From: Verrucomicrobiia bacterium
GTDB lineage: Bacteria > Verrucomicrobiota > Verrucomicrobiia > Limisphaerales > UBA11358
Assembly: GCA_025451535.1 (NCBI GenBank)
Contig: JANWKE010000172.1
Span: 1 to 54,788, forward strand
Direction of reading: 5' to 3'
DNA length: 54,788 nt
Shown piece after piece: positions 1-54,788 of the stretch. Positions within the stretch are counted from its first letter, which is position 1. Every line of letters begins with the position of its first letter. A program made the translations under genes and the position numbers. The notes beneath the pieces were generated by a model. The model worked only from the letters and a program-made list of their open reading frames with translations. It searched no databases and had not been told where the DNA came from.

Positions 1-126
1 AATTTGCTGATTGCCAAACAACGAAACGGCCCGACGGGCGATATCAATCTGACATTCTTGAGGCCTTACACGCGATTTGAAAGCGCAGCCAAAGTCAGCG
101 ATGAAGATGTGCCGGTGGACCGATAG
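1..126 (+). CDS. dnaB: Replicative DNA helicase DnaB, C-terminal end (5' truncated by window)
   Basis: The first 41 sense codons, read in frame 1 and ending in TAG at 124-126, give the far C-terminus of a replicative helicase. The stretch [11 protein letters not shown] followed by a FLRPYTRFE-like strand is the conserved end of the RecA-like domain of DnaB, where the arginine-finger region and last beta strands lie. The remaining tail (about 12 residues, acidic) is not conserved. DnaB unwinds DNA as a hexamer at the replication fork. The bamA start codon follows three bases after the stop, so the two may share a transcript. Only this tail is visible; the identification rests on the short motif and family knowledge. 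Confidence 0.85.
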
Positions 127-129
127 ACG

Positions 130-2583
130 ATGAAATTATTTTTTCGCCTTTTCGGGATATGCCTCTTGCTGGGCTGCGCGCCAGCCGTCTGGTCGCAAAC
201 CGCCGGGCTTAAAATTGACCGGGTGGACATCAAATACGTCGGCCCGGCGACGGTCAGTGAGCAATTCGTCCGTTCCAACATCCGCCTCAAGGCCGGAGAT
301 TTTTATAATGCCACCGCTTCCGAGGCGGACATTCGCGGCCTCTATGCCACGGGACAGTTTTATAACATCCGGGTGGGCCTGGAGCAGGCCAGCGATGGCG
401 GCGTGGTGCTGACGTATATCGTTCAGGCCCGCCCGCGCCTGACGGAGATCAAAATCGAGGGCAACAAAAAACTGAGCGCCTCGAAAATCCGGAAGAAAAT
501 CACCGCCAAGATCGGCCAGCCCTTGGACGAACAAAAGCTGTTTACCGACAGCCAGGAGATTCAGAAACTTTATGAGAAATACGGCCATGCCGGCACCCGG
601 GTCAAATACGTGGTGGACGTGGATGAAAACGCCGGGCACGGCACGGCGACGTTTCAAATCGCCGAACAGCCCAAGGTCAAGATTGTAAAGATTGAGTTCA
701 TCGGCGCGGCGGCATTTTCCCAGCGGGAATTGCGCAAGCAGCTCAAGACCCGGGAACGCTGGATGTTTTCGTGGCTGACCGGCAGCGATGTGTACAAGGA
801 GGACCAGTTTGAGGATGACCGGGATGCGCTGACGCAATTTTACCGCAGCCACGGTTACCTGGATTTCGAAATCAAGGACGTAAAGCTTGAGCATCCGACG
901 CCCAAAACCATGGACATCCGGTTTTTCGTCTTTGAAGGCCGGCAATATAAAGTCGGCTCGGTCAAGTTCACCGGCAACAAGATTTTCAACGACGCACAGA
1001 TTCACCAGGGGCTCCAATATGTTCACGACTTCGAGCGTGAGCGGGGCAAACTCGGTCCGCACGGCCTGCCGATGGATGCGGGCGATATCTTCACGCCCGA
1101 CGGGCTCGACAAGGATGTGACGGCCGTCGAGGATTTTTACGGCAGCAAAGGATACATTAATGTAAAACAAGGCCCTGCGCTCCAGGTTGCGCGCGTGCCC
1201 AACGTGGACACCGGCACGATGGATCTGGAGTTCCAGATTGACGAGGGCCACAAGTATTACGTCGAGCGCATTGACATTCACGGCAACATCAAGACGAAGG
1301 ACAAGGTCATCCGGCGCGAACTGGCGATTTCCCCCGGCGAGGTCTTCGACATGGTGCGTGTCAAAATCAGCAAACGGCGCCTCGAAGGGCTCCAGTATTT
1401 TGACAAGGTGGACATGAACCCGGAGCCGACCGATCCGCCGATTGCCGGGCGCCAGAATCTGGTCGTGGACGTCGAGGAACAAAACACCGGCAAGCTCATG
1501 CTCGGCGCCGGGTTCAGTTCCGTGGATTCCGTGGTCGGTTTCATTGAAATCGAACAGGCCAATTTCGATTTGTTCCACCCGCCCTACTTCACGGGTGGCG
1601 GCCAGCGGGCGCGGCTGTTTATCCAACTGGGCAGCCAGCGCCAGGACTATGAACTCCTGTTCAGCGAGCCGTGGTTTATGAATCGCAAGCTCCGGCTGGA
1701 CGTGGACCTTTACCGGCACCAATGGGATTTCGAAAGCCCCAACAACATTTTCAATGAGACCCGCACCGGCGCCAGCGTCAGCCTGACCCGCGCCCTGTGG
1801 AGCGACTTTCTCATCGGCACGATCGGTTACTCCATCGAGGATGTCGGTATTGATTTAAACAGCGGCTGGCATGGCGGAGAACCCACTTTGCCAATTTTTA
1901 CCCCGCCGAATGTGCCGGACGCCATTTTGGAACAAACCGGAGACCATTTGTTCCATCATTTCACCGCTTCGCTGGCCTATGACACGCGTAACAGCAATGA
2001 ATTGCCCAATGGCGGCCAGCGGACGGAGTTTGACCCGGAATTCGTGACGGGTGACAGCAGCTATTACAAACTGGACTTTAAAACCGAATGGTTTTTTCGC
2101 GGTCTCTACAAGAGTCACGTCATCGAATTAAGTGGACGCGCGGGTTTTGCGGACGGCTTGGGTACCGAAAATGTGCCATTTTATGACCGCTACTATCTCG
2201 GCGGTCTCTACAATCTGCGCGGCTTCAAATACCGCAATATTGCCCCGCGCCAGCCGTTTAGCATCACCGAACCCCTTGTGCCGAGCGAACCGATCGGCGG
2301 CGACAGCTACTGGTTTGGTTCGGTTGATTACTACATACCTATCATTCAAAAAGAGGGCGGCATGAGTCTGCGTTTCGATCTCTTCTACGACATCGGGGCC
2401 GTCAGTGCGCAACCGTTTTCCTTTTCCAGCGGAATTGATGACGATTATGGCGTTGGCCTGCTCTTGAACATTCCCCATCTGGGGCCCCTGCAATTGTACT
2501 ACGGCATTCCCATCAACCATGACCAGTACAACAGCCCCGCCGGCAAGTTTCAATTCGGGTTTGGCTACTCACGCGAGTTTTAA
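130..2583 (+). CDS. bamA: Outer membrane protein assembly factor BamA
   Basis: This 817-residue protein has a signal peptide (residues 1-22, cleavage after AVWS) and five POTRA-like units starting near residues 27, 104, 183, 273 and 375. Each opens with a beta strand of the pattern I-x-I-x-G-N. A beta-barrel (about 452-817) follows and ends in the aromatic SREF expected of an outer membrane protein. BamA is the Omp85 insertase that folds beta-barrel proteins into the outer membrane. The late barrel carries the conserved YNLRGFKYR motif (near residue 697) of the lid loop. There is no clear Shine-Dalgarno, but the start is the first ATG after dnaB and opens the signal peptide. LLLGC inside the signal slightly resembles a lipobox, but BamA is not a lipoprotein. 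The periplasmic chaperone skp lies downstream. Confidence 0.95.
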   Translation: MKLFFRLFGICLLLGCAPAVWSQTAGLKIDRVDIKYVGPATVSEQFVRSNIRLKAGDFYNATASEADIRGLYATGQFYNIRVGLEQASDGGVVLTYIVQARPRLTEIKIEGNKKLSASKIRKKITAKIGQPLDEQKLFTDSQEIQKLYEKYGHAGTRVKYVVDVDENAGHGTATFQIAEQPKVKIVKIEFIGAAAFSQRELRKQLKTRERWMFSWLTGSDVYKEDQFEDDRDALTQFYRSHGYLDFEIKDVKLEHPTPKTMDIRFFVFEGRQYKVGSVKFTGNKIFNDAQIHQGLQYVHDFERERGKLGPHGLPMDAGDIFTPDGLDKDVTAVEDFYGSKGYINVKQGPALQVARVPNVDTGTMDLEFQIDEGHKYYVERIDIHGNIKTKDKVIRRELAISPGEVFDMVRVKISKRRLEGLQYFDKVDMNPEPTDPPIAGRQNLVVDVEEQNTGKLMLGAGFSSVDSVVGFIEIEQANFDLFHPPYFTGGGQRARLFIQLGSQRQDYELLFSEPWFMNRKLRLDVDLYRHQWDFESPNNIFNETRTGASVSLTRALWSDFLIGTIGYSIEDVGIDLNSGWHGGEPTLPIFTPPNVPDAILEQTGDHLFHHFTASLAYDTRNSNELPNGGQRTEFDPEFVTGDSSYYKLDFKTEWFFRGLYKSHVIELSGRAGFADGLGTENVPFYDRYYLGGLYNLRGFKYRNIAPRQPFSITEPLVPSEPIGGDSYWFGSVDYYIPIIQKEGGMSLRFDLFYDIGAVSAQPFSFSSGIDDDYGVGLLLNIPHLGPLQLYYGIPINHDQYNSPAGKFQFGFGYSREF

Positions 2584-2598
2584 GATGAACGGTGTGAT

Positions 2599-5500
2599 AT
2601 GAAAAAGATTCTTTTGTTAAAATCAATCGTTGCCGGGTTGGTTTGCGCGGGTGCCTCAGAGGTATTGGCACTCGTACCCCCGACTCCGGTTCCGGCGGCA
2701 CTCGGCAATCTCCCGCTCTACTTCGAAGCCAATCCCGATCTGGCAACTGACCACGCCGGCTTCATCACCCGCGGGGGTAATTACCAATTTTTACTTTCGC
2801 CGACGGAAGTCCAAATCGCGCTGGGCGAAACCGGCGTCAAACCGGCAGACGTGCGAATGAATTTTGTCGGAGCCAGTCCCAAGGCACAAATGTCTGGCGA
2901 CACCGAACTGCCCGGCAAAATCAATTATCTCATCGGTAACCATCCCGCGCAGTGGCGTACCGGTGTGGCGACGTTTACCCGGGTACGGGTCGAACAACTT
3001 TATCCCGGCATCAACCTGGTGTACTACGGCGACCAGCAGCAGCTGGAATACGATTTTACCATTGCTCCCGGTATCAGCCCGAACGCGGCCAAAATCCTTT
3101 TTCAGGGCGTTGATAAAATTTCAATTGGCGCCGGCGGTGAATTGATCCTGGTGGCGGCCGGAGGTGAAATCCGGCAGCCCGCGCCGGTCATTTACCAGAT
3201 GATTCAAGGCCGGCGTCAGACCATCAGCGGTGGTTACCAGCTTGTGGATGCGCGCACGGTCGCATTCGCCGTTGGAGAATATGATCAAAAACTGCCATTG
3301 GTGATCGACCCGATATTGAATTTCTCGACTTACTTTGGTGGTAATTCCAGCGATACCGCCTGGTCGGTCGCCCTGGACACCAACGGTTTTATTTATGTCG
3401 CGGGCCAAACCTTGTCCAAGCAGATATCGGCCACCAATACCTTCTCCACCCCCGGCGCGTTTCAGACAAATTTCGCGGGGGGAAGTATCGCCGGTGACGC
3501 CTTTGTCGCCAAATTTGATAATCAGGGCAGCAATCTCATTTACCTTACCTACCTTGGTGGAAGTGTCGATGACGTTGCGCTCAGCCTCGCAGTGGACAAC
3601 ACCGGCAACGCCTTTGTGGGCGGCTACACCGATTCGCCCGATTTTCCAACCAACAATGCGATCCAGGCAAAAATATCGGGCGTGCCGGACAAGTATGTTC
3701 ATCTCTACCCGATCGACGGCTTTGTGTCTGAATTAAATGCCAGTGGCTCCGGTTTGGTTTACTCGACTTATCTCGGCGGCGCCCAGGCGGATGGAGTCTA
3801 TGGTATCACGGTGGACCCGGCGGATAATGCCTATGTGACCGGTTTCACTTGTTCCACCAACTTTCCAACAACCAATGCATTACCCTTTCAGCTGGCAGGA
3901 ACCACGAACACTTTGTTAAACCATCTGGCCTGCCCTAATTCTTTCTACTTTAACAACAACGCTTTCGTCGCTGAAATCGCGTCTAATGGAACGTCCCTGG
4001 CATTTTCCAGTTATTTGGGAGGAACAAACTTTGATTGGGGCAACAGCATCGCGGTTGACGCCTCCAATTACATTTATGTTGCCGGTTACACGGCTTCGAC
4101 AAACTTTCCCACGACCAACGCCGTGCAGCAGCAGTTTGTCTCCGTGACGGTTACAACCAATGCGCTGTCCACCAACGTGGTGTTCACCACCAACTTTTAC
4201 AACGGCTACTTGCTCAACGGCTCCTCAAACTTGACCACCACTTTCGATGCCTTTGTTACCAAACTTGCTCCCGGCGGCACTGGCTGGGTCTATTCCACTC
4301 TTTTGGGTGGTACGAACAACGATGTTGCCAATCATCTTGCTCTGGATGGGGCGGGTAACGCCTATGTGACCGGCTGGACGGTTTCCACCAATTTTCCCGA
4401 TAACGCCACGAACGTTGTCGGTTTATACAATGGCCTGACCAATGACATTGGCCTTTTTTCCCCGCTCATCACCAATGCCTTCCTGACGCAAATCACCTGG
4501 AATGGCACCAATGCGGCCATCGGCTTTTCGACCGCATTTGGCGGCACCAATTTCGGCATTGATGTCGGCTATGGCGTAACGGTGGATCCCGCCGGCAACG
4601 TATTTGTAGTGGGTGCTTCTTCCACAACCAATTTCCCGGCTGTCAATACGCCCGGTCTTTTCGCCACCACCAATGCCGGCGGCAGCGACGCCTTTGTGAT
4701 CGCGTTCAGTACCAATGCTTCCGCTGTTCTTTACTCGGGGTATCTGGGCGGTTCCGGCAACGACTACGGCTATGGCATCGCCGTGGACTCGCTGACCAAC
4801 GCGTATATGGCCGGTCAGACGGCTTCACCCAATTTTCCAACCTTTTCCCCGCGTCAATCTTCCCTCAACGGCGCCAGCGACGCTTTCCTGGCCAAAATTG
4901 TTTGGGCCGTGCTGCCCGTGGAGATTACCAACCAGCCAACGAATCAGGTGGTGGCCGCAGGCACTTCGAGCTTTTTAGGAGTCTCGAGCGCCAGCCTGGT
5001 GGTCGGTGCAACCGGGGCACCGCCCTTGAGTTATCAATGGCAGTTCCAGGGAACCAACCTGACATGGACGAATTTGGTGAATGGAGGTACAAACTTGCTG
5101 GGGAATGGAAAGCATATCAGTGGCGCAACCAACGCCACCCTGACGATAAGCTGTCCGGAAACCAACGACAGCGGGGACTATCAGGTGATCATCACTAATT
5201 ACGCAGGGTCGGTGACCAGTTCCGTTGCCACGCTGACGGTGACAAATATTCCGACGGTATTTTCAGTACAACCGAACAGTCAAACCGTGGGAGTGGGTTC
5301 GACTGTCCAATTCAATTTTAACGCGACTTTCCAGCAGCCTGCCACTGCTCAATGGCTGAAAGACGGGACGAACTTGATCAATGGAGGACGCATTAGTGGC
5401 GCCAGCAATAACTTTACTCTGACGATCAACAACGCCGGGACGAACGATGACGGAACCTACTGGGTTGTCGTCACAACCCCTTGGGGATCATTGGCCAGCT

Positions 5501-6039
5501 CCAATGCGGTTCTGACGGTGGTGTCTCTACCGACGATTACGGTGCCCCCAACGAACCAGACGGTGGGACTGGGTTCAACGATCGTTTCTACTGTAACTGC
5601 CGTAGGGGTGGCACCGTTGAGTTATCAGTGGCAGGCGAACGGAACGAATTTAGCGGCGGGAGGGAACATCAGCAGCGGCGTAACCAACTCTTTTCTGGTC
5701 ATCACCAATGCGCAGCCGGGTAATGATGGAGGCTATTCGGTCATCGTAACAAACGTGGTCGGAGCGGTAACCAGCTCCCCTCCCGCTGTCCTGACGGTGC
5801 TGACGGCACCGCAGTTCGGAACCATTACGCCCGGGACCAACGGCGGGTTCGTGTTAACCGGTGTCGGCGGCACCAACAGCGGCTCCTATACTGTGTTGAC
5901 TTCGACCAATCTGACAATACCGCCGGCGCTTTGGACGCCGGTGGCGACCAACCCTTTTGACAGCCAAGGCCGGTTTGTTTTCACCAACATCGCGCCGACT
6001 GACGCGCCGCAATTGTTTTACCTTCTGCAAATGCAATAA
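2599..6039 (+). CDS. Exported SBBP beta-propeller protein with Ig-like domains
   Basis: This 1146-residue secreted or surface protein starts with a signal peptide (about residues 1-24). Next comes an N-terminal domain (about 25-235) of the kind that precedes SBBP repeats, with the motif YPGINLVYYG near residue 135 and ending in PLVIDPIL. SBBP propeller repeats fill about 240-770; each carries a YSTYLGG-like strand, then AVD..GNAYV.G.T.S..FPT. Three Ig-like domains start near 773, 884 and 976 (LSYQW..NGTNL...GG and DGTYWVVV). The last 75 residues form a module with TSTNL, a tryptophan and FYLLQ at the end, also seen in the metalloprotease at 42618. Asn and Thr content is very high. A binding or structural role at the cell surface is likely; the ligand cannot be told. 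It sits between bamA and skp, so it may use that machinery. Confidence 0.85.
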   Translation: MKKILLLKSIVAGLVCAGASEVLALVPPTPVPAALGNLPLYFEANPDLATDHAGFITRGGNYQFLLSPTEVQIALGETGVKPADVRMNFVGASPKAQMSGDTELPGKINYLIGNHPAQWRTGVATFTRVRVEQLYPGINLVYYGDQQQLEYDFTIAPGISPNAAKILFQGVDKISIGAGGELILVAAGGEIRQPAPVIYQMIQGRRQTISGGYQLVDARTVAFAVGEYDQKLPLVIDPILNFSTYFGGNSSDTAWSVALDTNGFIYVAGQTLSKQISATNTFSTPGAFQTNFAGGSIAGDAFVAKFDNQGSNLIYLTYLGGSVDDVALSLAVDNTGNAFVGGYTDSPDFPTNNAIQAKISGVPDKYVHLYPIDGFVSELNASGSGLVYSTYLGGAQADGVYGITVDPADNAYVTGFTCSTNFPTTNALPFQLAGTTNTLLNHLACPNSFYFNNNAFVAEIASNGTSLAFSSYLGGTNFDWGNSIAVDASNYIYVAGYTASTNFPTTNAVQQQFVSVTVTTNALSTNVVFTTNFYNGYLLNGSSNLTTTFDAFVTKLAPGGTGWVYSTLLGGTNNDVANHLALDGAGNAYVTGWTVSTNFPDNATNVVGLYNGLTNDIGLFSPLITNAFLTQITWNGTNAAIGFSTAFGGTNFGIDVGYGVTVDPAGNVFVVGASSTTNFPAVNTPGLFATTNAGGSDAFVIAFSTNASAVLYSGYLGGSGNDYGYGIAVDSLTNAYMAGQTASPNFPTFSPRQSSLNGASDAFLAKIVWAVLPVEITNQPTNQVVAAGTSSFLGVSSASLVVGATGAPPLSYQWQFQGTNLTWTNLVNGGTNLLGNGKHISGATNATLTISCPETNDSGDYQVIITNYAGSVTSSVATLTVTNIPTVFSVQPNSQTVGVGSTVQFNFNATFQQPATAQWLKDGTNLINGGRISGASNNFTLTINNAGTNDDGTYWVVVTTPWGSLASSNAVLTVVSLPTITVPPTNQTVGLGSTIVSTVTAVGVAPLSYQWQANGTNLAAGGNISSGVTNSFLVITNAQPGNDGGYSVIVTNVVGAVTSSPPAVLTVLTAPQFGTITPGTNGGFVLTGVGGTNSGSYTVLTSTNLTIPPALWTPVATNPFDSQGRFVFTNIAPTDAPQLFYLLQMQ

Positions 6040-6115
6040 CCCTGACCCGCCGGCCGGGATTTGCGCCCGCCAGTTTTGAGTTGGCGTTTGCGTGAAATTC
6101 TGTTTTCTTATGCCC

Positions 6116-6763
6116 ATGAAACGTGTTTTACGAATCATTTTACCAACGGTTTTGTTGATGTCGTGGTTAAGCAGCCCCGCCCTGGCGCAGCAGAAGATCG
6201 CCACGGTGGACATGCGCAAGCTTTTTGATGGTTATTGGAAAACCAAGCAGGCCGAGACCGCGCTCAATGACCGCAAGGCGGAACTGGACAAGGAAGACCG
6301 CGGATTTCTTGATAATTTACAGAAAGACAGGACGGCATATCAGAAATTGCTGGACGCCGCCGCTGACCAGGCCATTTCCGCCGATGAGCGCGACAAGCGC
6401 AAACAAGCCGCCGCTGACAAATACGCCGAGATCAAGGATTCGCAAACGGCCATTGTCCAATTTGAGCGCCAGGCGCAGGCAACCCTCGGCTCACAAACCC
6501 AACGGATGCGCAGCGATATTCTCAAGGAAATCACGTCAGCGGTAAGCACCAAGGCCAAGGCGGCCGGTTATACCGTGGTGCTTGACACCGCATCGGATAA
6601 CGCCAACCAAACGTCGGTGGTGCTTTACAACGATGGTCAAAACGATTTGACGGCCGGGGTCCTCGCCCAGCTCAATGCCGGCGCCCCCATTGACATGAAC
6701 AAGGCAGCCGCCTCGGGAGTGCCGGCGCTGACGATTACTACCAACAGTCCGAACAGTCCGTAG
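6116..6763 (+). CDS. skp: Periplasmic OMP chaperone, OmpH/Skp family
   Basis: This is a 215-residue protein with a signal peptide ending ALAQQ (about residue 23). A short strand, KIATVDMRKLFDGYW, is the hallmark opening of the OmpH/Skp family. A long charged helical region (about 45-140, rich in K, E, D, Q and A) would form the tentacle coiled coil, and beta strands follow (YTVVLDTA). Skp trimers hold unfolded outer membrane proteins in the periplasm and deliver them to BamA, encoded upstream. An ATG six bases upstream (6110) and a GTG at 6092 are alternative starts; 6116 gives the cleanest signal peptide. The protein is somewhat longer than the usual 160-190 residues because of a low-complexity tail rich in N, S, T and P. 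Confidence 0.85.
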   Translation: MKRVLRIILPTVLLMSWLSSPALAQQKIATVDMRKLFDGYWKTKQAETALNDRKAELDKEDRGFLDNLQKDRTAYQKLLDAAADQAISADERDKRKQAAADKYAEIKDSQTAIVQFERQAQATLGSQTQRMRSDILKEITSAVSTKAKAAGYTVVLDTASDNANQTSVVLYNDGQNDLTAGVLAQLNAGAPIDMNKAAASGVPALTITTNSPNSP

Positions 6764-6772
6764 CAAATCATT

Positions 6773-7954
6773 TTAACCGGCGCTGAGCCGTTGCACCGGT
6801 TTCTCAAACAACATCCGGTGCGCCTCCTCCAGGATTTCCGGAATCCGTCGGGCGAACGGGCTGTGCCGAATCGCGGTCTGCAAATCCACCTCCCCGATCT
6901 TCGCCGCGTTCTGGCCGGGGAACCAATGCTCGGCCTGGCCCAGCAGATTGTAGCGCATTTTGCCCCACGCCACCAGATCCAGCGATTTTGCATATGTCCA
7001 CAGCCGCAAAATTTCCGACACGTTGATTTCACCGGGCACGTCTCCAAAATTGGGCAATCCTTGGAACCACCGCGCACACCAGTCCGCGCCGAGCACCCGC
7101 TCCATTTCCGCGCGCAGCCGCTTTTCCATCGGCGCAATCGTCTCCGGAATCCGGTCGTAAAATTCCAGCGCCCGGACATGTTCGTCAAAATCCGCCGGCC
7201 GGGCCGCGCCACAGCTCAAGGTGTGAACTTCCTTCCGCGCCAGGCAATAAAGGTCGTTGAACGCCATCGGCGTCAGCGGCGCGCAAAGCTCCACCAGTTT
7301 CTTTGGCGGCTCGTAGAGTTTCCCGCCCTTGTCGTTCGGACTGATGATGAATATGCCCATGTCCCGCCGGTGCGCCGCCGCCACCGCCGCCCGGTTTAAA
7401 TCGTTCACGAAATACCAGTGAACGTTCATGTAGTCGAACCCGCCGCTGTTCACTGCGTCCAGGATGACGTCCGTGGTCGCGTGCGTGGAGAAACCGATAA
7501 ACCGCGCGCGGCCTTCCCTCTGCAACTGCCGGGCGGCGGCCAGACAACCATCTTTCTTCAGTGACCAGTCCAGCAACTCGCGGTTATTGATGCCATGCAG
7601 CGACAGCAGGTCCACGTAGTCCAGCTTCAGGTATTTCATCGAAGCTTCAAAGTCCTTGAGAAACTCCTGCTCCGTGGCATAGGGCTTGATTTTCGTCTGG
7701 ACGATGATTTTCTCCCGCGGCAATTTGGGCAGGACGTTGCCGAGCTGCATTTCCGAGGTGCCGTAACCGCGCGCCGTTTCGATGTGATTGATGCCCAGCT
7801 CCAGCGCCCGGTGAATGGTCGCTTCGATATTTTCCTGGTTTTCGCGGGGGATTTCCTTTGGGTCCACGTCCTGCCACTTGAATTGATAGCGCATCCCGCC
7901 GCAGGAAATCACCGGCATCTTCAGTTCCGTCCGCCCAAAACGACGATATTTCAT
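6773..7954 (-). CDS. Aldo/keto reductase family oxidoreductase
   Basis: This 393-residue protein begins [20 protein letters not shown], a textbook aldo/keto reductase opening. It keeps the TIM-barrel landmarks: [16 protein letters not shown] with the catalytic Tyr and Asp region (here ETARGYG in place of DTA..YG), the Lys strand [10 protein letters not shown], the [11 protein letters not shown] strand with the catalytic His, and IGFSTHA. The family reduces carbonyls with NADPH. The C-terminal 120 residues extend past the barrel, as in AKRs that carry a 4Fe-4S domain, but no CxxCxxC cluster is visible there. The longer frame up to 8017 was not used because the conserved start is at 7954 and the extra residues are not AKR-like. 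The substrate is unknown. It is divergent from rpmI. Confidence 0.85.
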
Positions 7955-8024
7955 CGGGGCGAAAAATAAGTGACCCCGGCAGCTCTGGCAAGCAACCCGG
8001 CCCGATTTTGGCTTCAAAAACCGC

Positions 8025-8053
8025 TTGCTACCGCCACCCGCATGGCGTATAGT
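8025..8053 (+). promoter_or_regulatory. Putative sigma-70 promoter for rpmI-rplT
   Basis: TTGCTA at 8025-8030 and TATAGT at 8048-8053 are separated by exactly 17 bases, a good housekeeping promoter match. Transcription would start about 28 bases before the rpmI ATG. The leader is too short for the long L20 autoregulatory leader known from Bacillus and E. coli. Confidence 0.5.
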
Positions 8054-8087
8054 GCGCGCTCTTTTGCAACAGCGATTTTAAGATTTT

Positions 8088-8297
8088 ATGCGACGTCCCA
8101 AAGGCATCAAAACCAGGAAGTCCGTGGCCAAACGATTCAAAATCACGGCCCGCGGAAAGGTCCTGCGCTCCAGCGCGGGCCGGCGCCACCTGGCGCAATC
8201 CAAGAATCCCAAACGCCGCCGTTCGCTACGCGGCCTGACCGGCGTGGATCCGACCGACGTCTACCGCATTACCCAGAGTTTGCCTTTCAGCCACTGA
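8088..8297 (+). CDS. rpmI: 50S ribosomal protein L35
   Basis: This is a small basic 69-residue protein with the L35 features: KGIKTRKSVAKRFKITARGKV near the start and RRSLRG towards the end, where L35 normally has KRRLR. It binds the large ribosomal subunit and is normally encoded next to rplT, as here (40 bases apart). The usual upstream partner infC (IF3) is absent, and an own promoter lies directly upstream. Confidence 0.93.
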   Translation: MRRPKGIKTRKSVAKRFKITARGKVLRSSAGRRHLAQSKNPKRRRSLRGLTGVDPTDVYRITQSLPFSH

Positions 8298-8337
8298 CAG
8301 CCCGGATCCCAGACACCAGAACTTAGTTCCAGATTTT

Positions 8338-8721
8338 ATGCGAGTTACCAACGCCCCCGCTTCCCGTAAACGCCGCACCCGGATGATCCGCGCCGCCAAA
8401 GGCTTCCGGATGCGCCGCTCAAAACTTTACCGCTACGCGTCCGACGCCGTGGACCATGGCCGCCAATACGCCTATCGTGACCGACGCCGCAAAAAGCGTT
8501 TGTTCCGGTACCTCTGGCAGGTCCGCATCAACGCCGCCGCCCGGGCGGCCGGCCTCACGTACAGCCGCCTGATCGAAGGGCTGAAGGCTGCCCAATTCGC
8601 GCTTGACCGCAAGGTGCTCGCCGACCTCGCTGCGACTGACGCCGCCACTTTTAACGAACTGGTCAATGTCGCCAAAAATGCGCTCAAGGCCAAGCCCGGC
8701 GCCGCCCTGGCAAAAACGTAA
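8338..8721 (+). CDS. rplT: 50S ribosomal protein L20
   Basis: This 127-residue protein matches L20 throughout: an Arg/Lys-rich N-terminal arm (RKRRTRMIRAAKGF), the AYRDRRRKKR segment, the RINAAARAAGLTYSRLIEGL helix and the globular end ALDRKVLADLAATDAATFNELV. L20 is an early-binding assembly protein of the 50S subunit that contacts 23S rRNA. In many bacteria it also represses its own operon. It is cotranscribed with rpmI and followed by a strong terminator at 8749. Confidence 0.95.
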   Translation: MRVTNAPASRKRRTRMIRAAKGFRMRRSKLYRYASDAVDHGRQYAYRDRRRKKRLFRYLWQVRINAAARAAGLTYSRLIEGLKAAQFALDRKVLADLAATDAATFNELVNVAKNALKAKPGAALAKT

Positions 8722-8748
8722 GCGAAATTTCAGTTTGAATTCAACCCG

Positions 8749-8780
8749 CGGGCGGTCTGAAAAGGATCGCCCGTTTTGCT
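8749..8780 (+). terminator. Rho-independent terminator of the rpmI-rplT operon
   Basis: CGGGCGGT at 8749-8756 pairs with ATCGCCCG at 8766-8773 (eight pairs, one G-U), with a nine-base loop. TTTTGCTTTTG follows at once. It separates the ribosomal genes from pheS. Confidence 0.75.
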
Positions 8781-8824
8781 TTTGTTTCCCTCCGCCATCC
8801 CCTATCTTTCATTCTCAATTTCGT

Positions 8825-9883
8825 ATGGCACTCCTGGACGATATCGAGCCCCTGAAGCGAGCGGCATTGGCTGAATTAAAATCCGCCACCGACCTCGCCA
8901 CGCTCGAACAAAGCAAAGGCGTGTGGATTGGCCCGCACGGCAGGTTCACCGCGCTCATGAAACAGCTCGGTACGCTGTCGAAGGAGGAAAAACCCGCCGC
9001 CGGCAAGGCCATCAATGCTGCCAAGCTCGAACTTGAAGCCGCGCTCGCCGAACGCCGCGGCGAACTTGAGCTTGCGGCCGCGTTGCCGAAGGAACCGACC
9101 GATTTCAGCGCACCCGGCCGCCGCCGCGCGCTCGGCAGGTTGCATCCGCTCACACAGGTGACCGAGGACATTGTCCGCAGCTTCCGCAAAATCGGTTTCG
9201 TCGTCGCCGACGGCCCGGAAATCGAGGACGAATACCACTGCTTCGACGCGCTCAACACACCGGCCGACCATCCCGCCAGAGATACCCAGGACACGTTCTA
9301 TCTTGCCAGCACCGCGCCGAATGCGTCTCCCTCTCCCGGGGAAGAGGGCCGGGGTGAGGGCGGTCGTCAACCACAGTTGCTCCGCACTCACACCTCTTCC
9401 GTCCAAATCCGCGTGATGGAGAAGCAACCGCCGCCCATTCGCATCATCGTGCCGGGCCGCGTCTATCGCCGCGATAACGCCGACGCCACGCACAACCCGA
9501 CCTTCCAGCAAATTGAGGGACTTTACGTGGACAAAAATGTCACCGTCGGCGACCTCAAGGGCACGGTGGAATTCGTTTTCAAGGAACTGCTCGGCGAGGA
9601 GACAAAAATCCGGTTTCGCCCGCATTATTTCAGCTACACCGAGCCGAGCTTCGAGATTGATTTCAGCAACGCGCTGGTGAAGAAGTTAGGCAAGGACTGG
9701 TTGGAAATCGCCGGGTGCGGCATGGTGCATCCGCAGGTCTTCGAAAACGTCGGTTATGACCCCGAAATCTGGACCGGTTGGGCGTTCGGCTTCGGCATCG
9801 AACGCATCGCCATGATTCGTTATGGCATCAACGACATCCGCCTCTTTTACGAGAATGACGTGCGATTTTTGAAACAACTTTAA
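8825..9883 (+). CDS. pheS: Phenylalanyl-tRNA synthetase alpha subunit (with in-frame repeat insertion)
   Basis: This 352-residue class II synthetase subunit charges tRNA-Phe together with PheT. It has an N-terminal helical region (about 1-85), then GRLHPLT and GFVVADGPEIEDEYHCFDALN. Motif 2 follows with RVYRRDNADATHNPTFQQIEGL (given here only as landmark residues R-V-Y-R-R and H-N-P-T-F-Q). Motif 3 is GWAFGFGIERIAMIRYGI, and the C-terminus has NDIRLFYENDVRFL. Between DTFYL and LLRTHTS, which are nearly adjacent in E. coli PheS, about 20 extra residues (about 163-183) are encoded by a palindromic repeat at 9329-9360. The start at 8825 opens the conserved N-terminus; upstream codons in the same frame are not PheS-like. 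The frame is intact, so the enzyme is probably functional. Confidence 0.95.
   Translation: MALLDDIEPLKRAALAELKSATDLATLEQSKGVWIGPHGRFTALMKQLGTLSKEEKPAAGKAINAAKLELEAALAERRGELELAAALPKEPTDFSAPGRRRALGRLHPLTQVTEDIVRSFRKIGFVVADGPEIEDEYHCFDALNTPADHPARDTQDTFYLASTAPNASPSPGEEGRGEGGRQPQLLRTHTSSVQIRVMEKQPPPIRIIVPGRVYRRDNADATHNPTFQQIEGLYVDKNVTVGDLKGTVEFVFKELLGEETKIRFRPHYFSYTEPSFEIDFSNALVKKLGKDWLEIAGCGMVHPQVFENVGYDPEIWTGWAFGFGIERIAMIRYGINDIRLFYENDVRFLKQL
9329..9360. repeat. In-frame palindromic element inside pheS
   Basis: On the minus strand this reads CCCTCACCCCGGCCCTCT followed by CCCCGGGAGAGGG. It shares its left arm almost exactly with the element in pabB at 27166-27223, in the other genomic orientation. 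It encodes the Pro/Gly/Glu-rich stretch SPSPGEEGRGEGG in PheS. Confidence 0.8.
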
Positions 9884-9918
9884 TCGGTGGGGCGAGCGTA
9901 CTCGCGAGCCGTAACGAA

Positions 9919-9982
9919 GCTCCGTCAGGAGCGAAATATTTGTAGATACAAAATAAGAATGAAAACGCTCCGTCAGGAGCGA
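9919..9982. repeat. Two exact copies of GCTCCGTCAGGAGCGA upstream of the carbonic anhydrase
   Basis: The 16-base sequence GCTCCGTCAGGAGCGA occurs at 9919-9934 and again at 9967-9982, 48 bases apart. Each copy is itself a small palindrome (GCTCC/GGAGC). They lie in the 111-base gap between pheS and the carbonic anhydrase start. They could form a leader hairpin pair or be copies of a dispersed element. Confidence 0.8.
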
Positions 9983-9994
9983 CATCGAAAACGT

Positions 9995-10756
9995 ATGAAA
10001 ATACGATTAAATTGCGTCTCGTGGCTTGCCGTTCTGGCCATCGCACTGTTCATCGCGCCAGGTTGTCAATCTTCCAGGAAATCCCAGAACGCCTGCTGCT
10101 CGACGGCTGTCTGCTCCCTGCCGGCGCAGGCAGCCCCGCCCACCAAGGCAGCGCAGACGGCCATGACGCCGGCGCAGGCCTTGGCGGAGTTGAAGGCGGG
10201 CAACGCCCGTTTTGTGGCCGGCCATCCGTTGAAACGCAACCTGCCCGCCGATGTCAAAGCCACCGCCTCCGGCCAGCATCCTTTTGCTGTGGTTCTGAGT
10301 TGCATTGACTCGCGCCAGCCCATTGAAATCGTCCTGGACCAGGGCATCGGCGGTCTTTTCAGCGCGCGCGTGGCCGGTAATGTGCTGAACGACGACGTGC
10401 TCGGCAGCCTGGAATTCGCCTGCAAGGTCTCGGGCGCGAAACTGATTGCGGTCATCGGCCATTCCAATTGCGGCGCCATCAAGGGCGCCCTGGACGACGT
10501 GCAACTCGGCAACCTTACCGGCCTGCTCGCCAAAATCAAACCCGCAATGGACGCGGTTCCCGCCGACGTTCAGCCGCGCACTTCAAAAAATTATAAATTT
10601 GTGGATGGAGTTTCCGAAGCGAACGTGCGGTTGGTCATGCAACAAATCCGCGAACGCAGCCCCATCCTGCGTGAGATGCTCGATAACGGTCAAATCGGAC
10701 TGGTCGGCGGCATGTATGACCTCTCTACCGGCAAAGTCCATTTCTTCGAAAAATAG
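9995..10756 (+). CDS. Beta-carbonic anhydrase, exported lipoprotein type
   Basis: This 253-residue protein has a hydrophobic signal (LAVLAIALFIAPGC) ending in a plausible lipoprotein cysteine (A-P-G-C, not a perfect lipobox). A Cys/Ser/Ala-rich linker follows, then a beta-class carbonic anhydrase domain from about residue 60. The zinc ligands are visible: Cys with the Asp-Arg dyad in LSCIDSR, and His and Cys in GHSNCGAI. Such enzymes interconvert CO2 and bicarbonate, here most likely in the periplasm. The first ATG giving a signal peptide is 9995; an upstream extension of the frame would translate the GCTCC repeats and is rejected. It sits between pheS and pheT, an unusual place, nine bases before pheT. 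Confidence 0.88.
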   Translation: MKIRLNCVSWLAVLAIALFIAPGCQSSRKSQNACCSTAVCSLPAQAAPPTKAAQTAMTPAQALAELKAGNARFVAGHPLKRNLPADVKATASGQHPFAVVLSCIDSRQPIEIVLDQGIGGLFSARVAGNVLNDDVLGSLEFACKVSGAKLIAVIGHSNCGAIKGALDDVQLGNLTGLLAKIKPAMDAVPADVQPRTSKNYKFVDGVSEANVRLVMQQIRERSPILREMLDNGQIGLVGGMYDLSTGKVHFFEK

Positions 10757-10764
10757 TTTCATCA

Positions 10765-13308
10765 ATGAAAGTCATCTTTAACTGGCTTAAACAGTACGTC
10801 GATTTTGACTGGTCGCCCGAGGAATTGACCGAGCGGCTCACCATGCTTGGTCTTGAGGCCGAAAATGTCCTCAAAATCGGCGGCGAGTTTGAAGGCATCG
10901 TCGTCGCCCAAATCCTTACCAAGGACAAGGTGCCCGGCTCGGACAAGCTCTCCGTCTGCAAGGTCAACGACGGGAAGGGCGAACGCACCATCATTTGCGG
11001 CGCACAGAACCACAACGTTGGTGACAAAGTACCACTCATCCTGCCGAACTTTGCCCTGCCGCTGAAACCAGGCGAAAAAGAACCGTTCGTCATCAAGGAA
11101 CGGAAAGTTTTCGGCATCACCAGCCAGGGCATGATGTGCTCCCCGCAGGAACTTGGCCTGCCGGACAAGGTGGACGGTCTGCTCATTCTGCCCAAGGAGG
11201 CACCGATTGGAAAATCATTCGCCGAATACCTCGGTCGCAGTGGTGGCGACGTGGTTTATGATCTGGAAATCACGCCGAACCGGCCGGATTGGAACAGCGT
11301 TATCGGCATCGCCCGCGAAATCGCGGCGGTCACCGGTAACCAGCTGAAGATGCCAGAAGTCAGAAGTCAGAAGTCAGAAGTCAGAGTCGAAAGTTTGGTT
11401 TCGGTAAGGATCGAAGACGCGGAGCTTTGCCCGCGTTACACGGCGCGGGTTGCGAAGGGCGTGAAAATCGGACCCAGCCCGGATTGGCTCCAGACCACCC
11501 TGGAAAAAGTGGGAATTCGGAGCATCAACAACGTCGTGGACGTGACAAATTACGTCATGCTGGAGATCGGCCAGCCATTGCACGCGTTCGATTATCATCT
11601 CATCGCCAAAGGCAAGGACGGCAAACCAACCATCGTCGTCCGCCGCGCGAAAGACGGCGAAAAATTCAAGACCCTCGACAATATCGAGCGCAAACTCACA
11701 GGCGACATGTTGCTGATTGCCGATGAGCAGAAAGGCATTGCGCTGGCCGGCGTCATGGGCGGACAGAACACGGAAATCAACGAGAAAACCGTGGACGTGC
11801 TCATCGAGAGCGCCTATTTCTCGCCGACAAACATTCGGCGCACCTCCAAAGCCCTGGGTTTGCGCAGCGAATCCAGCTACCGCTTCGAACGCGGTGCGGA
11901 CATCGGCATCTGCGACTGGGCCAGCCAGCGCGCGGCACAATTAATTCTGGAAACTGCCGGTGGGCAATTGGCCGATGGCGGGGTGGACGCCCATCCGAAA
12001 CCAGCTGAACCGAGGCAAATCACTTTGCGCCATCACAAAGTAAATGAATTGCTCGGCATCGCCTTGAAGCCGGAGGAATGCGAATTCCATCTCGGGCAGC
12101 TGGGACTTAAGATTGCCAACCGCAAGGCGCGTCCGGTCGGCGCAAGCGGTCCGCCGGAACCGGTGACGTTTCAAATACCCACCTTCCGCGTGGATTTGAA
12201 ACACGAGGTGGATTTGATTGAGGAGATCGCGCGGTTGCACGGCGTGGACAAGATTCCGGCCACCCCGCCACGCGGCGCGATTGGCACAAACGAGTTTGAT
12301 GCGGTTCACGACCAGATTGCCGAGGCCCGGCGGATTTTGAGCGGTTTGGGGTTGAATGAGGCGCAAGGGCAGACGCTGATTGCAAAGCCAGAAGTCAGAA
12401 GTCAGAAGTCAGAAGAAATCGTGGCGCTGGCCAACCCGCTGAGTTCGGACATGGACGTGTTGCGACCGAGTTTGCTGCCGGGGCTGATTCATTCGTTGCG
12501 GCATAATGTCAGCCGCAAGAATTACGACGTGGCACTGTATGAGATTGGAAGGGTGTTCAAAAATGTAGCGCAGACGTCTCCGTCTGTCCCGATTCCATCG
12601 GAAGGTGTCCCGCCCGGTGGTGCGGCTGGAAGTCGCGCGAACCCGCAGGCTGGCAACCGGCGCTACATTGAAGAACGCCGGGTCGCCATTGCGCTTACCG
12701 GTCAACGCACCCTGCCCTTCTGGAGCGGGAATGAACGCGACGCAAAATTTGATGCTTTTGATTTGAAGGGCCTGATTGAGGAATTTTTGGAGCAGTTCGG
12801 CGTTCGCGGCGTGACGTACGGCAAAGGCCCCGAAAGTTCGGCGCTATTTCTTGAGTCCGCCATCATTGCACTCGGTGGCAAGTTGCCGCTGGGTGAGATG
12901 GGCCAACTCTCGCCGGTCCTGGCCAAAAAGCACGATTTGCGCGACGCAGTTTTTCTCGCGGAGTTGAGTCTCGATCAACTGCTGGCGCGGCGGAATTCAG
13001 CCAAAGCGTTCAAGCCGTTGCCGCAGTTTCCCGCCATCCGCCGCGACGTAGCGATGCTCGTACCCGAGGCGACAACGCATGACGCTGTTCTGCAAACAGT
13101 CCGGAAAGCCAAACCGGCGAACCTTGAAGGCGTCGAATTATTCGACGTGTTTCGCGGGAAAAATGTCCCCGCAGGACAAAAAAGCCTGGCTTACGCTTTC
13201 ACCTATCGCTCGCCGGAAAGAACTTTGACTGACGCCGAAGTCAACGCAGCGCATGTGAGGATCGTGGAAGCGTTCAAAGCGCAATTGAAGGCAACGGTGC
13301 GCGAGTAA
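10765..13308 (+). CDS. pheT: Phenylalanyl-tRNA synthetase beta subunit (three in-frame repeat insertions)
   Basis: This 847-residue PheT has the standard domain order. An N-terminal region and the EMAP/OB tRNA-binding fold come first (about 40-150, with PGSDKLSVCKVNDG and TSQGMMCSPQELGL). The B3/B4 editing region follows (about 215-400, with NNVVDVTNYVMLEIGQPLHAFD and GVMGGQNTEI). Then come B5 (about 410-490, RVDLKHEVDLIEEIARLHG), the synthetase-like core and a C-terminal FDX-ACB domain from about 748. Three insertions keep the frame: heptamer repeats at residues about 197-208 and 542-550, and a 104-base element at about 600-635 between VFKN and RRVAIALTG. Typical PheT is about 790-800 residues, so the excess matches the insertions. 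It pairs with pheS as an alpha2beta2 enzyme. Confidence 0.95.
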   Translation: MKVIFNWLKQYVDFDWSPEELTERLTMLGLEAENVLKIGGEFEGIVVAQILTKDKVPGSDKLSVCKVNDGKGERTIICGAQNHNVGDKVPLILPNFALPLKPGEKEPFVIKERKVFGITSQGMMCSPQELGLPDKVDGLLILPKEAPIGKSFAEYLGRSGGDVVYDLEITPNRPDWNSVIGIAREIAAVTGNQLKMPEVRSQKSEVRVESLVSVRIEDAELCPRYTARVAKGVKIGPSPDWLQTTLEKVGIRSINNVVDVTNYVMLEIGQPLHAFDYHLIAKGKDGKPTIVVRRAKDGEKFKTLDNIERKLTGDMLLIADEQKGIALAGVMGGQNTEINEKTVDVLIESAYFSPTNIRRTSKALGLRSESSYRFERGADIGICDWASQRAAQLILETAGGQLADGGVDAHPKPAEPRQITLRHHKVNELLGIALKPEECEFHLGQLGLKIANRKARPVGASGPPEPVTFQIPTFRVDLKHEVDLIEEIARLHGVDKIPATPPRGAIGTNEFDAVHDQIAEARRILSGLGLNEAQGQTLIAKPEVRSQKSEEIVALANPLSSDMDVLRPSLLPGLIHSLRHNVSRKNYDVALYEIGRVFKNVAQTSPSVPIPSEGVPPGGAAGSRANPQAGNRRYIEERRVAIALTGQRTLPFWSGNERDAKFDAFDLKGLIEEFLEQFGVRGVTYGKGPESSALFLESAIIALGGKLPLGEMGQLSPVLAKKHDLRDAVFLAELSLDQLLARRNSAKAFKPLPQFPAIRRDVAMLVPEATTHDAVLQTVRKAKPANLEGVELFDVFRGKNVPAGQKSLAYAFTYRSPERTLTDAEVNAAHVRIVEAFKAQLKATVRE
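11354..11381. repeat. CAGAAGT heptamer array in pheT (copy 1)
   Basis: Four exact tandem units of CAGAAGT run from 11354 to 11381 and a decayed unit follows. In frame they read EVRSQKSEVR, a seven-residue period, at PheT residues about 197-208, just after the NRPDWNS segment. Confidence 0.9.
12389..12415. repeat. CAGAAGT heptamer array in pheT (copy 2)
   Basis: Three exact CAGAAGT units plus CAGAAG sit in the same orientation as copy 1 about 1 kb away. They encode EVRSQKSE between QTLIAK and IVALANPLS, which are normally close together in PheT. Confidence 0.9.
12564..12667. repeat. 104-base in-frame element bounded by TGTAGCGC/GCGCTACA in pheT
   Basis: The ends are perfect 8-base inverted repeats: TGTAGCGC at 12564-12571 and GCGCTACA at 12660-12667. 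An inner small palindrome (CAGACG/CGTCTG) follows the left end. It is translated without stop as a Pro/Ser/Gly/Ala-rich loop of about 35 residues. The end sequence recurs at 46812-46870. Confidence 0.8.
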
Positions 13309-13322
13309 GTAGCGTCTGACAG

Positions 13323-13350
13323 GTGGCGAGAAGATCGGGTCACTCGCCAC
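13323..13350. terminator. Hairpin between convergent pheT and glycosidase-like gene
   Basis: GTGGCGAG (13323-13330) and CTCGCCAC (13343-13350) form a perfect 8-base stem with a 12-base loop, midway between two genes that end towards each other. No T-run follows on either side, so a terminator role is only a suggestion. Confidence 0.35.
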
Positions 13351-13360
13351 GCCCATCGTA

Positions 13361-15505
13361 TTACATCCATCGCTGTAGATTCTCCCAGCTCACTGACCAT
13401 TTGCCATTCTTCGGAAAGCCGGGTGCCGAGTCGTTCGGGCCGCCGGCCCAGCCCGCGCACATCATCGCTGCCACGGCGAGCAATCCACCGTTGCCCGGCA
13501 AGTAGGCGGGCAAATTGGCTCGCTGGAAAGTGTGGCCGTTGGGCAAATAACGGTTTTTAGGAGCGTCGAGCAGCAGGAAATCCAGTGCCAGTTCCGGTTG
13601 ACCGGTGCGCGCGGCGGCCATCGCGGCCATCGGGAAATCCCAGCCCCAGGAACGGTCCCACTGCCAGGTGTCCCGGACGCGCCGCGTCGTACGCTTCATG
13701 ATATCGGAATCCACACCATCGCCGGGTTGCATGCCGAGTGCGCCGAGCAACGCCGGATGCTCCCAATTCCATTTCGTGTAAGTGTCGGTCATGCCTGCCT
13801 GCATCAGATAAACGCCATCCTGAGCGGGCAGCGGTGAAAGTTGATTCAAAACCCGGTCCCAGTGCGGTTCACGCGGCAACCCCAGCCGCTCACGCCAGTT
13901 TTGTGCCAGACGCAGGCCAAACCGCCAGTAAGCCAGTTCAAACGCCGGGTTGGTGGTCGTCAGCGCGTCGGTATTTTCCGAAACGGTCTTTAACGGCGGG
14001 CCGAGAACGAATTGATTTCGCTTCGGGACGAACTCGGCATAGGACGCCATGAATTCCGCTGATTCAAAAACGATGTCCCGCCAGCGGACCAGGGTTTTTT
14101 TGTCCGGTCGCCGGCGGTAGGAAAGTTCGGCGTAGTAAATCGGGTGTGGTTGCTGCCAGATGAGCAGCGGGCCGATGGACGAGGGCGAATCGCGGCCGTC
14201 CGGGCCAATCATCTTGGGCCAGCGTGCGCCGCGATAACCCTGGCGCCGGGCGGTGTCGCGCGCCAGCGGCAGGATGCGCTCGTAAATGGCCAGGCTTTTT
14301 TCAAACAACGCGAAACGGTTCCAGGCGGTGAAGTGGACGCTGTGCCACCAGTGCATTTCCAGATGGAATTTTCCGTACCAACTGTTGCACAACAGGCCGG
14401 TCTCTGCGGACGGCAGCGAGCCGGCGCAGTGCAATGCCGTGTTATAAAGCGAAAGCACAATACGGCGTTCCAGCTCAGGCGCGCGCGGGTCGGTGCTGCC
14501 GGCCAGGTCGATTGCGCCACCGTCGTTCCAGAATCTCCGCCAATGTTTTTCAGCGGCGGATTGGGTTTGGGCGACACCCGGTAACTTTTCGGAAAATGGC
14601 CCCGACGAAAAGTGGCAGACGAATTCAATCGCCTCGCCGGCCTTTGCGCTCAGCAGAAATTCGTGTTCTGTGCGTTGCGCCAGTTCCGCACCGTCGCTCC
14701 ACTGCAACCCGGCGGCGTAATCGGTCGTGTCCAGCTTGCGCGCGAAGTCGGCGCGATTCTTGGTCGGGCGTAAAAGTGACGTCGCATGCCACTCCGGATG
14801 GTTCCAGTCGGCCATGCTCATGCCTGATGAAGCATAGGGAAACGCGAGGCGAACCGGCAACCGGCCATCCGCCAGAAGCGGCGATTCAACGCGCACGGCA
14901 ATCAAGTCCAATTCGGGATGGCAACAGGTTTGGACATGAACCGGCTGGCCCTCAAATTCAAAATAACTCTCCAGCAAACCGTTCCAGAGATCGAGCCTCT
15001 GGCGAATACTTTTCAAATCGTCAGATGTCGCCAGCGAGCCGTTGGATTTCTGCAATTCAAATCCGATTTGGCCCAGATGAAAGCGGTGTGGATTTTCACG
15101 CAGCCAGTTAAACAGCGCTTCCTGTCCCGTCGAATCTGTCGCGTAGCCGACGGAGCGTCCGTAAGTGTCGTAATCTTTGTAGCGGACATTTTTCGGGTCA
15201 AGCCCAGCGGGTGGTAGCGCGCGGTGCCAGGCCCAATGGGACGTGGTACAGAGCGGAAATTGATTTTCGGATTCAGTAGATAAGGTCTGCAATCCGGTCA
15301 CATCCGCAGTGAAGGCGAATTCGCCGTTGCCGACGGAGAGCGCGGCAAAAGGATCAAATTGCATTATTTGCGGATTATGCCGGCGGACCAATGCACGCCG
15401 GTCAACGTGGCCGGACAAATTTCCCAATACTGGCAACGGGCCGGCGGCGAGCGTCAAACCCGCTGCCCCGGTGGTTTGGAGGAACTGTCGGCGGTTGATC
15501 CGCAT
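13361..15505 (-). CDS. Tat-exported six-hairpin glycosidase-like protein
   Basis: This 714-residue protein starts MRINRRQFLQTTGAAGLTLA, a twin-arginine signal (RRQFLQ), so it is exported folded. The body begins with FDPFAALSVGNGEFAFTADVTG, the type of opening seen in (alpha/alpha)6-barrel glycosidases related to GH65 and GH95, with an N-terminal beta-sandwich (about 55-330). The middle has WYGKFHLEMHWWHSVHF and GYRGARWPKM, aromatic-rich stretches typical of a barrel active-site cleft. The exact family and catalytic acids cannot be assigned by eye. A sugar-degrading role in the periplasm or outside is inferred. The start at 15505 opens the Tat signal; it begins only seven bases beyond the end of the M48 protease gene upstream, so the genes probably share a transcript. 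Confidence 0.7.
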   Translation of the reverse strand: MRINRRQFLQTTGAAGLTLAAGPLPVLGNLSGHVDRRALVRRHNPQIMQFDPFAALSVGNGEFAFTADVTGLQTLSTESENQFPLCTTSHWAWHRALPPAGLDPKNVRYKDYDTYGRSVGYATDSTGQEALFNWLRENPHRFHLGQIGFELQKSNGSLATSDDLKSIRQRLDLWNGLLESYFEFEGQPVHVQTCCHPELDLIAVRVESPLLADGRLPVRLAFPYASSGMSMADWNHPEWHATSLLRPTKNRADFARKLDTTDYAAGLQWSDGAELAQRTEHEFLLSAKAGEAIEFVCHFSSGPFSEKLPGVAQTQSAAEKHWRRFWNDGGAIDLAGSTDPRAPELERRIVLSLYNTALHCAGSLPSAETGLLCNSWYGKFHLEMHWWHSVHFTAWNRFALFEKSLAIYERILPLARDTARRQGYRGARWPKMIGPDGRDSPSSIGPLLIWQQPHPIYYAELSYRRRPDKKTLVRWRDIVFESAEFMASYAEFVPKRNQFVLGPPLKTVSENTDALTTTNPAFELAYWRFGLRLAQNWRERLGLPREPHWDRVLNQLSPLPAQDGVYLMQAGMTDTYTKWNWEHPALLGALGMQPGDGVDSDIMKRTTRRVRDTWQWDRSWGWDFPMAAMAAARTGQPELALDFLLLDAPKNRYLPNGHTFQRANLPAYLPGNGGLLAVAAMMCAGWAGGPNDSAPGFPKNGKWSVSWENLQRWM

Positions 15506-15512
15506 TGTGTTC

Positions 15513-17492
15513 TTACTCTCCCGCCACAAATGGCGGCATCGGGCAGTCCAGGGTGTCGGCGATGGCACGGAGCAGTTCAGCTTCCGCTTCCAGAATGACG
15601 CCATCGGCGCCGATGGAATGGATGCAGGCTTCGACCAGGTTCTTTTTTATGAGCGGCGACGCCTGCGCGAGGCGGTTAAGCGCGGCGTCGATCTGATTCA
15701 CGCCGCATTGTTCGCGGGGCAGCAGCACCAGATCGGTTTCATCCGGTGCGCGCAGATAGGGCATGCCGGTTGCAAACGCCTTCTGGATTTCGGCGGCATC
15801 GCTGCTGCCGACGTTGGCCAGCGCCGAAAGCAGCACGGCGCAATCCGGCACGAGCGGTTTGAGCGAGTAGTATTGGACCACCGTGCGCGGCGCCTGGCCA
15901 AATTGCGGCGCGAGGTGGTGCAGAATAATTTTTTGGATGACAAATTCGAACAGTTCCACTTTCCCATCGCTTTGGACAAGCCACTGGAGGGTCTGCGAGA
16001 ATTGTGTGAATTGGCCGGCATTCAAATTCCGCAACGTGCCCAGGGCAAGGTTGATCATCGGCAAATGCGCGTGCGCGGCGGCCCGGGCGACATCGGGAAA
16101 CAACGCGGCGGTTTTTTGCTGGATCACCGGGTCAACGCGTTTGGCGAGTTCGGCCAGCTGCGTCGCGCGCATTTGGTCATCGTTGCTCAGCAGCATGGCG
16201 TAAACAAGCGCCACGGCGTCAAGGGGTTCGCGCGCGGCGGCCTTCACGCTGTCGGGCAGCGAATCCCGCAATTGTTCGGCGTAGTTCAGGTGCAATGGGG
16301 TCGGATTGCCCAGGTTCGGCAGAACGGTGTGCGATCTGATGACCGGAGGTCTTTCGGCATCGCCCGAAGCGAGAATGGCGCCGCCCAGGACGGTACCGAA
16401 GAGATTCGGCATTGGCTGGCGTTTCGGGGTTGAAACTGCCTCCGGCGGCCGGTCGCGGCCATCGTATCGAAGATAGGAAAATTTTCCGTCGAAGTTCGGC
16501 TCGAAGACACGGATGCGCTGGAGGAGCGGCGGGTGGGTTTCGAGCAGGCCGATGAACGGCTCGGAAACACCGTTGCCGAAAAACATGTGCGACAACTCTT
16601 CGGCGTGGGCGTGGCTGATGCGCGAACCGGTTTCGCCCAGGCCGCCAATTTTTTTCAGCGCGCCGGTGATGCCGCCCGGGTTGCGCGTAAATTGGACGGA
16701 AGAGGCGTCAGCGAGAAATTCGCGCTGGCGGCTGACGGCGGCCTGGATGAGTCGTCCAAAGAAAACACCGATATAGCCGATGAGCAATAAAACCAGGCCC
16801 AACAATGGCAACGGATTCTGGCCGCGCCCGCGCCCGCCGCCGCGCGACGTTTGCAGAAGCACCCGCCCGATGATGGCGAGGCAAAGGATTCCAAAAATAA
16901 TGCCCATGAGCCGGAGGTTCAGCCGCATGTCGCCATTGAGAATATGGCTGAATTCGTGGCCGATAACGCCCTGCAACTCGTCGCGCGAAAGCAGTTTCAT
17001 GCAGCCGCGCGTGACGGTGACAGTGGCGTCGCCCGGTTTGTGGCCGGCGGCAAAGGCATTGATGCCGTCCTCCGCGTCCATGACATAAACCTGCGGCACA
17101 GGCACACCGGAGGCGATGGCCATTTCTTCAACGACGTTGAGCAGCTTGCGTTCGTCGGGATCGGTGGTATTGGGGTTGAGGAGCCGGCCGCCCATCATTT
17201 CCGAGACGACGCTGCCGCCGGCGGCGAGCGACGAGGTTTTGTAGAGGCTGCCGATGCCGATGATGGCGAGCGTGGCAATGCTGACGCCGAAAAAAATCTG
17301 CGGGTTCCACGCGGAAAACTGCGGCTGTTCCTGCCTGTAATCAGCGCGCTCCTGATGCGCCTGGACGCCGAAAAAAATCAGCAGAACCGCGACATAAATG
17401 GCAGCGATCATGGCGGCCACGGCCATCGCAAAGTAAATAACCAGCCACTTCGTTTTGCGGTGGGCCTTGTCCTGTTGCTGGAAAAAATCCAT
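15513..17492 (-). CDS. Membrane M48-family zinc metalloprotease with C-terminal TerB-like extension
   Basis: This is a 659-residue protein (start MDFFQQQDKAHRK). Two membrane segments near the N-terminus (about 15-40 and 58-80) come before the protease domain. The zinc motif HEFSH is in VIGHEFSHILNGD near residue 160, followed by two further membrane segments and the third ligand region REFLADASS. This is the HtpX-like M48 layout. After about residue 330 comes a long helical extension (for example LVQSDGKVELFEFVIQKIILHHL) that resembles a TerB-type fold, ending near DGVILEAEAELLRAIADTL. HtpX-like proteases handle membrane protein quality control. The lemA gene lies immediately upstream; LemA/M48 pairs are common. 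A possible ATG two codons earlier (17498) is equivalent. Confidence 0.88.
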   Translation of the reverse strand: MDFFQQQDKAHRKTKWLVIYFAMAVAAMIAAIYVAVLLIFFGVQAHQERADYRQEQPQFSAWNPQIFFGVSIATLAIIGIGSLYKTSSLAAGGSVVSEMMGGRLLNPNTTDPDERKLLNVVEEMAIASGVPVPQVYVMDAEDGINAFAAGHKPGDATVTVTRGCMKLLSRDELQGVIGHEFSHILNGDMRLNLRLMGIIFGILCLAIIGRVLLQTSRGGGRGRGQNPLPLLGLVLLLIGYIGVFFGRLIQAAVSRQREFLADASSVQFTRNPGGITGALKKIGGLGETGSRISHAHAEELSHMFFGNGVSEPFIGLLETHPPLLQRIRVFEPNFDGKFSYLRYDGRDRPPEAVSTPKRQPMPNLFGTVLGGAILASGDAERPPVIRSHTVLPNLGNPTPLHLNYAEQLRDSLPDSVKAAAREPLDAVALVYAMLLSNDDQMRATQLAELAKRVDPVIQQKTAALFPDVARAAAHAHLPMINLALGTLRNLNAGQFTQFSQTLQWLVQSDGKVELFEFVIQKIILHHLAPQFGQAPRTVVQYYSLKPLVPDCAVLLSALANVGSSDAAEIQKAFATGMPYLRAPDETDLVLLPREQCGVNQIDAALNRLAQASPLIKKNLVEACIHSIGADGVILEAEAELLRAIADTLDCPMPPFVAGE

Positions 17493-17496
17493 CGGC

Positions 17497-17577
17497 ATTT
17501 ACGATATTGGATTTACGATTTACGAGGGGCCAAACAATTCATAACGGCGCGTAAATCGTAAATCGCAAATCGTAAAT
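17497..17577. repeat. Inverted pair of heptamer arrays between lemA and the M48 gene
   Basis: ATTTACG units run from 17497 to 17524 (three exact, one decayed). About 25 bases later the complementary CGTAAAT units run from 17550 to 17577 (three exact, one with one change). The two arrays could form a long hairpin. The element fills most of the lemA-M48 gap and just touches the protease start. Confidence 0.85.
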
Positions 17578-17596
17578 TTTCTGTTTCGGCAAAAAC

Positions 17597-18199
17597 TCAC
17601 GTGAAGGAAACTTTGGGGGCGTCCTTCTGCTCCGGCTTGTCGATGACGAACAGTTCCGCGGGGCCGAAATTGAACATACCGGCGATGAGGTTGCTGGGAA
17701 AAACTTCACGGTCAGTGTTATAGACCATCACCGAGTCGTTGTAAGCCTGCCGGGCAAAGGAGATCTTGTTTTCCGTCGAGGTCAATTCCTCCGTGAGCTG
17801 CATCATGTTCTGGTTGGCCTTCAAATCGGGATAGGATTCGGAGACCATCATCAGCCGGCTGAGGGTGCCGGCGAGACCGCTTTCGGCGGAGACAAGATTT
17901 TTCATGGCGCTGGCGTCGCCGGGATTGGCGGCAGCGGCCTGCGATGCGGCATAGGCGACGTTGCGCGCCTTGGTGACGTTCTCCAGCGTCTCGCGTTCGT
18001 GTTTGATGTAGCCCTTGGCGATTTCAACGAGATTGGGGATCAAGTCATAGCGGCGTTTGAGCTGCACGTCAATTTGCGCGTAGGCGTTCTTGAACCGGTT
18101 GCGCAGGGTGACGAGTTTGTTGTAACCACCGATGACAAAGCCGACCAGAGCCAGCAACACCACCAGCACGATGACGACAAAAATCAATCCAATAGCCAT
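17597..18199 (-). CDS. lemA: LemA family protein
   Basis: This 200-residue protein has one N-terminal membrane anchor (GLIFVVIVLVVLLALVGFVI) and the LemA coiled-coil body. Signature stretches are YNKLVTLRNRFKNAYAQIDVQLKRRYDLIPNLVE (landmarks: L-R-N, Q-I-D-V-Q-L, R-R-Y-D-L-I-P-N-L), then SESYPDLKANQNMMQL and TENKISFARQAYNDSVMVYNT. A good ribosome site, AAAGGA, lies six bases before this ATG and supports the start. LemA proteins are membrane-bound helical bundles of unclear function, often coupled to M48 proteases or TPM proteins, as here with the downstream gene. Confidence 0.93.
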   Translation of the reverse strand: MAIGLIFVVIVLVVLLALVGFVIGGYNKLVTLRNRFKNAYAQIDVQLKRRYDLIPNLVEIAKGYIKHERETLENVTKARNVAYAASQAAAANPGDASAMKNLVSAESGLAGTLSRLMMVSESYPDLKANQNMMQLTEELTSTENKISFARQAYNDSVMVYNTDREVFPSNLIAGMFNFGPAELFVIDKPEQKDAPKVSFT

Positions 18200-18362
18200 A
18201 TTTTTCCTTTGTTCAGGTTGTCTAACCATTAGGTCAAAGCCGGTCGCCCGGCAATGATAATTTGGACGGTATTTTGGAATCGCACGACCAGCTGTCAAAA
18301 GCAGCGTTATTTATTCCGGGAACCGTCTCACAGGAGGCAGTGACAGTGGATATTTTGCGTGG

Positions 18363-20117
18363 TCAACGGCTGCCAGGCACTTTGGCTTTATCCAAGTCCC
18401 CCCTGGACATCGCGGGCAAATAGACCTGAAGCGTGGAGCCCTTTCCGAGTTCACTTTCCACCAGGATCAGGCCGCCGTGACTTTTGACGATGGACAAGGT
18501 AGTCGACAACCCCAGGCCGGTGCCTTTGCCCAGTTCCTTGGTGGTGAAGAATGGTTCAAAAATCCGGTCACGAATATCCGGCGGAATCCCGTGGCCGTTG
18601 TCGGTTACTTCAAAAAGCACATAAGCGACAGGTTTGGCTTCGGGGTTGAGACTGACGAAATGAGCGTCGGCGGTGAAATTGCGCACCCTCAATTTTAGTT
18701 TGCCACCTTTCGGCATGGCGTCACGCGCGTTAACGCAAAGATTGAGCAGGACCTGGTGCAACTGCGTCATGTCGCCGGAAACCAGGGAGGCATCCGGAGC
18801 AACGTCGGTTTCAACCTGGATGGACTTGCTGAAAGTTTCAGTGGTGATGCGAATGACGTCCCGAATGAGCAGTTGCGGATTCACCGGCATCCGCTGGCCT
18901 TCCAGCCCGCGGCCAAATCCAAGGACTTGCTTGACAATGTCAGCGCCACGCTTGGCGCTGGCTTCCAGCCGGGTCAAGATTCCCAAGCCTTCATCGTCCT
19001 GAACCTTTTGTCGCAAGAGGGCGATGGAAATCAAAATGGGCGCCAAAATGTTGTTCAGGTCGTGGGCAATCCCGGTGGCCAGGCGGCCGATGCTTTCCAT
19101 CCGTTGGGCGCGCAGGAATTGTTCCTCCAGATGCTTTTTATCGGTGATGTCGCGGCCAATGCCAACCAGACCAATAATCGTGCCATGGGCATCGCGCCAG
19201 GGAACTTTCGTGGTGAGCAGCCAGCGGGCTTCCCCATCAGGCCGGATGACTTTCTCTTCCCGGTTGATGACCGGCTGTCCGGTTGTCAGCACCGCTTGAT
19301 CGTCGGTAAAAAATGCCGCCGCAATGTCAGACGGAAAGAGTTCAAAATCGGTCTTACCCAGGACCTCGGCTTCAGTCGTGAGGCCCATGTTTTTCACATC
19401 GCCCGGGTTGGCCAGGACCTTGCGGGCATCGCGGTCCTTTGCGTAGATGCAATCAGGCAGATTATCAATGACCGTGCGCAACAGGTTGCGCTCGGCCGTC
19501 AACCGGAGTTCCGCCTCCTTCTGCCGGGTGATGTCGCGCCCGCCGCCGACCAGACCGATGATGTTGCCGGCGGCATCACGCCGGGGAACCTTCGTGGTGA
19601 GCGTCCAAATGACCTCGCCATCGGCATTGATGACTTTTTCCTCACGGTTGACATGTGATTGCCCTTTCAACACCTCCAGATCATCGGCAAAAAGCTTTTC
19701 CGCAACTTCCCTGGGAAAGAAATCAAAATCTGTTCTTCCCAGCACCTCCGCCTCGCTTTTACAGCCCAGGGCATGGATATCGGCTGCGTTGGACAAGGTT
19801 TTGCGTACAGCCATATCCTTGACGTAAATATAGTCCGGCAGGTTATCAATCAAGGCACGCAACAGATTGCGCTCCTCCAGAAGCCTGGTCTCCATCTCTC
19901 TTTGTTTGGAGATGTCTGACAGGGCACCGACCATGCGCACGGGCTTGCCTTTGGCGTCATGAACCACATAGCCACGATCCAATACGTCCGCATACAGGCC
20001 GTTCTGGCACAAAAACCGGTATTCCTCCCGCCAGAATTCCTTGCCGCTGCGGATCTCACCGCTTGAATGCTTTCCTCCACGCGGGCCCGATCTTCCGGGT
20101 GAATGCGGTTGACCCAA
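18363..20117 (-). CDS. PAS-domain sensor histidine kinase (N-terminus in another frame)
   Basis: The frame encodes two full PAS domains and part of a first one. PAS units lie at about residues 80-200 and 205-325; each has the LPDYIYVKD or LPDCIYAKD core and ends in a PAC segment such as [21 protein letters not shown]. The kinase core follows: an H-box [22 protein letters not shown] (phospho-acceptor in HDLNN), the N-box [15 protein letters not shown], and G boxes [11 protein letters not shown] and [20 protein letters not shown]. There is no receiver domain and no membrane segment, so the kinase looks cytoplasmic. Its codons upstream of about 20060 are not PAS-like. The missing N-terminus lies in another frame (20062-20326), so the gene is frameshifted. 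Confidence 0.75.
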
Positions 20118-20326
20118 AAATTGATATCCGAAACCCGTTCGTTCGACGGATATCCGAAGGTTTCACTCGCACCTTCGCTGCGCCACGCCGCGTTGGTTTC
20201 CAGATCCCAATCCCAAAAGACATCATTGGTGGCCCGGGCAATCAATTTGAAGCGTTCGTCGGCCGGCTGGGATGCGCCCGGATGCTTTTGTCGAGGCGCC
20301 TGCTTTGGAGAAGATTTCTGCATCAT
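20062..20326 (-). pseudogene. Frameshifted N-terminal part of the PAS histidine kinase
   Basis: Starting at ATG 20326, this frame reads MMQKSSPKQ and then a good PAS domain start (FKLIARATNDVFWDWDL ... [19 protein letters not shown]) up to SIQA. The other frame continues the same domain as [16 protein letters not shown]. One missing base in the run GCGGTGAG (minus strand, at 20055-20062; GCGGGTGAG would restore the frame) joins the two parts. It could be a real inactivating mutation or a sequencing or assembly error. The minus-strand gene would then run from 20326 to 18363, about 654 residues. Confidence 0.75.
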
Positions 20327-20485
20327 TATTCCAGCCCGCAGCACGGTTCCGGCGCGCGGTGGTTCAAAATTCGATCCATGTTTGCCTGTCGTCTAATTAA
20401 AATCTTCCGGTCCGGCACATGTAATCGTCCAACTGATCGTGGATTCTTAATCCGGGCGCCAACCGGGTGCAAGTTCAATTCCCTT

Positions 20486-21568
20486 TCACGGCTCCACCAG
20501 CACCGGCATGCCCTCCCACGCCAGTTGCATCAAATATTCTGCATCCCAGTTCGCCAGCCGGAAACAGCCGTGCGATTCCGTTCGTCCGATTTGTTCCGGC
20601 GCCGGTGTGCCGTGAATGCCATAACCGGTTTTGTCCAACCCAATCCAGACCACGCCGACGGGGTTGTTGGGGCCGGGCGGCAAAATCAGTTTCTGATTTG
20701 ATTGCTGCGCTTCCGGTGATTCGGGAAACAATTCGGGATCGAATGTGTAATTTGGATCCGGCGCGATGACGACAACGTGCAACTCACCCACCGGCCGTTT
20801 CTCGACCCGTGCGGCGATGCTGCAGGGAAAATGCGCGAGCAGGTTCGTTTCCAGATCAAACGCCTCCAGATATTTGCCATCAAGGTGGATGACCAAAAAG
20901 GCCGCCTTGTCCGCCGGCGGGGGATAATTCACGTCGGGAATTTGCAGGACCGTGCCCGGCGCGACACTCGTCCAGTTCACCGCCGGGTTGAGCAGTTGAA
21001 TCAGTTTGGGGTTCGCGTGGCTTTTTTCGGCCACCAGCTCGAGTTCCGTTTCATAATCCAGTGCCGTCTGTTGCGATTTGGCCAGCCACGTTTTACCCAG
21101 CGGCTGGAGGCGCGCCAGATCATTTGTCGTCACGGTGTAAGTTGTCAACAACGGCGCGTCGAGCGTGAGCCGGACGCGCGTATCGGCATCGAGCACACCG
21201 GTCGCCGGCAGATTTTGCGTTTGCTGAAAGACGGCAACGGCCGCGCGCGTCTGGGAGCCGAGCGCGCTGTCAATGGAACCCGGCGAAATTGCCCGGCGCG
21301 CCAGCGCGATTTGTGTTTCCAGCACGTCGTGAACCGGTCGCGGAAAATCGCCACGCGATTGGCGTGTCAGAACCAGCGGTGGCACCTGCCGCTGGACGGC
21401 AGTCGGGGGCCGGGCAATTTTCCTCGGATGCGCGTGCCGCCACCAAAACCATGTCGCCAGCACCAACGCGGCCAGCACAAGCCACCACATCCAACCCGCG
21501 CGCTTTTGACGCCGCACGCGGGAAGAACGAGGTCGAGTGTCTGGAGGCACGCGGGAATTTAGCCACAA
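20486..21568 (-). CDS. L,D-transpeptidase (YkuD/ErfK family) with peptidoglycan-binding region
   Basis: This 360-residue protein has a basic N-terminus, one membrane anchor (about 30-50, LVLAALVLATWFWW) and a proline-rich linker. A peptidoglycan-binding-like helical domain follows (about 85-135: ISPGSIDSALGSQTRAAVAVFQ, landmarks G-S-I-D and L-G-x-x-T). A LysM-like segment (VAEKSHANPKLIQLLNP) and the YkuD catalytic domain (about 215-360) come next. The active-site motif is SHGCFRLANWD, with the nucleophile Cys, preceded by GIHGTP. These enzymes form 3-3 cross-links or attach proteins to peptidoglycan in the periplasm. The start is uncertain: 21568 is TTG, with GTG at 21550 as an alternative; no in-frame ATG precedes the membrane segment. 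Confidence 0.88.
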   Translation of the reverse strand: MWLNSRVPPDTRPRSSRVRRQKRAGWMWWLVLAALVLATWFWWRHAHPRKIARPPTAVQRQVPPLVLTRQSRGDFPRPVHDVLETQIALARRAISPGSIDSALGSQTRAAVAVFQQTQNLPATGVLDADTRVRLTLDAPLLTTYTVTTNDLARLQPLGKTWLAKSQQTALDYETELELVAEKSHANPKLIQLLNPAVNWTSVAPGTVLQIPDVNYPPPADKAAFLVIHLDGKYLEAFDLETNLLAHFPCSIAARVEKRPVGELHVVVIAPDPNYTFDPELFPESPEAQQSNQKLILPPGPNNPVGVVWIGLDKTGYGIHGTPAPEQIGRTESHGCFRLANWDAEYLMQLAWEGMPVLVEP

Positions 21569-21639
21569 GCATCGCGCCGACCCAAGACAGAACTCACCGG
21601 GCGGATAACCGGCGCTTTAATCTGCCGGAAACAATCCGG

Positions 21640-22341
21640 TTAATCCGGATTCAAAACCGCCTCGCCAATGAGTTTGGCCGCGGCGTTATAATCCATCTGG
21701 CCGGTATTGACGATCAGGTGGTAGAGCAGAGGGTCATCAATGTCGGCGTTGAAATATTTTTTAAGATAGCGGGCGCGGCCCAGGTCTTCCTTGATACAGA
21801 ATTTTTGCGCCTCAGCCCTGGTCATGTCGTAGTATTGATGGGCGTGCTCGACGCGCTTTTCGAACGGAGCCACCAAGCGCACATGCAGCACGCCCGGCAA
21901 TCGGGCCGTGACCACGTTGCCGCCACGGCCAATCAGGATCACCCTGCCCATGGACGCCAGCCCGAGCATGGTTTCAGCGGTTTGATGGACGATGGTTTGC
22001 AACGGAGGATGCACCTCGAACATTTCGTCCAGGAAATCCTCCAGTTGCGAGACACGATCCTCCGGTAAAAATTTGGCCAGGCAAGGAGGCAAATCATGCT
22101 CTTCAAGCACTTTGTCTATAAGATTACGGTCAAAGACCGTCCAAGGGGCAGCGCCCCGGGAATGTTCCTGCAAATAATGCGCAAGCTTCTCGGCAACCAC
22201 CAATGCGCCACACCCGGTTTGGCGGGAAATCGTCACAGCCCGGCGGATGCCGCTTTTCGCGAATACCGTGGTATCGTCGGCAGATTGTAATTGGCTGCTG
22301 ATGAATGACGCACAAGGATCAACGCCACGAGTTTCCATCAT
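21640..22341 (-). CDS. Cytidylate kinase-like family protein
   Basis: This 233-residue protein belongs to the cytidylate-kinase-like family (Cytidylate_kin2 type). It opens its nucleotide fold with RRAVTISRQTGCGALVVAEKLAHYL, in which SRQTGCGA takes the place of the P-loop. FDRNLIDKVLEEH, MGRVILIGRGGNVV and PGVLHVRLVAPFEKRVE follow, then a C-terminal helical part ending in IGEAVLNPD. Family members are predicted to phosphorylate nucleoside monophosphates or related small molecules, but this branch has no proven substrate. True Cmk is shorter in its N-terminus and has GPSGSGKG. The gene is preceded by about 310 bases without genes that contain a possible promoter. Confidence 0.8.
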   Translation of the reverse strand: MMETRGVDPCASFISSQLQSADDTTVFAKSGIRRAVTISRQTGCGALVVAEKLAHYLQEHSRGAAPWTVFDRNLIDKVLEEHDLPPCLAKFLPEDRVSQLEDFLDEMFEVHPPLQTIVHQTAETMLGLASMGRVILIGRGGNVVTARLPGVLHVRLVAPFEKRVEHAHQYYDMTRAEAQKFCIKEDLGRARYLKKYFNADIDDPLLYHLIVNTGQMDYNAAAKLIGEAVLNPD

Positions 22342-22655
22342 AATGACCCTCTGAGGTTGAAGATTGAGGTGCAGGATTGCGGACGCCTCTGCCTTCCTGT
22401 CCGCACAAGGCTTCTTGTATCCGTTGGATTTGCATTTTTGACCATAACGGCCTCAACGGTTTCAAGTCGGCGACGGCCTTTCCTGTCCGGTTTCGCCTTT
22501 TCTTAATCCACAATACGCTTCTAACGTCATTGATTTCAAGGGCCCCAAGGCGATTTGATGACCGCTAATGTAAATTATAAAGTAAACAAACGACTGTTAA
22601 CCATGCCGGACGTCTTCAAATCAAGTGTCGAAGGTGGCGGCCCGACCTGGGATGC
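22342..22655. other. Gene-free gap of about 310 bases
   Basis: No convincing gene was found on either strand between the cytidylate-kinase-like gene and the aminotransferase. The segment near 22350-22382 has a loose seven-base rhythm (GAGGTTG, AAGATTG, AGGTGCA, GGATTGC) that may be a decayed heptamer array. A possible minus-strand promoter lies near 22574-22600. Confidence 0.5.
22574..22600 (-). promoter_or_regulatory. Possible promoter for the cytidylate-kinase-like gene
   Basis: On the minus strand TTAACA (22600-22595) and a perfect TATAAT (22579-22574) are 15 bases apart. The spacing is short of the ideal 17, and the site is about 230 bases before the ATG at 22341. Confidence 0.3.
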
Positions 22656-23489
22656 CTAGGATTTGACAAGCAGTTCGCGATACGCGTTGAAAATTTGATC
22701 CACCAAGGGTGAGGATGCGACGGGCTCGCCGTCGAAGGTTGCCACCGGGATAATGCCGAACGCACTTTGGGTGATGAAGAGGCCTTCGGAGTTTTTCAAC
22801 GCCCCGGGTTTGACGACGCGTTTGTTGGTCAGCAGTCTGAGCGCCTGGCAGATCTCCAGCACTACGGCGCGCGTGATGCCCGGCAACACCCCACGGCCCG
22901 TCGGGGTCGTGCAAACCTTGTCGTCGTAAACCCAGAATACATTGCCGCTCGCGGTCTCGGCCACCTCGCCATTCGTGTTGATCAACAGCGCCTCATCCGC
23001 ACCTTGCTCAGCTGCCTCGGCGCGCGCCATGACATGCGTGAGTTTGTTCAAGGTTTTGAAGGACGACAATGGATCGGCGGCCAGCACCCGGAACGACGAG
23101 GTGATCAAACTCCAATGCAGAGGATTTTCTGACGGCGGTGCGACATGCAACGTCATCACCATTGTCGGTCTGCCTTCAGCTTTAGGCGTATAACCGCGCG
23201 CACCCGGCCCGCGTGTCAACGTCACGCGCAGAATGGCCTCCGACATCTGGTTCTGTTCAATGAGTTGCTCAACAAATTCCTGCAATGCCTTCGGCGCAAA
23301 AGGTGGTTTGATTTTCAGGAAATCGGCGCCGCGCGTCATCCGTTCCAGGTGCTGCGCCAGGCGGAAGGGCCGGCCGTTCACAACGCGTACTGTCTCGAAA
23401 AGCCCGTCGCCATACATGAAACCACGGTCATTGACGGGAATGACCGCTTCCGCTTCGGGCACAAACCGGCCATTGAGGAAAATGGTCAT
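22656..23489 (-). CDS. Class IV aminotransferase (aminodeoxychorismate lyase or branched-chain aminotransferase type)
   Basis: This 277-residue PLP enzyme has the fold-type IV hallmarks. NDRGFMYGDGLFETVRV is at the start (residues 20-36). The arginine in LAQHLERM follows, and KTLNKLTHVMARAEA holds the likely PLP lysine. EALLINTNGEVAETASGNVFWV comes next, and PTGRGVLPGITRAVVLEI binds the cofactor phosphate. It could be PabC, which makes p-aminobenzoate from aminodeoxychorismate, or a branched-chain or D-amino acid aminotransferase. The nearby pabB (26265-27767, same strand) makes PabC attractive, but three residues cannot settle it by eye. It is divergent from the ECF fusion gene. Confidence 0.85.
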   Translation of the reverse strand: MTIFLNGRFVPEAEAVIPVNDRGFMYGDGLFETVRVVNGRPFRLAQHLERMTRGADFLKIKPPFAPKALQEFVEQLIEQNQMSEAILRVTLTRGPGARGYTPKAEGRPTMVMTLHVAPPSENPLHWSLITSSFRVLAADPLSSFKTLNKLTHVMARAEAAEQGADEALLINTNGEVAETASGNVFWVYDDKVCTTPTGRGVLPGITRAVVLEICQALRLLTNKRVVKPGALKNSEGLFITQSAFGIIPVATFDGEPVASSPLVDQIFNAYRELLVKS

Positions 23490-23596
23490 GTGTTCCTAAT
23501 GCGCCTTCAACTATCGCAAACGCGGCCGTTTCGCGAGTTGAAAATTTATTCAAAAAGGATGTCCGGTTCTAGCCAGATCAGGCATTTAATAGATGA

Positions 23597-25450
23597 ATGC
23601 AGGCAATGGACGACCTCGCACTGTTGCGCGAATACGTGACGCGCCACTCGGAAGCAGCCTTTGCAGAACTGGTGGGTCGGCGCATCGGTTTCGTCTATTC
23701 GGCGGCGTTGCGGCAAGTGCGCGAACCGCTGATGGCCGAAGAAATCACGCAGGCGGTATTTATCATTCTCGCGCAAAAGGCCGGGCGTCTTTCTGAAAAA
23801 ACCGTCTTGATCGGCTGGCTGTTCCGGACGACACGCTACACCGCACTCGCGCAAATCCGAGTTGCCGCCGGACGACGGCGACGGGAAAAGGAGGTTCAAA
23901 TGCAACCCCAACTTCAAGCTGCCGCGCCCGACTCGCCGTGGGAGCAAATGTCGCCGTTGCTGGACGAAGCACTGGCCGCGCTGGGTGAAAAGGACCGGCG
24001 GGCCTTGCTGCTGCGTTTCTTCGAAAACAAATCACTGGCGGAAATTGGAAATTCTCTGGGCATGGGCGAAGATACCGCGCGCAAGCGGATCCGCCGTGCG
24101 TTGGAAAAATTGCACCGCTATTTTTCCAAACGTGGCGTTTCCTCAACCACAGCCATAATCGCAGGAGAAATCTCCGCCAACTCCGTTCAAGCCGTGCCAC
24201 TGGTCCTGCCGAAATCCGTGGCCGCCGTGGCCATTGCCAAAGGTGTGGCGGCTTCAACTTCAATCCTGACCCTCATCCATGGAGCATTGAAAATGATGGC
24301 ATGGACAAAGGCAAAAAATACAGTGGTCACCGGTGGCTTGATGCTCATCATTGCCGGAATGGGCATTGTCGCTATCGATGCAACACATTCCTGGCGCGCG
24401 GCGCATTATCCAAACATTCAGGGCACATGGGAAGGAGTCATGCTGCTGGACAACGCCGGCGTTAGCGCTGGCGAGGCAGCGAGAACGCACGTTGTGCTAA
24501 GACTAACCAAGACAAATGACGTTTATAGGGCAACCACCGATTGGATAGAAATGGGCAGGAAGGATGCATCGATGGGCAAGGTCGTCTACAATTATCCATT
24601 TCTCCAGATCGAAAGGAACGTGAGGGATATATGGAAGCTGAGGGTGAATGCGGATGCGACACAAATGATTCTGGATCATGCGATTCATTTTATCCAACCG
24701 GATCCCATTTTATTCCTGCGCACGGCCTCGCCGGAGCCGGTTCCGCCGCGGCTGACCGAAGCAGAGTTTGCGCCTCGCGCTGGTTCAGAACTCCAGGGCT
24801 ACTGGGAAGGCAAGGTCGACACCGGGTCGAACGCAGTGCATGTAAATTTGAAAATCGTGGACAAAGGGGATGGGACATTCCGCGCGGAGATGAGCTGGCC
24901 GGAGTTGGGGGCTTACGGGCGACCGGCGAGAGGCAATTACCAGAGGTCGCTGGTCAAATTTCAGGACAACATTGGTCAGGGCTTATTCCAGGGAGCCGTC
25001 AACGCAAATGACACTGAAATGAATGGCTCATGGACGCACGGCGGGAAATCAATCCCGGCAAGTCTCAAACGCGCCAATTATCGCGCGGAATATCTTGTTG
25101 ATGCGGACAAAGACTATTCGTCCAAATCCAAGGACGATTTGCAGGGGCATTGGAAAGGATCATGGGTTGTCACCATCGCTAGATCCAAAGCGACGATCCG
25201 GCTGGCGCTAAACATCGCCAGGTTGCCTGACGATTCCTATTCTGCTGCGCTTTACAACGTAGACCAATTTGGGAATGACGGTCCGATTTCTCCATCAGAG
25301 TTCAATTACGATTTCCCGAATTTGCGCCTGAAATGGAATCAGATTGGCTGCACTTACGAAGGAACGTTCAAAGACGGCAATCTCGTTGGCGTTTGGTTTC
25401 AGGGCGGCGGCGGTTTTCCGCTGACTTTTGAAAGGACCGGGGCAGAATGA
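23597..25450 (+). CDS. ECF sigma factor fused to a membrane segment and three extracytoplasmic repeats
   Basis: This 617-residue protein starts as an ECF sigma factor. Region 2 spans about residues 6-75 ([35 protein letters not shown] and [13 protein letters not shown]). Region 4 spans about 118-170 ([23 protein letters not shown] with the helix-turn-helix [19 protein letters not shown]). A linker with Ala/Val-rich helices leads to one membrane segment (about 240-263, [18 protein letters not shown]). After it come three related beta-rich units, each starting with Q-G-x-W-x-G: IQGTWEG (about 273), LQGYWEG (about 399) and LQGHWKG (about 514). A sigma factor that is itself membrane-bound and carries its own outer domain is suggested. 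Its stop overlaps the next start by ATGA. The signal and target are unknown. Confidence 0.8.
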
Positions 25451-26286
25451 TCTTTCATTATAATTCAAATCCGCGGAGACATCATTTGAAAGACACCGGC
25501 CAGAGACGGGCATTCACGTTGATCGAATTGCTGGTGGTCATCGCCATCATCGGAATATTGGCGGCGTTGTTGCTGCCTGCCGTCAGCCTGGCCAAGCGCA
25601 GAGTCCAACGGATGGTCTGCCTGAACAATGTCCGGCAGATCAACCTGGCGATCCGAATGTATTGCGATGATAACAACGGCCGCACCCCGGTCGACGCGAG
25701 CGCGGTGGCCAATGCCAAAGACTTTCTTGATTATGACCTGGCCAACTGTTTTACCTATCGGCAGTTGATCGGGCAATACGTTGGCTTAAAGGGAGATCCT
25801 TCGCCTCACGACCGACTCTTTGTCTGCCCGGCGGACACATTTTCTTACGGCTTGGAGAGCCCTTCCCTTTCAATCACCTACCAATCCACAAGTTACCACG
25901 ACTCCCCCTTCACCCGGTTTTCGAGTTATGCGTTCAACGGTGGGATCACCAATCTTTTCAGCGTTTACACCAATGCCATCGGCTTGCGAAGTGAAAAATT
26001 CGACGCGATAAGACACCCGGCCAGAGCCGTTCTGGATCCGGAGGATTCGGCTTTTTGGCCTTTCTCCTGGCATGACCGCGGCAACGCCTCCGCGTTCGGC
26101 GCGGTCACTTTTAACAATGGAGCGGTTCTTTTTGACGACGCCAAAAACATAGTAGGTTTCGTGGACGGCCATGTCAGTTACGTCAAAATCTTCTGGAATC
26201 CCAGCCCGGTCCAACCGGGTGTCTGGGCCGTGGCAATCCAATACGATCCGCCCGCCGGATACGATTACCAATGGAGCGGAAATTGA
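25447..26286 (+). CDS. Type II secretion/type IV pilin-like pseudopilin (DUF1559-like)
   Basis: This 279-residue protein carries a prepilin leader at about residues 16-24 ([14 protein letters not shown]): the peptidase would cut before Phe, and Glu5 is present. The hydrophobic helix [21 protein letters not shown] follows. The body resembles the large family of verrucomicrobial and planctomycetal pseudopilins with [19 protein letters not shown], and VDGHVSYVK near the end is the H-x-DGHV signature. These proteins are assembled into pseudopili or anchored in the membrane; their individual roles are mostly unknown. The start codon overlaps the upstream stop (ATGA), so translation is probably coupled to the ECF fusion. 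The 3' end overlaps pabB on the other strand by 22 bases. Confidence 0.85.
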
Positions 26287-27767
26287 TGGCTCTGAACCAA
26301 AGCCGATGATTCAAACCTGATCGCCGCCAGAAAACCGGCGGCTTTCGCCAGTGTCTCTTCGTATTCCGCCTCCGGATTTGAATCTGCGACAATACCGGCG
26401 CCCACATTGAAATGCGCGAGACCGTCTTTGCAGACCGCCGTCCGGATGGTGATGCTCAACTGGCTCTCACGATTGAATCCAAGATAGCCGTGGCAACCGC
26501 AATAAGGCCCGCGCGAAATGGATTCCAGCTCGTCTATGATTTCCATCGCGCGGAATTTCGGCGCGCCCGTGATACTGCCGCCGGGAAAACTCGAAGCGAG
26601 CGCGGCAAAATGTGTCACATCATGACGCAACCGGCCTTCGACCGTCGAAACCAGGTGTTGGACCTGGGCGAATTTTTCGAGTTTGGCCAACTCCGGCACC
26701 TGAACTGAACCGAATTCGCAAACCTTGCCAAGATCGTTCCGCAGTAAATCGGTGATCATGATCAATTCGGCCAGTTCTTTGGCGCTGGTTTGGAGTTCAT
26801 AAGCAAGTTGCGCATCGCGGGTCGGATCGCTGTCGCGCGGACGTGTGCCCTTGATGGGTTTCGTCTGAATGTGCGAACCGCTCAGACGCAAAAACAATTC
26901 CGGCGAAGAGGAAGCCAACTGAAAATCACCGCAATCAAGATACGCCGAAAATGGCGCGGGGGAAACGGAACTCAGCCGGCCGAACAATTCCCAACCGGTA
27001 GGGACGGTGCGCTGCGCCGTCCGGTCATCGCAGCGCGATGACCCCACCCGAACCGTCAACCGTTGCGAGACGTTGACCTGATAAATATCGCCGGCACGGA
27101 TGTAACGCTGGGCGCGTTCGACGGCAGCGATGAACTCCGCGCGAGAAAAATTGGAAGTGACGAAACCCTCACCCCGGTCCTCTCCCATCGGATGGGAGAG
27201 GGTGGCCGAAGACCGGGTGAGGGCTTGTTTCCAAAATTCCGCCTGTTCCCGCGCCCGTTTTTCGCTGCGCGAACCGTCGGCGTTGAGGCCGGTGGAAACA
27301 ACGCAAACTTTGCCGAGTTGATGGTCGAAAGCCACCAGACTGTCGTAAAAGCCGACGTGTCCATCGGGCAACTCCAGGTCGTTGACGGCGCGGCGCGGCA
27401 GTTTCGGCTCGGTGAAATTTTTCAAATCGTAGCCCCAGTAACCGAAGCAGCCACCCAGCGGAAACGGCAGGTCAATCTCGTCCAGCAATTCAAACCGGGC
27501 CATGAGCGCGTCCAGAATTTGCCACGGATTGCCGAATTGGATTTGGGAGATGGCCGATGGGAGTCGGGAGTTGGGAAAGCTGATTTCACAGCGCGAGCCA
27601 AAGGAACGAAAAGTAAGAAACGGATTGACCGTGACAAACGAATAGCGCGCTGAGGGCGGGTCAAACGCCGAGGTCCGGAGCAAAATGACGCCGTGCTCGC
27701 TCCACAAATTTTCGACGAGCGATTCCGGCGTGTGCGCGGTGGCGATTTCCTGAATCAGCGGACGCAT
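26265..27767 (-). CDS. pabB: Aminodeoxychorismate synthase component I (with three in-frame repeat insertions)
   Basis: This 500-residue chorismate-binding enzyme is closer to PabB than to TrpE, because it has PIKGTRPR, whose Lys forms the covalent chorismate adduct in PabB, where TrpE has Ala. Other marks are [59 protein letters not shown] and the final [21 protein letters not shown]. The reaction turns chorismate plus ammonia into 4-amino-4-deoxychorismate for folate synthesis. Three in-frame repeats are present: heptamers (about residues 64-75), a palindromic element (about 182-201) and a double hairpin (about 242-256). Usual PabB is about 450 residues, and the excess matches these inserts. 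The LOG-family gene (27775-28455) lies upstream on the same strand. Confidence 0.92.
27002..27043. repeat. In-frame double-hairpin element in pabB
   Basis: Two adjoining palindromes lie here: GGACGG (27002-27007) with CCGTCC (27017-27022), and GGTCATCG (27023-27030) with CGATGACC (27036-27043). The protein reads [13 protein letters not shown] between LTVRV and WELFGRL, which are normally contiguous in the family. Confidence 0.75.
27166..27223. repeat. 58-base palindromic element in pabB
   Basis: The outer arms CCCTCACCCCGGTC (27166-27179) and GACCGGGTGAGGG (27211-27223) are complementary with one bulge. The inner arms TCTCCCATC and GATGGGAGA are perfectly complementary. The element is translated in frame as [11 protein letters not shown]. 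Its left arm matches the pheS element. Confidence 0.88.
27544..27578. repeat. Degenerate heptamer array in pabB
   Basis: Five seven-base units in perfect register (TGGGAGA, TGGCCGA, TGGGAGT, CGGGAGT, TGGGAAA) are read on the minus strand as [11 protein letters not shown] at PabB residues about 65-75. Confidence 0.7.
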
Positions 27768-27774
27768 TCTTCAA

Positions 27775-28455
27775 TCAGGCGAACGCCCTGGGGATGACAC
27801 TGGGATGGCCGACGCGGCGTTCGTAATCCAGAATGATTTCAACGGTCTCCCGCGGATTGTCAGTGACTTTGATTAGATCAAGGTCGCCGGGGCTGATGAA
27901 TTTGTGCTCCTCCTGCAGCTCGGTTTTGAGCCAGCGCAACAAGCCGCTCCAGTGTTCGCGTCCGAACAGGATGAGCGGGAACTGCGGGATGCGCTCCGTC
28001 TGCGCGAGCGTGATGATTTCGAAAAACTCGTCAAGGGTACCGAATCCGCCGGGCATGAAAACGAAACCAAGACTGTATTTCGCGAAGCAAACCTTGCGGG
28101 CGAAGAAATAGTGAAAATGTAATGGCAGGTTAACAAAACGGTTGCCGGCCTGTTCATGGGGCAGTTCGATATTGAGGCCGATGGATTTGCCGCCGCCCTG
28201 GGCCGCGCCCTTGTTCGCAGCCTCCATGATGCCCGGTCCGCCGCCGGTGATGACGGCCAGATTATGCTGCGCCAGGCCTTTGGCGATCGCCACGGCGGCA
28301 TGATAATACTTGTCGGTCGGGCGCATGCGCGCGGAGCCGAAAATGGTGACGGCGGGGCCGGCCTGGGACAGCGTCTGAAAGGAATCCACGAACTCGGCCA
28401 TGATGCGGAAGATGCGCCAGGGATCTTCGCGGATGAAGGAGGTTGAGTCGCTCAT
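27775..28455 (-). CDS. LOG family protein (Rossmann-fold nucleotide-binding, TIGR00730 type)
   Basis: This 226-residue protein has the two LOG motifs: GGGPGIMEAANKGA and PGGFGTLDEFFEIIT. The opening strand is AVTIFGSARM. LOG proteins release free cytokinin bases from ribotides in plants. Bacterial homologues act as nucleoside 5'-monophosphate phosphoribohydrolases, including PpnN-type nucleotide hydrolases, so a purine or pyrimidine nucleotide glycosidase activity is plausible. The start MSDSTSFIRED at 28455 gives the family length; an upstream extension to 28506 would run towards the nrdJ terminator hairpin. pabB follows eight bases downstream. Confidence 0.88.
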   Translation of the reverse strand: MSDSTSFIREDPWRIFRIMAEFVDSFQTLSQAGPAVTIFGSARMRPTDKYYHAAVAIAKGLAQHNLAVITGGGPGIMEAANKGAAQGGGKSIGLNIELPHEQAGNRFVNLPLHFHYFFARKVCFAKYSLGFVFMPGGFGTLDEFFEIITLAQTERIPQFPLILFGREHWSGLLRWLKTELQEEHKFISPGDLDLIKVTDNPRETVEIILDYERRVGHPSVIPRAFA

Positions 28456-28485
28456 GACGGCAGAATAATCGAGCCGTGGAAAATG

Positions 28486-28517
28486 AAAAGGCCGGAGACA
28501 AGGCAAAGTCTCCGGCC
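28486..28517 (-). terminator. Rho-independent terminator of nrdJ
   Basis: GGCCGGAGAC (28490-28499) and GTCTCCGGCC (28508-28517) form a perfect ten-base stem with an eight-base loop. On the minus strand the stem is followed by TTTTCATTTT. It lies 20 bases past the nrdJ stop and just upstream of the LOG gene start. Confidence 0.85.
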
Positions 28518-28536
28518 GGTACTACTACCCGGTTCC

Positions 28537-31500
28537 TCAAGAGCAGCCGAGACTCTCACCACAATTCAGACACTTGTAACACGCGCCATTGCGCACCGCC
28601 ACGTGCCCGCAACTCGGACACGTTGGTGCGTCCTCCTGAAAATGCGCCACGGAGTCGCTCAAACTTTTTACAACGCGCTCGGCGGGCGCGTGCTGCCCGT
28701 TGCCATTGCCGCTTTTCACCTCCAGCACATCATTTTCCTCGGCGATCGGCAGTTCCGGCACCGGGCGGTTCACCTTTTTTTTTAGCTCTTCCATCAAACC
28801 GGGCATGGCCAGCTCCGGTTGATTGCGCGCGGCGGCGACACCTTCGCGGTAACCGGGAACGAACTGCAGCGCGAGCCAGCGGAACACGTAGTCGGTAATG
28901 GAGGCGGCGTTGCGGATTTCCGGGTTTTTGGTAAATCCGCTCGGCTCGAATCGTTGGTGCGCGAATTTCTTCACGAGCGCTTCCAGCGGCACGCCGTATT
29001 GCAGGGCAATGCTGGTCAGCGTACCGATGCTGTCCATCAATCCGCCGATGGTCGAACCCTCTTTGGCCATCGTGATGAACAATTCGCCCGGCTGGCCATC
29101 CTCGAACAACCCCACCGTCATGTAACCTTCGTGGCCGGCGATGTCGAATTTGTGCGTGACCGCCGTGCGCGTGTCCGACAGGCGGCGGCGCAGCGGTTTG
29201 CCGGCCTCGGTGCGCAATCCAGCAACTTCGGTTTCGAGTTCCTTAATGCGGGCTTCGAGCGCCGAAGCCTCCGTCGTGGCCGCGCCACTGGAACCATCGC
29301 TGCTTTTCCGGGTGCTTAATGGTTGCGACCGTTTCGAGCCGTCGCGGTAGATGGCGACGCATTTGAGCCCCATCTTCCACGCCTGCACATAGGTGTCGCG
29401 AATCTCCTCCACCGTGCTTTCCTTCGGCATGTTGACCGTTTTGGAAATGGCGCCGCTGATGAACGGCTGCGCGGCAGCCATCATCTTCAGATGCGCCAGA
29501 TAATGAATGCTCCGCTTGCCTTTGAAGGGTTTGAAAGCGCAATCAAAAACCGGCAGATGCTCCGGCTTCAAGCCGCTGTGAATGATTCCGCCTTTTTCCT
29601 CAACATCTTCAATCGTGTCGAATTTTTCAACGTGGGCGATGATATTTTTGACTTCCGCCTCGCCGTAACCGAGACGGCGCAGCGCATCCGGCACGCCGCG
29701 ATTGACGATTTTCAACATGCCGCCGCCCGCCAGGAGCTTGTATTTGACGAGCGCGATGTCGGGTTCCACGCCGGTTGTGTCGCAATCCATCAGAAACGCG
29801 ATGGTACCCGTCGGGGCGAGCACGGTGACCTGCGCGTTGCGATAACCGTGCCGCCGGCCCTTGGTGAGCGCACCGTCCCAGGTCTTGCGCGCCTCGTCTT
29901 TGAGATAGCCAAATTCCTCGCTGGGATGAATGTTTTCCACGGCATCGCGATGCAGCTGGATGACGCCCAGCGTGGATTCGATATTATCCGGCCGGCGCGG
30001 CCTGGAAACATGCGCGCAACGGGCGTCGCGGTAACCCGGAAACGGGCCGATGCCGGCGGAAATCTCCGCACTCTGCTCGTAGGCGTGGCCGGTCATGATG
30101 GCCGTGATGGCGCCGGCGAGGGCGCGGCCCTCGTCGCTGTTGTAAGGCAAACCGTAGCTCATGCAGAGCGAACCGAGGTTCGCGTAGCCGAGGCCGAGCG
30201 TGCGGAAAATGTGCGAGTTCTCGGCAATTTCCTTCGTCGGATAACTGGCGTTGTCCACAATGATTTCCTGCGCGGTGATGTAAATGCGTACGGCCGCTTT
30301 GAACCGCCCGACATCGAACGTGCCGTCTTCGCGTTTGAACTTCATCAAGTTGAGCGACGCCAGGTTGCAGGCGGTGTTGTTGATGAACACGTATTCGCTG
30401 CACGGATTGGTGGAATGGATCGGTTCGGTTCCCTTGCACGTATGCCATTTCTGGATGGCGCCATCATATTGCATTCCCGGATCACCGCAAATGTGCGTGC
30501 CCTCGGCGATTTTGTAGAGTAATTTGGCGGCGTCTTTCTTTTCCAGCGGCTTGCCGGTAGTGACGGCGCGCGTCTGCCATTCCTTGCCCGCGAGCGCCGC
30601 CTGCATGAATTCGTCGCTGGCGCGCACCGACAGGTTTTCGTTTTGATACATCACGCTGCCGTAGGCATCGCCGTTGTAGGAACCGTCATAGCCCTGTTCG
30701 ATGAGCGCCCAGGCCTTCTTTTCCTCTTTCTGTTTGGCGTCAATGAATTCCTCGATGTCACCGTGCCAGTCGCGCAGGGTGTTCATCTTGGCCGCGCGCC
30801 GGGTCTTGCCGCCGGACTTCACGACATTGGCCACCTGGTCGTAAACCTTCAGAAAGCTCATCGGGCCGCTGGGCCGGCCGCCACCGCTGAGCTTTTCGCG
30901 GGCGGAACGAAGCGGCGAAAGGTCCGTGCCGGTGCCGGAGCCGTACTTGAAGAGCATGGCTTCGCTGTGGGCAAGGCGCATGATGTCCTCCATGTTGTCC
31001 TCGACCGACTGGATGAAGCAGGCGCTGCCTTGCGGATATTCGTATTGCGTCGCCGCGCGTTCGGCCTGCTGTGCCTTGCGGCTGTAAAACCAATTGCCCT
31101 TGCCGGAGTTCTTGCCGATGCCGTATTGATGGTACAACCCGACGTTGAACCACACCGGCGAATTGAACGCACCGTACTGGTTCAGACAGAGCCAGGTCAG
31201 TTCGTCATAGAAAATCTCGCCGTCGGCTTTGCTGAAATAACCGTCCTTTACGCCCCAGTCCGCAATCGTCCGGGAGATGCGGTGGATGAGCTGGCGCACG
31301 GAGGTTTCGCGCTCGGAGGTGTGTTGTTCGCCGTAAAAGTACTTCGAGACGACGACCTTCGTGGCCAGCAATGACCACGACTTCGGCACCTCGACGTTTT
31401 CCTGTTTGAAAATCACCTTCCCGGCATCATCGGTGATTTCGGCAGTGCGGCGGTCCCATTCGACCTGGTCGAACGGCTGGACCTTCGCGTCGCTGAAAAT

Positions 31501-31635
31501 GCGTTCGACGCGCAATGTTTTCTTCGCCGTGCTCATGTCCTTATTTTTGATATTGCGCCCTGCGGCCTCCGGCGCATTGCGGCGGCGGCTTTTTTGCGGT
31601 GCTGGCGCCGTAACTTCTTCCCGTGCGTCAATCAT
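28537..31635 (-). CDS. nrdJ: Adenosylcobalamin-dependent (class II) ribonucleotide reductase
   Basis: This 1032-residue enzyme makes deoxyribonucleotides from ribonucleotides with coenzyme B12 as radical generator. Landmarks are SACFIQSVEDNMEDIM with an active-site Cys, KYGSGTGTDLSPLR, the NPCSEYVFINNTACNLASLNL active-site stretch, and the class II motif PTGTIAFLMDCDTTGVEPD. A C-terminal zinc-ribbon-like tail (CPSC...CYKCLNCGESLGCS) probably shuttles electrons. No ATP-cone is evident at the N-terminus. A helical insert near residues 795-825 (ALEARIKELETEVAGLRTEAG) looks coiled-coil. The start at 31635 is supported by AAAGGAA six to seven bases upstream, though MSTAKK at 31536 is where homology resumes. 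Upstream lie putative NrdR boxes; no cobalamin riboswitch was seen. Confidence 0.95.
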   Translation of the reverse strand: MIDAREEVTAPAPQKSRRRNAPEAAGRNIKNKDMSTAKKTLRVERIFSDAKVQPFDQVEWDRRTAEITDDAGKVIFKQENVEVPKSWSLLATKVVVSKYFYGEQHTSERETSVRQLIHRISRTIADWGVKDGYFSKADGEIFYDELTWLCLNQYGAFNSPVWFNVGLYHQYGIGKNSGKGNWFYSRKAQQAERAATQYEYPQGSACFIQSVEDNMEDIMRLAHSEAMLFKYGSGTGTDLSPLRSAREKLSGGGRPSGPMSFLKVYDQVANVVKSGGKTRRAAKMNTLRDWHGDIEEFIDAKQKEEKKAWALIEQGYDGSYNGDAYGSVMYQNENLSVRASDEFMQAALAGKEWQTRAVTTGKPLEKKDAAKLLYKIAEGTHICGDPGMQYDGAIQKWHTCKGTEPIHSTNPCSEYVFINNTACNLASLNLMKFKREDGTFDVGRFKAAVRIYITAQEIIVDNASYPTKEIAENSHIFRTLGLGYANLGSLCMSYGLPYNSDEGRALAGAITAIMTGHAYEQSAEISAGIGPFPGYRDARCAHVSRPRRPDNIESTLGVIQLHRDAVENIHPSEEFGYLKDEARKTWDGALTKGRRHGYRNAQVTVLAPTGTIAFLMDCDTTGVEPDIALVKYKLLAGGGMLKIVNRGVPDALRRLGYGEAEVKNIIAHVEKFDTIEDVEEKGGIIHSGLKPEHLPVFDCAFKPFKGKRSIHYLAHLKMMAAAQPFISGAISKTVNMPKESTVEEIRDTYVQAWKMGLKCVAIYRDGSKRSQPLSTRKSSDGSSGAATTEASALEARIKELETEVAGLRTEAGKPLRRRLSDTRTAVTHKFDIAGHEGYMTVGLFEDGQPGELFITMAKEGSTIGGLMDSIGTLTSIALQYGVPLEALVKKFAHQRFEPSGFTKNPEIRNAASITDYVFRWLALQFVPGYREGVAAARNQPELAMPGLMEELKKKVNRPVPELPIAEENDVLEVKSGNGNGQHAPAERVVKSLSDSVAHFQEDAPTCPSCGHVAVRNGACYKCLNCGESLGCS

Positions 31636-31935
31636 GATGTTCCTTTTTCAAAATGGTTGAAATTTCGTTTTCAGACAAATCACCCGACCGCCTCAGAACA
31701 GAAGAACGGTCGGGAAAATCAACTTTTCAGCCCCCTTCCTGGGATTCTGTCATCCTACCGATTTCCAACAAAACCCCATTTAGTGGGCAACGGAACGACC
31801 TTATACCCTACATATTGTGGTGACAAGAAAAATTTTCAAAAAAGTTACAAGAACGATATTCCCCAGGTAAAAACCGGGAAAACCCGCGTCTGTGCTGCAA
31901 AAACCGCAACTTATTCGCCTCTGTGAACAACAAAA
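31636..31935. other. Intergenic region between der and nrdJ (about 300 bases)
   Basis: No gene is seen here. The AT-rich part at 31765-31870 carries the putative NrdR boxes and a possible nrdJ promoter (minus strand: TTGTCA, 15 bases, TATAAG). The rest holds nothing recognisable. Confidence 0.6.
31771..31820 (-). promoter_or_regulatory. Putative tandem NrdR boxes upstream of nrdJ
   Basis: On the minus strand 31820-31805 reads CCACAATATGTAGGGT, which matches 13 of 16 positions of the NrdR box consensus ACACWATATMTWGTGT. A weaker second box (CCACTAAATGGGGTTT, about 10 of 16) lies at 31786-31771, 34 bases away, close to three helical turns as in known NrdR pairs. The stronger box sits between a possible -35 (TTGTCA) and -10 (TATAAG). 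Repression of nrdJ by NrdR is inferred. Confidence 0.55.
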
Positions 31936-33537
31936 TCAGCGCCGTTTTTGAGCGCGTGACGGGGCAAATGCTCCGGGCCGTTTTTGGAAAGAAGGTTTGG
32001 ACTTGCGAATCGGCTCAATCGTTTGGGGACGCGGTTTGGGCACCAGCACGACGGGACAACCCTCGTAGCCGAAGGCGCGGCGCATCTGGTCGGCCAGGTA
32101 TTTTTTGTATTGGTCGGAAAACAGTTCATCCCGATTCACGAACAGCAGAAAGGTCGGCGGCGCCTGCTTGACCTGGGTCGCATAGAAAAATTTCAAGCGA
32201 TGTCCCAGGTTGCTGACGGGTTGGCGGCGCTCGACGGCATCGCGCAACGTGCGGTTCAGGATGGCGGTCGGGATTTTTTGCTGCAACTGCGCGGTGACGT
32301 AACGAATGGCTTCCAGCAGGCGATCGAGGTGAAAACCGGATTTGGCCGAGGTGAAAATCACCGGGGCGTAATCGAGAAAGAACAATTTTTTCTGCACCCA
32401 GGCGCCGAACTCGGCGAGCGTCGACATTTCTTTTTCCTGCCCTTCGCGCCGTTCCTTTCTATTGCGCCGGACAATTTCTTCCGCGCGCGCCTGGCGGGCA
32501 CTTTGCTCGAACAAATCCCATTTGTTGATGGCGATGATACAGGCCTTGCGGTTTTCGACGATGACATCGGCAATTTTTTTGTCCTGTTCGGTGATGTCCA
32601 TCTCCGCGTCGAGGACCAGAACGGCGATGTCGCAGCGGGCGATGGAGTCCTCCGCGCGCTGGACGCTGAAAAATTCAATCGAATCGCCCACGCGCCGCGC
32701 CTTGCGCATGCCCGCCGTATCAATCAGGACGTATTTTTGCCGCACACCGTCCGTTTCAACCTCAAAGGGCACGTCAATCGCATCGCGCGTTGTGCCAGGG
32801 ATCGGTGAGACAATCACGCGCTCGGATTGAGTCAATGCGTTGATAATAGATGACTTACCAACGTTGGGACGACCGATGATGGCCAGTTTCAATGGGGGAG
32901 AGTCAGTAGTCAGCGGTTGGTAGTCAGTAGCGGAAGCAACCGCTCCGCCTGCGTCGCTGCTGACTACTGACGGCTGACCGCTGACTTCGGGCAAAAGGGC
33001 AATCGCGGCTTGCATCAGTTCTTCAATGCCTCCGCCGTGAATGGCGCTGACGGGAAAGACTTTCTCGAAGCCGAGTTCGGCAAATTCATCGGCATCCTTT
33101 TCCGTGCGGCTCGTATCCGCTTTGTTGGCGGCGACCAAAATGGGTTTTCCGCTGCGGCGCAAACGTCCGGCTACTTCGCGATCGAGCGGCACGACGCCTT
33201 CCCGGGCGTTGACGACCAGCAGGATGACATTCGCCGATTCAACCGCCAGTTCCACCTGTTCCAGCGCGGCCCGGGCAATGACATCGCCGGCTTTTTCCCC
33301 ACGCAACAAGCCGATGCCGCCGGTATCCACGAGCGTAAAGGCGTGCCCAAGCCATTCCGCCTCGGCAGTGATGCGGTCGCGCGTGACGCCGGGCTGGTCG
33401 TGCACGATGGCGATACGCCGTCCCACGATGCGGTTAAACAACGCCGACTTACCGACGTTCGGCCGGCCAACGATGGCAATCAAGCATGACACGCGCACAG
33501 GATGAGGCAGTTCGCGGTGAAGCGGAAGTTTTTCCAT
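31936..33537 (-). CDS. der: Ribosome biogenesis GTPase Der (EngA)
   Basis: This 533-residue protein has two tandem GTPase domains, the mark of Der. Domain 1 has IVGRPNVGKSALFN (about residues 22-35), the switch DQPGVTRDR, DTGG and NKAD. Domain 2 has IIGRPNVGKSSIINAL (from about 217), GTTRDAID, DTAGMRKARR and NKWD. A KH-like C-terminal domain is at about 430-510 (VKQAPPTFLLFVNRDELFSDQYKKYLADQMR). It binds the 50S subunit during assembly. The linker between the G domains (about 185-213) is encoded by an inverted pair of heptamer arrays. The ATG at 33537 is preferred over TTG at 33540. The C-terminus is basic (KPSFQKRPGAF). Confidence 0.95.
   Translation of the reverse strand: MEKLPLHRELPHPVRVSCLIAIVGRPNVGKSALFNRIVGRRIAIVHDQPGVTRDRITAEAEWLGHAFTLVDTGGIGLLRGEKAGDVIARAALEQVELAVESANVILLVVNAREGVVPLDREVAGRLRRSGKPILVAANKADTSRTEKDADEFAELGFEKVFPVSAIHGGGIEELMQAAIALLPEVSGQPSVVSSDAGGAVASATDYQPLTTDSPPLKLAIIGRPNVGKSSIINALTQSERVIVSPIPGTTRDAIDVPFEVETDGVRQKYVLIDTAGMRKARRVGDSIEFFSVQRAEDSIARCDIAVLVLDAEMDITEQDKKIADVIVENRKACIIAINKWDLFEQSARQARAEEIVRRNRKERREGQEKEMSTLAEFGAWVQKKLFFLDYAPVIFTSAKSGFHLDRLLEAIRYVTAQLQQKIPTAILNRTLRDAVERRQPVSNLGHRLKFFYATQVKQAPPTFLLFVNRDELFSDQYKKYLADQMRRAFGYEGCPVVLVPKPRPQTIEPIRKSKPSFQKRPGAFAPSRAQKRR
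32901..32986. repeat. Inverted pair of heptamer arrays encoding the Der inter-domain linker
   Basis: The left array has AGTCAGT, AGTCAGC, GGTTGGT and AGTCAGT in seven-base register (32901-32928). The right array has GCTGACT, ACTGACG, GCTGACC and GCTGACT (32959-32986), roughly complementary to the left. The whole is open in the der frame (minus strand) and gives a Ser/Thr/Val/Ala-rich linker. Confidence 0.85.
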
Positions 33538-33650
33538 CAATTGAATTGTCTTGCTTTCAAGAACGATTGTGTCAGAACAGCCGCGGTGAACTGTGGAAGG
33601 TTCACTGCCTCACCAAAACCAACGAGAACCCTTAAAGAAAGTCATTACCT

Positions 33651-34022
33651 ATGAATGATACTGGAAATACGGCAGCCGCCACCGCGATGGGTTTGGGCAT
33701 GATCCTGTTTGCCCTGTTGATCGGTCTGGCCATCTATGTGTTCTTCTGTTTCTGCTACAAACGCATCTGCGAAAAATGCGGTGTCACTCCCGGCGTGCTC
33801 ATCTGGATTCCCATTGTCCAATTGGTTCCCCTGTTACAAGCGGCCAAAATGCCGGTCTGGCTGATTATTCTTCTCCTGATTCCCCTGGTGAATATCGTCG
33901 TGTTCCTGGTAATGTGGGTGAAAATCTGCCAGGCGCGCGGCAAAAGCGGATGGCTGGTAATTTTATTGTTCATCCCGATTGTTAATTTGATCTTTATTCC
34001 TTATCTGGCGTTTTCGGAATAA
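33651..34022 (+). CDS. DUF5684-like small membrane protein
   Basis: This 123-residue protein has four hydrophobic segments: MGLGMILFALLIGLAIYVFF, PGVLIWIPIVQLVPLL, WLIILLLIPLVNIVVFLVMW and GWLVILLFIPIVNLIFIPYL. The repeated P-I/L-V-N pattern and KICQARGKSGW are typical of the DUF5684 family, often called signal-peptidase-like in error. The function is unknown. It ends three bases before the convergent TPR gene. Confidence 0.8.
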   Translation: MNDTGNTAAATAMGLGMILFALLIGLAIYVFFCFCYKRICEKCGVTPGVLIWIPIVQLVPLLQAAKMPVWLIILLLIPLVNIVVFLVMWVKICQARGKSGWLVILLFIPIVNLIFIPYLAFSE

Positions 34023-34025
34023 AAA

Positions 34026-34799
34026 TTACTTCAACTTCCCCAGCAAATTTCTTGCCCGGCGGACCCAGACGCGGTCGCGCTTGCGCTGGAACGTCGGCGC
34101 GTGGATGTCGTCACTCAAAACGTCCTTGAGTTCGGCGTGGGCGAGATCGGGCTGGTTTTTAGCGAGGTAAAGTTCGGCAAGTTGCACTTTGGCGCGCGGG
34201 TAGGAATGGTTCTGCGTGATGTGCTGCCAGTAAAGCAGCGCATTGTCGGTTTCGCCCAGGGCGGTAAGCGTTTCCGCCAGCGCCATCATGGTGTACCCGT
34301 AATCGTGTTCGGGTTTTTCCTTCATGACGCCTTCGAGCAGCGGGCGCGCTTCGGCCGGGCGCTTCAGCCGGAGCAGGCATTGGCCGAGATGGGCGCGCGC
34401 GTCAATGTCGTTGGGGTCGCGTTCCAGTGCGGCACGGTAGCATTTTTCCGCCTCGGCCAGCCTGCCACGCTGGAAATAAAGGTCGCCCAGCTGGAAATGG
34501 TGATAGGCGTTGTCCAAATGATGGATTTGCGCCTGAAGCTCCTTGATGCGTTTGCGGCTTTGCGCGCCGGGCAATTCGAAACCGCGTGTGCTGGACGTCG
34601 CCGCGGCGCGATAGACGAGGAAGAAATAGAGCACGGCGTTGAGCACCGGGAAAATAAAGATGAACACGGCCCACAACCATTCCTGCCGCCGGATGGCGTC
34701 GATAAACATCCAGATCTGAAAGGCCGCAAACGCCAGCCAAATCGGGCTGCTGATCAGATAATTCCACTGGGTAAAATCAGTCAGCAAGGAGGCGAACAT
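34026..34799 (-). CDS. Membrane-anchored TPR protein
   Basis: This 257-residue protein has two N-terminal hydrophobic helices (about 15-35, SSPIWLAFAAFQIWMFI, and 42-64, WAVFIFIFPVLNAVLYFFLV), like the phospholipase-D-nuclease N-terminal hairpin. TPR units follow from about residue 95 (HHFQLGDLYFQRGRLAEAEKCYRAALERDPNDIDARAHLGQCLLRL, landmarks L-G-x-x-Y and A-x-x-x-Y-x-x-A-L). TPRs mediate protein contacts. It is probably an inner-membrane scaffold; partner unknown. Confidence 0.8.
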   Translation of the reverse strand: MFASLLTDFTQWNYLISSPIWLAFAAFQIWMFIDAIRRQEWLWAVFIFIFPVLNAVLYFFLVYRAAATSSTRGFELPGAQSRKRIKELQAQIHHLDNAYHHFQLGDLYFQRGRLAEAEKCYRAALERDPNDIDARAHLGQCLLRLKRPAEARPLLEGVMKEKPEHDYGYTMMALAETLTALGETDNALLYWQHITQNHSYPRAKVQLAELYLAKNQPDLAHAELKDVLSDDIHAPTFQRKRDRVWVRRARNLLGKLK

Positions 34800-34880
34800 G
34801 GCGCAAAGTTAAATAAAAACTCAAAAATTATAAATTAAAAATCGCTGCGCTCTCTGCGGCCGTGCGTTTACTCTCATGAA

Positions 34881-35585
34881 ATGATTTCTCCAGGCGTCAA
34901 AAGGAATTTGCGCCGTGCCTACGAACTCATGCGCGCGCGGTTTGGTCATTTGCACTGGTGGCCCGGAGAAACCCCGTTTGAAGTCTGCGTCGGCGCGATT
35001 CTGACGCAGAATACCGCCTGGACGAATGTTGAGCGGGCGATTGCCAACCTCAAGGCCGCCCGGGTGCTGGAACCCAAAAAGCTGTTTGCACTGCCGGAAT
35101 CGAAGCTGGCGGAGCTGATCCACCCCGCCGGTTATTTCAATGTGAAGGCGCGACGCTTGCGATCGTTCTTGCGCGTGCTGCTGCTGGAATTTGGCGGCGA
35201 TTTAAAGCGCTTGTTTGCCGGCGAGACTTCCGTCGTTCGCGCGCGTTTGCTGGCGGTCAACGGCATCGGGCCGGAGACGGCAGACAGCCTGTTGCTCTAT
35301 GCCGGCGGGCATCACAGTTTTGTGGTTGACGCCTACACAAAACGGATATTTCAAAGGCACAACTGGAGTCTCGCGTCTCAAGTCCATAGTCCAAAGCCGG
35401 CAGGTGATTACGATAAATTGAAATTGCTTTGCCAGGCGGCTTTGAATCAAAAAGCCCATGCGGCGCGGCTGGATTACTGGCAGGATTATCATGCGCAACT
35501 GGTGATGGTGGGCAAGCATTTCTGCCGGACCCGCGCGCCGCGTTGCGACCAATGCCCGCTCCAACCGTTGCTCCCGAAAAATTGA
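34881..35585 (+). CDS. Endonuclease III-like (HhH-GPD) DNA glycosylase, MagIII-like
   Basis: This 234-residue HhH-GPD protein has GAILTQNTAWTNVERAIANL and the hairpin LLAVNGIGPETADSLLLYA followed by FVVDAYTKRI, which holds the catalytic Asp. Where endonuclease III has the lyase Lys (GRKTA), this protein has Glu (GPETA). It is therefore probably a monofunctional glycosylase, like the 3-methyladenine glycosylase MagIII. The C-terminus keeps three iron-sulphur-type cysteines (C-x6-C-x2-C) but Leu stands where the fourth would be. A heptamer array inserts SLASQVHSPKPAG at about residues 162-173. The substrate is inferred only. The start at 34881 is an ATG with no clear ribosome site. Confidence 0.8.
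   Translation: MISPGVKRNLRRAYELMRARFGHLHWWPGETPFEVCVGAILTQNTAWTNVERAIANLKAARVLEPKKLFALPESKLAELIHPAGYFNVKARRLRSFLRVLLLEFGGDLKRLFAGETSVVRARLLAVNGIGPETADSLLLYAGGHHSFVVDAYTKRIFQRHNWSLASQVHSPKPAGDYDKLKLLCQAALNQKAHAARLDYWQDYHAQLVMVGKHFCRTRAPRCDQCPLQPLLPKN
35367..35394. repeat. Degenerate heptamer array in the endonuclease III-like gene
   Basis: Four seven-base units in register (AGTCTCG, CGTCTCA, AGTCCAT, AGTCCAA) lie between the catalytic Asp region and the following helix and are translated in frame. Confidence 0.6.
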
Positions 35586-35676
35586 ATAAAAACACCGGCG
35601 CGGTGTCCATTTCTGCAGGCGAACTGTTCACTTGTTTTCAGCGCGATTCGCGTTAATCATCTGCGGGTCTGCCAGC

Positions 35677-36408
35677 ATGAATCCAACGCTCATCGTCATA
35701 CCGACATACAACGAACGGGAAAATCTGTCCCGGCTGGCCCAACGGCTTTTGAACCTGGCGGTGAACGTCGACGTGCTCGTGGTCGATGGCAATTCACCCG
35801 ACGGCACGGGCAAAATCGCTGATGAACTGGCGGCGAAACATCCGGAAATTCATGTCCTGCATCAGCAGGAAAAGAATGGCCTGGGTCGTGCCTACCTCGC
35901 GGGATTCAAATGGGCGCTGGAGCGCGGCTATGAGTTCATTTTTGAGATGGACTGCGATCTCTCGCACAATCCCGACGATGTGCCGGTGTTTCTCGAAGCT
36001 GCCCAAAACGCCGACCTGGTGCTGGGTTCGCGTTACGTCGGCGGGATCCGGGTCATCAACTGGCCCCTCAAACGGCTGATGCTGAGCCGGTGCGCGGGAA
36101 AATTTGTCGCCCTGGTGACCGGCATGCCATTCACCGACCCGACGGGCGGCTACAAATGTTTCCGCCGCCGCACCCTGCAAGCCGTCAAGCTCGATGAAAT
36201 CCGGTCGAACCATTACAGTTTTCAGATTGAAATGACGCATAAGCTCTGGCGACAGGGATTTAGAATCGTCGAAGTGCCGATCATTTTCACCGAGCGCGCC
36301 GAAGGGCGATCGAAAATGGCCGGCCACATCGTGAGTGAAGCGTTTTGGATGGTTTGGCGGTTGTGGTGGCAGAATGGGTTCCGGCGCAACCCACGGGTAA
36401 AAACCTGA
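35677..36408 (+). CDS. Polyprenol-phosphate mannose synthase (DPM1-like GT2)
   Basis: This 243-residue GT2 enzyme has TLIVIPTYNERENLSRL, DVLVVDGNSPDGTGKIADEL with the nucleotide-binding Asp residues, GLGRAYLAGFKWAL, and the metal-binding region EMDCDLSHNPDDVP (DxD). FTDPTGGYKCFRR and a QIEMTHKLWRQGFRI segment complete the Dpm1-like set. There is no C-terminal membrane domain, as in the short catalytic type. It would transfer a sugar, typically mannose, from a nucleotide to polyprenyl phosphate at the inner membrane face. The DUF2723 protein at 38215 is a possible acceptor-side partner. ATG 35677 starts exactly at the conserved strand; upstream codons are not family-like. Confidence 0.88.
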   Translation: MNPTLIVIPTYNERENLSRLAQRLLNLAVNVDVLVVDGNSPDGTGKIADELAAKHPEIHVLHQQEKNGLGRAYLAGFKWALERGYEFIFEMDCDLSHNPDDVPVFLEAAQNADLVLGSRYVGGIRVINWPLKRLMLSRCAGKFVALVTGMPFTDPTGGYKCFRRRTLQAVKLDEIRSNHYSFQIEMTHKLWRQGFRIVEVPIIFTERAEGRSKMAGHIVSEAFWMVWRLWWQNGFRRNPRVKT

Positions 36409-36456
36409 ACGTTTGCCGCAAAATTCCGTCAAACTTAAACACAAAGGAAAAACGCC

Positions 36457-36987
36457 ATGAAAATGTATCTCATCGCTGCGTCCGCGGTTGTTGGTCTGGT
36501 TCTGTTGACCGTTCCGGTTCAGGCGGCGCCGAGGCCCAACGTTGGCGACACGGCGCCACTTTTCAGCGGCCAGGACCAGGACGGCAAAACGGTGGCACTG
36601 GCCGATTTGATCGGCAAAAAAATCGTGCTGTTGTATTTCTACCCGAAGGATTTCACGTCCGGCTGCACGAAGGAGGCCTGCGGTTTTCGGGATCGGATGG
36701 GCGACCTGTCGAAGGACAACGTCGAGGTCGTGGGCGTCAGTTTCGATTCCGCCAAAAGCCACCAGGAATTCATCGCCAAATACAAACTGAATTTTCCCCT
36801 GCTCGCCGATCCTGATGGAAAGATTGTGGACCTTTACGGCGTCCGGATGGACCACCTCAGCCTGGCGCACCGCGTCAGTTTCCTCATTGGTTTGGACGGC
36901 AAAATCGTTCATGTCACCGACGCGGGCAATCCCGCCGTTCATTTTGAGCAGATGGAAGCGGCCATCGCCGCCCTCGAAAAGAAGTGA
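36457..36987 (+). CDS. Exported peroxiredoxin (BCP type)
   Basis: This 176-residue protein has a signal peptide (MKMYLIAASAVVGLVLLT...VQAA) and a thioredoxin fold with the BCP active site YPKDFTSGCTKEACGF: a peroxidatic Cys with a second Cys five residues later. It reduces peroxides with thiol donors, here presumably in the periplasm, whereas BCP is usually cytoplasmic. LLADPDGKIVDLYGV and DGKIVHVTDAG follow as in the family. A clear ribosome site (AAAGGA) lies ahead of ATG 36457. Confidence 0.9.
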   Translation: MKMYLIAASAVVGLVLLTVPVQAAPRPNVGDTAPLFSGQDQDGKTVALADLIGKKIVLLYFYPKDFTSGCTKEACGFRDRMGDLSKDNVEVVGVSFDSAKSHQEFIAKYKLNFPLLADPDGKIVDLYGVRMDHLSLAHRVSFLIGLDGKIVHVTDAGNPAVHFEQMEAAIAALEKK

Positions 36988-37039
36988 GAGCGTTGGAAAA
37001 TATCTTTTTCATCCGCCTTCAGCCTTTTAACCTGTTTTT

Positions 37040-38209
37040 GTGCCATTTCGAATCGGCGAGCGGCTGAGTTTGACCATTGACGACATTGCGTTTGGCGGCG
37101 AAGGCGTCGGACGCGTGAACGATTTTGTCGTGTTCGTTCCGTTCGTGCTCGTGGGTGAAGTCGTTGAAGCCGAGATCCTCGAGGTAAAAAAACATTTTGC
37201 GCGGGCGAAGTTGTTGCGCGTCGAAAAACCCTCGCCGGAGCGGGCCGAGCCAACCTGCCGTCACTTTGGACAATGCGGCGGCTGCCAGTACCAACACATC
37301 GCATACGCAACCCAGTTGCGGCTCAAACAAAAGCAAATCGCAGATTTGTTTGAACGGGTCGGCAAATTTCCGCCCGGCGTGATCGCGCCGGTGGTTCCCT
37401 GTCCGCAGCCGTTTGGTTATCGCAACCGCATCATGGTCCGCAGCCAGTGGAACAAACCGGAACAGAAATTGAACATCGGCTTCGTGCGCTGGGACTGCGG
37501 CCTGGTCGAGGACGTCGAGGAATGCAAAATCGCCGAGCCGGCCCTGAACGAACAACTCCGACATGTTCGCGCGCATCCGCCGCCGCGTGGCGGGTTGAAG
37601 GTCGTGTTGCGCACGCTGCCGAAAGATTGGGACGTTCCCCCGGATTCGTTTTTCCAGAACAATTTTTTCCTGTTGCCGAAGCTGGTGGAAACGGTGCGCG
37701 AATTTGTTTCTGCCGGTGGCGCGCGGCATTTGGTGGATTTGTATTGTGGCGTTGGCTTTTTCGGAATTGAGCTGGCGGACGCGATTGAATCTTTCGTCGG
37801 AGTGGAATACGACCTGCGCGCGATCAAATCGGCACGACGCAACGCCGCGGCGCGCAAAATCAACAAGGGGGAATTCGTTGCGAAGAAGGTGGAGGATGTT
37901 TTGCCGGAGTTGTGGAAACAATTCCCACCGCAAGCCACGACGGTTCTGCTGGATCCGCCACGCAAGGGTTGTCCGCCGCGGACGCTGAAAATGTTGTGCG
38001 AAGCCAGGCCGACACAACTCATTTACATCTCGTGCCATCCGGCCACGATGGCCCGGGATTTGAACATTTTATGTGCCGACGGCGTCTTTGATTTGGTGCA
38101 CGTGCAACCGCTGGATATGTTTCCCCAAACCCAGCATGTCGAATGCGTGGCGGATTTACGCACAGGAGAAAGGCTTGCCAAGCCGCCTGACATGCGTTCA
38201 ACTGAATAG
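37040..38209 (+). CDS. RNA (uracil-5-)-methyltransferase, TrmA/RlmD family
   Basis: This 389-residue methyltransferase has a TRAM-like N-terminus (LTIDDIAFGGEGVGRVNDFVVFVP) and iron-sulphur cysteines in CRHFGQCGGCQYQHI. The SAM-binding motif is LVDLYCGVGFFGIELAD. The catalytic parts are LLDPPRKGC and YISCHPATMARDL, in which the Cys of SCHP attacks uracil C6. The family makes m5U in 23S rRNA (RlmC/D) or tRNA (TrmA); the iron-sulphur cluster points to the RlmD type. The start is GTG. It runs into the DUF2723 gene six bases later. Confidence 0.9.
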   Translation: MPFRIGERLSLTIDDIAFGGEGVGRVNDFVVFVPFVLVGEVVEAEILEVKKHFARAKLLRVEKPSPERAEPTCRHFGQCGGCQYQHIAYATQLRLKQKQIADLFERVGKFPPGVIAPVVPCPQPFGYRNRIMVRSQWNKPEQKLNIGFVRWDCGLVEDVEECKIAEPALNEQLRHVRAHPPPRGGLKVVLRTLPKDWDVPPDSFFQNNFFLLPKLVETVREFVSAGGARHLVDLYCGVGFFGIELADAIESFVGVEYDLRAIKSARRNAAARKINKGEFVAKKVEDVLPELWKQFPPQATTVLLDPPRKGCPPRTLKMLCEARPTQLIYISCHPATMARDLNILCADGVFDLVHVQPLDMFPQTQHVECVADLRTGERLAKPPDMRSTE

Positions 38210-38214
38210 ACCCG

Positions 38215-41121
38215 ATGACGATGGACGCGCAAACGGACCCGCGGAGATATTTTGTTCCGCGTTTATTGCCGTGGTTGCTGGTAGCGGTGGCGCTGGTGGT
38301 TTATCTGTTGACCTTCAATCCCTGGGTTTCACTGTTCAATCTCACGGAAGTCGCCCGAACGTCCGGCTGGATGTGGCAACCGGAAGTTTACAATCCCGTT
38401 TCCTTTGCCGTTACTTTTCCGTTCCGCTGGCTGCCGACGGCGCAGATACCGCTGGCCTTGAATGTGTTTTCCGCAGTATGCGCCGCGTTGACGCTGGGGT
38501 TACTGGCGCGGTCGGTAGCCTTGTTGCCGCATGACCGGACAGACGCTCAACGCCGACGCGAACAGAGCCCTTTTTCATTACTAACCATCCGCAACGCCTG
38601 GTTGCCGCCCGTTTTCGCCGCGGTGGTATGCGGCTTGCAACTCACCTTCTGGGAAGACGCGACAAATTACACTGGTGAAATGTTTGGCCTGTTGTTGTTC
38701 GCGTTCGTGATTTGGTCTTTGCTGGAATATCGCCTGGATGAACACGAGTGGCGATTATTTCTGGCGGCGTTCGTCTATGGTGCCAGCATGACCAGCGATT
38801 GGGCGATGGTCTGTTATCTTCCCGCCTTCGTCACCGCCATTATCTGGATTCGTGGGCTGAGCTTTTTCAATCCCCGGTTTCTGGGACGAATGTGTTTTTG
38901 CGGCCTGGCGGGTATGTCGTTCTTTTTCTTGTTGCCGCTGGCGGTGGTGATTTCCGGCAAGATGCCGATCACCTTCTGGCAGTTGCTGCATCTGAATTTG
39001 TCTTCACAATTTTCCGCGGTCGGGGCTTTTTTCAACAATGGCGAGGTGCGGAAGACCCTGGCATTGATGTCATTAAGTTCATTGGCCCCACTGTTGATGC
39101 TGTCAATCCGCTGGCATGCCAGCTTCGGCGATACCAGCCAGATGGGAAGGGCGCTGGCGTCCCTCATGTTTCACTTCGTGCATGCGGTCTTTCTGCTCAT
39201 CTGCGTTTGGGTTGTCTTTGATCCACCGTTCAGCCCGCGGGAAAATAATTTCGGATTGACGCTTTACTATTTAAGCGCGCTGGGCGTGGGTTACTACAGC
39301 GGCTATTTTTTGTTGGTTTTTCGAAAAGAACCTGGCACCCGCTTTCTGCCGCGGGGAACACCCCAATTTAATTTCTGGAATTTCCTGACGGTGACGATGG
39401 TGTGGCTGCTATTCCTTGCGACGCTGGCCGGGTTGATTTGCAAGAACGCGCCGCAAATCCGCGTGGTCAACGACGATACGTTTCAACGTTACACTTCGCT
39501 GGTGGAGGAAAGCCTGCCTCGGGCGACGGGCATAGTGTTGAGCGACGACTGGCGGTCCCTATATCTGACCGAGGCCGCACTCACTCGTGACGGCCGGGCG
39601 AAGGATTTTGTTTTTGTGGACACACAATCCTTCGTGCTGCCGGCCTATCACCAGTTTTTGCATGAAAAATATCCGAAACGCTGGCCTGACACCTTCAATG
39701 CCAGGAGCACCAACACACTAAGCCCGCTGCAACTGGACATTCTTTTGATGGCGCTGGCCAAAACCAACGAACTTTACTATTTGCATCCCAGCTTCGGCTA
39801 TTATTTTGAGCAGTTTTACCTGGAGCCGCACGGTTTGGTGTACCGGCTCAAAACGCTGCCCGGTGACACCTTGTTGCCGCCACCGGCGGATAACGATGAA
39901 ATTGATGCGAACGAGGCGTTTTGGGCGCGCGCAGAAATGAAGGCCTTCAAGCCCATTGAACGCGCCCTGGCCGCTCCCCGGCCGGCGGAGTCCCAACCCT
40001 GGAGCGAAACCGTATTCGCCTGGTTGCACGTGCCGCAGGAACAGAACTTGAACGCTATTGTGGCCGGGGGTTTTTACTCGCGTAGCTTGGATTATTGGGG
40101 TGTCGAACTGCAACGCGCCGGAAACCTTGCCATCGCCGCCGAACATTTTGCGACGGCCCAAAAACTCAATCCCGACAATGGCGTCGCACGAATCAATCTC
40201 CAGTTCAACCACAGTCTTCAAGCCGGTGAAAAAGTACCGGTGGACCTGGCCAAAACCACGCTTGATCAATTTGGCAAGTATAATTCATGGAGTTCAGTGC
40301 TGGAGGTCGGCGGACCTTTCGACGAGCCCAGCTTTTGTTTTCAGAACGGCCTCCTCTGGATACGAAACGGGTGGTTCCGCCAGGCGCTGGCGTCGTTCGC
40401 ACGCGTTTGCCAACTCGAGCCGGATAATCTGCCCGCGCATCTCTGGCTCGCACAGCTCTACGGTTTCAATCGTTTACCCGACCACGCGCTGCAGGTGGTT
40501 CAAGCGATGCGCAGCCAGCCGAAAAAATTCTCCCTCGACGAGACCAATCAAATGCAACTGACGCTCATAGAAGCGGCTGCTTGTTTTCAGAAGGACGACC
40601 TTGCCCGCGGCACACAACTGCTCGACGCTGAGATTGCACACAATCCGACGAACAACACCCTGTTGGTGACCGCCACCCAGTTCTTTGTGGCCAAGGGTCT
40701 CTACACCAATGCCCTGAAGGTTATTAACTCCAGGTTGCGTGATTCGCCCGATGATCCGGACTGGTTGTTCAGCAAAAGCTACGTTTTTCTCCAGCTTAAA
40801 GATTATGAGATGGCGATTCCCGTGCTGAACCAGGTCCTGTCCCAGCAGGCCGACAATCACACCGCGCTGTTCAATCGTGCCGTCGCCTATCTCAGCGCCG
40901 GCAGGCTCGACGATGCCCTCGCCGACTATGAGAAGTTGAACCAGACTTTTACCAACTCATTCCGGGTTGACTATGGCCTCGGCGAAATTGCCTGGCGTAA
41001 GCACGAAACCAACAACGCCATCAAGTATTACAAACTCTATCTGGCCCATGCGAATACCAACACCGCCGAGGCAACCAACATCGTGCTGCGGCTTCGCCAA
41101 CTCGAAGGTGCGTCACATTGA
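38215..41121 (+). CDS. DUF2723 membrane protein with C-terminal TPR domain (GT-C glycosyltransferase-like)
   Basis: This 968-residue protein has about ten or more hydrophobic helices in residues 20-420. It opens with LLPWLLVAVALVVYLLTFNP and contains WEDATNYTGEMFGLLLFAFVIW, in keeping with the DUF2723/protein O-mannosyltransferase-like superfamily. A soluble region (about 420-610) and TPR-like helices (about 620-968, for example AIAAEHFATAQKLNPDNGVARINL and DDALADYEKLNQTF) follow. Such proteins are predicted polyprenol-sugar-dependent glycosyltransferases of the inner membrane. The Dpm1-like enzyme nearby could supply the donor. Substrate unknown. The alternative start MDAQ at 38221 is equivalent. 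Confidence 0.85.
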   Translation: MTMDAQTDPRRYFVPRLLPWLLVAVALVVYLLTFNPWVSLFNLTEVARTSGWMWQPEVYNPVSFAVTFPFRWLPTAQIPLALNVFSAVCAALTLGLLARSVALLPHDRTDAQRRREQSPFSLLTIRNAWLPPVFAAVVCGLQLTFWEDATNYTGEMFGLLLFAFVIWSLLEYRLDEHEWRLFLAAFVYGASMTSDWAMVCYLPAFVTAIIWIRGLSFFNPRFLGRMCFCGLAGMSFFFLLPLAVVISGKMPITFWQLLHLNLSSQFSAVGAFFNNGEVRKTLALMSLSSLAPLLMLSIRWHASFGDTSQMGRALASLMFHFVHAVFLLICVWVVFDPPFSPRENNFGLTLYYLSALGVGYYSGYFLLVFRKEPGTRFLPRGTPQFNFWNFLTVTMVWLLFLATLAGLICKNAPQIRVVNDDTFQRYTSLVEESLPRATGIVLSDDWRSLYLTEAALTRDGRAKDFVFVDTQSFVLPAYHQFLHEKYPKRWPDTFNARSTNTLSPLQLDILLMALAKTNELYYLHPSFGYYFEQFYLEPHGLVYRLKTLPGDTLLPPPADNDEIDANEAFWARAEMKAFKPIERALAAPRPAESQPWSETVFAWLHVPQEQNLNAIVAGGFYSRSLDYWGVELQRAGNLAIAAEHFATAQKLNPDNGVARINLQFNHSLQAGEKVPVDLAKTTLDQFGKYNSWSSVLEVGGPFDEPSFCFQNGLLWIRNGWFRQALASFARVCQLEPDNLPAHLWLAQLYGFNRLPDHALQVVQAMRSQPKKFSLDETNQMQLTLIEAAACFQKDDLARGTQLLDAEIAHNPTNNTLLVTATQFFVAKGLYTNALKVINSRLRDSPDDPDWLFSKSYVFLQLKDYEMAIPVLNQVLSQQADNHTALFNRAVAYLSAGRLDDALADYEKLNQTFTNSFRVDYGLGEIAWRKHETNNAIKYYKLYLAHANTNTAEATNIVLRLRQLEGASH

Positions 41122-41173
41122 ATGGGCCGGCCGAGGATTGTTCTTTTGTGTTTTTCGTGGTTAAATTCGGACC

Positions 41174-41977
41174 GTGAAACTGCTCTTCATTGGCGATATC
41201 GTGGGGCAACCCGGTCGGCGCGCGGTCAAGGAACTCCTGCCCAAACTCCGCGAAGAACACGCGCTCGATTTCGTCATTGCCAATGGTGAAAACTCCGCCG
41301 GCGGCTCCGGCATCACCCCCAAAACCGCCGGGGAAATTTTCCTCGCCGGCGTGGACGACATTACCAGCGGCGACCATCTCTGGGACCAGAAGGAAGTCAT
41401 GGAACTCCTGGCCAATGAAAAACGTTTTCTACGTCCGCTGAATTATCCAACCGATACGCCCGGCCACGGTAGCGCCATCTTTGAATTCCGAACTCCGAAT
41501 TCCGAACTCCGAACTCCGAATTTGATTGCCGTTGTGAATGCGCAGGGCCGCACCTTCATGCCGCCACTGGAAAATCCATTCTCGCTCGCGGCGGCGGAGG
41601 TGAAACGGTTACGGGAGCAGACCAGGGTCATCTTCGTAGATTTTCACGCCGAAGCGACTTCGGAAAAAATGGCGTTCGCGCGGTTTCTCGACGGGCAGGT
41701 GAGCGCGGTGGTGGGTACCCACACCCATGTGCAAACGGCGGATGAGCAGATTTTCCCCGGCGGCACGGCGTATCTGAGCGACGCCGGCTTCACCGGCCCG
41801 CACGAAAGTGTGCTGGGCCGCGAAATTGAGCCCGTCGTCAAACGCTTTCTCACCACCACGCCACAACGGTTTGAGGTGGCCAAAGACCGCGTGCTGCTCC
41901 ACGGCGCGGTGATTGAAATTGATGACCTCAACGGCAAGGCGGTGAAAATTCAGCGCATATCGGAAGCCCTGCCGTGA
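41174..41977 (+). CDS. ymdB: YmdB family metallophosphoesterase
   Basis: This 267-residue protein starts with GTG and reads KLLFIGDIVGQPGRRAVKELL. Metal-binding landmarks follow: FVIANGENSAGGSG, DDITSGDHLWDQKE, FHAEATSEKMAFARFLDG and VVGTHTHVQTADEQIFPGGTAYLSDAGFTGP. In B. subtilis YmdB, a 2',3'-cAMP phosphodiesterase, the second stretch is MGNHTWDKKE. Here the Asn, a metal ligand, is Asp. A heptamer array replaces a surface turn at about residues 104-117 (between PGHGSAIF and IAVVNAQGRT). Both changes leave the frame open. Confidence 0.9.
   Translation: MKLLFIGDIVGQPGRRAVKELLPKLREEHALDFVIANGENSAGGSGITPKTAGEIFLAGVDDITSGDHLWDQKEVMELLANEKRFLRPLNYPTDTPGHGSAIFEFRTPNSELRTPNLIAVVNAQGRTFMPPLENPFSLAAAEVKRLREQTRVIFVDFHAEATSEKMAFARFLDGQVSAVVGTHTHVQTADEQIFPGGTAYLSDAGFTGPHESVLGREIEPVVKRFLTTTPQRFEVAKDRVLLHGAVIEIDDLNGKAVKIQRISEALP
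41483..41523. repeat. GAACTCC heptamer array in ymdB
   Basis: Five tandem units alternate GAATTCC and GAACTCC, followed by GAATTT. In frame they read RTPNSELRTPN, a seven-residue period. The same heptamer in the same sense orientation occurs in the HpnK-like gene at 47681. Confidence 0.9.
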
Positions 41978-42173
41978 CCAGCAGCTTGCGAAGGGACCGC
42001 CATCGGACTTCGAGGAATCGTTTTCGCCGGAGGTTGTGACTTCAAAAGTCAGGTCAGTAATTTTGGTTTCGGTTTCATCCGGTTTTCGCGCGCTGCCGGT
42101 GCCAGACCCGGGCAGGAAAATCAAGAACCGGGAAATTCACACAGGTATTTATTGCTGTGGCTCCATTCTCTGC

Positions 42174-42464
42174 TCACGCGTTCATGGGCTCGTGATGCTC
42201 ATGGCCATGAAGCGGCTCGACAGATTCGGAATGATTGTCCGGCGTGGGATGCTCCTCGTGCGTGCGTTGTTCGGCATCATACGCCGCGACTTCCTGCTCC
42301 AACATGCGGGAGATGAGAAACAGGCCGTAGAGCGTCGCGCCAACCGGAAACGTCGCATAAAGCCCGGGAAACTTGCCAACGCCGACAATGCCGCTCACGA
42401 ACAACATACCCGGCACGAAATTTATTATCGTCAGCGCGAGCAATATTTTTGTCAGCCGGCTCAT
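42174..42464 (-). CDS. Small two-helix membrane protein with His-rich tail
   Basis: This 96-residue protein has two hydrophobic helices (ILLALTIINFVPGMLFVSGIVGV and LYATFPVGATLYGLFLISRML), then an acidic His-rich tail (EEHPTP...LHGHEHHEP). The start is ATG. No family is recognised. The hydrophobic pattern and tail suggest a real gene, perhaps metal-related; function unknown. Confidence 0.6.
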   Translation of the reverse strand: MSRLTKILLALTIINFVPGMLFVSGIVGVGKFPGLYATFPVGATLYGLFLISRMLEQEVAAYDAEQRTHEEHPTPDNHSESVEPLHGHEHHEPMNA

Positions 42465-42617
42465 ACATCAAGCGCCTCATTGGCTTTGACTTAAACTGGC
42501 GGGGAACTGCTCAATATTCACCTCGCCGGCATCGCTGCCGGACCAGGCCGGCAATCTTCCGTTGACGGCCAAAAAGTCAGTGGTAGGTTTTTGCGGAAAT
42601 TAAGAACCCATAAACTC

Positions 42618-43802
42618 ATGCATAAGCTTACTGGAAGCAGGGAAATTTTTGCCAGTCCGGCCATACCCCTCCTCGAATCCATTGTCGTCGGCGCGAAGCG
42701 ACGCGTCGTTGCGAAATGGCTGGTCTTGACGGGGCTGATTTTATCCGGACTGGCTTTGCCGGCTGGAGCTTTGACCATTAGTGTGACCTATGATTCCAGC
42801 GTGACCAGTCTGGCCAACGCCGCTCAGGTGGAAACGGCATTTGAAATGGCCGCGCAGACGATTCAAAACCTTTACAGCAACTCGATTACGGTCAACATCA
42901 CCGTCTATTGGGGTGCTACCGGCCCCTTTAGCGGCGGTATCAGTCTCGGTGAGAGCCAGACCCAATTGTTGGGCAATCCTGACTTCGCGTATCCCGATTT
43001 GACCAATGCCCTGCGTGCCGTTCGCCTGACTGACGCGGACAGCAATTCCGTCGCCAGCCTTCCCCCCAGCGATCCAACCGGTGGCAGTCAATGGGTGGTT
43101 CCGACCGCAGAAGCAAAGGCCTTGGGCGTCCTGGGCATCTCGCCGAATGACCCGGGACTCGATGGCGACATTGGTTTTGCTTCCGACGTCAGTTATACCT
43201 TTGATCCGAACAACCGCGCGGTGGCGGGCGAGTTTGATTTCATCGGCGTCGCCGAACATGAAATCACTGAAGTACTCGGCCGTAGCTATGGCCTCAATTC
43301 CAATGTTCCGGGTTACGTGCCCTACGATCTCTTTCGTTTTACCGGCAGCGGCACGCGCAGCCTCAATGTCAATGACAGCGGAGTTTATTTTTCGGTGAAT
43401 GACGGCGTGACCGTGTTGAAAACCTTCAACCCCAACAACGGCGGCGACGTGCAAGACTGGCAGACGAGCAATCCGCCGGACTCCTTGGATGCCTCTATCA
43501 GTACCGCACAGAAGGGGATTCTGTCCTCTGCTGATCTCACCGCCCTCGATATCCTGGGTTACAACCTGAATTTTCCCCCGCCGCATGTGAAGGGCACAAA
43601 ATTGACCAACGGAACATTCCAAGTCAGCTTCACCAATGCGCCGGGCCTGGGTTTCGTGGTTCTGGGCAGCACAAACATTGACTTGTCCGTGACCAACTGG
43701 ACCGTTCTGGGCGCGCCGTCCGAGAACCCGGCCGGGCAGTACCAGTTCATAGACTCGTCGGCCAGCAGCCAACGACATTTCTATCGCGTGAAATTGCCGT
43801 GA
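42618..43802 (+). CDS. Exported metalloprotease-like protein (NF038122 type)
   Basis: This 394-residue protein has a long basic N-region, then a signal helix (about 33-53, WLVLTGLILSGLALPAGA). The mature part resembles the NF038122 exported metalloprotease family. A likely zinc motif is AEHEITEVLGR near residue 219, an HExxE-type variant in which the usual second His is Glu. An Ala/Asn-rich middle with PDLTNALRAVRLTD and SISTAQKGILSSADLTALDILGYNL leads to a C-terminal module (about 325-394) with GSTNI, W-T-V and HFYRVKLP. The same module ends the SBBP/Ig protein at 2599. ATG 42618 is used; TTG at 42591 would add nine residues. Confidence 0.75.
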   Translation: MHKLTGSREIFASPAIPLLESIVVGAKRRVVAKWLVLTGLILSGLALPAGALTISVTYDSSVTSLANAAQVETAFEMAAQTIQNLYSNSITVNITVYWGATGPFSGGISLGESQTQLLGNPDFAYPDLTNALRAVRLTDADSNSVASLPPSDPTGGSQWVVPTAEAKALGVLGISPNDPGLDGDIGFASDVSYTFDPNNRAVAGEFDFIGVAEHEITEVLGRSYGLNSNVPGYVPYDLFRFTGSGTRSLNVNDSGVYFSVNDGVTVLKTFNPNNGGDVQDWQTSNPPDSLDASISTAQKGILSSADLTALDILGYNLNFPPPHVKGTKLTNGTFQVSFTNAPGLGFVVLGSTNIDLSVTNWTVLGAPSENPAGQYQFIDSSASSQRHFYRVKLP

Positions 43803-43854
43803 TTTTTTGACAGGAAAAAAGTCTGCGACGTAAATCTCCGACGCCCGCGGCGGG

Positions 43855-44691
43855 TTATTTGAACCGTTGAACCGCGCGCGTGCTTTCGTGATAATCCACG
43901 ATGCGGTTGATAATCACTTCGCGGCCTTCCAGATGCCAGTCCACCTCGCTCGGGAACCAGAGCCCGTCTGCCGTCCGTTCGCGCTCGAAGCCGTAATGAA
44001 ATTTCCATACCGCGCCGACGAGGCCCCAGCCGACATTCACCTGTTGCGTCAGATGCAAATCGGCCTTCGCCAGGCTGTAATCGGCGGCGTCAATCCAGAT
44101 CCGGCCCGCGGCTTTGTTAATGAAACGCTCCTTGAAATTCCGCACCGGCAGATTTTTGTTTGCCGGAACGAAATCAACCACCAGCGCCGGCCGGCCATTC
44201 AGCAACTCGCGACCGACGATGGTGAATACAAAACGGCTGACCAAATCCTGGTTCAATAGAATGTCACTCTTTTTGAGCTGCTGTCCGCGGACGTTGGAAT
44301 GAGTATCGGAAACAGCCTCAGTTGTTTCCGGGTCCGGTTTCGGTGCGGCGATCGGCCTGGACGCGTGATTCGCCGGGGCGGGCACCGACCGCGCGGGAAC
44401 ATGCACACTGGTGTTCGCCTCGCGCTTCTTCAATTGGCCGGCGGAATTTCGAAATTCAGTGACCTTGGTGCGTACATAACCATAGCGCGCATCAAAAGCG
44501 CGATCGTTGTCACCCTCCGCTTTGGCCCGCTGCAACACGTTCTGCAACAGCGAGGCAAACGTGGGCAGCGGCGCCTCCGGACCGGCCGCCAGCAACGGGA
44601 GCAGCCCCGCCAGGAGGATGATAAAGGTCAACACCCGACAAAATCTTCTCGCTGCATTCATCAAGGCAAATTCATTTGGGCGTTTCGTCAT
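43855..44691 (-). CDS. Exported protein with LolA-like fold features
   Basis: This 278-residue protein has a signal peptide (FIILLAGLLPLLAAGP). A Lys/Arg-rich segment and a Pro/Ala-rich linker (about 95-130, PARSVPAPANHASRPIAAPKPDPE) follow. The latter half is beta-rich: PALVVDFVPANKNLP, RIWIDAADYSLAKADLHL and GLWFPSEVDWHLEGREVIINRIVDY. This strand pattern is typical of outer-membrane lipoprotein-sorting (LolA-like) proteins of these bacteria. The function is not known. The gene for a PolB-type exonuclease starts 90 bases away on the other strand. Confidence 0.6.
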   Translation of the reverse strand: MTKRPNEFALMNAARRFCRVLTFIILLAGLLPLLAAGPEAPLPTFASLLQNVLQRAKAEGDNDRAFDARYGYVRTKVTEFRNSAGQLKKREANTSVHVPARSVPAPANHASRPIAAPKPDPETTEAVSDTHSNVRGQQLKKSDILLNQDLVSRFVFTIVGRELLNGRPALVVDFVPANKNLPVRNFKERFINKAAGRIWIDAADYSLAKADLHLTQQVNVGWGLVGAVWKFHYGFERERTADGLWFPSEVDWHLEGREVIINRIVDYHESTRAVQRFK

Positions 44692-44781
44692 CCAGCTTCG
44701 GCGAGAACAACCGTTGCGGCAAGCCCGGAAATAGTTTGCCAGCCGTGCTTTTAATTTTTACAACGGGTTCGACATTTCAAC

Positions 44782-45501
44782 ATGGCCACCATTGTATTCG
44801 ATATCGAGACCTCCGCGCTGCCGCTCGAGAATTTTGACGAGACACAAAAGGAATACCTCTTCCGCGAAACTGAAAAGCTCGCCGATGAAGCTGCGAAAAC
44901 GGCCAAACGTGAGGAAATCACCAAATTCATGAGCCTGTGGCCATTCACGTCGCAGGTCGTCTGCATCGCCATGCTCAACGCGGAGACGCAACGCGGCCAG
45001 GTGCAGTTTCTGGCCGAGGATTTCGAGGACGACGCCGGCGAAGCCGGTCCGGTGGAATTTGTGCCCTGTGCCGACGAGATCGAACTGCTCACGGCGTTCT
45101 GGGACGTCGCGAAACATTACGACAATGTGGTGACGTTCAATGGCCGCGGGTTCGACGTGCCGTTCATTTACCTGCGCTCGGCGCTGCTCAACGTGCCCAT
45201 CTCGAAGAAGAACTGGCTTGGCTATCGTTTTGCCACCGAACCGCACTGCGACCTCGCGGAGCAACTGACGTTTTACAGCGTAAGCGGGCGCGACGGCGCG
45301 GCGCGGCGGTTCAATCTGGACTTTTACTGCAAGGCCTTCGGCATCGAATCACCCAAAAGCCATGGTGTCACCGGCATGGACGTGGGCACGCTGCTGGCGG
45401 AGAAAAAATTCCGGGACATTGCCGAATATTGCCTGCGCGACGTCCGCGCCACCGTCGAGCTTTACAAGATCTGGAAGAATAGGCTGGCCGGGATAAAATA
45501 A
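44782..45501 (+). CDS. 3'-5' exonuclease, PolB-proofreading type (DEDDy)
   Basis: This 239-residue protein begins MATIVFDIETSALP, the ExoI motif with the Asp-x-Glu pair. It continues with VVTFNGRGFDVPFIYLRS (ExoII Asp) and ends with GMDVGTLLAEKKFRDIAEYCLRDVRATVELY, where Tyr and Asp form the DEDDy ExoIII motif. It resembles the predicted exonucleases related to the proofreading domain of DNA polymerase II. The likely role is 3'-5' trimming of DNA. An ATG start is used. Confidence 0.9.
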   Translation: MATIVFDIETSALPLENFDETQKEYLFRETEKLADEAAKTAKREEITKFMSLWPFTSQVVCIAMLNAETQRGQVQFLAEDFEDDAGEAGPVEFVPCADEIELLTAFWDVAKHYDNVVTFNGRGFDVPFIYLRSALLNVPISKKNWLGYRFATEPHCDLAEQLTFYSVSGRDGAARRFNLDFYCKAFGIESPKSHGVTGMDVGTLLAEKKFRDIAEYCLRDVRATVELYKIWKNRLAGIK

Positions 45502-45544
45502 ATCTCCTTACTTGAGATAGAAACAACTCAATGCCTTGCTTTTC

Positions 45545-46237
45545 ATGTCCAAACTCATTTGTTTCGCGCTGAAGGAAGAAGCCGCGCCGTTTCGGAAAAT
45601 CGCGGCGGGCGGCTTGCGCGGTTGCCAACTTGTTTCCATTCTCCTCACTGGCATCGGCCGCCAGAATGCCGAAAAATCCGTGCGTGATTTTCTCGCTGCC
45701 AGTTCATCCGAGCTGGTGCTCACCTGCGGTTTCGCCGGCGGATTGGATTCGGATTTTAAACTTGGCGACGTGGTTTATGAGTTGGCAGATCGGAGGGGCG
45801 AGTTATACGAGACCCCATCTAAATCTAAAGTCAGGGACTCACAGAGCTCGTCCCTCCGGGAGAAATTGACTGCCGCCGGCGCGAAACCAGCCAAATTTTT
45901 CTGCGCCGACCGCATCGCCACCACTGTCGCCGAAAAAAAACAATTGCGCGACGAAACCGGCGCAGACGTGGTGGAGATGGAATCGGCGGCCATTCATTCC
46001 GTCTGCGCGAAACACGGTATTCCCTGCGCCACCGTTCGCGTGATTTCCGACCCGGCCGATGAAGATTTGCCGCTGGATTTCAATCTGTTGGCCAAGCCGG
46101 ACAAAAGTCTCGATTACGGCAAACTGTTTCTGGCGATCGCCAAATCGCCCGGAAAAATCGGCGCATTGATGAAATTGCAGAAGCAAACCCGGTTTGCCGC
46201 GGAGCGGCTGGCAGAGGTTCTGGTCAAAATTCTGTAG
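45545..46237 (+). CDS. Nucleoside phosphorylase/nucleosidase family protein (HpnG-like?)
   Basis: This 230-residue protein has the PNP/MTAN fold signature: SILLTGIGRQNAEKSVRDFL, LVLTCGFAGGLDSDFKLGDVV, DVVEMESAAIHSVCAKHGIPCATVRVISD. The glutamate pair EMES binds the ribose. An in-frame element (about residues 83-105) separates the phosphate/purine halves. HpnG, a hopanoid-pathway phosphorylase, belongs to this family, and hpnK- and hpnD-like genes follow nearby, so a hopanoid role is possible; an MTA or adenosine nucleosidase is equally possible. ATG 45545 is used, as an upstream TTG (45536) adds only three residues. Confidence 0.75.
   Translation: MSKLICFALKEEAAPFRKIAAGGLRGCQLVSILLTGIGRQNAEKSVRDFLAASSSELVLTCGFAGGLDSDFKLGDVVYELADRRGELYETPSKSKVRDSQSSSLREKLTAAGAKPAKFFCADRIATTVAEKKQLRDETGADVVEMESAAIHSVCAKHGIPCATVRVISDPADEDLPLDFNLLAKPDKSLDYGKLFLAIAKSPGKIGALMKLQKQTRFAAERLAEVLVKIL
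45791..45858. repeat. In-frame inverted-repeat element in the nucleoside phosphorylase gene
   Basis: CGGAGGGGCGAG at the left end (45791-45802) and CTCGTCCCTCCG at the right end (45847-45858) are complementary with one mismatch. Between them an open loop encodes ELYETPSKSKVRDSQSS in the protein. Confidence 0.75.
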
Positions 46238-46263
46238 CAGCCGAGGTGACGAGGCTCTGACTT

Positions 46264-46345
46264 GATTTACTATACTGGATTTATGATTTTCGAATCCATC
46301 CACAACCCGGCGTGCCACGAAAATCGTGTATCGTAAATCGGAAAT
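46264..46345. repeat. Inverted pair of degenerate heptamer arrays, intergenic
   Basis: GATTTAC, TATACTG, GATTTAT, GATTTTC and GAATCCA (46264-46298) are followed after 19 bases by CGAAAAT, CGTGTAT, CGTAAAT and CGGAAAT (46318-46345). The layout is the same as at 17497-17577, with arrays roughly complementary. It lies between the convergent phosphorylase and EamA-like genes. Confidence 0.7.
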
Positions 46346-46375
46346 TATGAGCCTCCTTACCTCGGCGGCTACGAA

Positions 46376-46807
46376 TTATTGACGGGTTGCCGAAGATTGG
46401 CTGACCGGAGGTGCGGCGGGCTTTTCCTTCACGTGCTGGCTGTAGCTGATAAACGCGGCGCCGATAACAATGAGCACCACGCCAATCCAGCGCACCGCCG
46501 AGACGCGCTCGTCCAGGAACCAGATGGCGGCGAAGGTCGCGAAGACAAAACTCAATCCCGTCAATGGCCAGAGGAAGCTGATGTCACTCTTTGACATCAA
46601 AATGAGCAGGCAGAGGAAAAACAACGCCTCAAAAAAAATGCCCAGCAGGATTTGGGGATTGGTCACACCGGATTTGCAGACGCGGAGGATTTCGCCGGCG
46701 GTAATACCATTCATGTCGCCGATGTGCGTCATGCCCTTTTTCAGCAATACGACGCCGGTGGATTCAAAGGCGAGGCCGACCAGCAAAATCAAAAGCAGTT
46801 TGAGCAT
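46376..46807 (-). CDS. EamA/SMR-like small transporter
   Basis: This 143-residue protein has four membrane helices: LLLILLVGLAFESTGVVLLKKGM, ILLGIFFEALFFLCLLILM, ISFLWPLTGLSFVFATFAAIWFL and VRWIGVVLIVIGAAFISY. DERVS sits before the last helix, as in the EamA/small-multidrug-resistance superfamily. It could move a lipid-linked intermediate. The start at 46807 (MLKLLLI) begins the first helix; an upstream extension would translate the repeat element at 46812. It lies just downstream of the hpnK-like gene. Confidence 0.8.
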   Translation of the reverse strand: MLKLLLILLVGLAFESTGVVLLKKGMTHIGDMNGITAGEILRVCKSGVTNPQILLGIFFEALFFLCLLILMSKSDISFLWPLTGLSFVFATFAAIWFLDERVSAVRWIGVVLIVIGAAFISYSQHVKEKPAAPPVSQSSATRQ

Positions 46808-46811
46808 AAAT

Positions 46812-46870
46812 TGTAGCGGCGGTCTGTGACCGTCGCGGTTCAAGGTCGGCGCTCACAGAGCGCCGCTACA
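46812..46870. repeat. Palindromic element TGTAGCGGCG/CGCCGCTACA between EamA-like and hpnK-like genes
   Basis: The outer ten bases at each end (46812-46821 and 46861-46870) are perfectly complementary, and inner arms (TCTGTGA/TCACAGA) add to the hairpin. The hpnK-like stop codon lies inside the right arm. The TGTAGCG ends match the pheT element at 12564. Confidence 0.85.
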
Positions 46871-47732
46871 AATCCTGGTAACGAATCAATTCGATGCCCA
46901 GTTTCTCGACCAGTTCCTTCACGCGCGGACTGACGAGGGCGTCAATTTCATGCTTAAATTCGCCAAGCGACGGATGCGAGTAAAGCTCGGAATCGCCCGG
47001 CGGCAGTTCCGGCAGCAGTTTCAAAATATATTCCTCGTCCACGCGTGAGTTTTGCAGCAGGCCGAACGTGATTTGTGCATGGCGGACGCCGCACTGTTGC
47101 AGCGGCCCGCGCGCCCGGCGGGATAGCCATTCATAAACCGCCGCGTGCGAGAAGCGATAAAACCAGTGTCCGCGCGCCATCCGGCGGCTGCGGGAAAGGC
47201 AATCACGCGTCAGCCGCAAATGCCGGATGCCGAGCGTTGCCGCATCCTCCATCAAAATGCGAAAAACAGTCGGATGCAGGTGCAAGTGCAGGTGGCCGTT
47301 GACGTGATCGAGTGGCAGGCCGGTGGCGCGAAACTTTTCAAACTGCGCGTGGATTTCCGAACGAAGCTGTTCACGCAGGCTGCGTTGAAAAAAATAACGG
47401 AAACCGGTGGTGACGGGCCGGTTGCTAAACTCAGCGTGCAGATTGACCAGACCGGGGATTTTCTTCGGTGGCAGGGCGGACTTGCCGCAAAGTAACGTCA
47501 GGTGCAATCCAATACCAAGCCCTGGGTTCTCCCGCGCCAGCGCGACGGCCTCATCGCAACCGGCTTCGTTCACCATCAAACTGGCGGTGGTCAGGATACC
47601 TTCACGATGCGCGCGGCTGACGGCTTCATTGATGGAATGGGACAGGCCGAAATCGTCCGCATTGACGATGAGACGGCGGCCGGAGTTTAGAGTCCGGAGT
47701 TCGGAGTTCGAAGTTGAAAGGACCGACGACAT
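46866..47732 (-). CDS. hpnK: YdjC/HpnK-like carbohydrate deacetylase
   Basis: This 288-residue protein has the YdjC-type deacetylase landmarks LIVNADDFGLSHSINEAV (metal-binding Asp-Asp), GIGLHLTLLCG and the His-rich LDHVNGHLHLHLHPTVF. It resembles HpnK, named for hopanoid biosynthesis, with RYFFQRSLREQLRSEIHAQFEKFRATGLPLDHVN in the middle (landmarks R-Y-F-F and Q-F-E-K-F-R-A-T-G-L-P-L-D-H-V-N). It would remove an acyl group from a sugar of a hopanoid or other glycolipid. The first 18 residues come from the heptamer array at 47681 and are not family-like; no later ATG precedes the conserved core. Confidence 0.85.
   Translation of the reverse strand: MSSVLSTSNSELRTLNSGRRLIVNADDFGLSHSINEAVSRAHREGILTTASLMVNEAGCDEAVALARENPGLGIGLHLTLLCGKSALPPKKIPGLVNLHAEFSNRPVTTGFRYFFQRSLREQLRSEIHAQFEKFRATGLPLDHVNGHLHLHLHPTVFRILMEDAATLGIRHLRLTRDCLSRSRRMARGHWFYRFSHAAVYEWLSRRARGPLQQCGVRHAQITFGLLQNSRVDEEYILKLLPELPPGDSELYSHPSLGEFKHEIDALVSPRVKELVEKLGIELIRYQDL
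47681..47715. repeat. CGGAGTT heptamer array at the start of the hpnK-like gene
   Basis: Five units (CGGAGTT, TAGAGTC, CGGAGTT, CGGAGTT, CGAAGTT) are in exact seven-base register. On the coding (minus) strand they read as AACTCCG, the same heptamer as in ymdB, and encode NSELRTLNS. Confidence 0.85.
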
Positions 47733-47755
47733 GCTTGTAGTTGGGCCCCCATTCC

Positions 47756-48622
47756 TCAGGGCATGCCGTAATTTGGCGTTCCCGCGCCGAAGGCCAGACG
47801 CAACCAGGCCTGAAGAACCAGCATGGTTTTCTGCGCTTTGTTCAGGCGAGTGGGTTTCAGGCCGAAGACATTAAATTGCTGTTGTTCCAATTTTTGCAGC
47901 AGCCGCCAGTAAACCGATCCCATCAATTCGGCGGCGACCATGCCACGACGGTCTTCAACGGGCAGGGTTTGACGCGCGCGCCGGTAGAATATTTTTGCCC
48001 GTTCGGCGACTGCGGCAGCCAGTTGAGCAAAACGGTCGGAATATTTGTGATCCAAAATTTCATCCGGCGTAACGCCAAATTTTTTCAACTCGTCCAGCGG
48101 CAGATAAATTCTCCCGCGTCCGGCATCGGTCTTCACGTCGCGCAAGATATTGGTCAATTGCAGGGCCTTGCCCAGATACACGGCATAATCGCGGCAGGCG
48201 GGGTTTTGATAGTCAAAAATTTCGATGCTCAGCAGGCCGACCACCGAGGCGACACGATAGCAGTAAGCTTCAAGCTCTTCGAAATTGTCATAACGCTTGA
48301 TGTCAAAATCCATCTCGCATCCCTTGAGTAATTCATCGAACAACGGGAAGAGGAGGCGGTATTTACGAATGACCGGCTGGAGTTCGCGATTGACGGTGAA
48401 TTGAGGAGTTTCCCCGGCGCACGCCCGGCGAATATCAGCGCGCCAGGCCGCCAGTTGTTCACGGCGTTTCTCAACCGGTGCGGACTCGTTATCCGTGACA
48501 TCGTCCACCTCGCGGCAGAAGGCGTACAGGGCGGACATGGCATCCCGTTTGGCACGCGGCAGCAGCAGGAAGGCGAGCGCGAGATTGGAAGCGCTTTTGC
48601 GGGTGATCACACGGCTGTGCAT
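47756..48622 (-). CDS. hpnD: Presqualene diphosphate synthase-like (HpnD/squalene-phytoene synthase family)
   Basis: This 288-residue isoprenoid synthase has ALYAFCREVDDVTDN (first Asp-rich motif), EAYCYRVASVVGLLSIEIF and LTNILRDVKTDAGRGRIYLPLDEL (second Asp-rich motif). The details fit HpnD (ITRKSASNLALAFLLLPRAKRDAMSALY). It would condense two farnesyl diphosphates to presqualene diphosphate, the first step towards squalene and hopanoids. The start ATG overlaps the stop of the small gene upstream by one base (TGATG). HpnC and HpnE are not in the window. Confidence 0.88.
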   Translation of the reverse strand: MHSRVITRKSASNLALAFLLLPRAKRDAMSALYAFCREVDDVTDNESAPVEKRREQLAAWRADIRRACAGETPQFTVNRELQPVIRKYRLLFPLFDELLKGCEMDFDIKRYDNFEELEAYCYRVASVVGLLSIEIFDYQNPACRDYAVYLGKALQLTNILRDVKTDAGRGRIYLPLDELKKFGVTPDEILDHKYSDRFAQLAAAVAERAKIFYRRARQTLPVEDRRGMVAAELMGSVYWRLLQKLEQQQFNVFGLKPTRLNKAQKTMLVLQAWLRLAFGAGTPNYGMP

Positions 48623-48882
48623 CACGATCTGGATATTAGCGTTGGCGTTGGCTTCGGCCGCTCGGAGAATTCCCGGTCCTGGCGCGCCGGCGGTAAACCA
48701 CCAATTTGCGCAAGCGTGGGATTCAGCTGCTGTTGATCGCTGTACTGCCGGCGGCGCCGGCGGCGGCGGTGTCGCGAGTTTTTCCGGAAGAAAAGGATCC
48801 ACACGATGGCTGCCAGCGTCACCAAAACAGCCGTCCCGATGACGATTACAAACCCAGCCCAGGCTGATAGCAGTTCATTCAT
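48622..48882 (-). CDS. Small membrane protein with arginine run
   Basis: This 86-residue protein has one N-terminal membrane helix (WAGFVIVIGTAVLVTLAAIVWILFF), a strongly basic run (RHRRRRRRRQ), then an uncharged tail with PPARQDREFSERPKP. The stop overlaps the hpnD start (TGATG), which suggests coupled translation and a real gene. No family is recognised; a helper of the membrane-associated synthase is only a guess. Confidence 0.55.
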   Translation of the reverse strand: MNELLSAWAGFVIVIGTAVLVTLAAIVWILFFRKNSRHRRRRRRRQYSDQQQLNPTLAQIGGLPPARQDREFSERPKPTPTLISRS

Positions 48883-48895
48883 CGCGTTCTACATA

Positions 48896-50329
48896 TCAGG
48901 TTCCTGAACCTTTTTGTTCTGTGGCACCGGGCGGTTCATTGGCCACGCCGTCGCCGAGGTTCAGGTTCAATCGTTGCATCCGGTAACGAAGCGAATGACG
49001 GGTAAGTTTAAGCTGTTCTGCCGCGCGTGTCAGGTTAAAACCGTTTTGCTCCAAAGCACCGGTAATCAGCTCTCCCTCAATGCGCGCAAGCGCGTCATCG
49101 AGCGATTCGCCGGACACCGGATGAATGGTTGCCACCTTCTGCAAACGCGCCTCGACCTGGAAATCCGGGAGGCTCGACGGCCGGATTTCGTTCGCCGTCT
49201 CCAAAATCAATGCCCGCTCAATCACATTGCGCAATTCGCGCACGTTCCCCGGCCAGGACTGCGAAAGTAATTTTTGCCGCGCGGGACTGGAGATAGCTTG
49301 AACGTTCTTGTTCATCACCACGCGGAACATTTTCAAAAAATGTTCCGCCAGCAACAGGATGTCCTGGCCCCGTTCCCGCAGCGGCGGCAGGCGGAATTGC
49401 ACAACGTTCAGCCGGTGGAACAAATCCTCACGGAATTGTTCCGCGGCGATGGCCTGGGCAATGTCCCGGTTGGTCGCGGCAATCAAACGCACGTTGACGC
49501 GCAATTCCTGGGTGCCGCCGACGCGTACAAAGGAGCCATCTTCGAGGAATCGCAGCAGCTTGGCCTGAAGCGGCTTGCTCATGTCCGCGATCTCGTCCAG
49601 GAAAATTGTGCCACCGTCGGCTTCCTCCACCCGGCCGGGTTTTTGCCTGAGAGCGCCAGTGAAGGCGCCTTTTTCGTGACCGAACAATTCACTTTCCAGG
49701 AGCGTCTCCGGAATGGCAGCACAGTTGATACGAATATAGTGTGCCTCGCACCGCAGGCTCAGGCCGTGCAACGCGCCCGCAACCAGTTCCTTGCCCGTGC
49801 CGCTTTCACCCAGAATGAGTGCCCGCGTATCGGTGGGGGCGACAGTTTGAATCAATTTCCGCAACTCGCACATTTTCGGCGATTCGCCGACGATCTGGTT
49901 GAGACCGAAAATTTCGCCGGTGCGCAGGCGCAAGGCGGCGTTCTCCCGGAGGAGTTGACGGCGTTCAGCGCAGCGCGCGACCGCGTGGAGCAATTCTTCG
50001 GGCGCAAACGGTTTGGCGAGATAATCAATCGCCCCGGCCTTGATGGCTTCAACGGCGAGCTTGGGCGTCGCGTAGGCGGTGAGCATGAGCACCGGCAGTT
50101 CCGGCCATTGCTGCCGGACTTTGGCCAGAAAATCGTAGCCGCTCATGCCCCCCAGGCGCGCGTCGGTGATGACCATGAAAAATTCCTCGTGCCCGAGCAA
50201 CTCCAGTCCGGCCTCGGCGGATTCCACCGTGCGGGCGATATAGCCCTCGTCCCCCAGCACCGTTTGCAGCGACCGGCGCATGTTTTTTTCATCGTCCACG
50301 ACGAGGACAGGTGGCAGGGCAGCGCTCAT
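48896..50329 (-). CDS. Sigma-54-dependent response regulator, NtrC type
   Basis: This 477-residue protein has a receiver domain (about 8-120; VLVVDDEKNMRRSL, phospho-acceptor Asp in VITDARLGG, LTAY and KPF). An AAA+ domain follows (about 145-385): Walker A GESGTGKE, the sigma-54 contact loop GAFTGA, Walker B GGTIFLDEI. A FIS-type helix-turn-helix is at the end (about 425-460; EQNGFNLTRAAEQLKLTRHSLRYRMQRL). It would switch on RNA polymerase with sigma-54 when phosphorylated. The sensor kinase gene lies upstream, overlapping by ATGA. Confidence 0.95.
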   Translation of the reverse strand: MSAALPPVLVVDDEKNMRRSLQTVLGDEGYIARTVESAEAGLELLGHEEFFMVITDARLGGMSGYDFLAKVRQQWPELPVLMLTAYATPKLAVEAIKAGAIDYLAKPFAPEELLHAVARCAERRQLLRENAALRLRTGEIFGLNQIVGESPKMCELRKLIQTVAPTDTRALILGESGTGKELVAGALHGLSLRCEAHYIRINCAAIPETLLESELFGHEKGAFTGALRQKPGRVEEADGGTIFLDEIADMSKPLQAKLLRFLEDGSFVRVGGTQELRVNVRLIAATNRDIAQAIAAEQFREDLFHRLNVVQFRLPPLRERGQDILLLAEHFLKMFRVVMNKNVQAISSPARQKLLSQSWPGNVRELRNVIERALILETANEIRPSSLPDFQVEARLQKVATIHPVSGESLDDALARIEGELITGALEQNGFNLTRAAEQLKLTRHSLRYRMQRLNLNLGDGVANEPPGATEQKGSGT

Positions 50330-51714
50330 TTTTTGAGTTTTATCAACGTCTTGGCCGGAAAGATTAAAGCAAAAGCCGCCCCTTTTCCAAGCCCGGATTC
50401 GACGCGCACGTTTCCGCCATAAAGTTCGACGTTGTGTTTGACGATGGCCAGCCCAAGCCCGGTGCCATGTTCCTTGGTGGTGTAATAGGCTTCAAAAATG
50501 CGCCCGATTTTGTCAGGAGGAATGCCCGGGCCATCGTCGCGCACACAAATTTCCACCGAATGATCGCGGTGGTTGCCGGCCGTGACGTGCACATTTCCGT
50601 TTTTACCAACGGCCTCGCGCGCATTTTTCAGCAGATTCAAAATGATTTCGGCCAGATGCTGGCGCTGCATCAGCAATGGAGGAAAACTCCGGTCGAATTC
50701 GCGGTGAACGCGAATCCCCGTCGGCACGGCGGAAGGAAAAACCTGCGCGATGGCGCGCTCGAGTTCTTCGACCACGTCCAGTTTTTCCACGCGGCCTTCG
50801 GTCAATTGCGCGTAGCCCATGATTTGCGTGACGATCCGGTCGGCACGCGAAACCTCTTCCTGGATGATTTCGATTTGTTGCGCCGCCTCGGTTCGACCAT
50901 CACGCAGGGCGCGCTGGATCGAGAATGCCGCGTTGTTGATGATGGCCAAGGGATTTTTAATCTGGTGGGCGAATTCGGCGGCGAGCCGACCCGCGGAATG
51001 CAGCTGTCCTTCGCGCGTGGCAAATTCGTCGGCTTCCTCAGCAGCGAGCCGCTGTCGCTCCAGCAACACCTGCGCGCCGTAACAACAAATTGCCGTCAGC
51101 CATAAGACGACCAGCCGCAGCACAAATGGCTGGCCCAATTCAGCGTGCGGCGTCACATTCAGGATGCGCCGCATGCTCGGATCCAGATTGCTCAACACGG
51201 AAACGTCCAGCACGCCCACCAGGATGTAACAAAGGCTGATGGCGAAATTCAAAATGAGTTGCGAAGCACCGGGCGGCACGCTCACCGCGTTCCGAATGAT
51301 CAAACCCACAAACAGCCAGAACAAGATGCTGTCCAGGCCGCCCGTCAACAGCGCCATGCTCGCCAGGAAAATTCCATCCACCAGACTGCTGGTGACCACC
51401 GTCCACTGCACAATCGCCAGGGGCAGCCGCGCCGGGTTCAACATCAACAAGGCGAAGGCCACGTTGGCCAACACATAAAACCAGAAGAGGTATTGAATCG
51501 TTTCCACGGTGATGTCCAACATGCTGGAGGCCTGGCCAAACCAGGGCGTGGAAACAAAGGAATAAAGAATCATCCCGATGACGAATGCCTTGAGCGGCAG
51601 CATGATATCCCGCTCCATGATTTCAATGCGATGAAGCAAACGCGGCGGGTCCGGCGCCGGTATTTCCATTAACGCAAGGGACCGCTTCAGCCATTGTTCA
51701 TGGCTCGGTTTCAT
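50326..51714 (-). CDS. Membrane sensor histidine kinase, NtrB-like partner
   Basis: This 462-residue protein has about six membrane helices in residues 35-215 (for example IQYLFWFYVLANVAFALLML and FVLRLVVLWLTAICCYGAQVLL). A HisKA domain with AAEFAHQIKNPLAIINNAAF follows. HATPase boxes are NLLKNAREAVG, DDGPGIPPDKIG and GTGLGLAIVKHNVELYGG. It is the cognate kinase of the NtrC-like regulator whose start overlaps its stop by ATGA. The ligand sensed by the membrane part is unknown. Confidence 0.92.
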   Translation of the reverse strand: MKPSHEQWLKRSLALMEIPAPDPPRLLHRIEIMERDIMLPLKAFVIGMILYSFVSTPWFGQASSMLDITVETIQYLFWFYVLANVAFALLMLNPARLPLAIVQWTVVTSSLVDGIFLASMALLTGGLDSILFWLFVGLIIRNAVSVPPGASQLILNFAISLCYILVGVLDVSVLSNLDPSMRRILNVTPHAELGQPFVLRLVVLWLTAICCYGAQVLLERQRLAAEEADEFATREGQLHSAGRLAAEFAHQIKNPLAIINNAAFSIQRALRDGRTEAAQQIEIIQEEVSRADRIVTQIMGYAQLTEGRVEKLDVVEELERAIAQVFPSAVPTGIRVHREFDRSFPPLLMQRQHLAEIILNLLKNAREAVGKNGNVHVTAGNHRDHSVEICVRDDGPGIPPDKIGRIFEAYYTTKEHGTGLGLAIVKHNVELYGGNVRVESGLGKGAAFALIFPAKTLIKLKK

Positions 51715-51737
51715 AAAAATGGTTGGGAGCGGAAAAT

Positions 51738-52286
51738 TTAGCGCAACAATTTGACGGCGCGTTCGGCGATGGCTTCTACGGGCCAGAGGCGGCCAATGCC
51801 TTCGTAACCGCAGGAAAGCATTCCCTCATCGGGTCCGATGAATTCCGCGCCGCGGGCTTTGAGCGTGGCGGCGTTTTCCTGCGTGGCCGGGTGCAGCCAC
51901 ATTTTCCCGTTCATCGCCGGAGCGATTAAAATCTTCGCCTTCGGATTCAAGGCCAGCGCCAGACAGGTCAATGCGTCGTCCGCGATGCCCTGCGCCAGTT
52001 TCGCCATTACATTCGCCGTCGCCGGGGCAATCAACAAAAGGTCTGCCTCGTCCGCGAGCCGGATGTGCGTTGGCTGCCAGCCTTCCTCTTCGTCATACAG
52101 ATCCGTCACGACCGGCTGACGCGTAAGCACCTTGAATGACAGTGGCGTGATGAAGCGTTGCGCGTCGGCTGTCATCACCACGTGCACCTGGCATTTCTGT
52201 TTGGTCAACAGGCTTCCCAGGTCAACGGCCTTGTGCGCCGCAATCGAACCCGTCACCCCGAGGACAATTTTTCGCGAAACGCTCAT
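51738..52286 (-). CDS. coaC: Phosphopantothenoylcysteine decarboxylase (CoaC domain only)
   Basis: This 182-residue flavoprotein has KIVLGVTGSIAAHKAVDL, the active-site His in WQPTHIRLADEADLLLIAPATANVMAKLAQGIADD, the PAMN motif (LIAPAMNGKMW) and the CGYEGIGRL end with the catalytic Cys. It decarboxylates phosphopantothenoylcysteine in CoA biosynthesis. In most bacteria it is fused to CoaB; here the CoaB part is missing from the reading frame and from the immediate neighbourhood. It stands next to gmk and yicC, as coaBC often does. No rpoZ is recognisable in the 96-base gap to gmk. Confidence 0.88.
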   Translation of the reverse strand: MSVSRKIVLGVTGSIAAHKAVDLGSLLTKQKCQVHVVMTADAQRFITPLSFKVLTRQPVVTDLYDEEEGWQPTHIRLADEADLLLIAPATANVMAKLAQGIADDALTCLALALNPKAKILIAPAMNGKMWLHPATQENAATLKARGAEFIGPDEGMLSCGYEGIGRLWPVEAIAERAVKLLR

Positions 52287-52382
52287 ACCTGAGTATAACC
52301 CTGAATCCGGCTGAGATACAAACTGCTAATCTCCGCGCATTCACGCTCAAGCTCATCAGCGGGGATAAGCGCAGTTTAGCGG

Positions 52383-53081
52383 TTAAAATCCCGGTGCCGT
52401 TGCCCGGACCGCACGCAGTTTTTCCGCCTCGACTATGGCCAGCATCCGCCGCAGGTCCTCCGGAATGGTCGAGCTGATCAAAAGGTAATCGAAATGCCTC
52501 CATTGCGCGATTTCCTGCCGTGCGAAGGCGAGGCGTTTTTGAATTTCTTGCGGCGCGTCCGTGTTGCGTTTGTTCAAGCGATCCTCCAGCGTCGCCACCG
52601 AGGGGGGTGTCAGAAACACCGTCACCAGCGCCTGTTTCAATTCCGGCTCGGCTTGCGCCCGCTGGCGAATCGCCGCCGCGCCCTGCACATCCACGTTGAG
52701 CAAAACATCCTGGCCTGCCCGCAATTTGTCGAGCAGCTCGGAACGCAACGTGCCATAGCTCCGGCCAAATACCGTCGCATGTTCGATGAAATCTCCTGAC
52801 TGGACGTGTTTTTGAAATTCCGCCGGCGTGAAAAAGTGGTAATCCACGCCGTCCGTTTCACCCGGTCGCGGAGAACGGGTGGTGCAGGTAATGGCACGAG
52901 TCAGGTCCGGACACGCCGCGAGCAATTGTTGGCTCAACGTTGTTTTGCCGCTGCCCGAAGGAGCGGAGATGAGAATAAGCAGAGGCCGGGGGTCGGAAGA
53001 GGAAGAGCGGACGTCGGACGTCAATTTGCGAACCTCTGACTTCTGATCTCTGACCTCGGTCTTCTGTCTTCTGGTTGTCAT
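52383..53081 (-). CDS. gmk: Guanylate kinase with repeat-derived N-terminal extension
   Basis: This 232-residue GMP kinase has the P-loop LISAPSGSGKTTLSQQL (from about residue 36) and CTTRSPRPGETDGVDYHFFTPAEF for GMP binding. LLNVDVQGAAAIRQR and VFLTPPSVATLEDRLNKR follow. Residues 2-31 (RRQKTEVRDQKSEVR and on) are encoded by heptamer arrays and are not part of the normal fold. The start ATG at 53081 overlaps the yicC stop by ATGA, so the extension is most likely translated. Usual Gmk is about 205 residues. It makes GDP from GMP and ATP. Confidence 0.93.
   Translation of the reverse strand: MTTRRQKTEVRDQKSEVRKLTSDVRSSSSDPRPLLILISAPSGSGKTTLSQQLLAACPDLTRAITCTTRSPRPGETDGVDYHFFTPAEFQKHVQSGDFIEHATVFGRSYGTLRSELLDKLRAGQDVLLNVDVQGAAAIRQRAQAEPELKQALVTVFLTPPSVATLEDRLNKRNTDAPQEIQKRLAFARQEIAQWRHFDYLLISSTIPEDLRRMLAIVEAEKLRAVRATAPGF
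52991..53076. repeat. Heptamer arrays forming the gmk N-terminal extension
   Basis: On the plus strand a run of degenerate units TCTGACT, TCTGATC, TCTGACC, TCGGTCT, TCTGTCT and TCTGGTT fills 53035-53076. A second, more decayed run (GGTCGGA, AGAGGAA, GAGCGGA, CGTCGGA, CGTCAAT) fills 52991-53025, also in seven-base register. The coding strand is of the CAGAAGT type, as in pheT. Confidence 0.85.
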
Positions 53082-53959
53082 TCGACATTCTGCGCCTGTT
53101 CGCGGAATTTTTCCAATTCGGCTTTCAGGGTGACCACTTCCCGCGAGATGGCCGCGTCGTTGGCTTTTGAGCCAATGGTGTTGACTTCGCGGTTCATCTC
53201 CTGCGCCAGAAAATCCAAAGTGCGCCCGACCGGCTCCTTTGATTTCCGGCAATCCTCAAACTGCTGGAAATGACTCTGCAACCGCGTGAGCTCCTCCGAA
53301 ATGTCCGAGCGGTCGGCAAACAGGACGATTTCTTTTAACAACCGTTCGTCATCCGGCGCGGGCGACTCCAGGCCGGCGCTTTTAACTCGTTCGATGAGCT
53401 GCTGGCGGTAATTCTCTGCCGTTTGGGGCGCTTGTTTCTGAATGGTTCCAACCGACTTTCGCATGACGGCAATGCGCCTGGTCAAATCCTGCGCAAGATG
53501 CTCGCCTTCGCGTTCACGCATTTTCACCAGCGCAGCCAGCGCCGGTTTCAACGCCTTCTCCAGGACCGGCCAGATTTTCTCGGTTTCCACCAGTTCCTCG
53601 TCCGTTTGCAGGACGCCCGGCGCGCGAATCAACTGGTCCAGCGTCACCTGGCCGGCCAGCTTGAGTTGTTTGGCGAGGCGATTGAGTTCCGTCGTGTAAG
53701 CCCGGGCCAGCGGCAGGTTGATGTGCATCCGCGCGGACAGTTTGTCGCCGCCCGCGTGGACCGAAACCCGCGCCATGACGCGACCGCGTGCGATCCGGGA
53801 ATTGATCGCATCGCGCATGGGCGCCTCGAGCATCTCCAATTCCCTCGGCAGGTTCAGGGAAATCTCGGATTGCCGGCGGTTCACTGCGCTCAACTCGACG
53901 GTGATTTTGAAACCGTTTTGGGCGCATCCACCGCGACCGTAACCCGTCATGGATTTCAT
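53078..53959 (-). CDS. yicC: YicC family endoribonuclease/stress-induced protein
   Basis: This 293-residue protein starts MKSMTGYGRG, the YicC signature. It contains EIKLNLPRELEMLE-like (here EISLNLPRELEMLE) and ARGRVMARVSV near the start. The C-terminal DUF1732 part has GRTLDFLAQEMNREVNTIGSKANDAAISREVVTLKAELEKFREQAQN (landmarks F-L-x-Q-E-M-N-R-E and T-I-G-S-K). E. coli YicC is reported as an endoribonuclease. It is translationally coupled to gmk (ATGA). ATG 53971 (MIRAM) is an alternative start. Confidence 0.93.
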   Translation of the reverse strand: MKSMTGYGRGGCAQNGFKITVELSAVNRRQSEISLNLPRELEMLEAPMRDAINSRIARGRVMARVSVHAGGDKLSARMHINLPLARAYTTELNRLAKQLKLAGQVTLDQLIRAPGVLQTDEELVETEKIWPVLEKALKPALAALVKMREREGEHLAQDLTRRIAVMRKSVGTIQKQAPQTAENYRQQLIERVKSAGLESPAPDDERLLKEIVLFADRSDISEELTRLQSHFQQFEDCRKSKEPVGRTLDFLAQEMNREVNTIGSKANDAAISREVVTLKAELEKFREQAQNVE

Positions 53960-54020
53960 CGCCCGAATCATGCGGGAATTTATCGCTCCAGGCGAACAAA
54001 TTTTGTGAAGATCAGCCGCT

Positions 54021-54788
54021 TCAAACCTGAAGCGATTTCAGGACCTCGAGGAAATCATCCGGCAGCGGCGCTGCAAAGCTCAAAGATTCCTCCGTTCGCG
54101 GATGAACGAACGAAAGTTCGCGCGCGTGCAACATTACCCGCGGCGCCTGGTAACCGGTCAATTCCGCGAGCTGCTTGTTTTGCCGCGCGCCGTAGGTTTC
54201 GTCGCCCACGATCGGATGACCGAGGAACTGGAAATGCACGCGAATTTGATGCGTCCGGCCCGTGTGTAACCGTGCCTCCACCAATGCGGCTGAATTCAAT
54301 CGTTCAAGCACGCGCCAGGTGGTGTGCGCCGCGCGGCCGGAATCGTCGTCACGCACGGCCATGCGTTTGCGGTGTGAGGGATGCCGCGCAATCGCCGCGC
54401 GGATTTCACCCGCAGCCTGCGCCGGTTCGCCGCACACGATGGCGTTGTAAATTTTTTTGACCTTCCGCCCGGCGAACTGTGCGGACAGCGCAATGTGCGT
54501 TTCATCATTTTTGGCAATGACCAGGCAGCCGCTGGTTTCCTTGTCGAGCCGGTGGACGATGCCCGGGCGCGCGACGCCACCTATGCCGCTGAGTTCGCCG
54601 CCGCAATGATGCAACAGCGCATTGACGAGCGTATGTTCCTCGTGCCCGGCGGCAGGATGTACCACCAGCCCGGCAGGTTTGTTCAGCACCAGCAGCGACG
54701 GGTCCTCGAAAAGAATATCGAGCGGAATTTCTTCCGGCAGCGCGTTGGCCGGTCGAGGTTCCGGCCAGCAAACCTCGATGGCCTCACC
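54021..54788 (-). CDS. rluD: RluA-family 23S rRNA pseudouridine synthase (5' end outside window)
   Basis: The frame is open from the window edge (54788) to the stop at 54021, 255 residues. It has LFEDPSLLVLNKPAGLVVHPAAGH and the catalytic motif GIVHRLDKETSGCLVIAKND with the nucleophile Asp. LHTGRTHQIRVHFQFLGHPIVGD follows, and LHARELSFVHP is near the end. The match to RluD (HRLDKxTSG) is good; the S4 domain, if any, lies beyond the edge. It makes pseudouridine in 23S rRNA. The exact family member (RluC or RluD) is uncertain. Confidence 0.88.
   Translation of the reverse strand, partial: GEAIEVCWPEPRPANALPEEIPLDILFEDPSLLVLNKPAGLVVHPAAGHEEHTLVNALLHHCGGELSGIGGVARPGIVHRLDKETSGCLVIAKNDETHIALSAQFAGRKVKKIYNAIVCGEPAQAAGEIRAAIARHPSHRKRMAVRDDDSGRAAHTTWRVLERLNSAALVEARLHTGRTHQIRVHFQFLGHPIVGDETYGARQNKQLAELTGYQAPRVMLHARELSFVHPRTEESLSFAAPLPDDFLEVLKSLQV

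Follow-up and report, generated by a model that had tools for sequence, protein, structure and literature searches.

Palindromes inserted in frame into proteins are a kind of repeat already known from bacteria, in the form of Rickettsia palindromic elements (RPEs) and intragenic REPs. Intragenic GTAG repeats reach their highest number in Opitutus terrae, itself a verrucomicrobium, and recB provides one case of different REPs at roughly one site (PMC3733652, accessible part). TM or PIT elements have been described separately. They combine a hairpin with a third G-rich strand, triplex formation has been shown in vitro, and the layout occurs in more than 260 bacterial genomes (PMC4666352, accessible part). 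According to the same part of that article, E. coli TMs are always intergenic, without strand bias and without a known mobile element, and Holder and co-authors describe paired TMs with small deletions after which a hairpin can still form.

Here we analysed a window of 54,788 nucleotides, the whole stretch of contig JANWKE010000172.1 from a Verrucomicrobiia bacterium, and compared it with these systems. Three features look new: the location of TM/PIT elements within genes, a MITE-like unit that has TM at its ends, and landing loops common to unrelated repeat families. In the open-licence literature searched, mostly without full texts, we recognised no description of a TM within a gene or of one that terminates a longer unit.

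The pheS and pabB copies and their relation to TM/PIT elements

The arm CCCTCACCCCGGYCCTCT (≤3 mismatches) has only two matches in the window, at 9343-9360 on the minus strand and 27166-27183 on the plus strand, against a mean of 0.08 in 100 shuffles, of which 0/100 held two. The feature is genuine and not a product of chance. We thereby confirmed the claims of the initial annotation that one palindromic arm is present in both pheS and pabB, that the two copies have opposite genomic orientation, that the pabB element is 58 bases long, and that both arms are translated in the sense of the host gene, as GEEGRGEG in PheS and GEDRGEG in PabB; the G-rich arm is in the identical frame in both. The features concerned are as follows.

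8825..9883, plus strand: pheS, phenylalanyl-tRNA synthetase alpha subunit, host gene (Pfam tRNA-synt_2d 92-351, Phe_tRNA-synt_N)
9327..9363, plus strand: solo TM element, translated SPSPGEEGRGEGG (sequence, genome matches, alignment to TM_ECO no. 1)
9329..9337, plus strand: C-rich arm of the TM hairpin (sequence; layout as in the accessible part of PMC4666352)
9340..9348, plus strand: G-rich arm of the TM hairpin, single mismatch at 9342 (sequence)
9351..9360, plus strand: putative triplex third strand, GGGGTGAGGG (alignment to TM_ECO no. 1)
26265..27767, minus strand: pabB-type gene (chorismate-binding enzyme), second host (Pfam Chorismate_bind, Anth_synt_I_N)
27166..27223, minus strand: 58-base two-ended TM palindrome in the linker joining the two PabB domains, translated in frame (sequence)

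The two copies had been called the same palindromic element, which is right for the shared arm and wrong for the build: pheS carries a solo TM whose hairpin has one mismatch (A9342), and pabB carries a compact two-ended palindrome. When folded as single-stranded DNA, the pabB copy gave a z of -4.93, with 0/200 shuffles equally good. The pheS copy was not exceptional (z -0.73; 48/200 shuffles equally good), and its hairpin stability was dropped as evidence, being no better than that of the shuffles.

Aligned with E. coli TM_ECO no. 1, taken from Table 1 in the accessible part of PMC4666352, the pheS copy agrees at 31/33 bases with one gap, and the window element has the hairpin arms and third G-rich stretch of the TM/PIT consensus. 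Judged by this alignment, the window element is a member of the TM/PIT intrastrand-triplex repeat family. TM_ECO/PIT and the elements studied here are also alike in occurring on both strands, in forming close inverted pairs of two types and in showing small deletions in pairs (PMC4666352, accessible part). They differ in that the E. coli elements are always intergenic, a descriptive rather than defining trait, whereas here many copies lie in frame in genes (pheS, pabB and 21/69 matches in genome G001) and others form the ends of units of ~132, 150 and 190 bp.

Further copies in the genome, which the initial annotation had set as a test, are present: the own genome holds 32 matches to the 21-mer (≤2 mismatches), 16 per strand, some of them being the two ends of a single unit, and the reversed control gave 0. 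The recent common source that had been proposed stands as a common source, given these 32 matches and the empty control; "recent" is doubtful for pheS, as the TM is also present in the sister G022, and the element is not specific to the lineage, being the widespread TM/PIT element (PMC4666352, accessible part). At ≤1 mismatch, TM occurs in 37/40 same-genus genomes, with counts from 0 to 81 and control matches of 0 in all 40. In a phylum-wide sample it was found in 13/145 genomes, own genome included, with one control match each in 2/145.

Two other repeats were seen in the window, an AT-rich inverted repeat at 17497-17577 (28-base arms, 89% complementary) and a 125-base direct repeat at 19143-19267 and 19527-19651 (75% identical).

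Two-ended units of preferred lengths

Among the loci collected in this analysis, 56 non-identical units have two inverted TMs and a total length of 50 to 260 bp. Twelve measure 131-133 bp, 27 measure 148-152 bp and eight 188-191 bp, with nine elsewhere, so that 47/56 lie in three narrow classes. When the units are oriented alike, the left end is mostly CCGG and, in the two shorter classes, the right end is mostly TCAGGG-/TTAGGG-like; the interior is partially conserved, most highly close to the ends. In a second arrangement the outer ends face each other; the tally, in which overlapping loci enter twice, is 18 cases, and the gap measures 15-28 bp in 15. By our own arithmetic, 4/5 E. coli TM pairs in Table 1 of PMC4666352 (accessible part) have this same orientation, with 16-27 bp between them. 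In this clade, TM occurs solo, as close pairs and as the inverted ends of a MITE/REPIN-like unit of ~132, 150 or 190 bp. We did not rely on an apparent relation between unit length and in-gene location (6/12 units of 131-133 bp vs 3/27 of 148-152 bp; Fisher p 0.014), because the loci were partly picked by gene, the PabB locus L273 is not among the six, and the L148-L176 units are unclassified.

The inverted ends and fixed length of MITEs are found in these units, and a conserved interior only partly. The two also have in common a spacer between two inverted ends, preferred lengths, many copies and no gene of their own seen (PMC10969869, accessible part). No RAYT or other transposase is linked to TM here, which sets it apart from both REPINs and MITEs. 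Y1 transposases are present in 37/40 genus genomes, and the number of TMs correlates with that of Y1_Tnp genes over the 40 genomes (rho 0.51), as each does with genome size (rho 0.46 for TM, 0.49 for Y1_Tnp). REPINs consist of two inverted ends with a spacer and have preferred lengths and many copies, and the TM units likewise. A RAYT link of TM was unsupported: at the 14 Y1_Tnp loci checked (seven in the own genome and seven in relatives) TM lay within ~1.5 kb at 2/14, closely flanking the gene at neither.

In-frame copies in host genes

When the 32 matches of the own genome were checked for open frames, seven were in frame within six Pfam-supported genes, namely PheS, PabB, HypF, PurL, RsmB (where two matches form the arms of a single palindrome) and a zinc alcohol dehydrogenase. 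Probable hosts are UvrB (L024), whose contig stops beyond the insert, and a gene resembling 6-phosphogluconolactonase (L276), identified by eye. In G001, where 69 of 70 matches fell within the stretches examined, 21/69 are in frame inside 17 genes. Pfam domains lie around the copy or on either side in 15/17 of these hosts: a urease gamma-beta fusion, a UvrD-like helicase, a type ISP restriction enzyme, MnmE, the CCA-adding enzyme, LigA, UvrA, a histone deacetylase-like protein, RsmA, RsmH, a primase-polymerase, an oligopeptide ABC transporter, an amine oxidase, a flavodoxin-type reductase and a pseudouridine synthase; PabB and PheS were identified by homology. The stretches from G022, G046 and G010 (83 matches, ≤2 mismatches) supported 16 genes, 15 by Pfam and PheS by homology, including a dihydrouridine synthase with a Pfam match only on the side preceding the copies and a PD-(D/E)XK protein whose match preceding the copy is below the Pfam cut-off. 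Over the sampled genomes there are 31 distinct kinds of host gene, or 33 with the two probable ones, and thus in-frame palindromic inserts in unrelated genes, as known for RPEs. The presence in coding loops of unrelated enzymes, as put forward in the initial annotation, is supported.

The in-gene shares are approximate, because hosts without a Pfam match and copies in short frames were left out, and frames below the minimum length were not considered; copies without a long frame through them were counted as outside genes. Excluded from the in-gene count were L296, L300, L312, L319 and L323 in G001, L196, L201, L228, L230 and L238 in other genomes, and, in the own genome, L004, L011, L019 and L021, in which the copy lies beyond the domain or no family was assigned, and the unscanned L277.

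Five of the six frames of the type B TM are free of stops, and three of the type A TM. Among the G001 in-gene matches, the host gene reads the G-rich strand in 11 (8 GEGRGEG, 3 ERAGVR, 0 in the TGA frame) and the C-rich strand in 10 (6 LTPALSP, 3 PSPRPSP, 1 PHPGPLP). Both orientations and all five stop-free frames are therefore represented, and the stop frame alone is absent. These counts contradict the suggestion that coding copies keep one fixed orientation, which we saw only within the PheS loop. The chance that one given frame is missing from 21 copies over six equal frames is ~2% by our own arithmetic. The missing stop frame agrees with a removal of broken genes and is no proof of selection, since stop-bearing copies would fail an open-frame search.

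The in-frame inserts apparently leave the host proteins unbroken. PheS has a single match in the own genome and aligns at full length with relatives. By the Nei-Gojobori method, with the first 80 aligned codons omitted and the loops kept, dN/dS was ~0.06 (G000/G022) and 0.13 (G000/G001) for PheS, 0.15 for PabB (G000/G022; G022 is without TM there) and 0.18 for RsmB (G000/G022). An AlphaFold2 model of PheS from 56 sequences (mean pLDDT 74.4, pTM 0.59; a run with 15 rows gave an unusable pLDDT of 43.9) placed insert residues 163-180 between strands 158-160 and 184-186 with a predicted pLDDT <50, as for three further segments, and this prediction fits a tolerated loop. The best-matching solved structures are without the insert stretch of the PheS loop.

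In G001, translation/DNA-repair genes make up 10/17 hosts vs 4/18 recognised neighbour frames by our own classification (Fisher one-sided p 0.03; of 30 neighbour frames scanned, 12 had no family at E 1e-10, and hosts were scanned at a looser 1e-5), and pooled genomes gave 16/33 (p 0.06). This lean is suggestive only. GTAG and CGTC REPs show a comparable lean to repair and RNA genes (PMC3733652, accessible part), and the intragenic ones are also in-frame inserts. TM differs from them in having no GTAG or CGTC tag, and here a single loop is common to TM, GTAG-type repeats and 7-mers. The likeness to RPEs, which are in-frame palindromes in many unrelated genes with ~150 bp units (PMC10969869 and PMC3733652, accessible parts), is one of description; they occur in a different phylum, whereas the ends found here are the TM known from many bacteria.

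Other repeats were also noticed inside genes. A composite palindrome GTAG...CTAC of ~100 bp (degenerate in L003) lies at 12565-12666 (pheT), at 2264-2389 of L003 and at 450-587 of L004. It keeps the reading frame of its hosts PheT, HypF and an AcrB-type pump and represents a second in-gene repeat family. In L316 (G001:C12:20530-27160) there are three same-orientation TMs ~1.8 kb apart, the first within a Prim-Pol + DUF5906 gene.

Shared loops and explanations for the inserts

Of the two outcomes that the initial annotation had named as counting against it, neither was seen: besides the further copies, the PheS loop of many relatives is short and lacks the palindrome. Between DTFY and LLRTHT the loop measures 7 residues, typically LNTTDKR, in 11/30 genomes (own included), other families among them, and in 40 of the 79/80 readable named loci; eight of the named loci share the PheS body with genomes of the 30-genome set. 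TM was recognised by eye in the PheS loop of G000, G001, G022 (two in tandem), G046 and the named locus L131, and in decayed form in G002. Unrelated repeats occupy the same loop elsewhere: a GTAG-type palindrome in G005, G010 and G013, another palindrome in G026, and tandem 7-mers in G020, G023 and L093; the content of G024 and G038 has no clear assignment. All PheS TM copies share one orientation and frame, as do the three GTAG-type copies. Such uniformity is unexpected under random landing and could reflect allele exchange, a target preference or a structural constraint. Tandem 7-mers (GAAGTCA) were also seen in pheT (10765-13308), at 11352-11394 and 12387-12415, read in frame as PEVRSQKSEVR and PEVRSQKSEE, and relatives carry other 7-mers, likewise in frame, in PheS or RsmB.

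Of 37 PabB linkers examined, 34 were readable, with clear TM ends in G000, G001, G010, G019, G021 and G026 and a partial one in G005. It seems that this linker holds unrelated repeats in other species. Repeat-like peptides such as SRKDAKTQ... and PQRHRDTE..., seen as protein only, occur in L244, L245, L251, L253 and L264, the PabB linkers of G015, G013, G004, G014 and G023. For RsmB, 26 of 31 loci were readable; TM is present in G000, G010 and G022, and 7-mer repeats at the same position in G001 and G024. G022 carries a full 132-bp unit there, and its sister G000 has, after an identical left flank, a 45-base palindrome with 21-base perfect arms. Internal deletion from the unit to the palindrome is the simplest reading, and it may also be the origin of the compact pabB copy. 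At the PheS, PabB and RsmB loci examined, a base-level empty site was not found because the loops diverge too fast.

A tree of PheS and PabB from 25 genomes, built after removal of the loops, pairs G001 (TM) with G010 (GTAG-type) as sisters (100/99) and G000 with G022 (95/87), and the TM label requires at least three changes with G002 included, or fewer if its decayed copy is not TM; support is weak, with 5/22 inner branches starred. A PheS tree of 86 rows, kept from 112 after five unreadable, eight duplicate and 13 distant rows had been dropped, points in the same direction, also with weak support (10/83 inner branches starred). The changes counted on these trees may be gains or losses.

We assign a probability of roughly 0.78 to the account that TM/PIT units, as selfish repeats, land widely and that copies within genes survive only where they are in frame, free of stops and placed in a tolerant loop. 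It starts from what was observed directly, namely the copies, their frames and orientations, the unit lengths, the short loops of relatives, the differing repeats per loop and the low dN/dS of three hosts, to which it would add mobility, a direction of change, a selective filter and near-neutrality for the enzyme. Units would spread without encoding an enzyme of their own and would land mainly between genes; a copy in a gene would persist only if the frame is kept, the stop-bearing frame is avoided and the loop or linker tolerates ~13 to 50 residues. The tolerant sites (PheS, PabB and RsmB) may admit several unrelated repeat families, and full units may then contract by internal deletion to palindromes. 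We propose more tentatively, as a rather unlikely extension, that TM is more than a structural motif and forms the ends of an uncharacterised mobile unit that enters essential genes, those for translation and DNA repair above all, via few shared loops and steadily seeds essential enzymes with peptides of 13-50 residues; under that reading, such entry would be possible because the type B end is translatable in 5/6 frames.

All PheS TM copies agree in orientation, frame and position, and so do the three GTAG-type copies. This would also suit a single ancient insertion for each loop and repeat type in place of repeated landing, either inherited and lost or spread across species through homologous recombination of host genes. 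We consider this possible but doubtful: the 7-residue loop is near-identical in another family (LNTTDKQ in G029 vs LNTTDKR), which disfavours many exact excisions, the sister species G001 and G010 carry different PheS repeats, and the two-gene tree asks for at least three TM changes (fewer if the G002 copy is not TM). It is improbable that the inserts are domesticated and usefully alter enzymes, for example translation and DNA-repair proteins, since they decay and are replaced by unrelated sequences and lie between conserved parts, predicted without firm structure; the lean in host classes (p 0.03 in G001, 0.06 pooled) and its counterpart in the accessible part of PMC3733652 are what such a role would predict, although the former was obtained with unequal E-value limits. 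Broken genes, or assembly errors in metagenome bins, we regard as very improbable. The nearest named records are almost all metagenome assemblies, and repeats may mislead assemblers, but open frames and conserved domains flank the copies in several separate genomes and the same inserts are found in sister species. Gene breakage is likewise at odds with dN/dS values far below 1 and with a complete PheS that is the sole PheS match in its genome.

For annotation, these data are a warning that translated repeats can be the origin of peptides such as PHPGPLP, LTPALSPGER and GEGRGEG in proteins from this group. Taken together, the results join two literatures, that on TM/PIT triplex repeats, described from E. 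coli as intergenic, and that on protein-inserting palindromes. The unit of preferred lengths is a lead on how TM spreads, and the inserts constitute a natural experiment in the tolerance of different enzyme loops to insertion, offering a route to testing insert neutrality.
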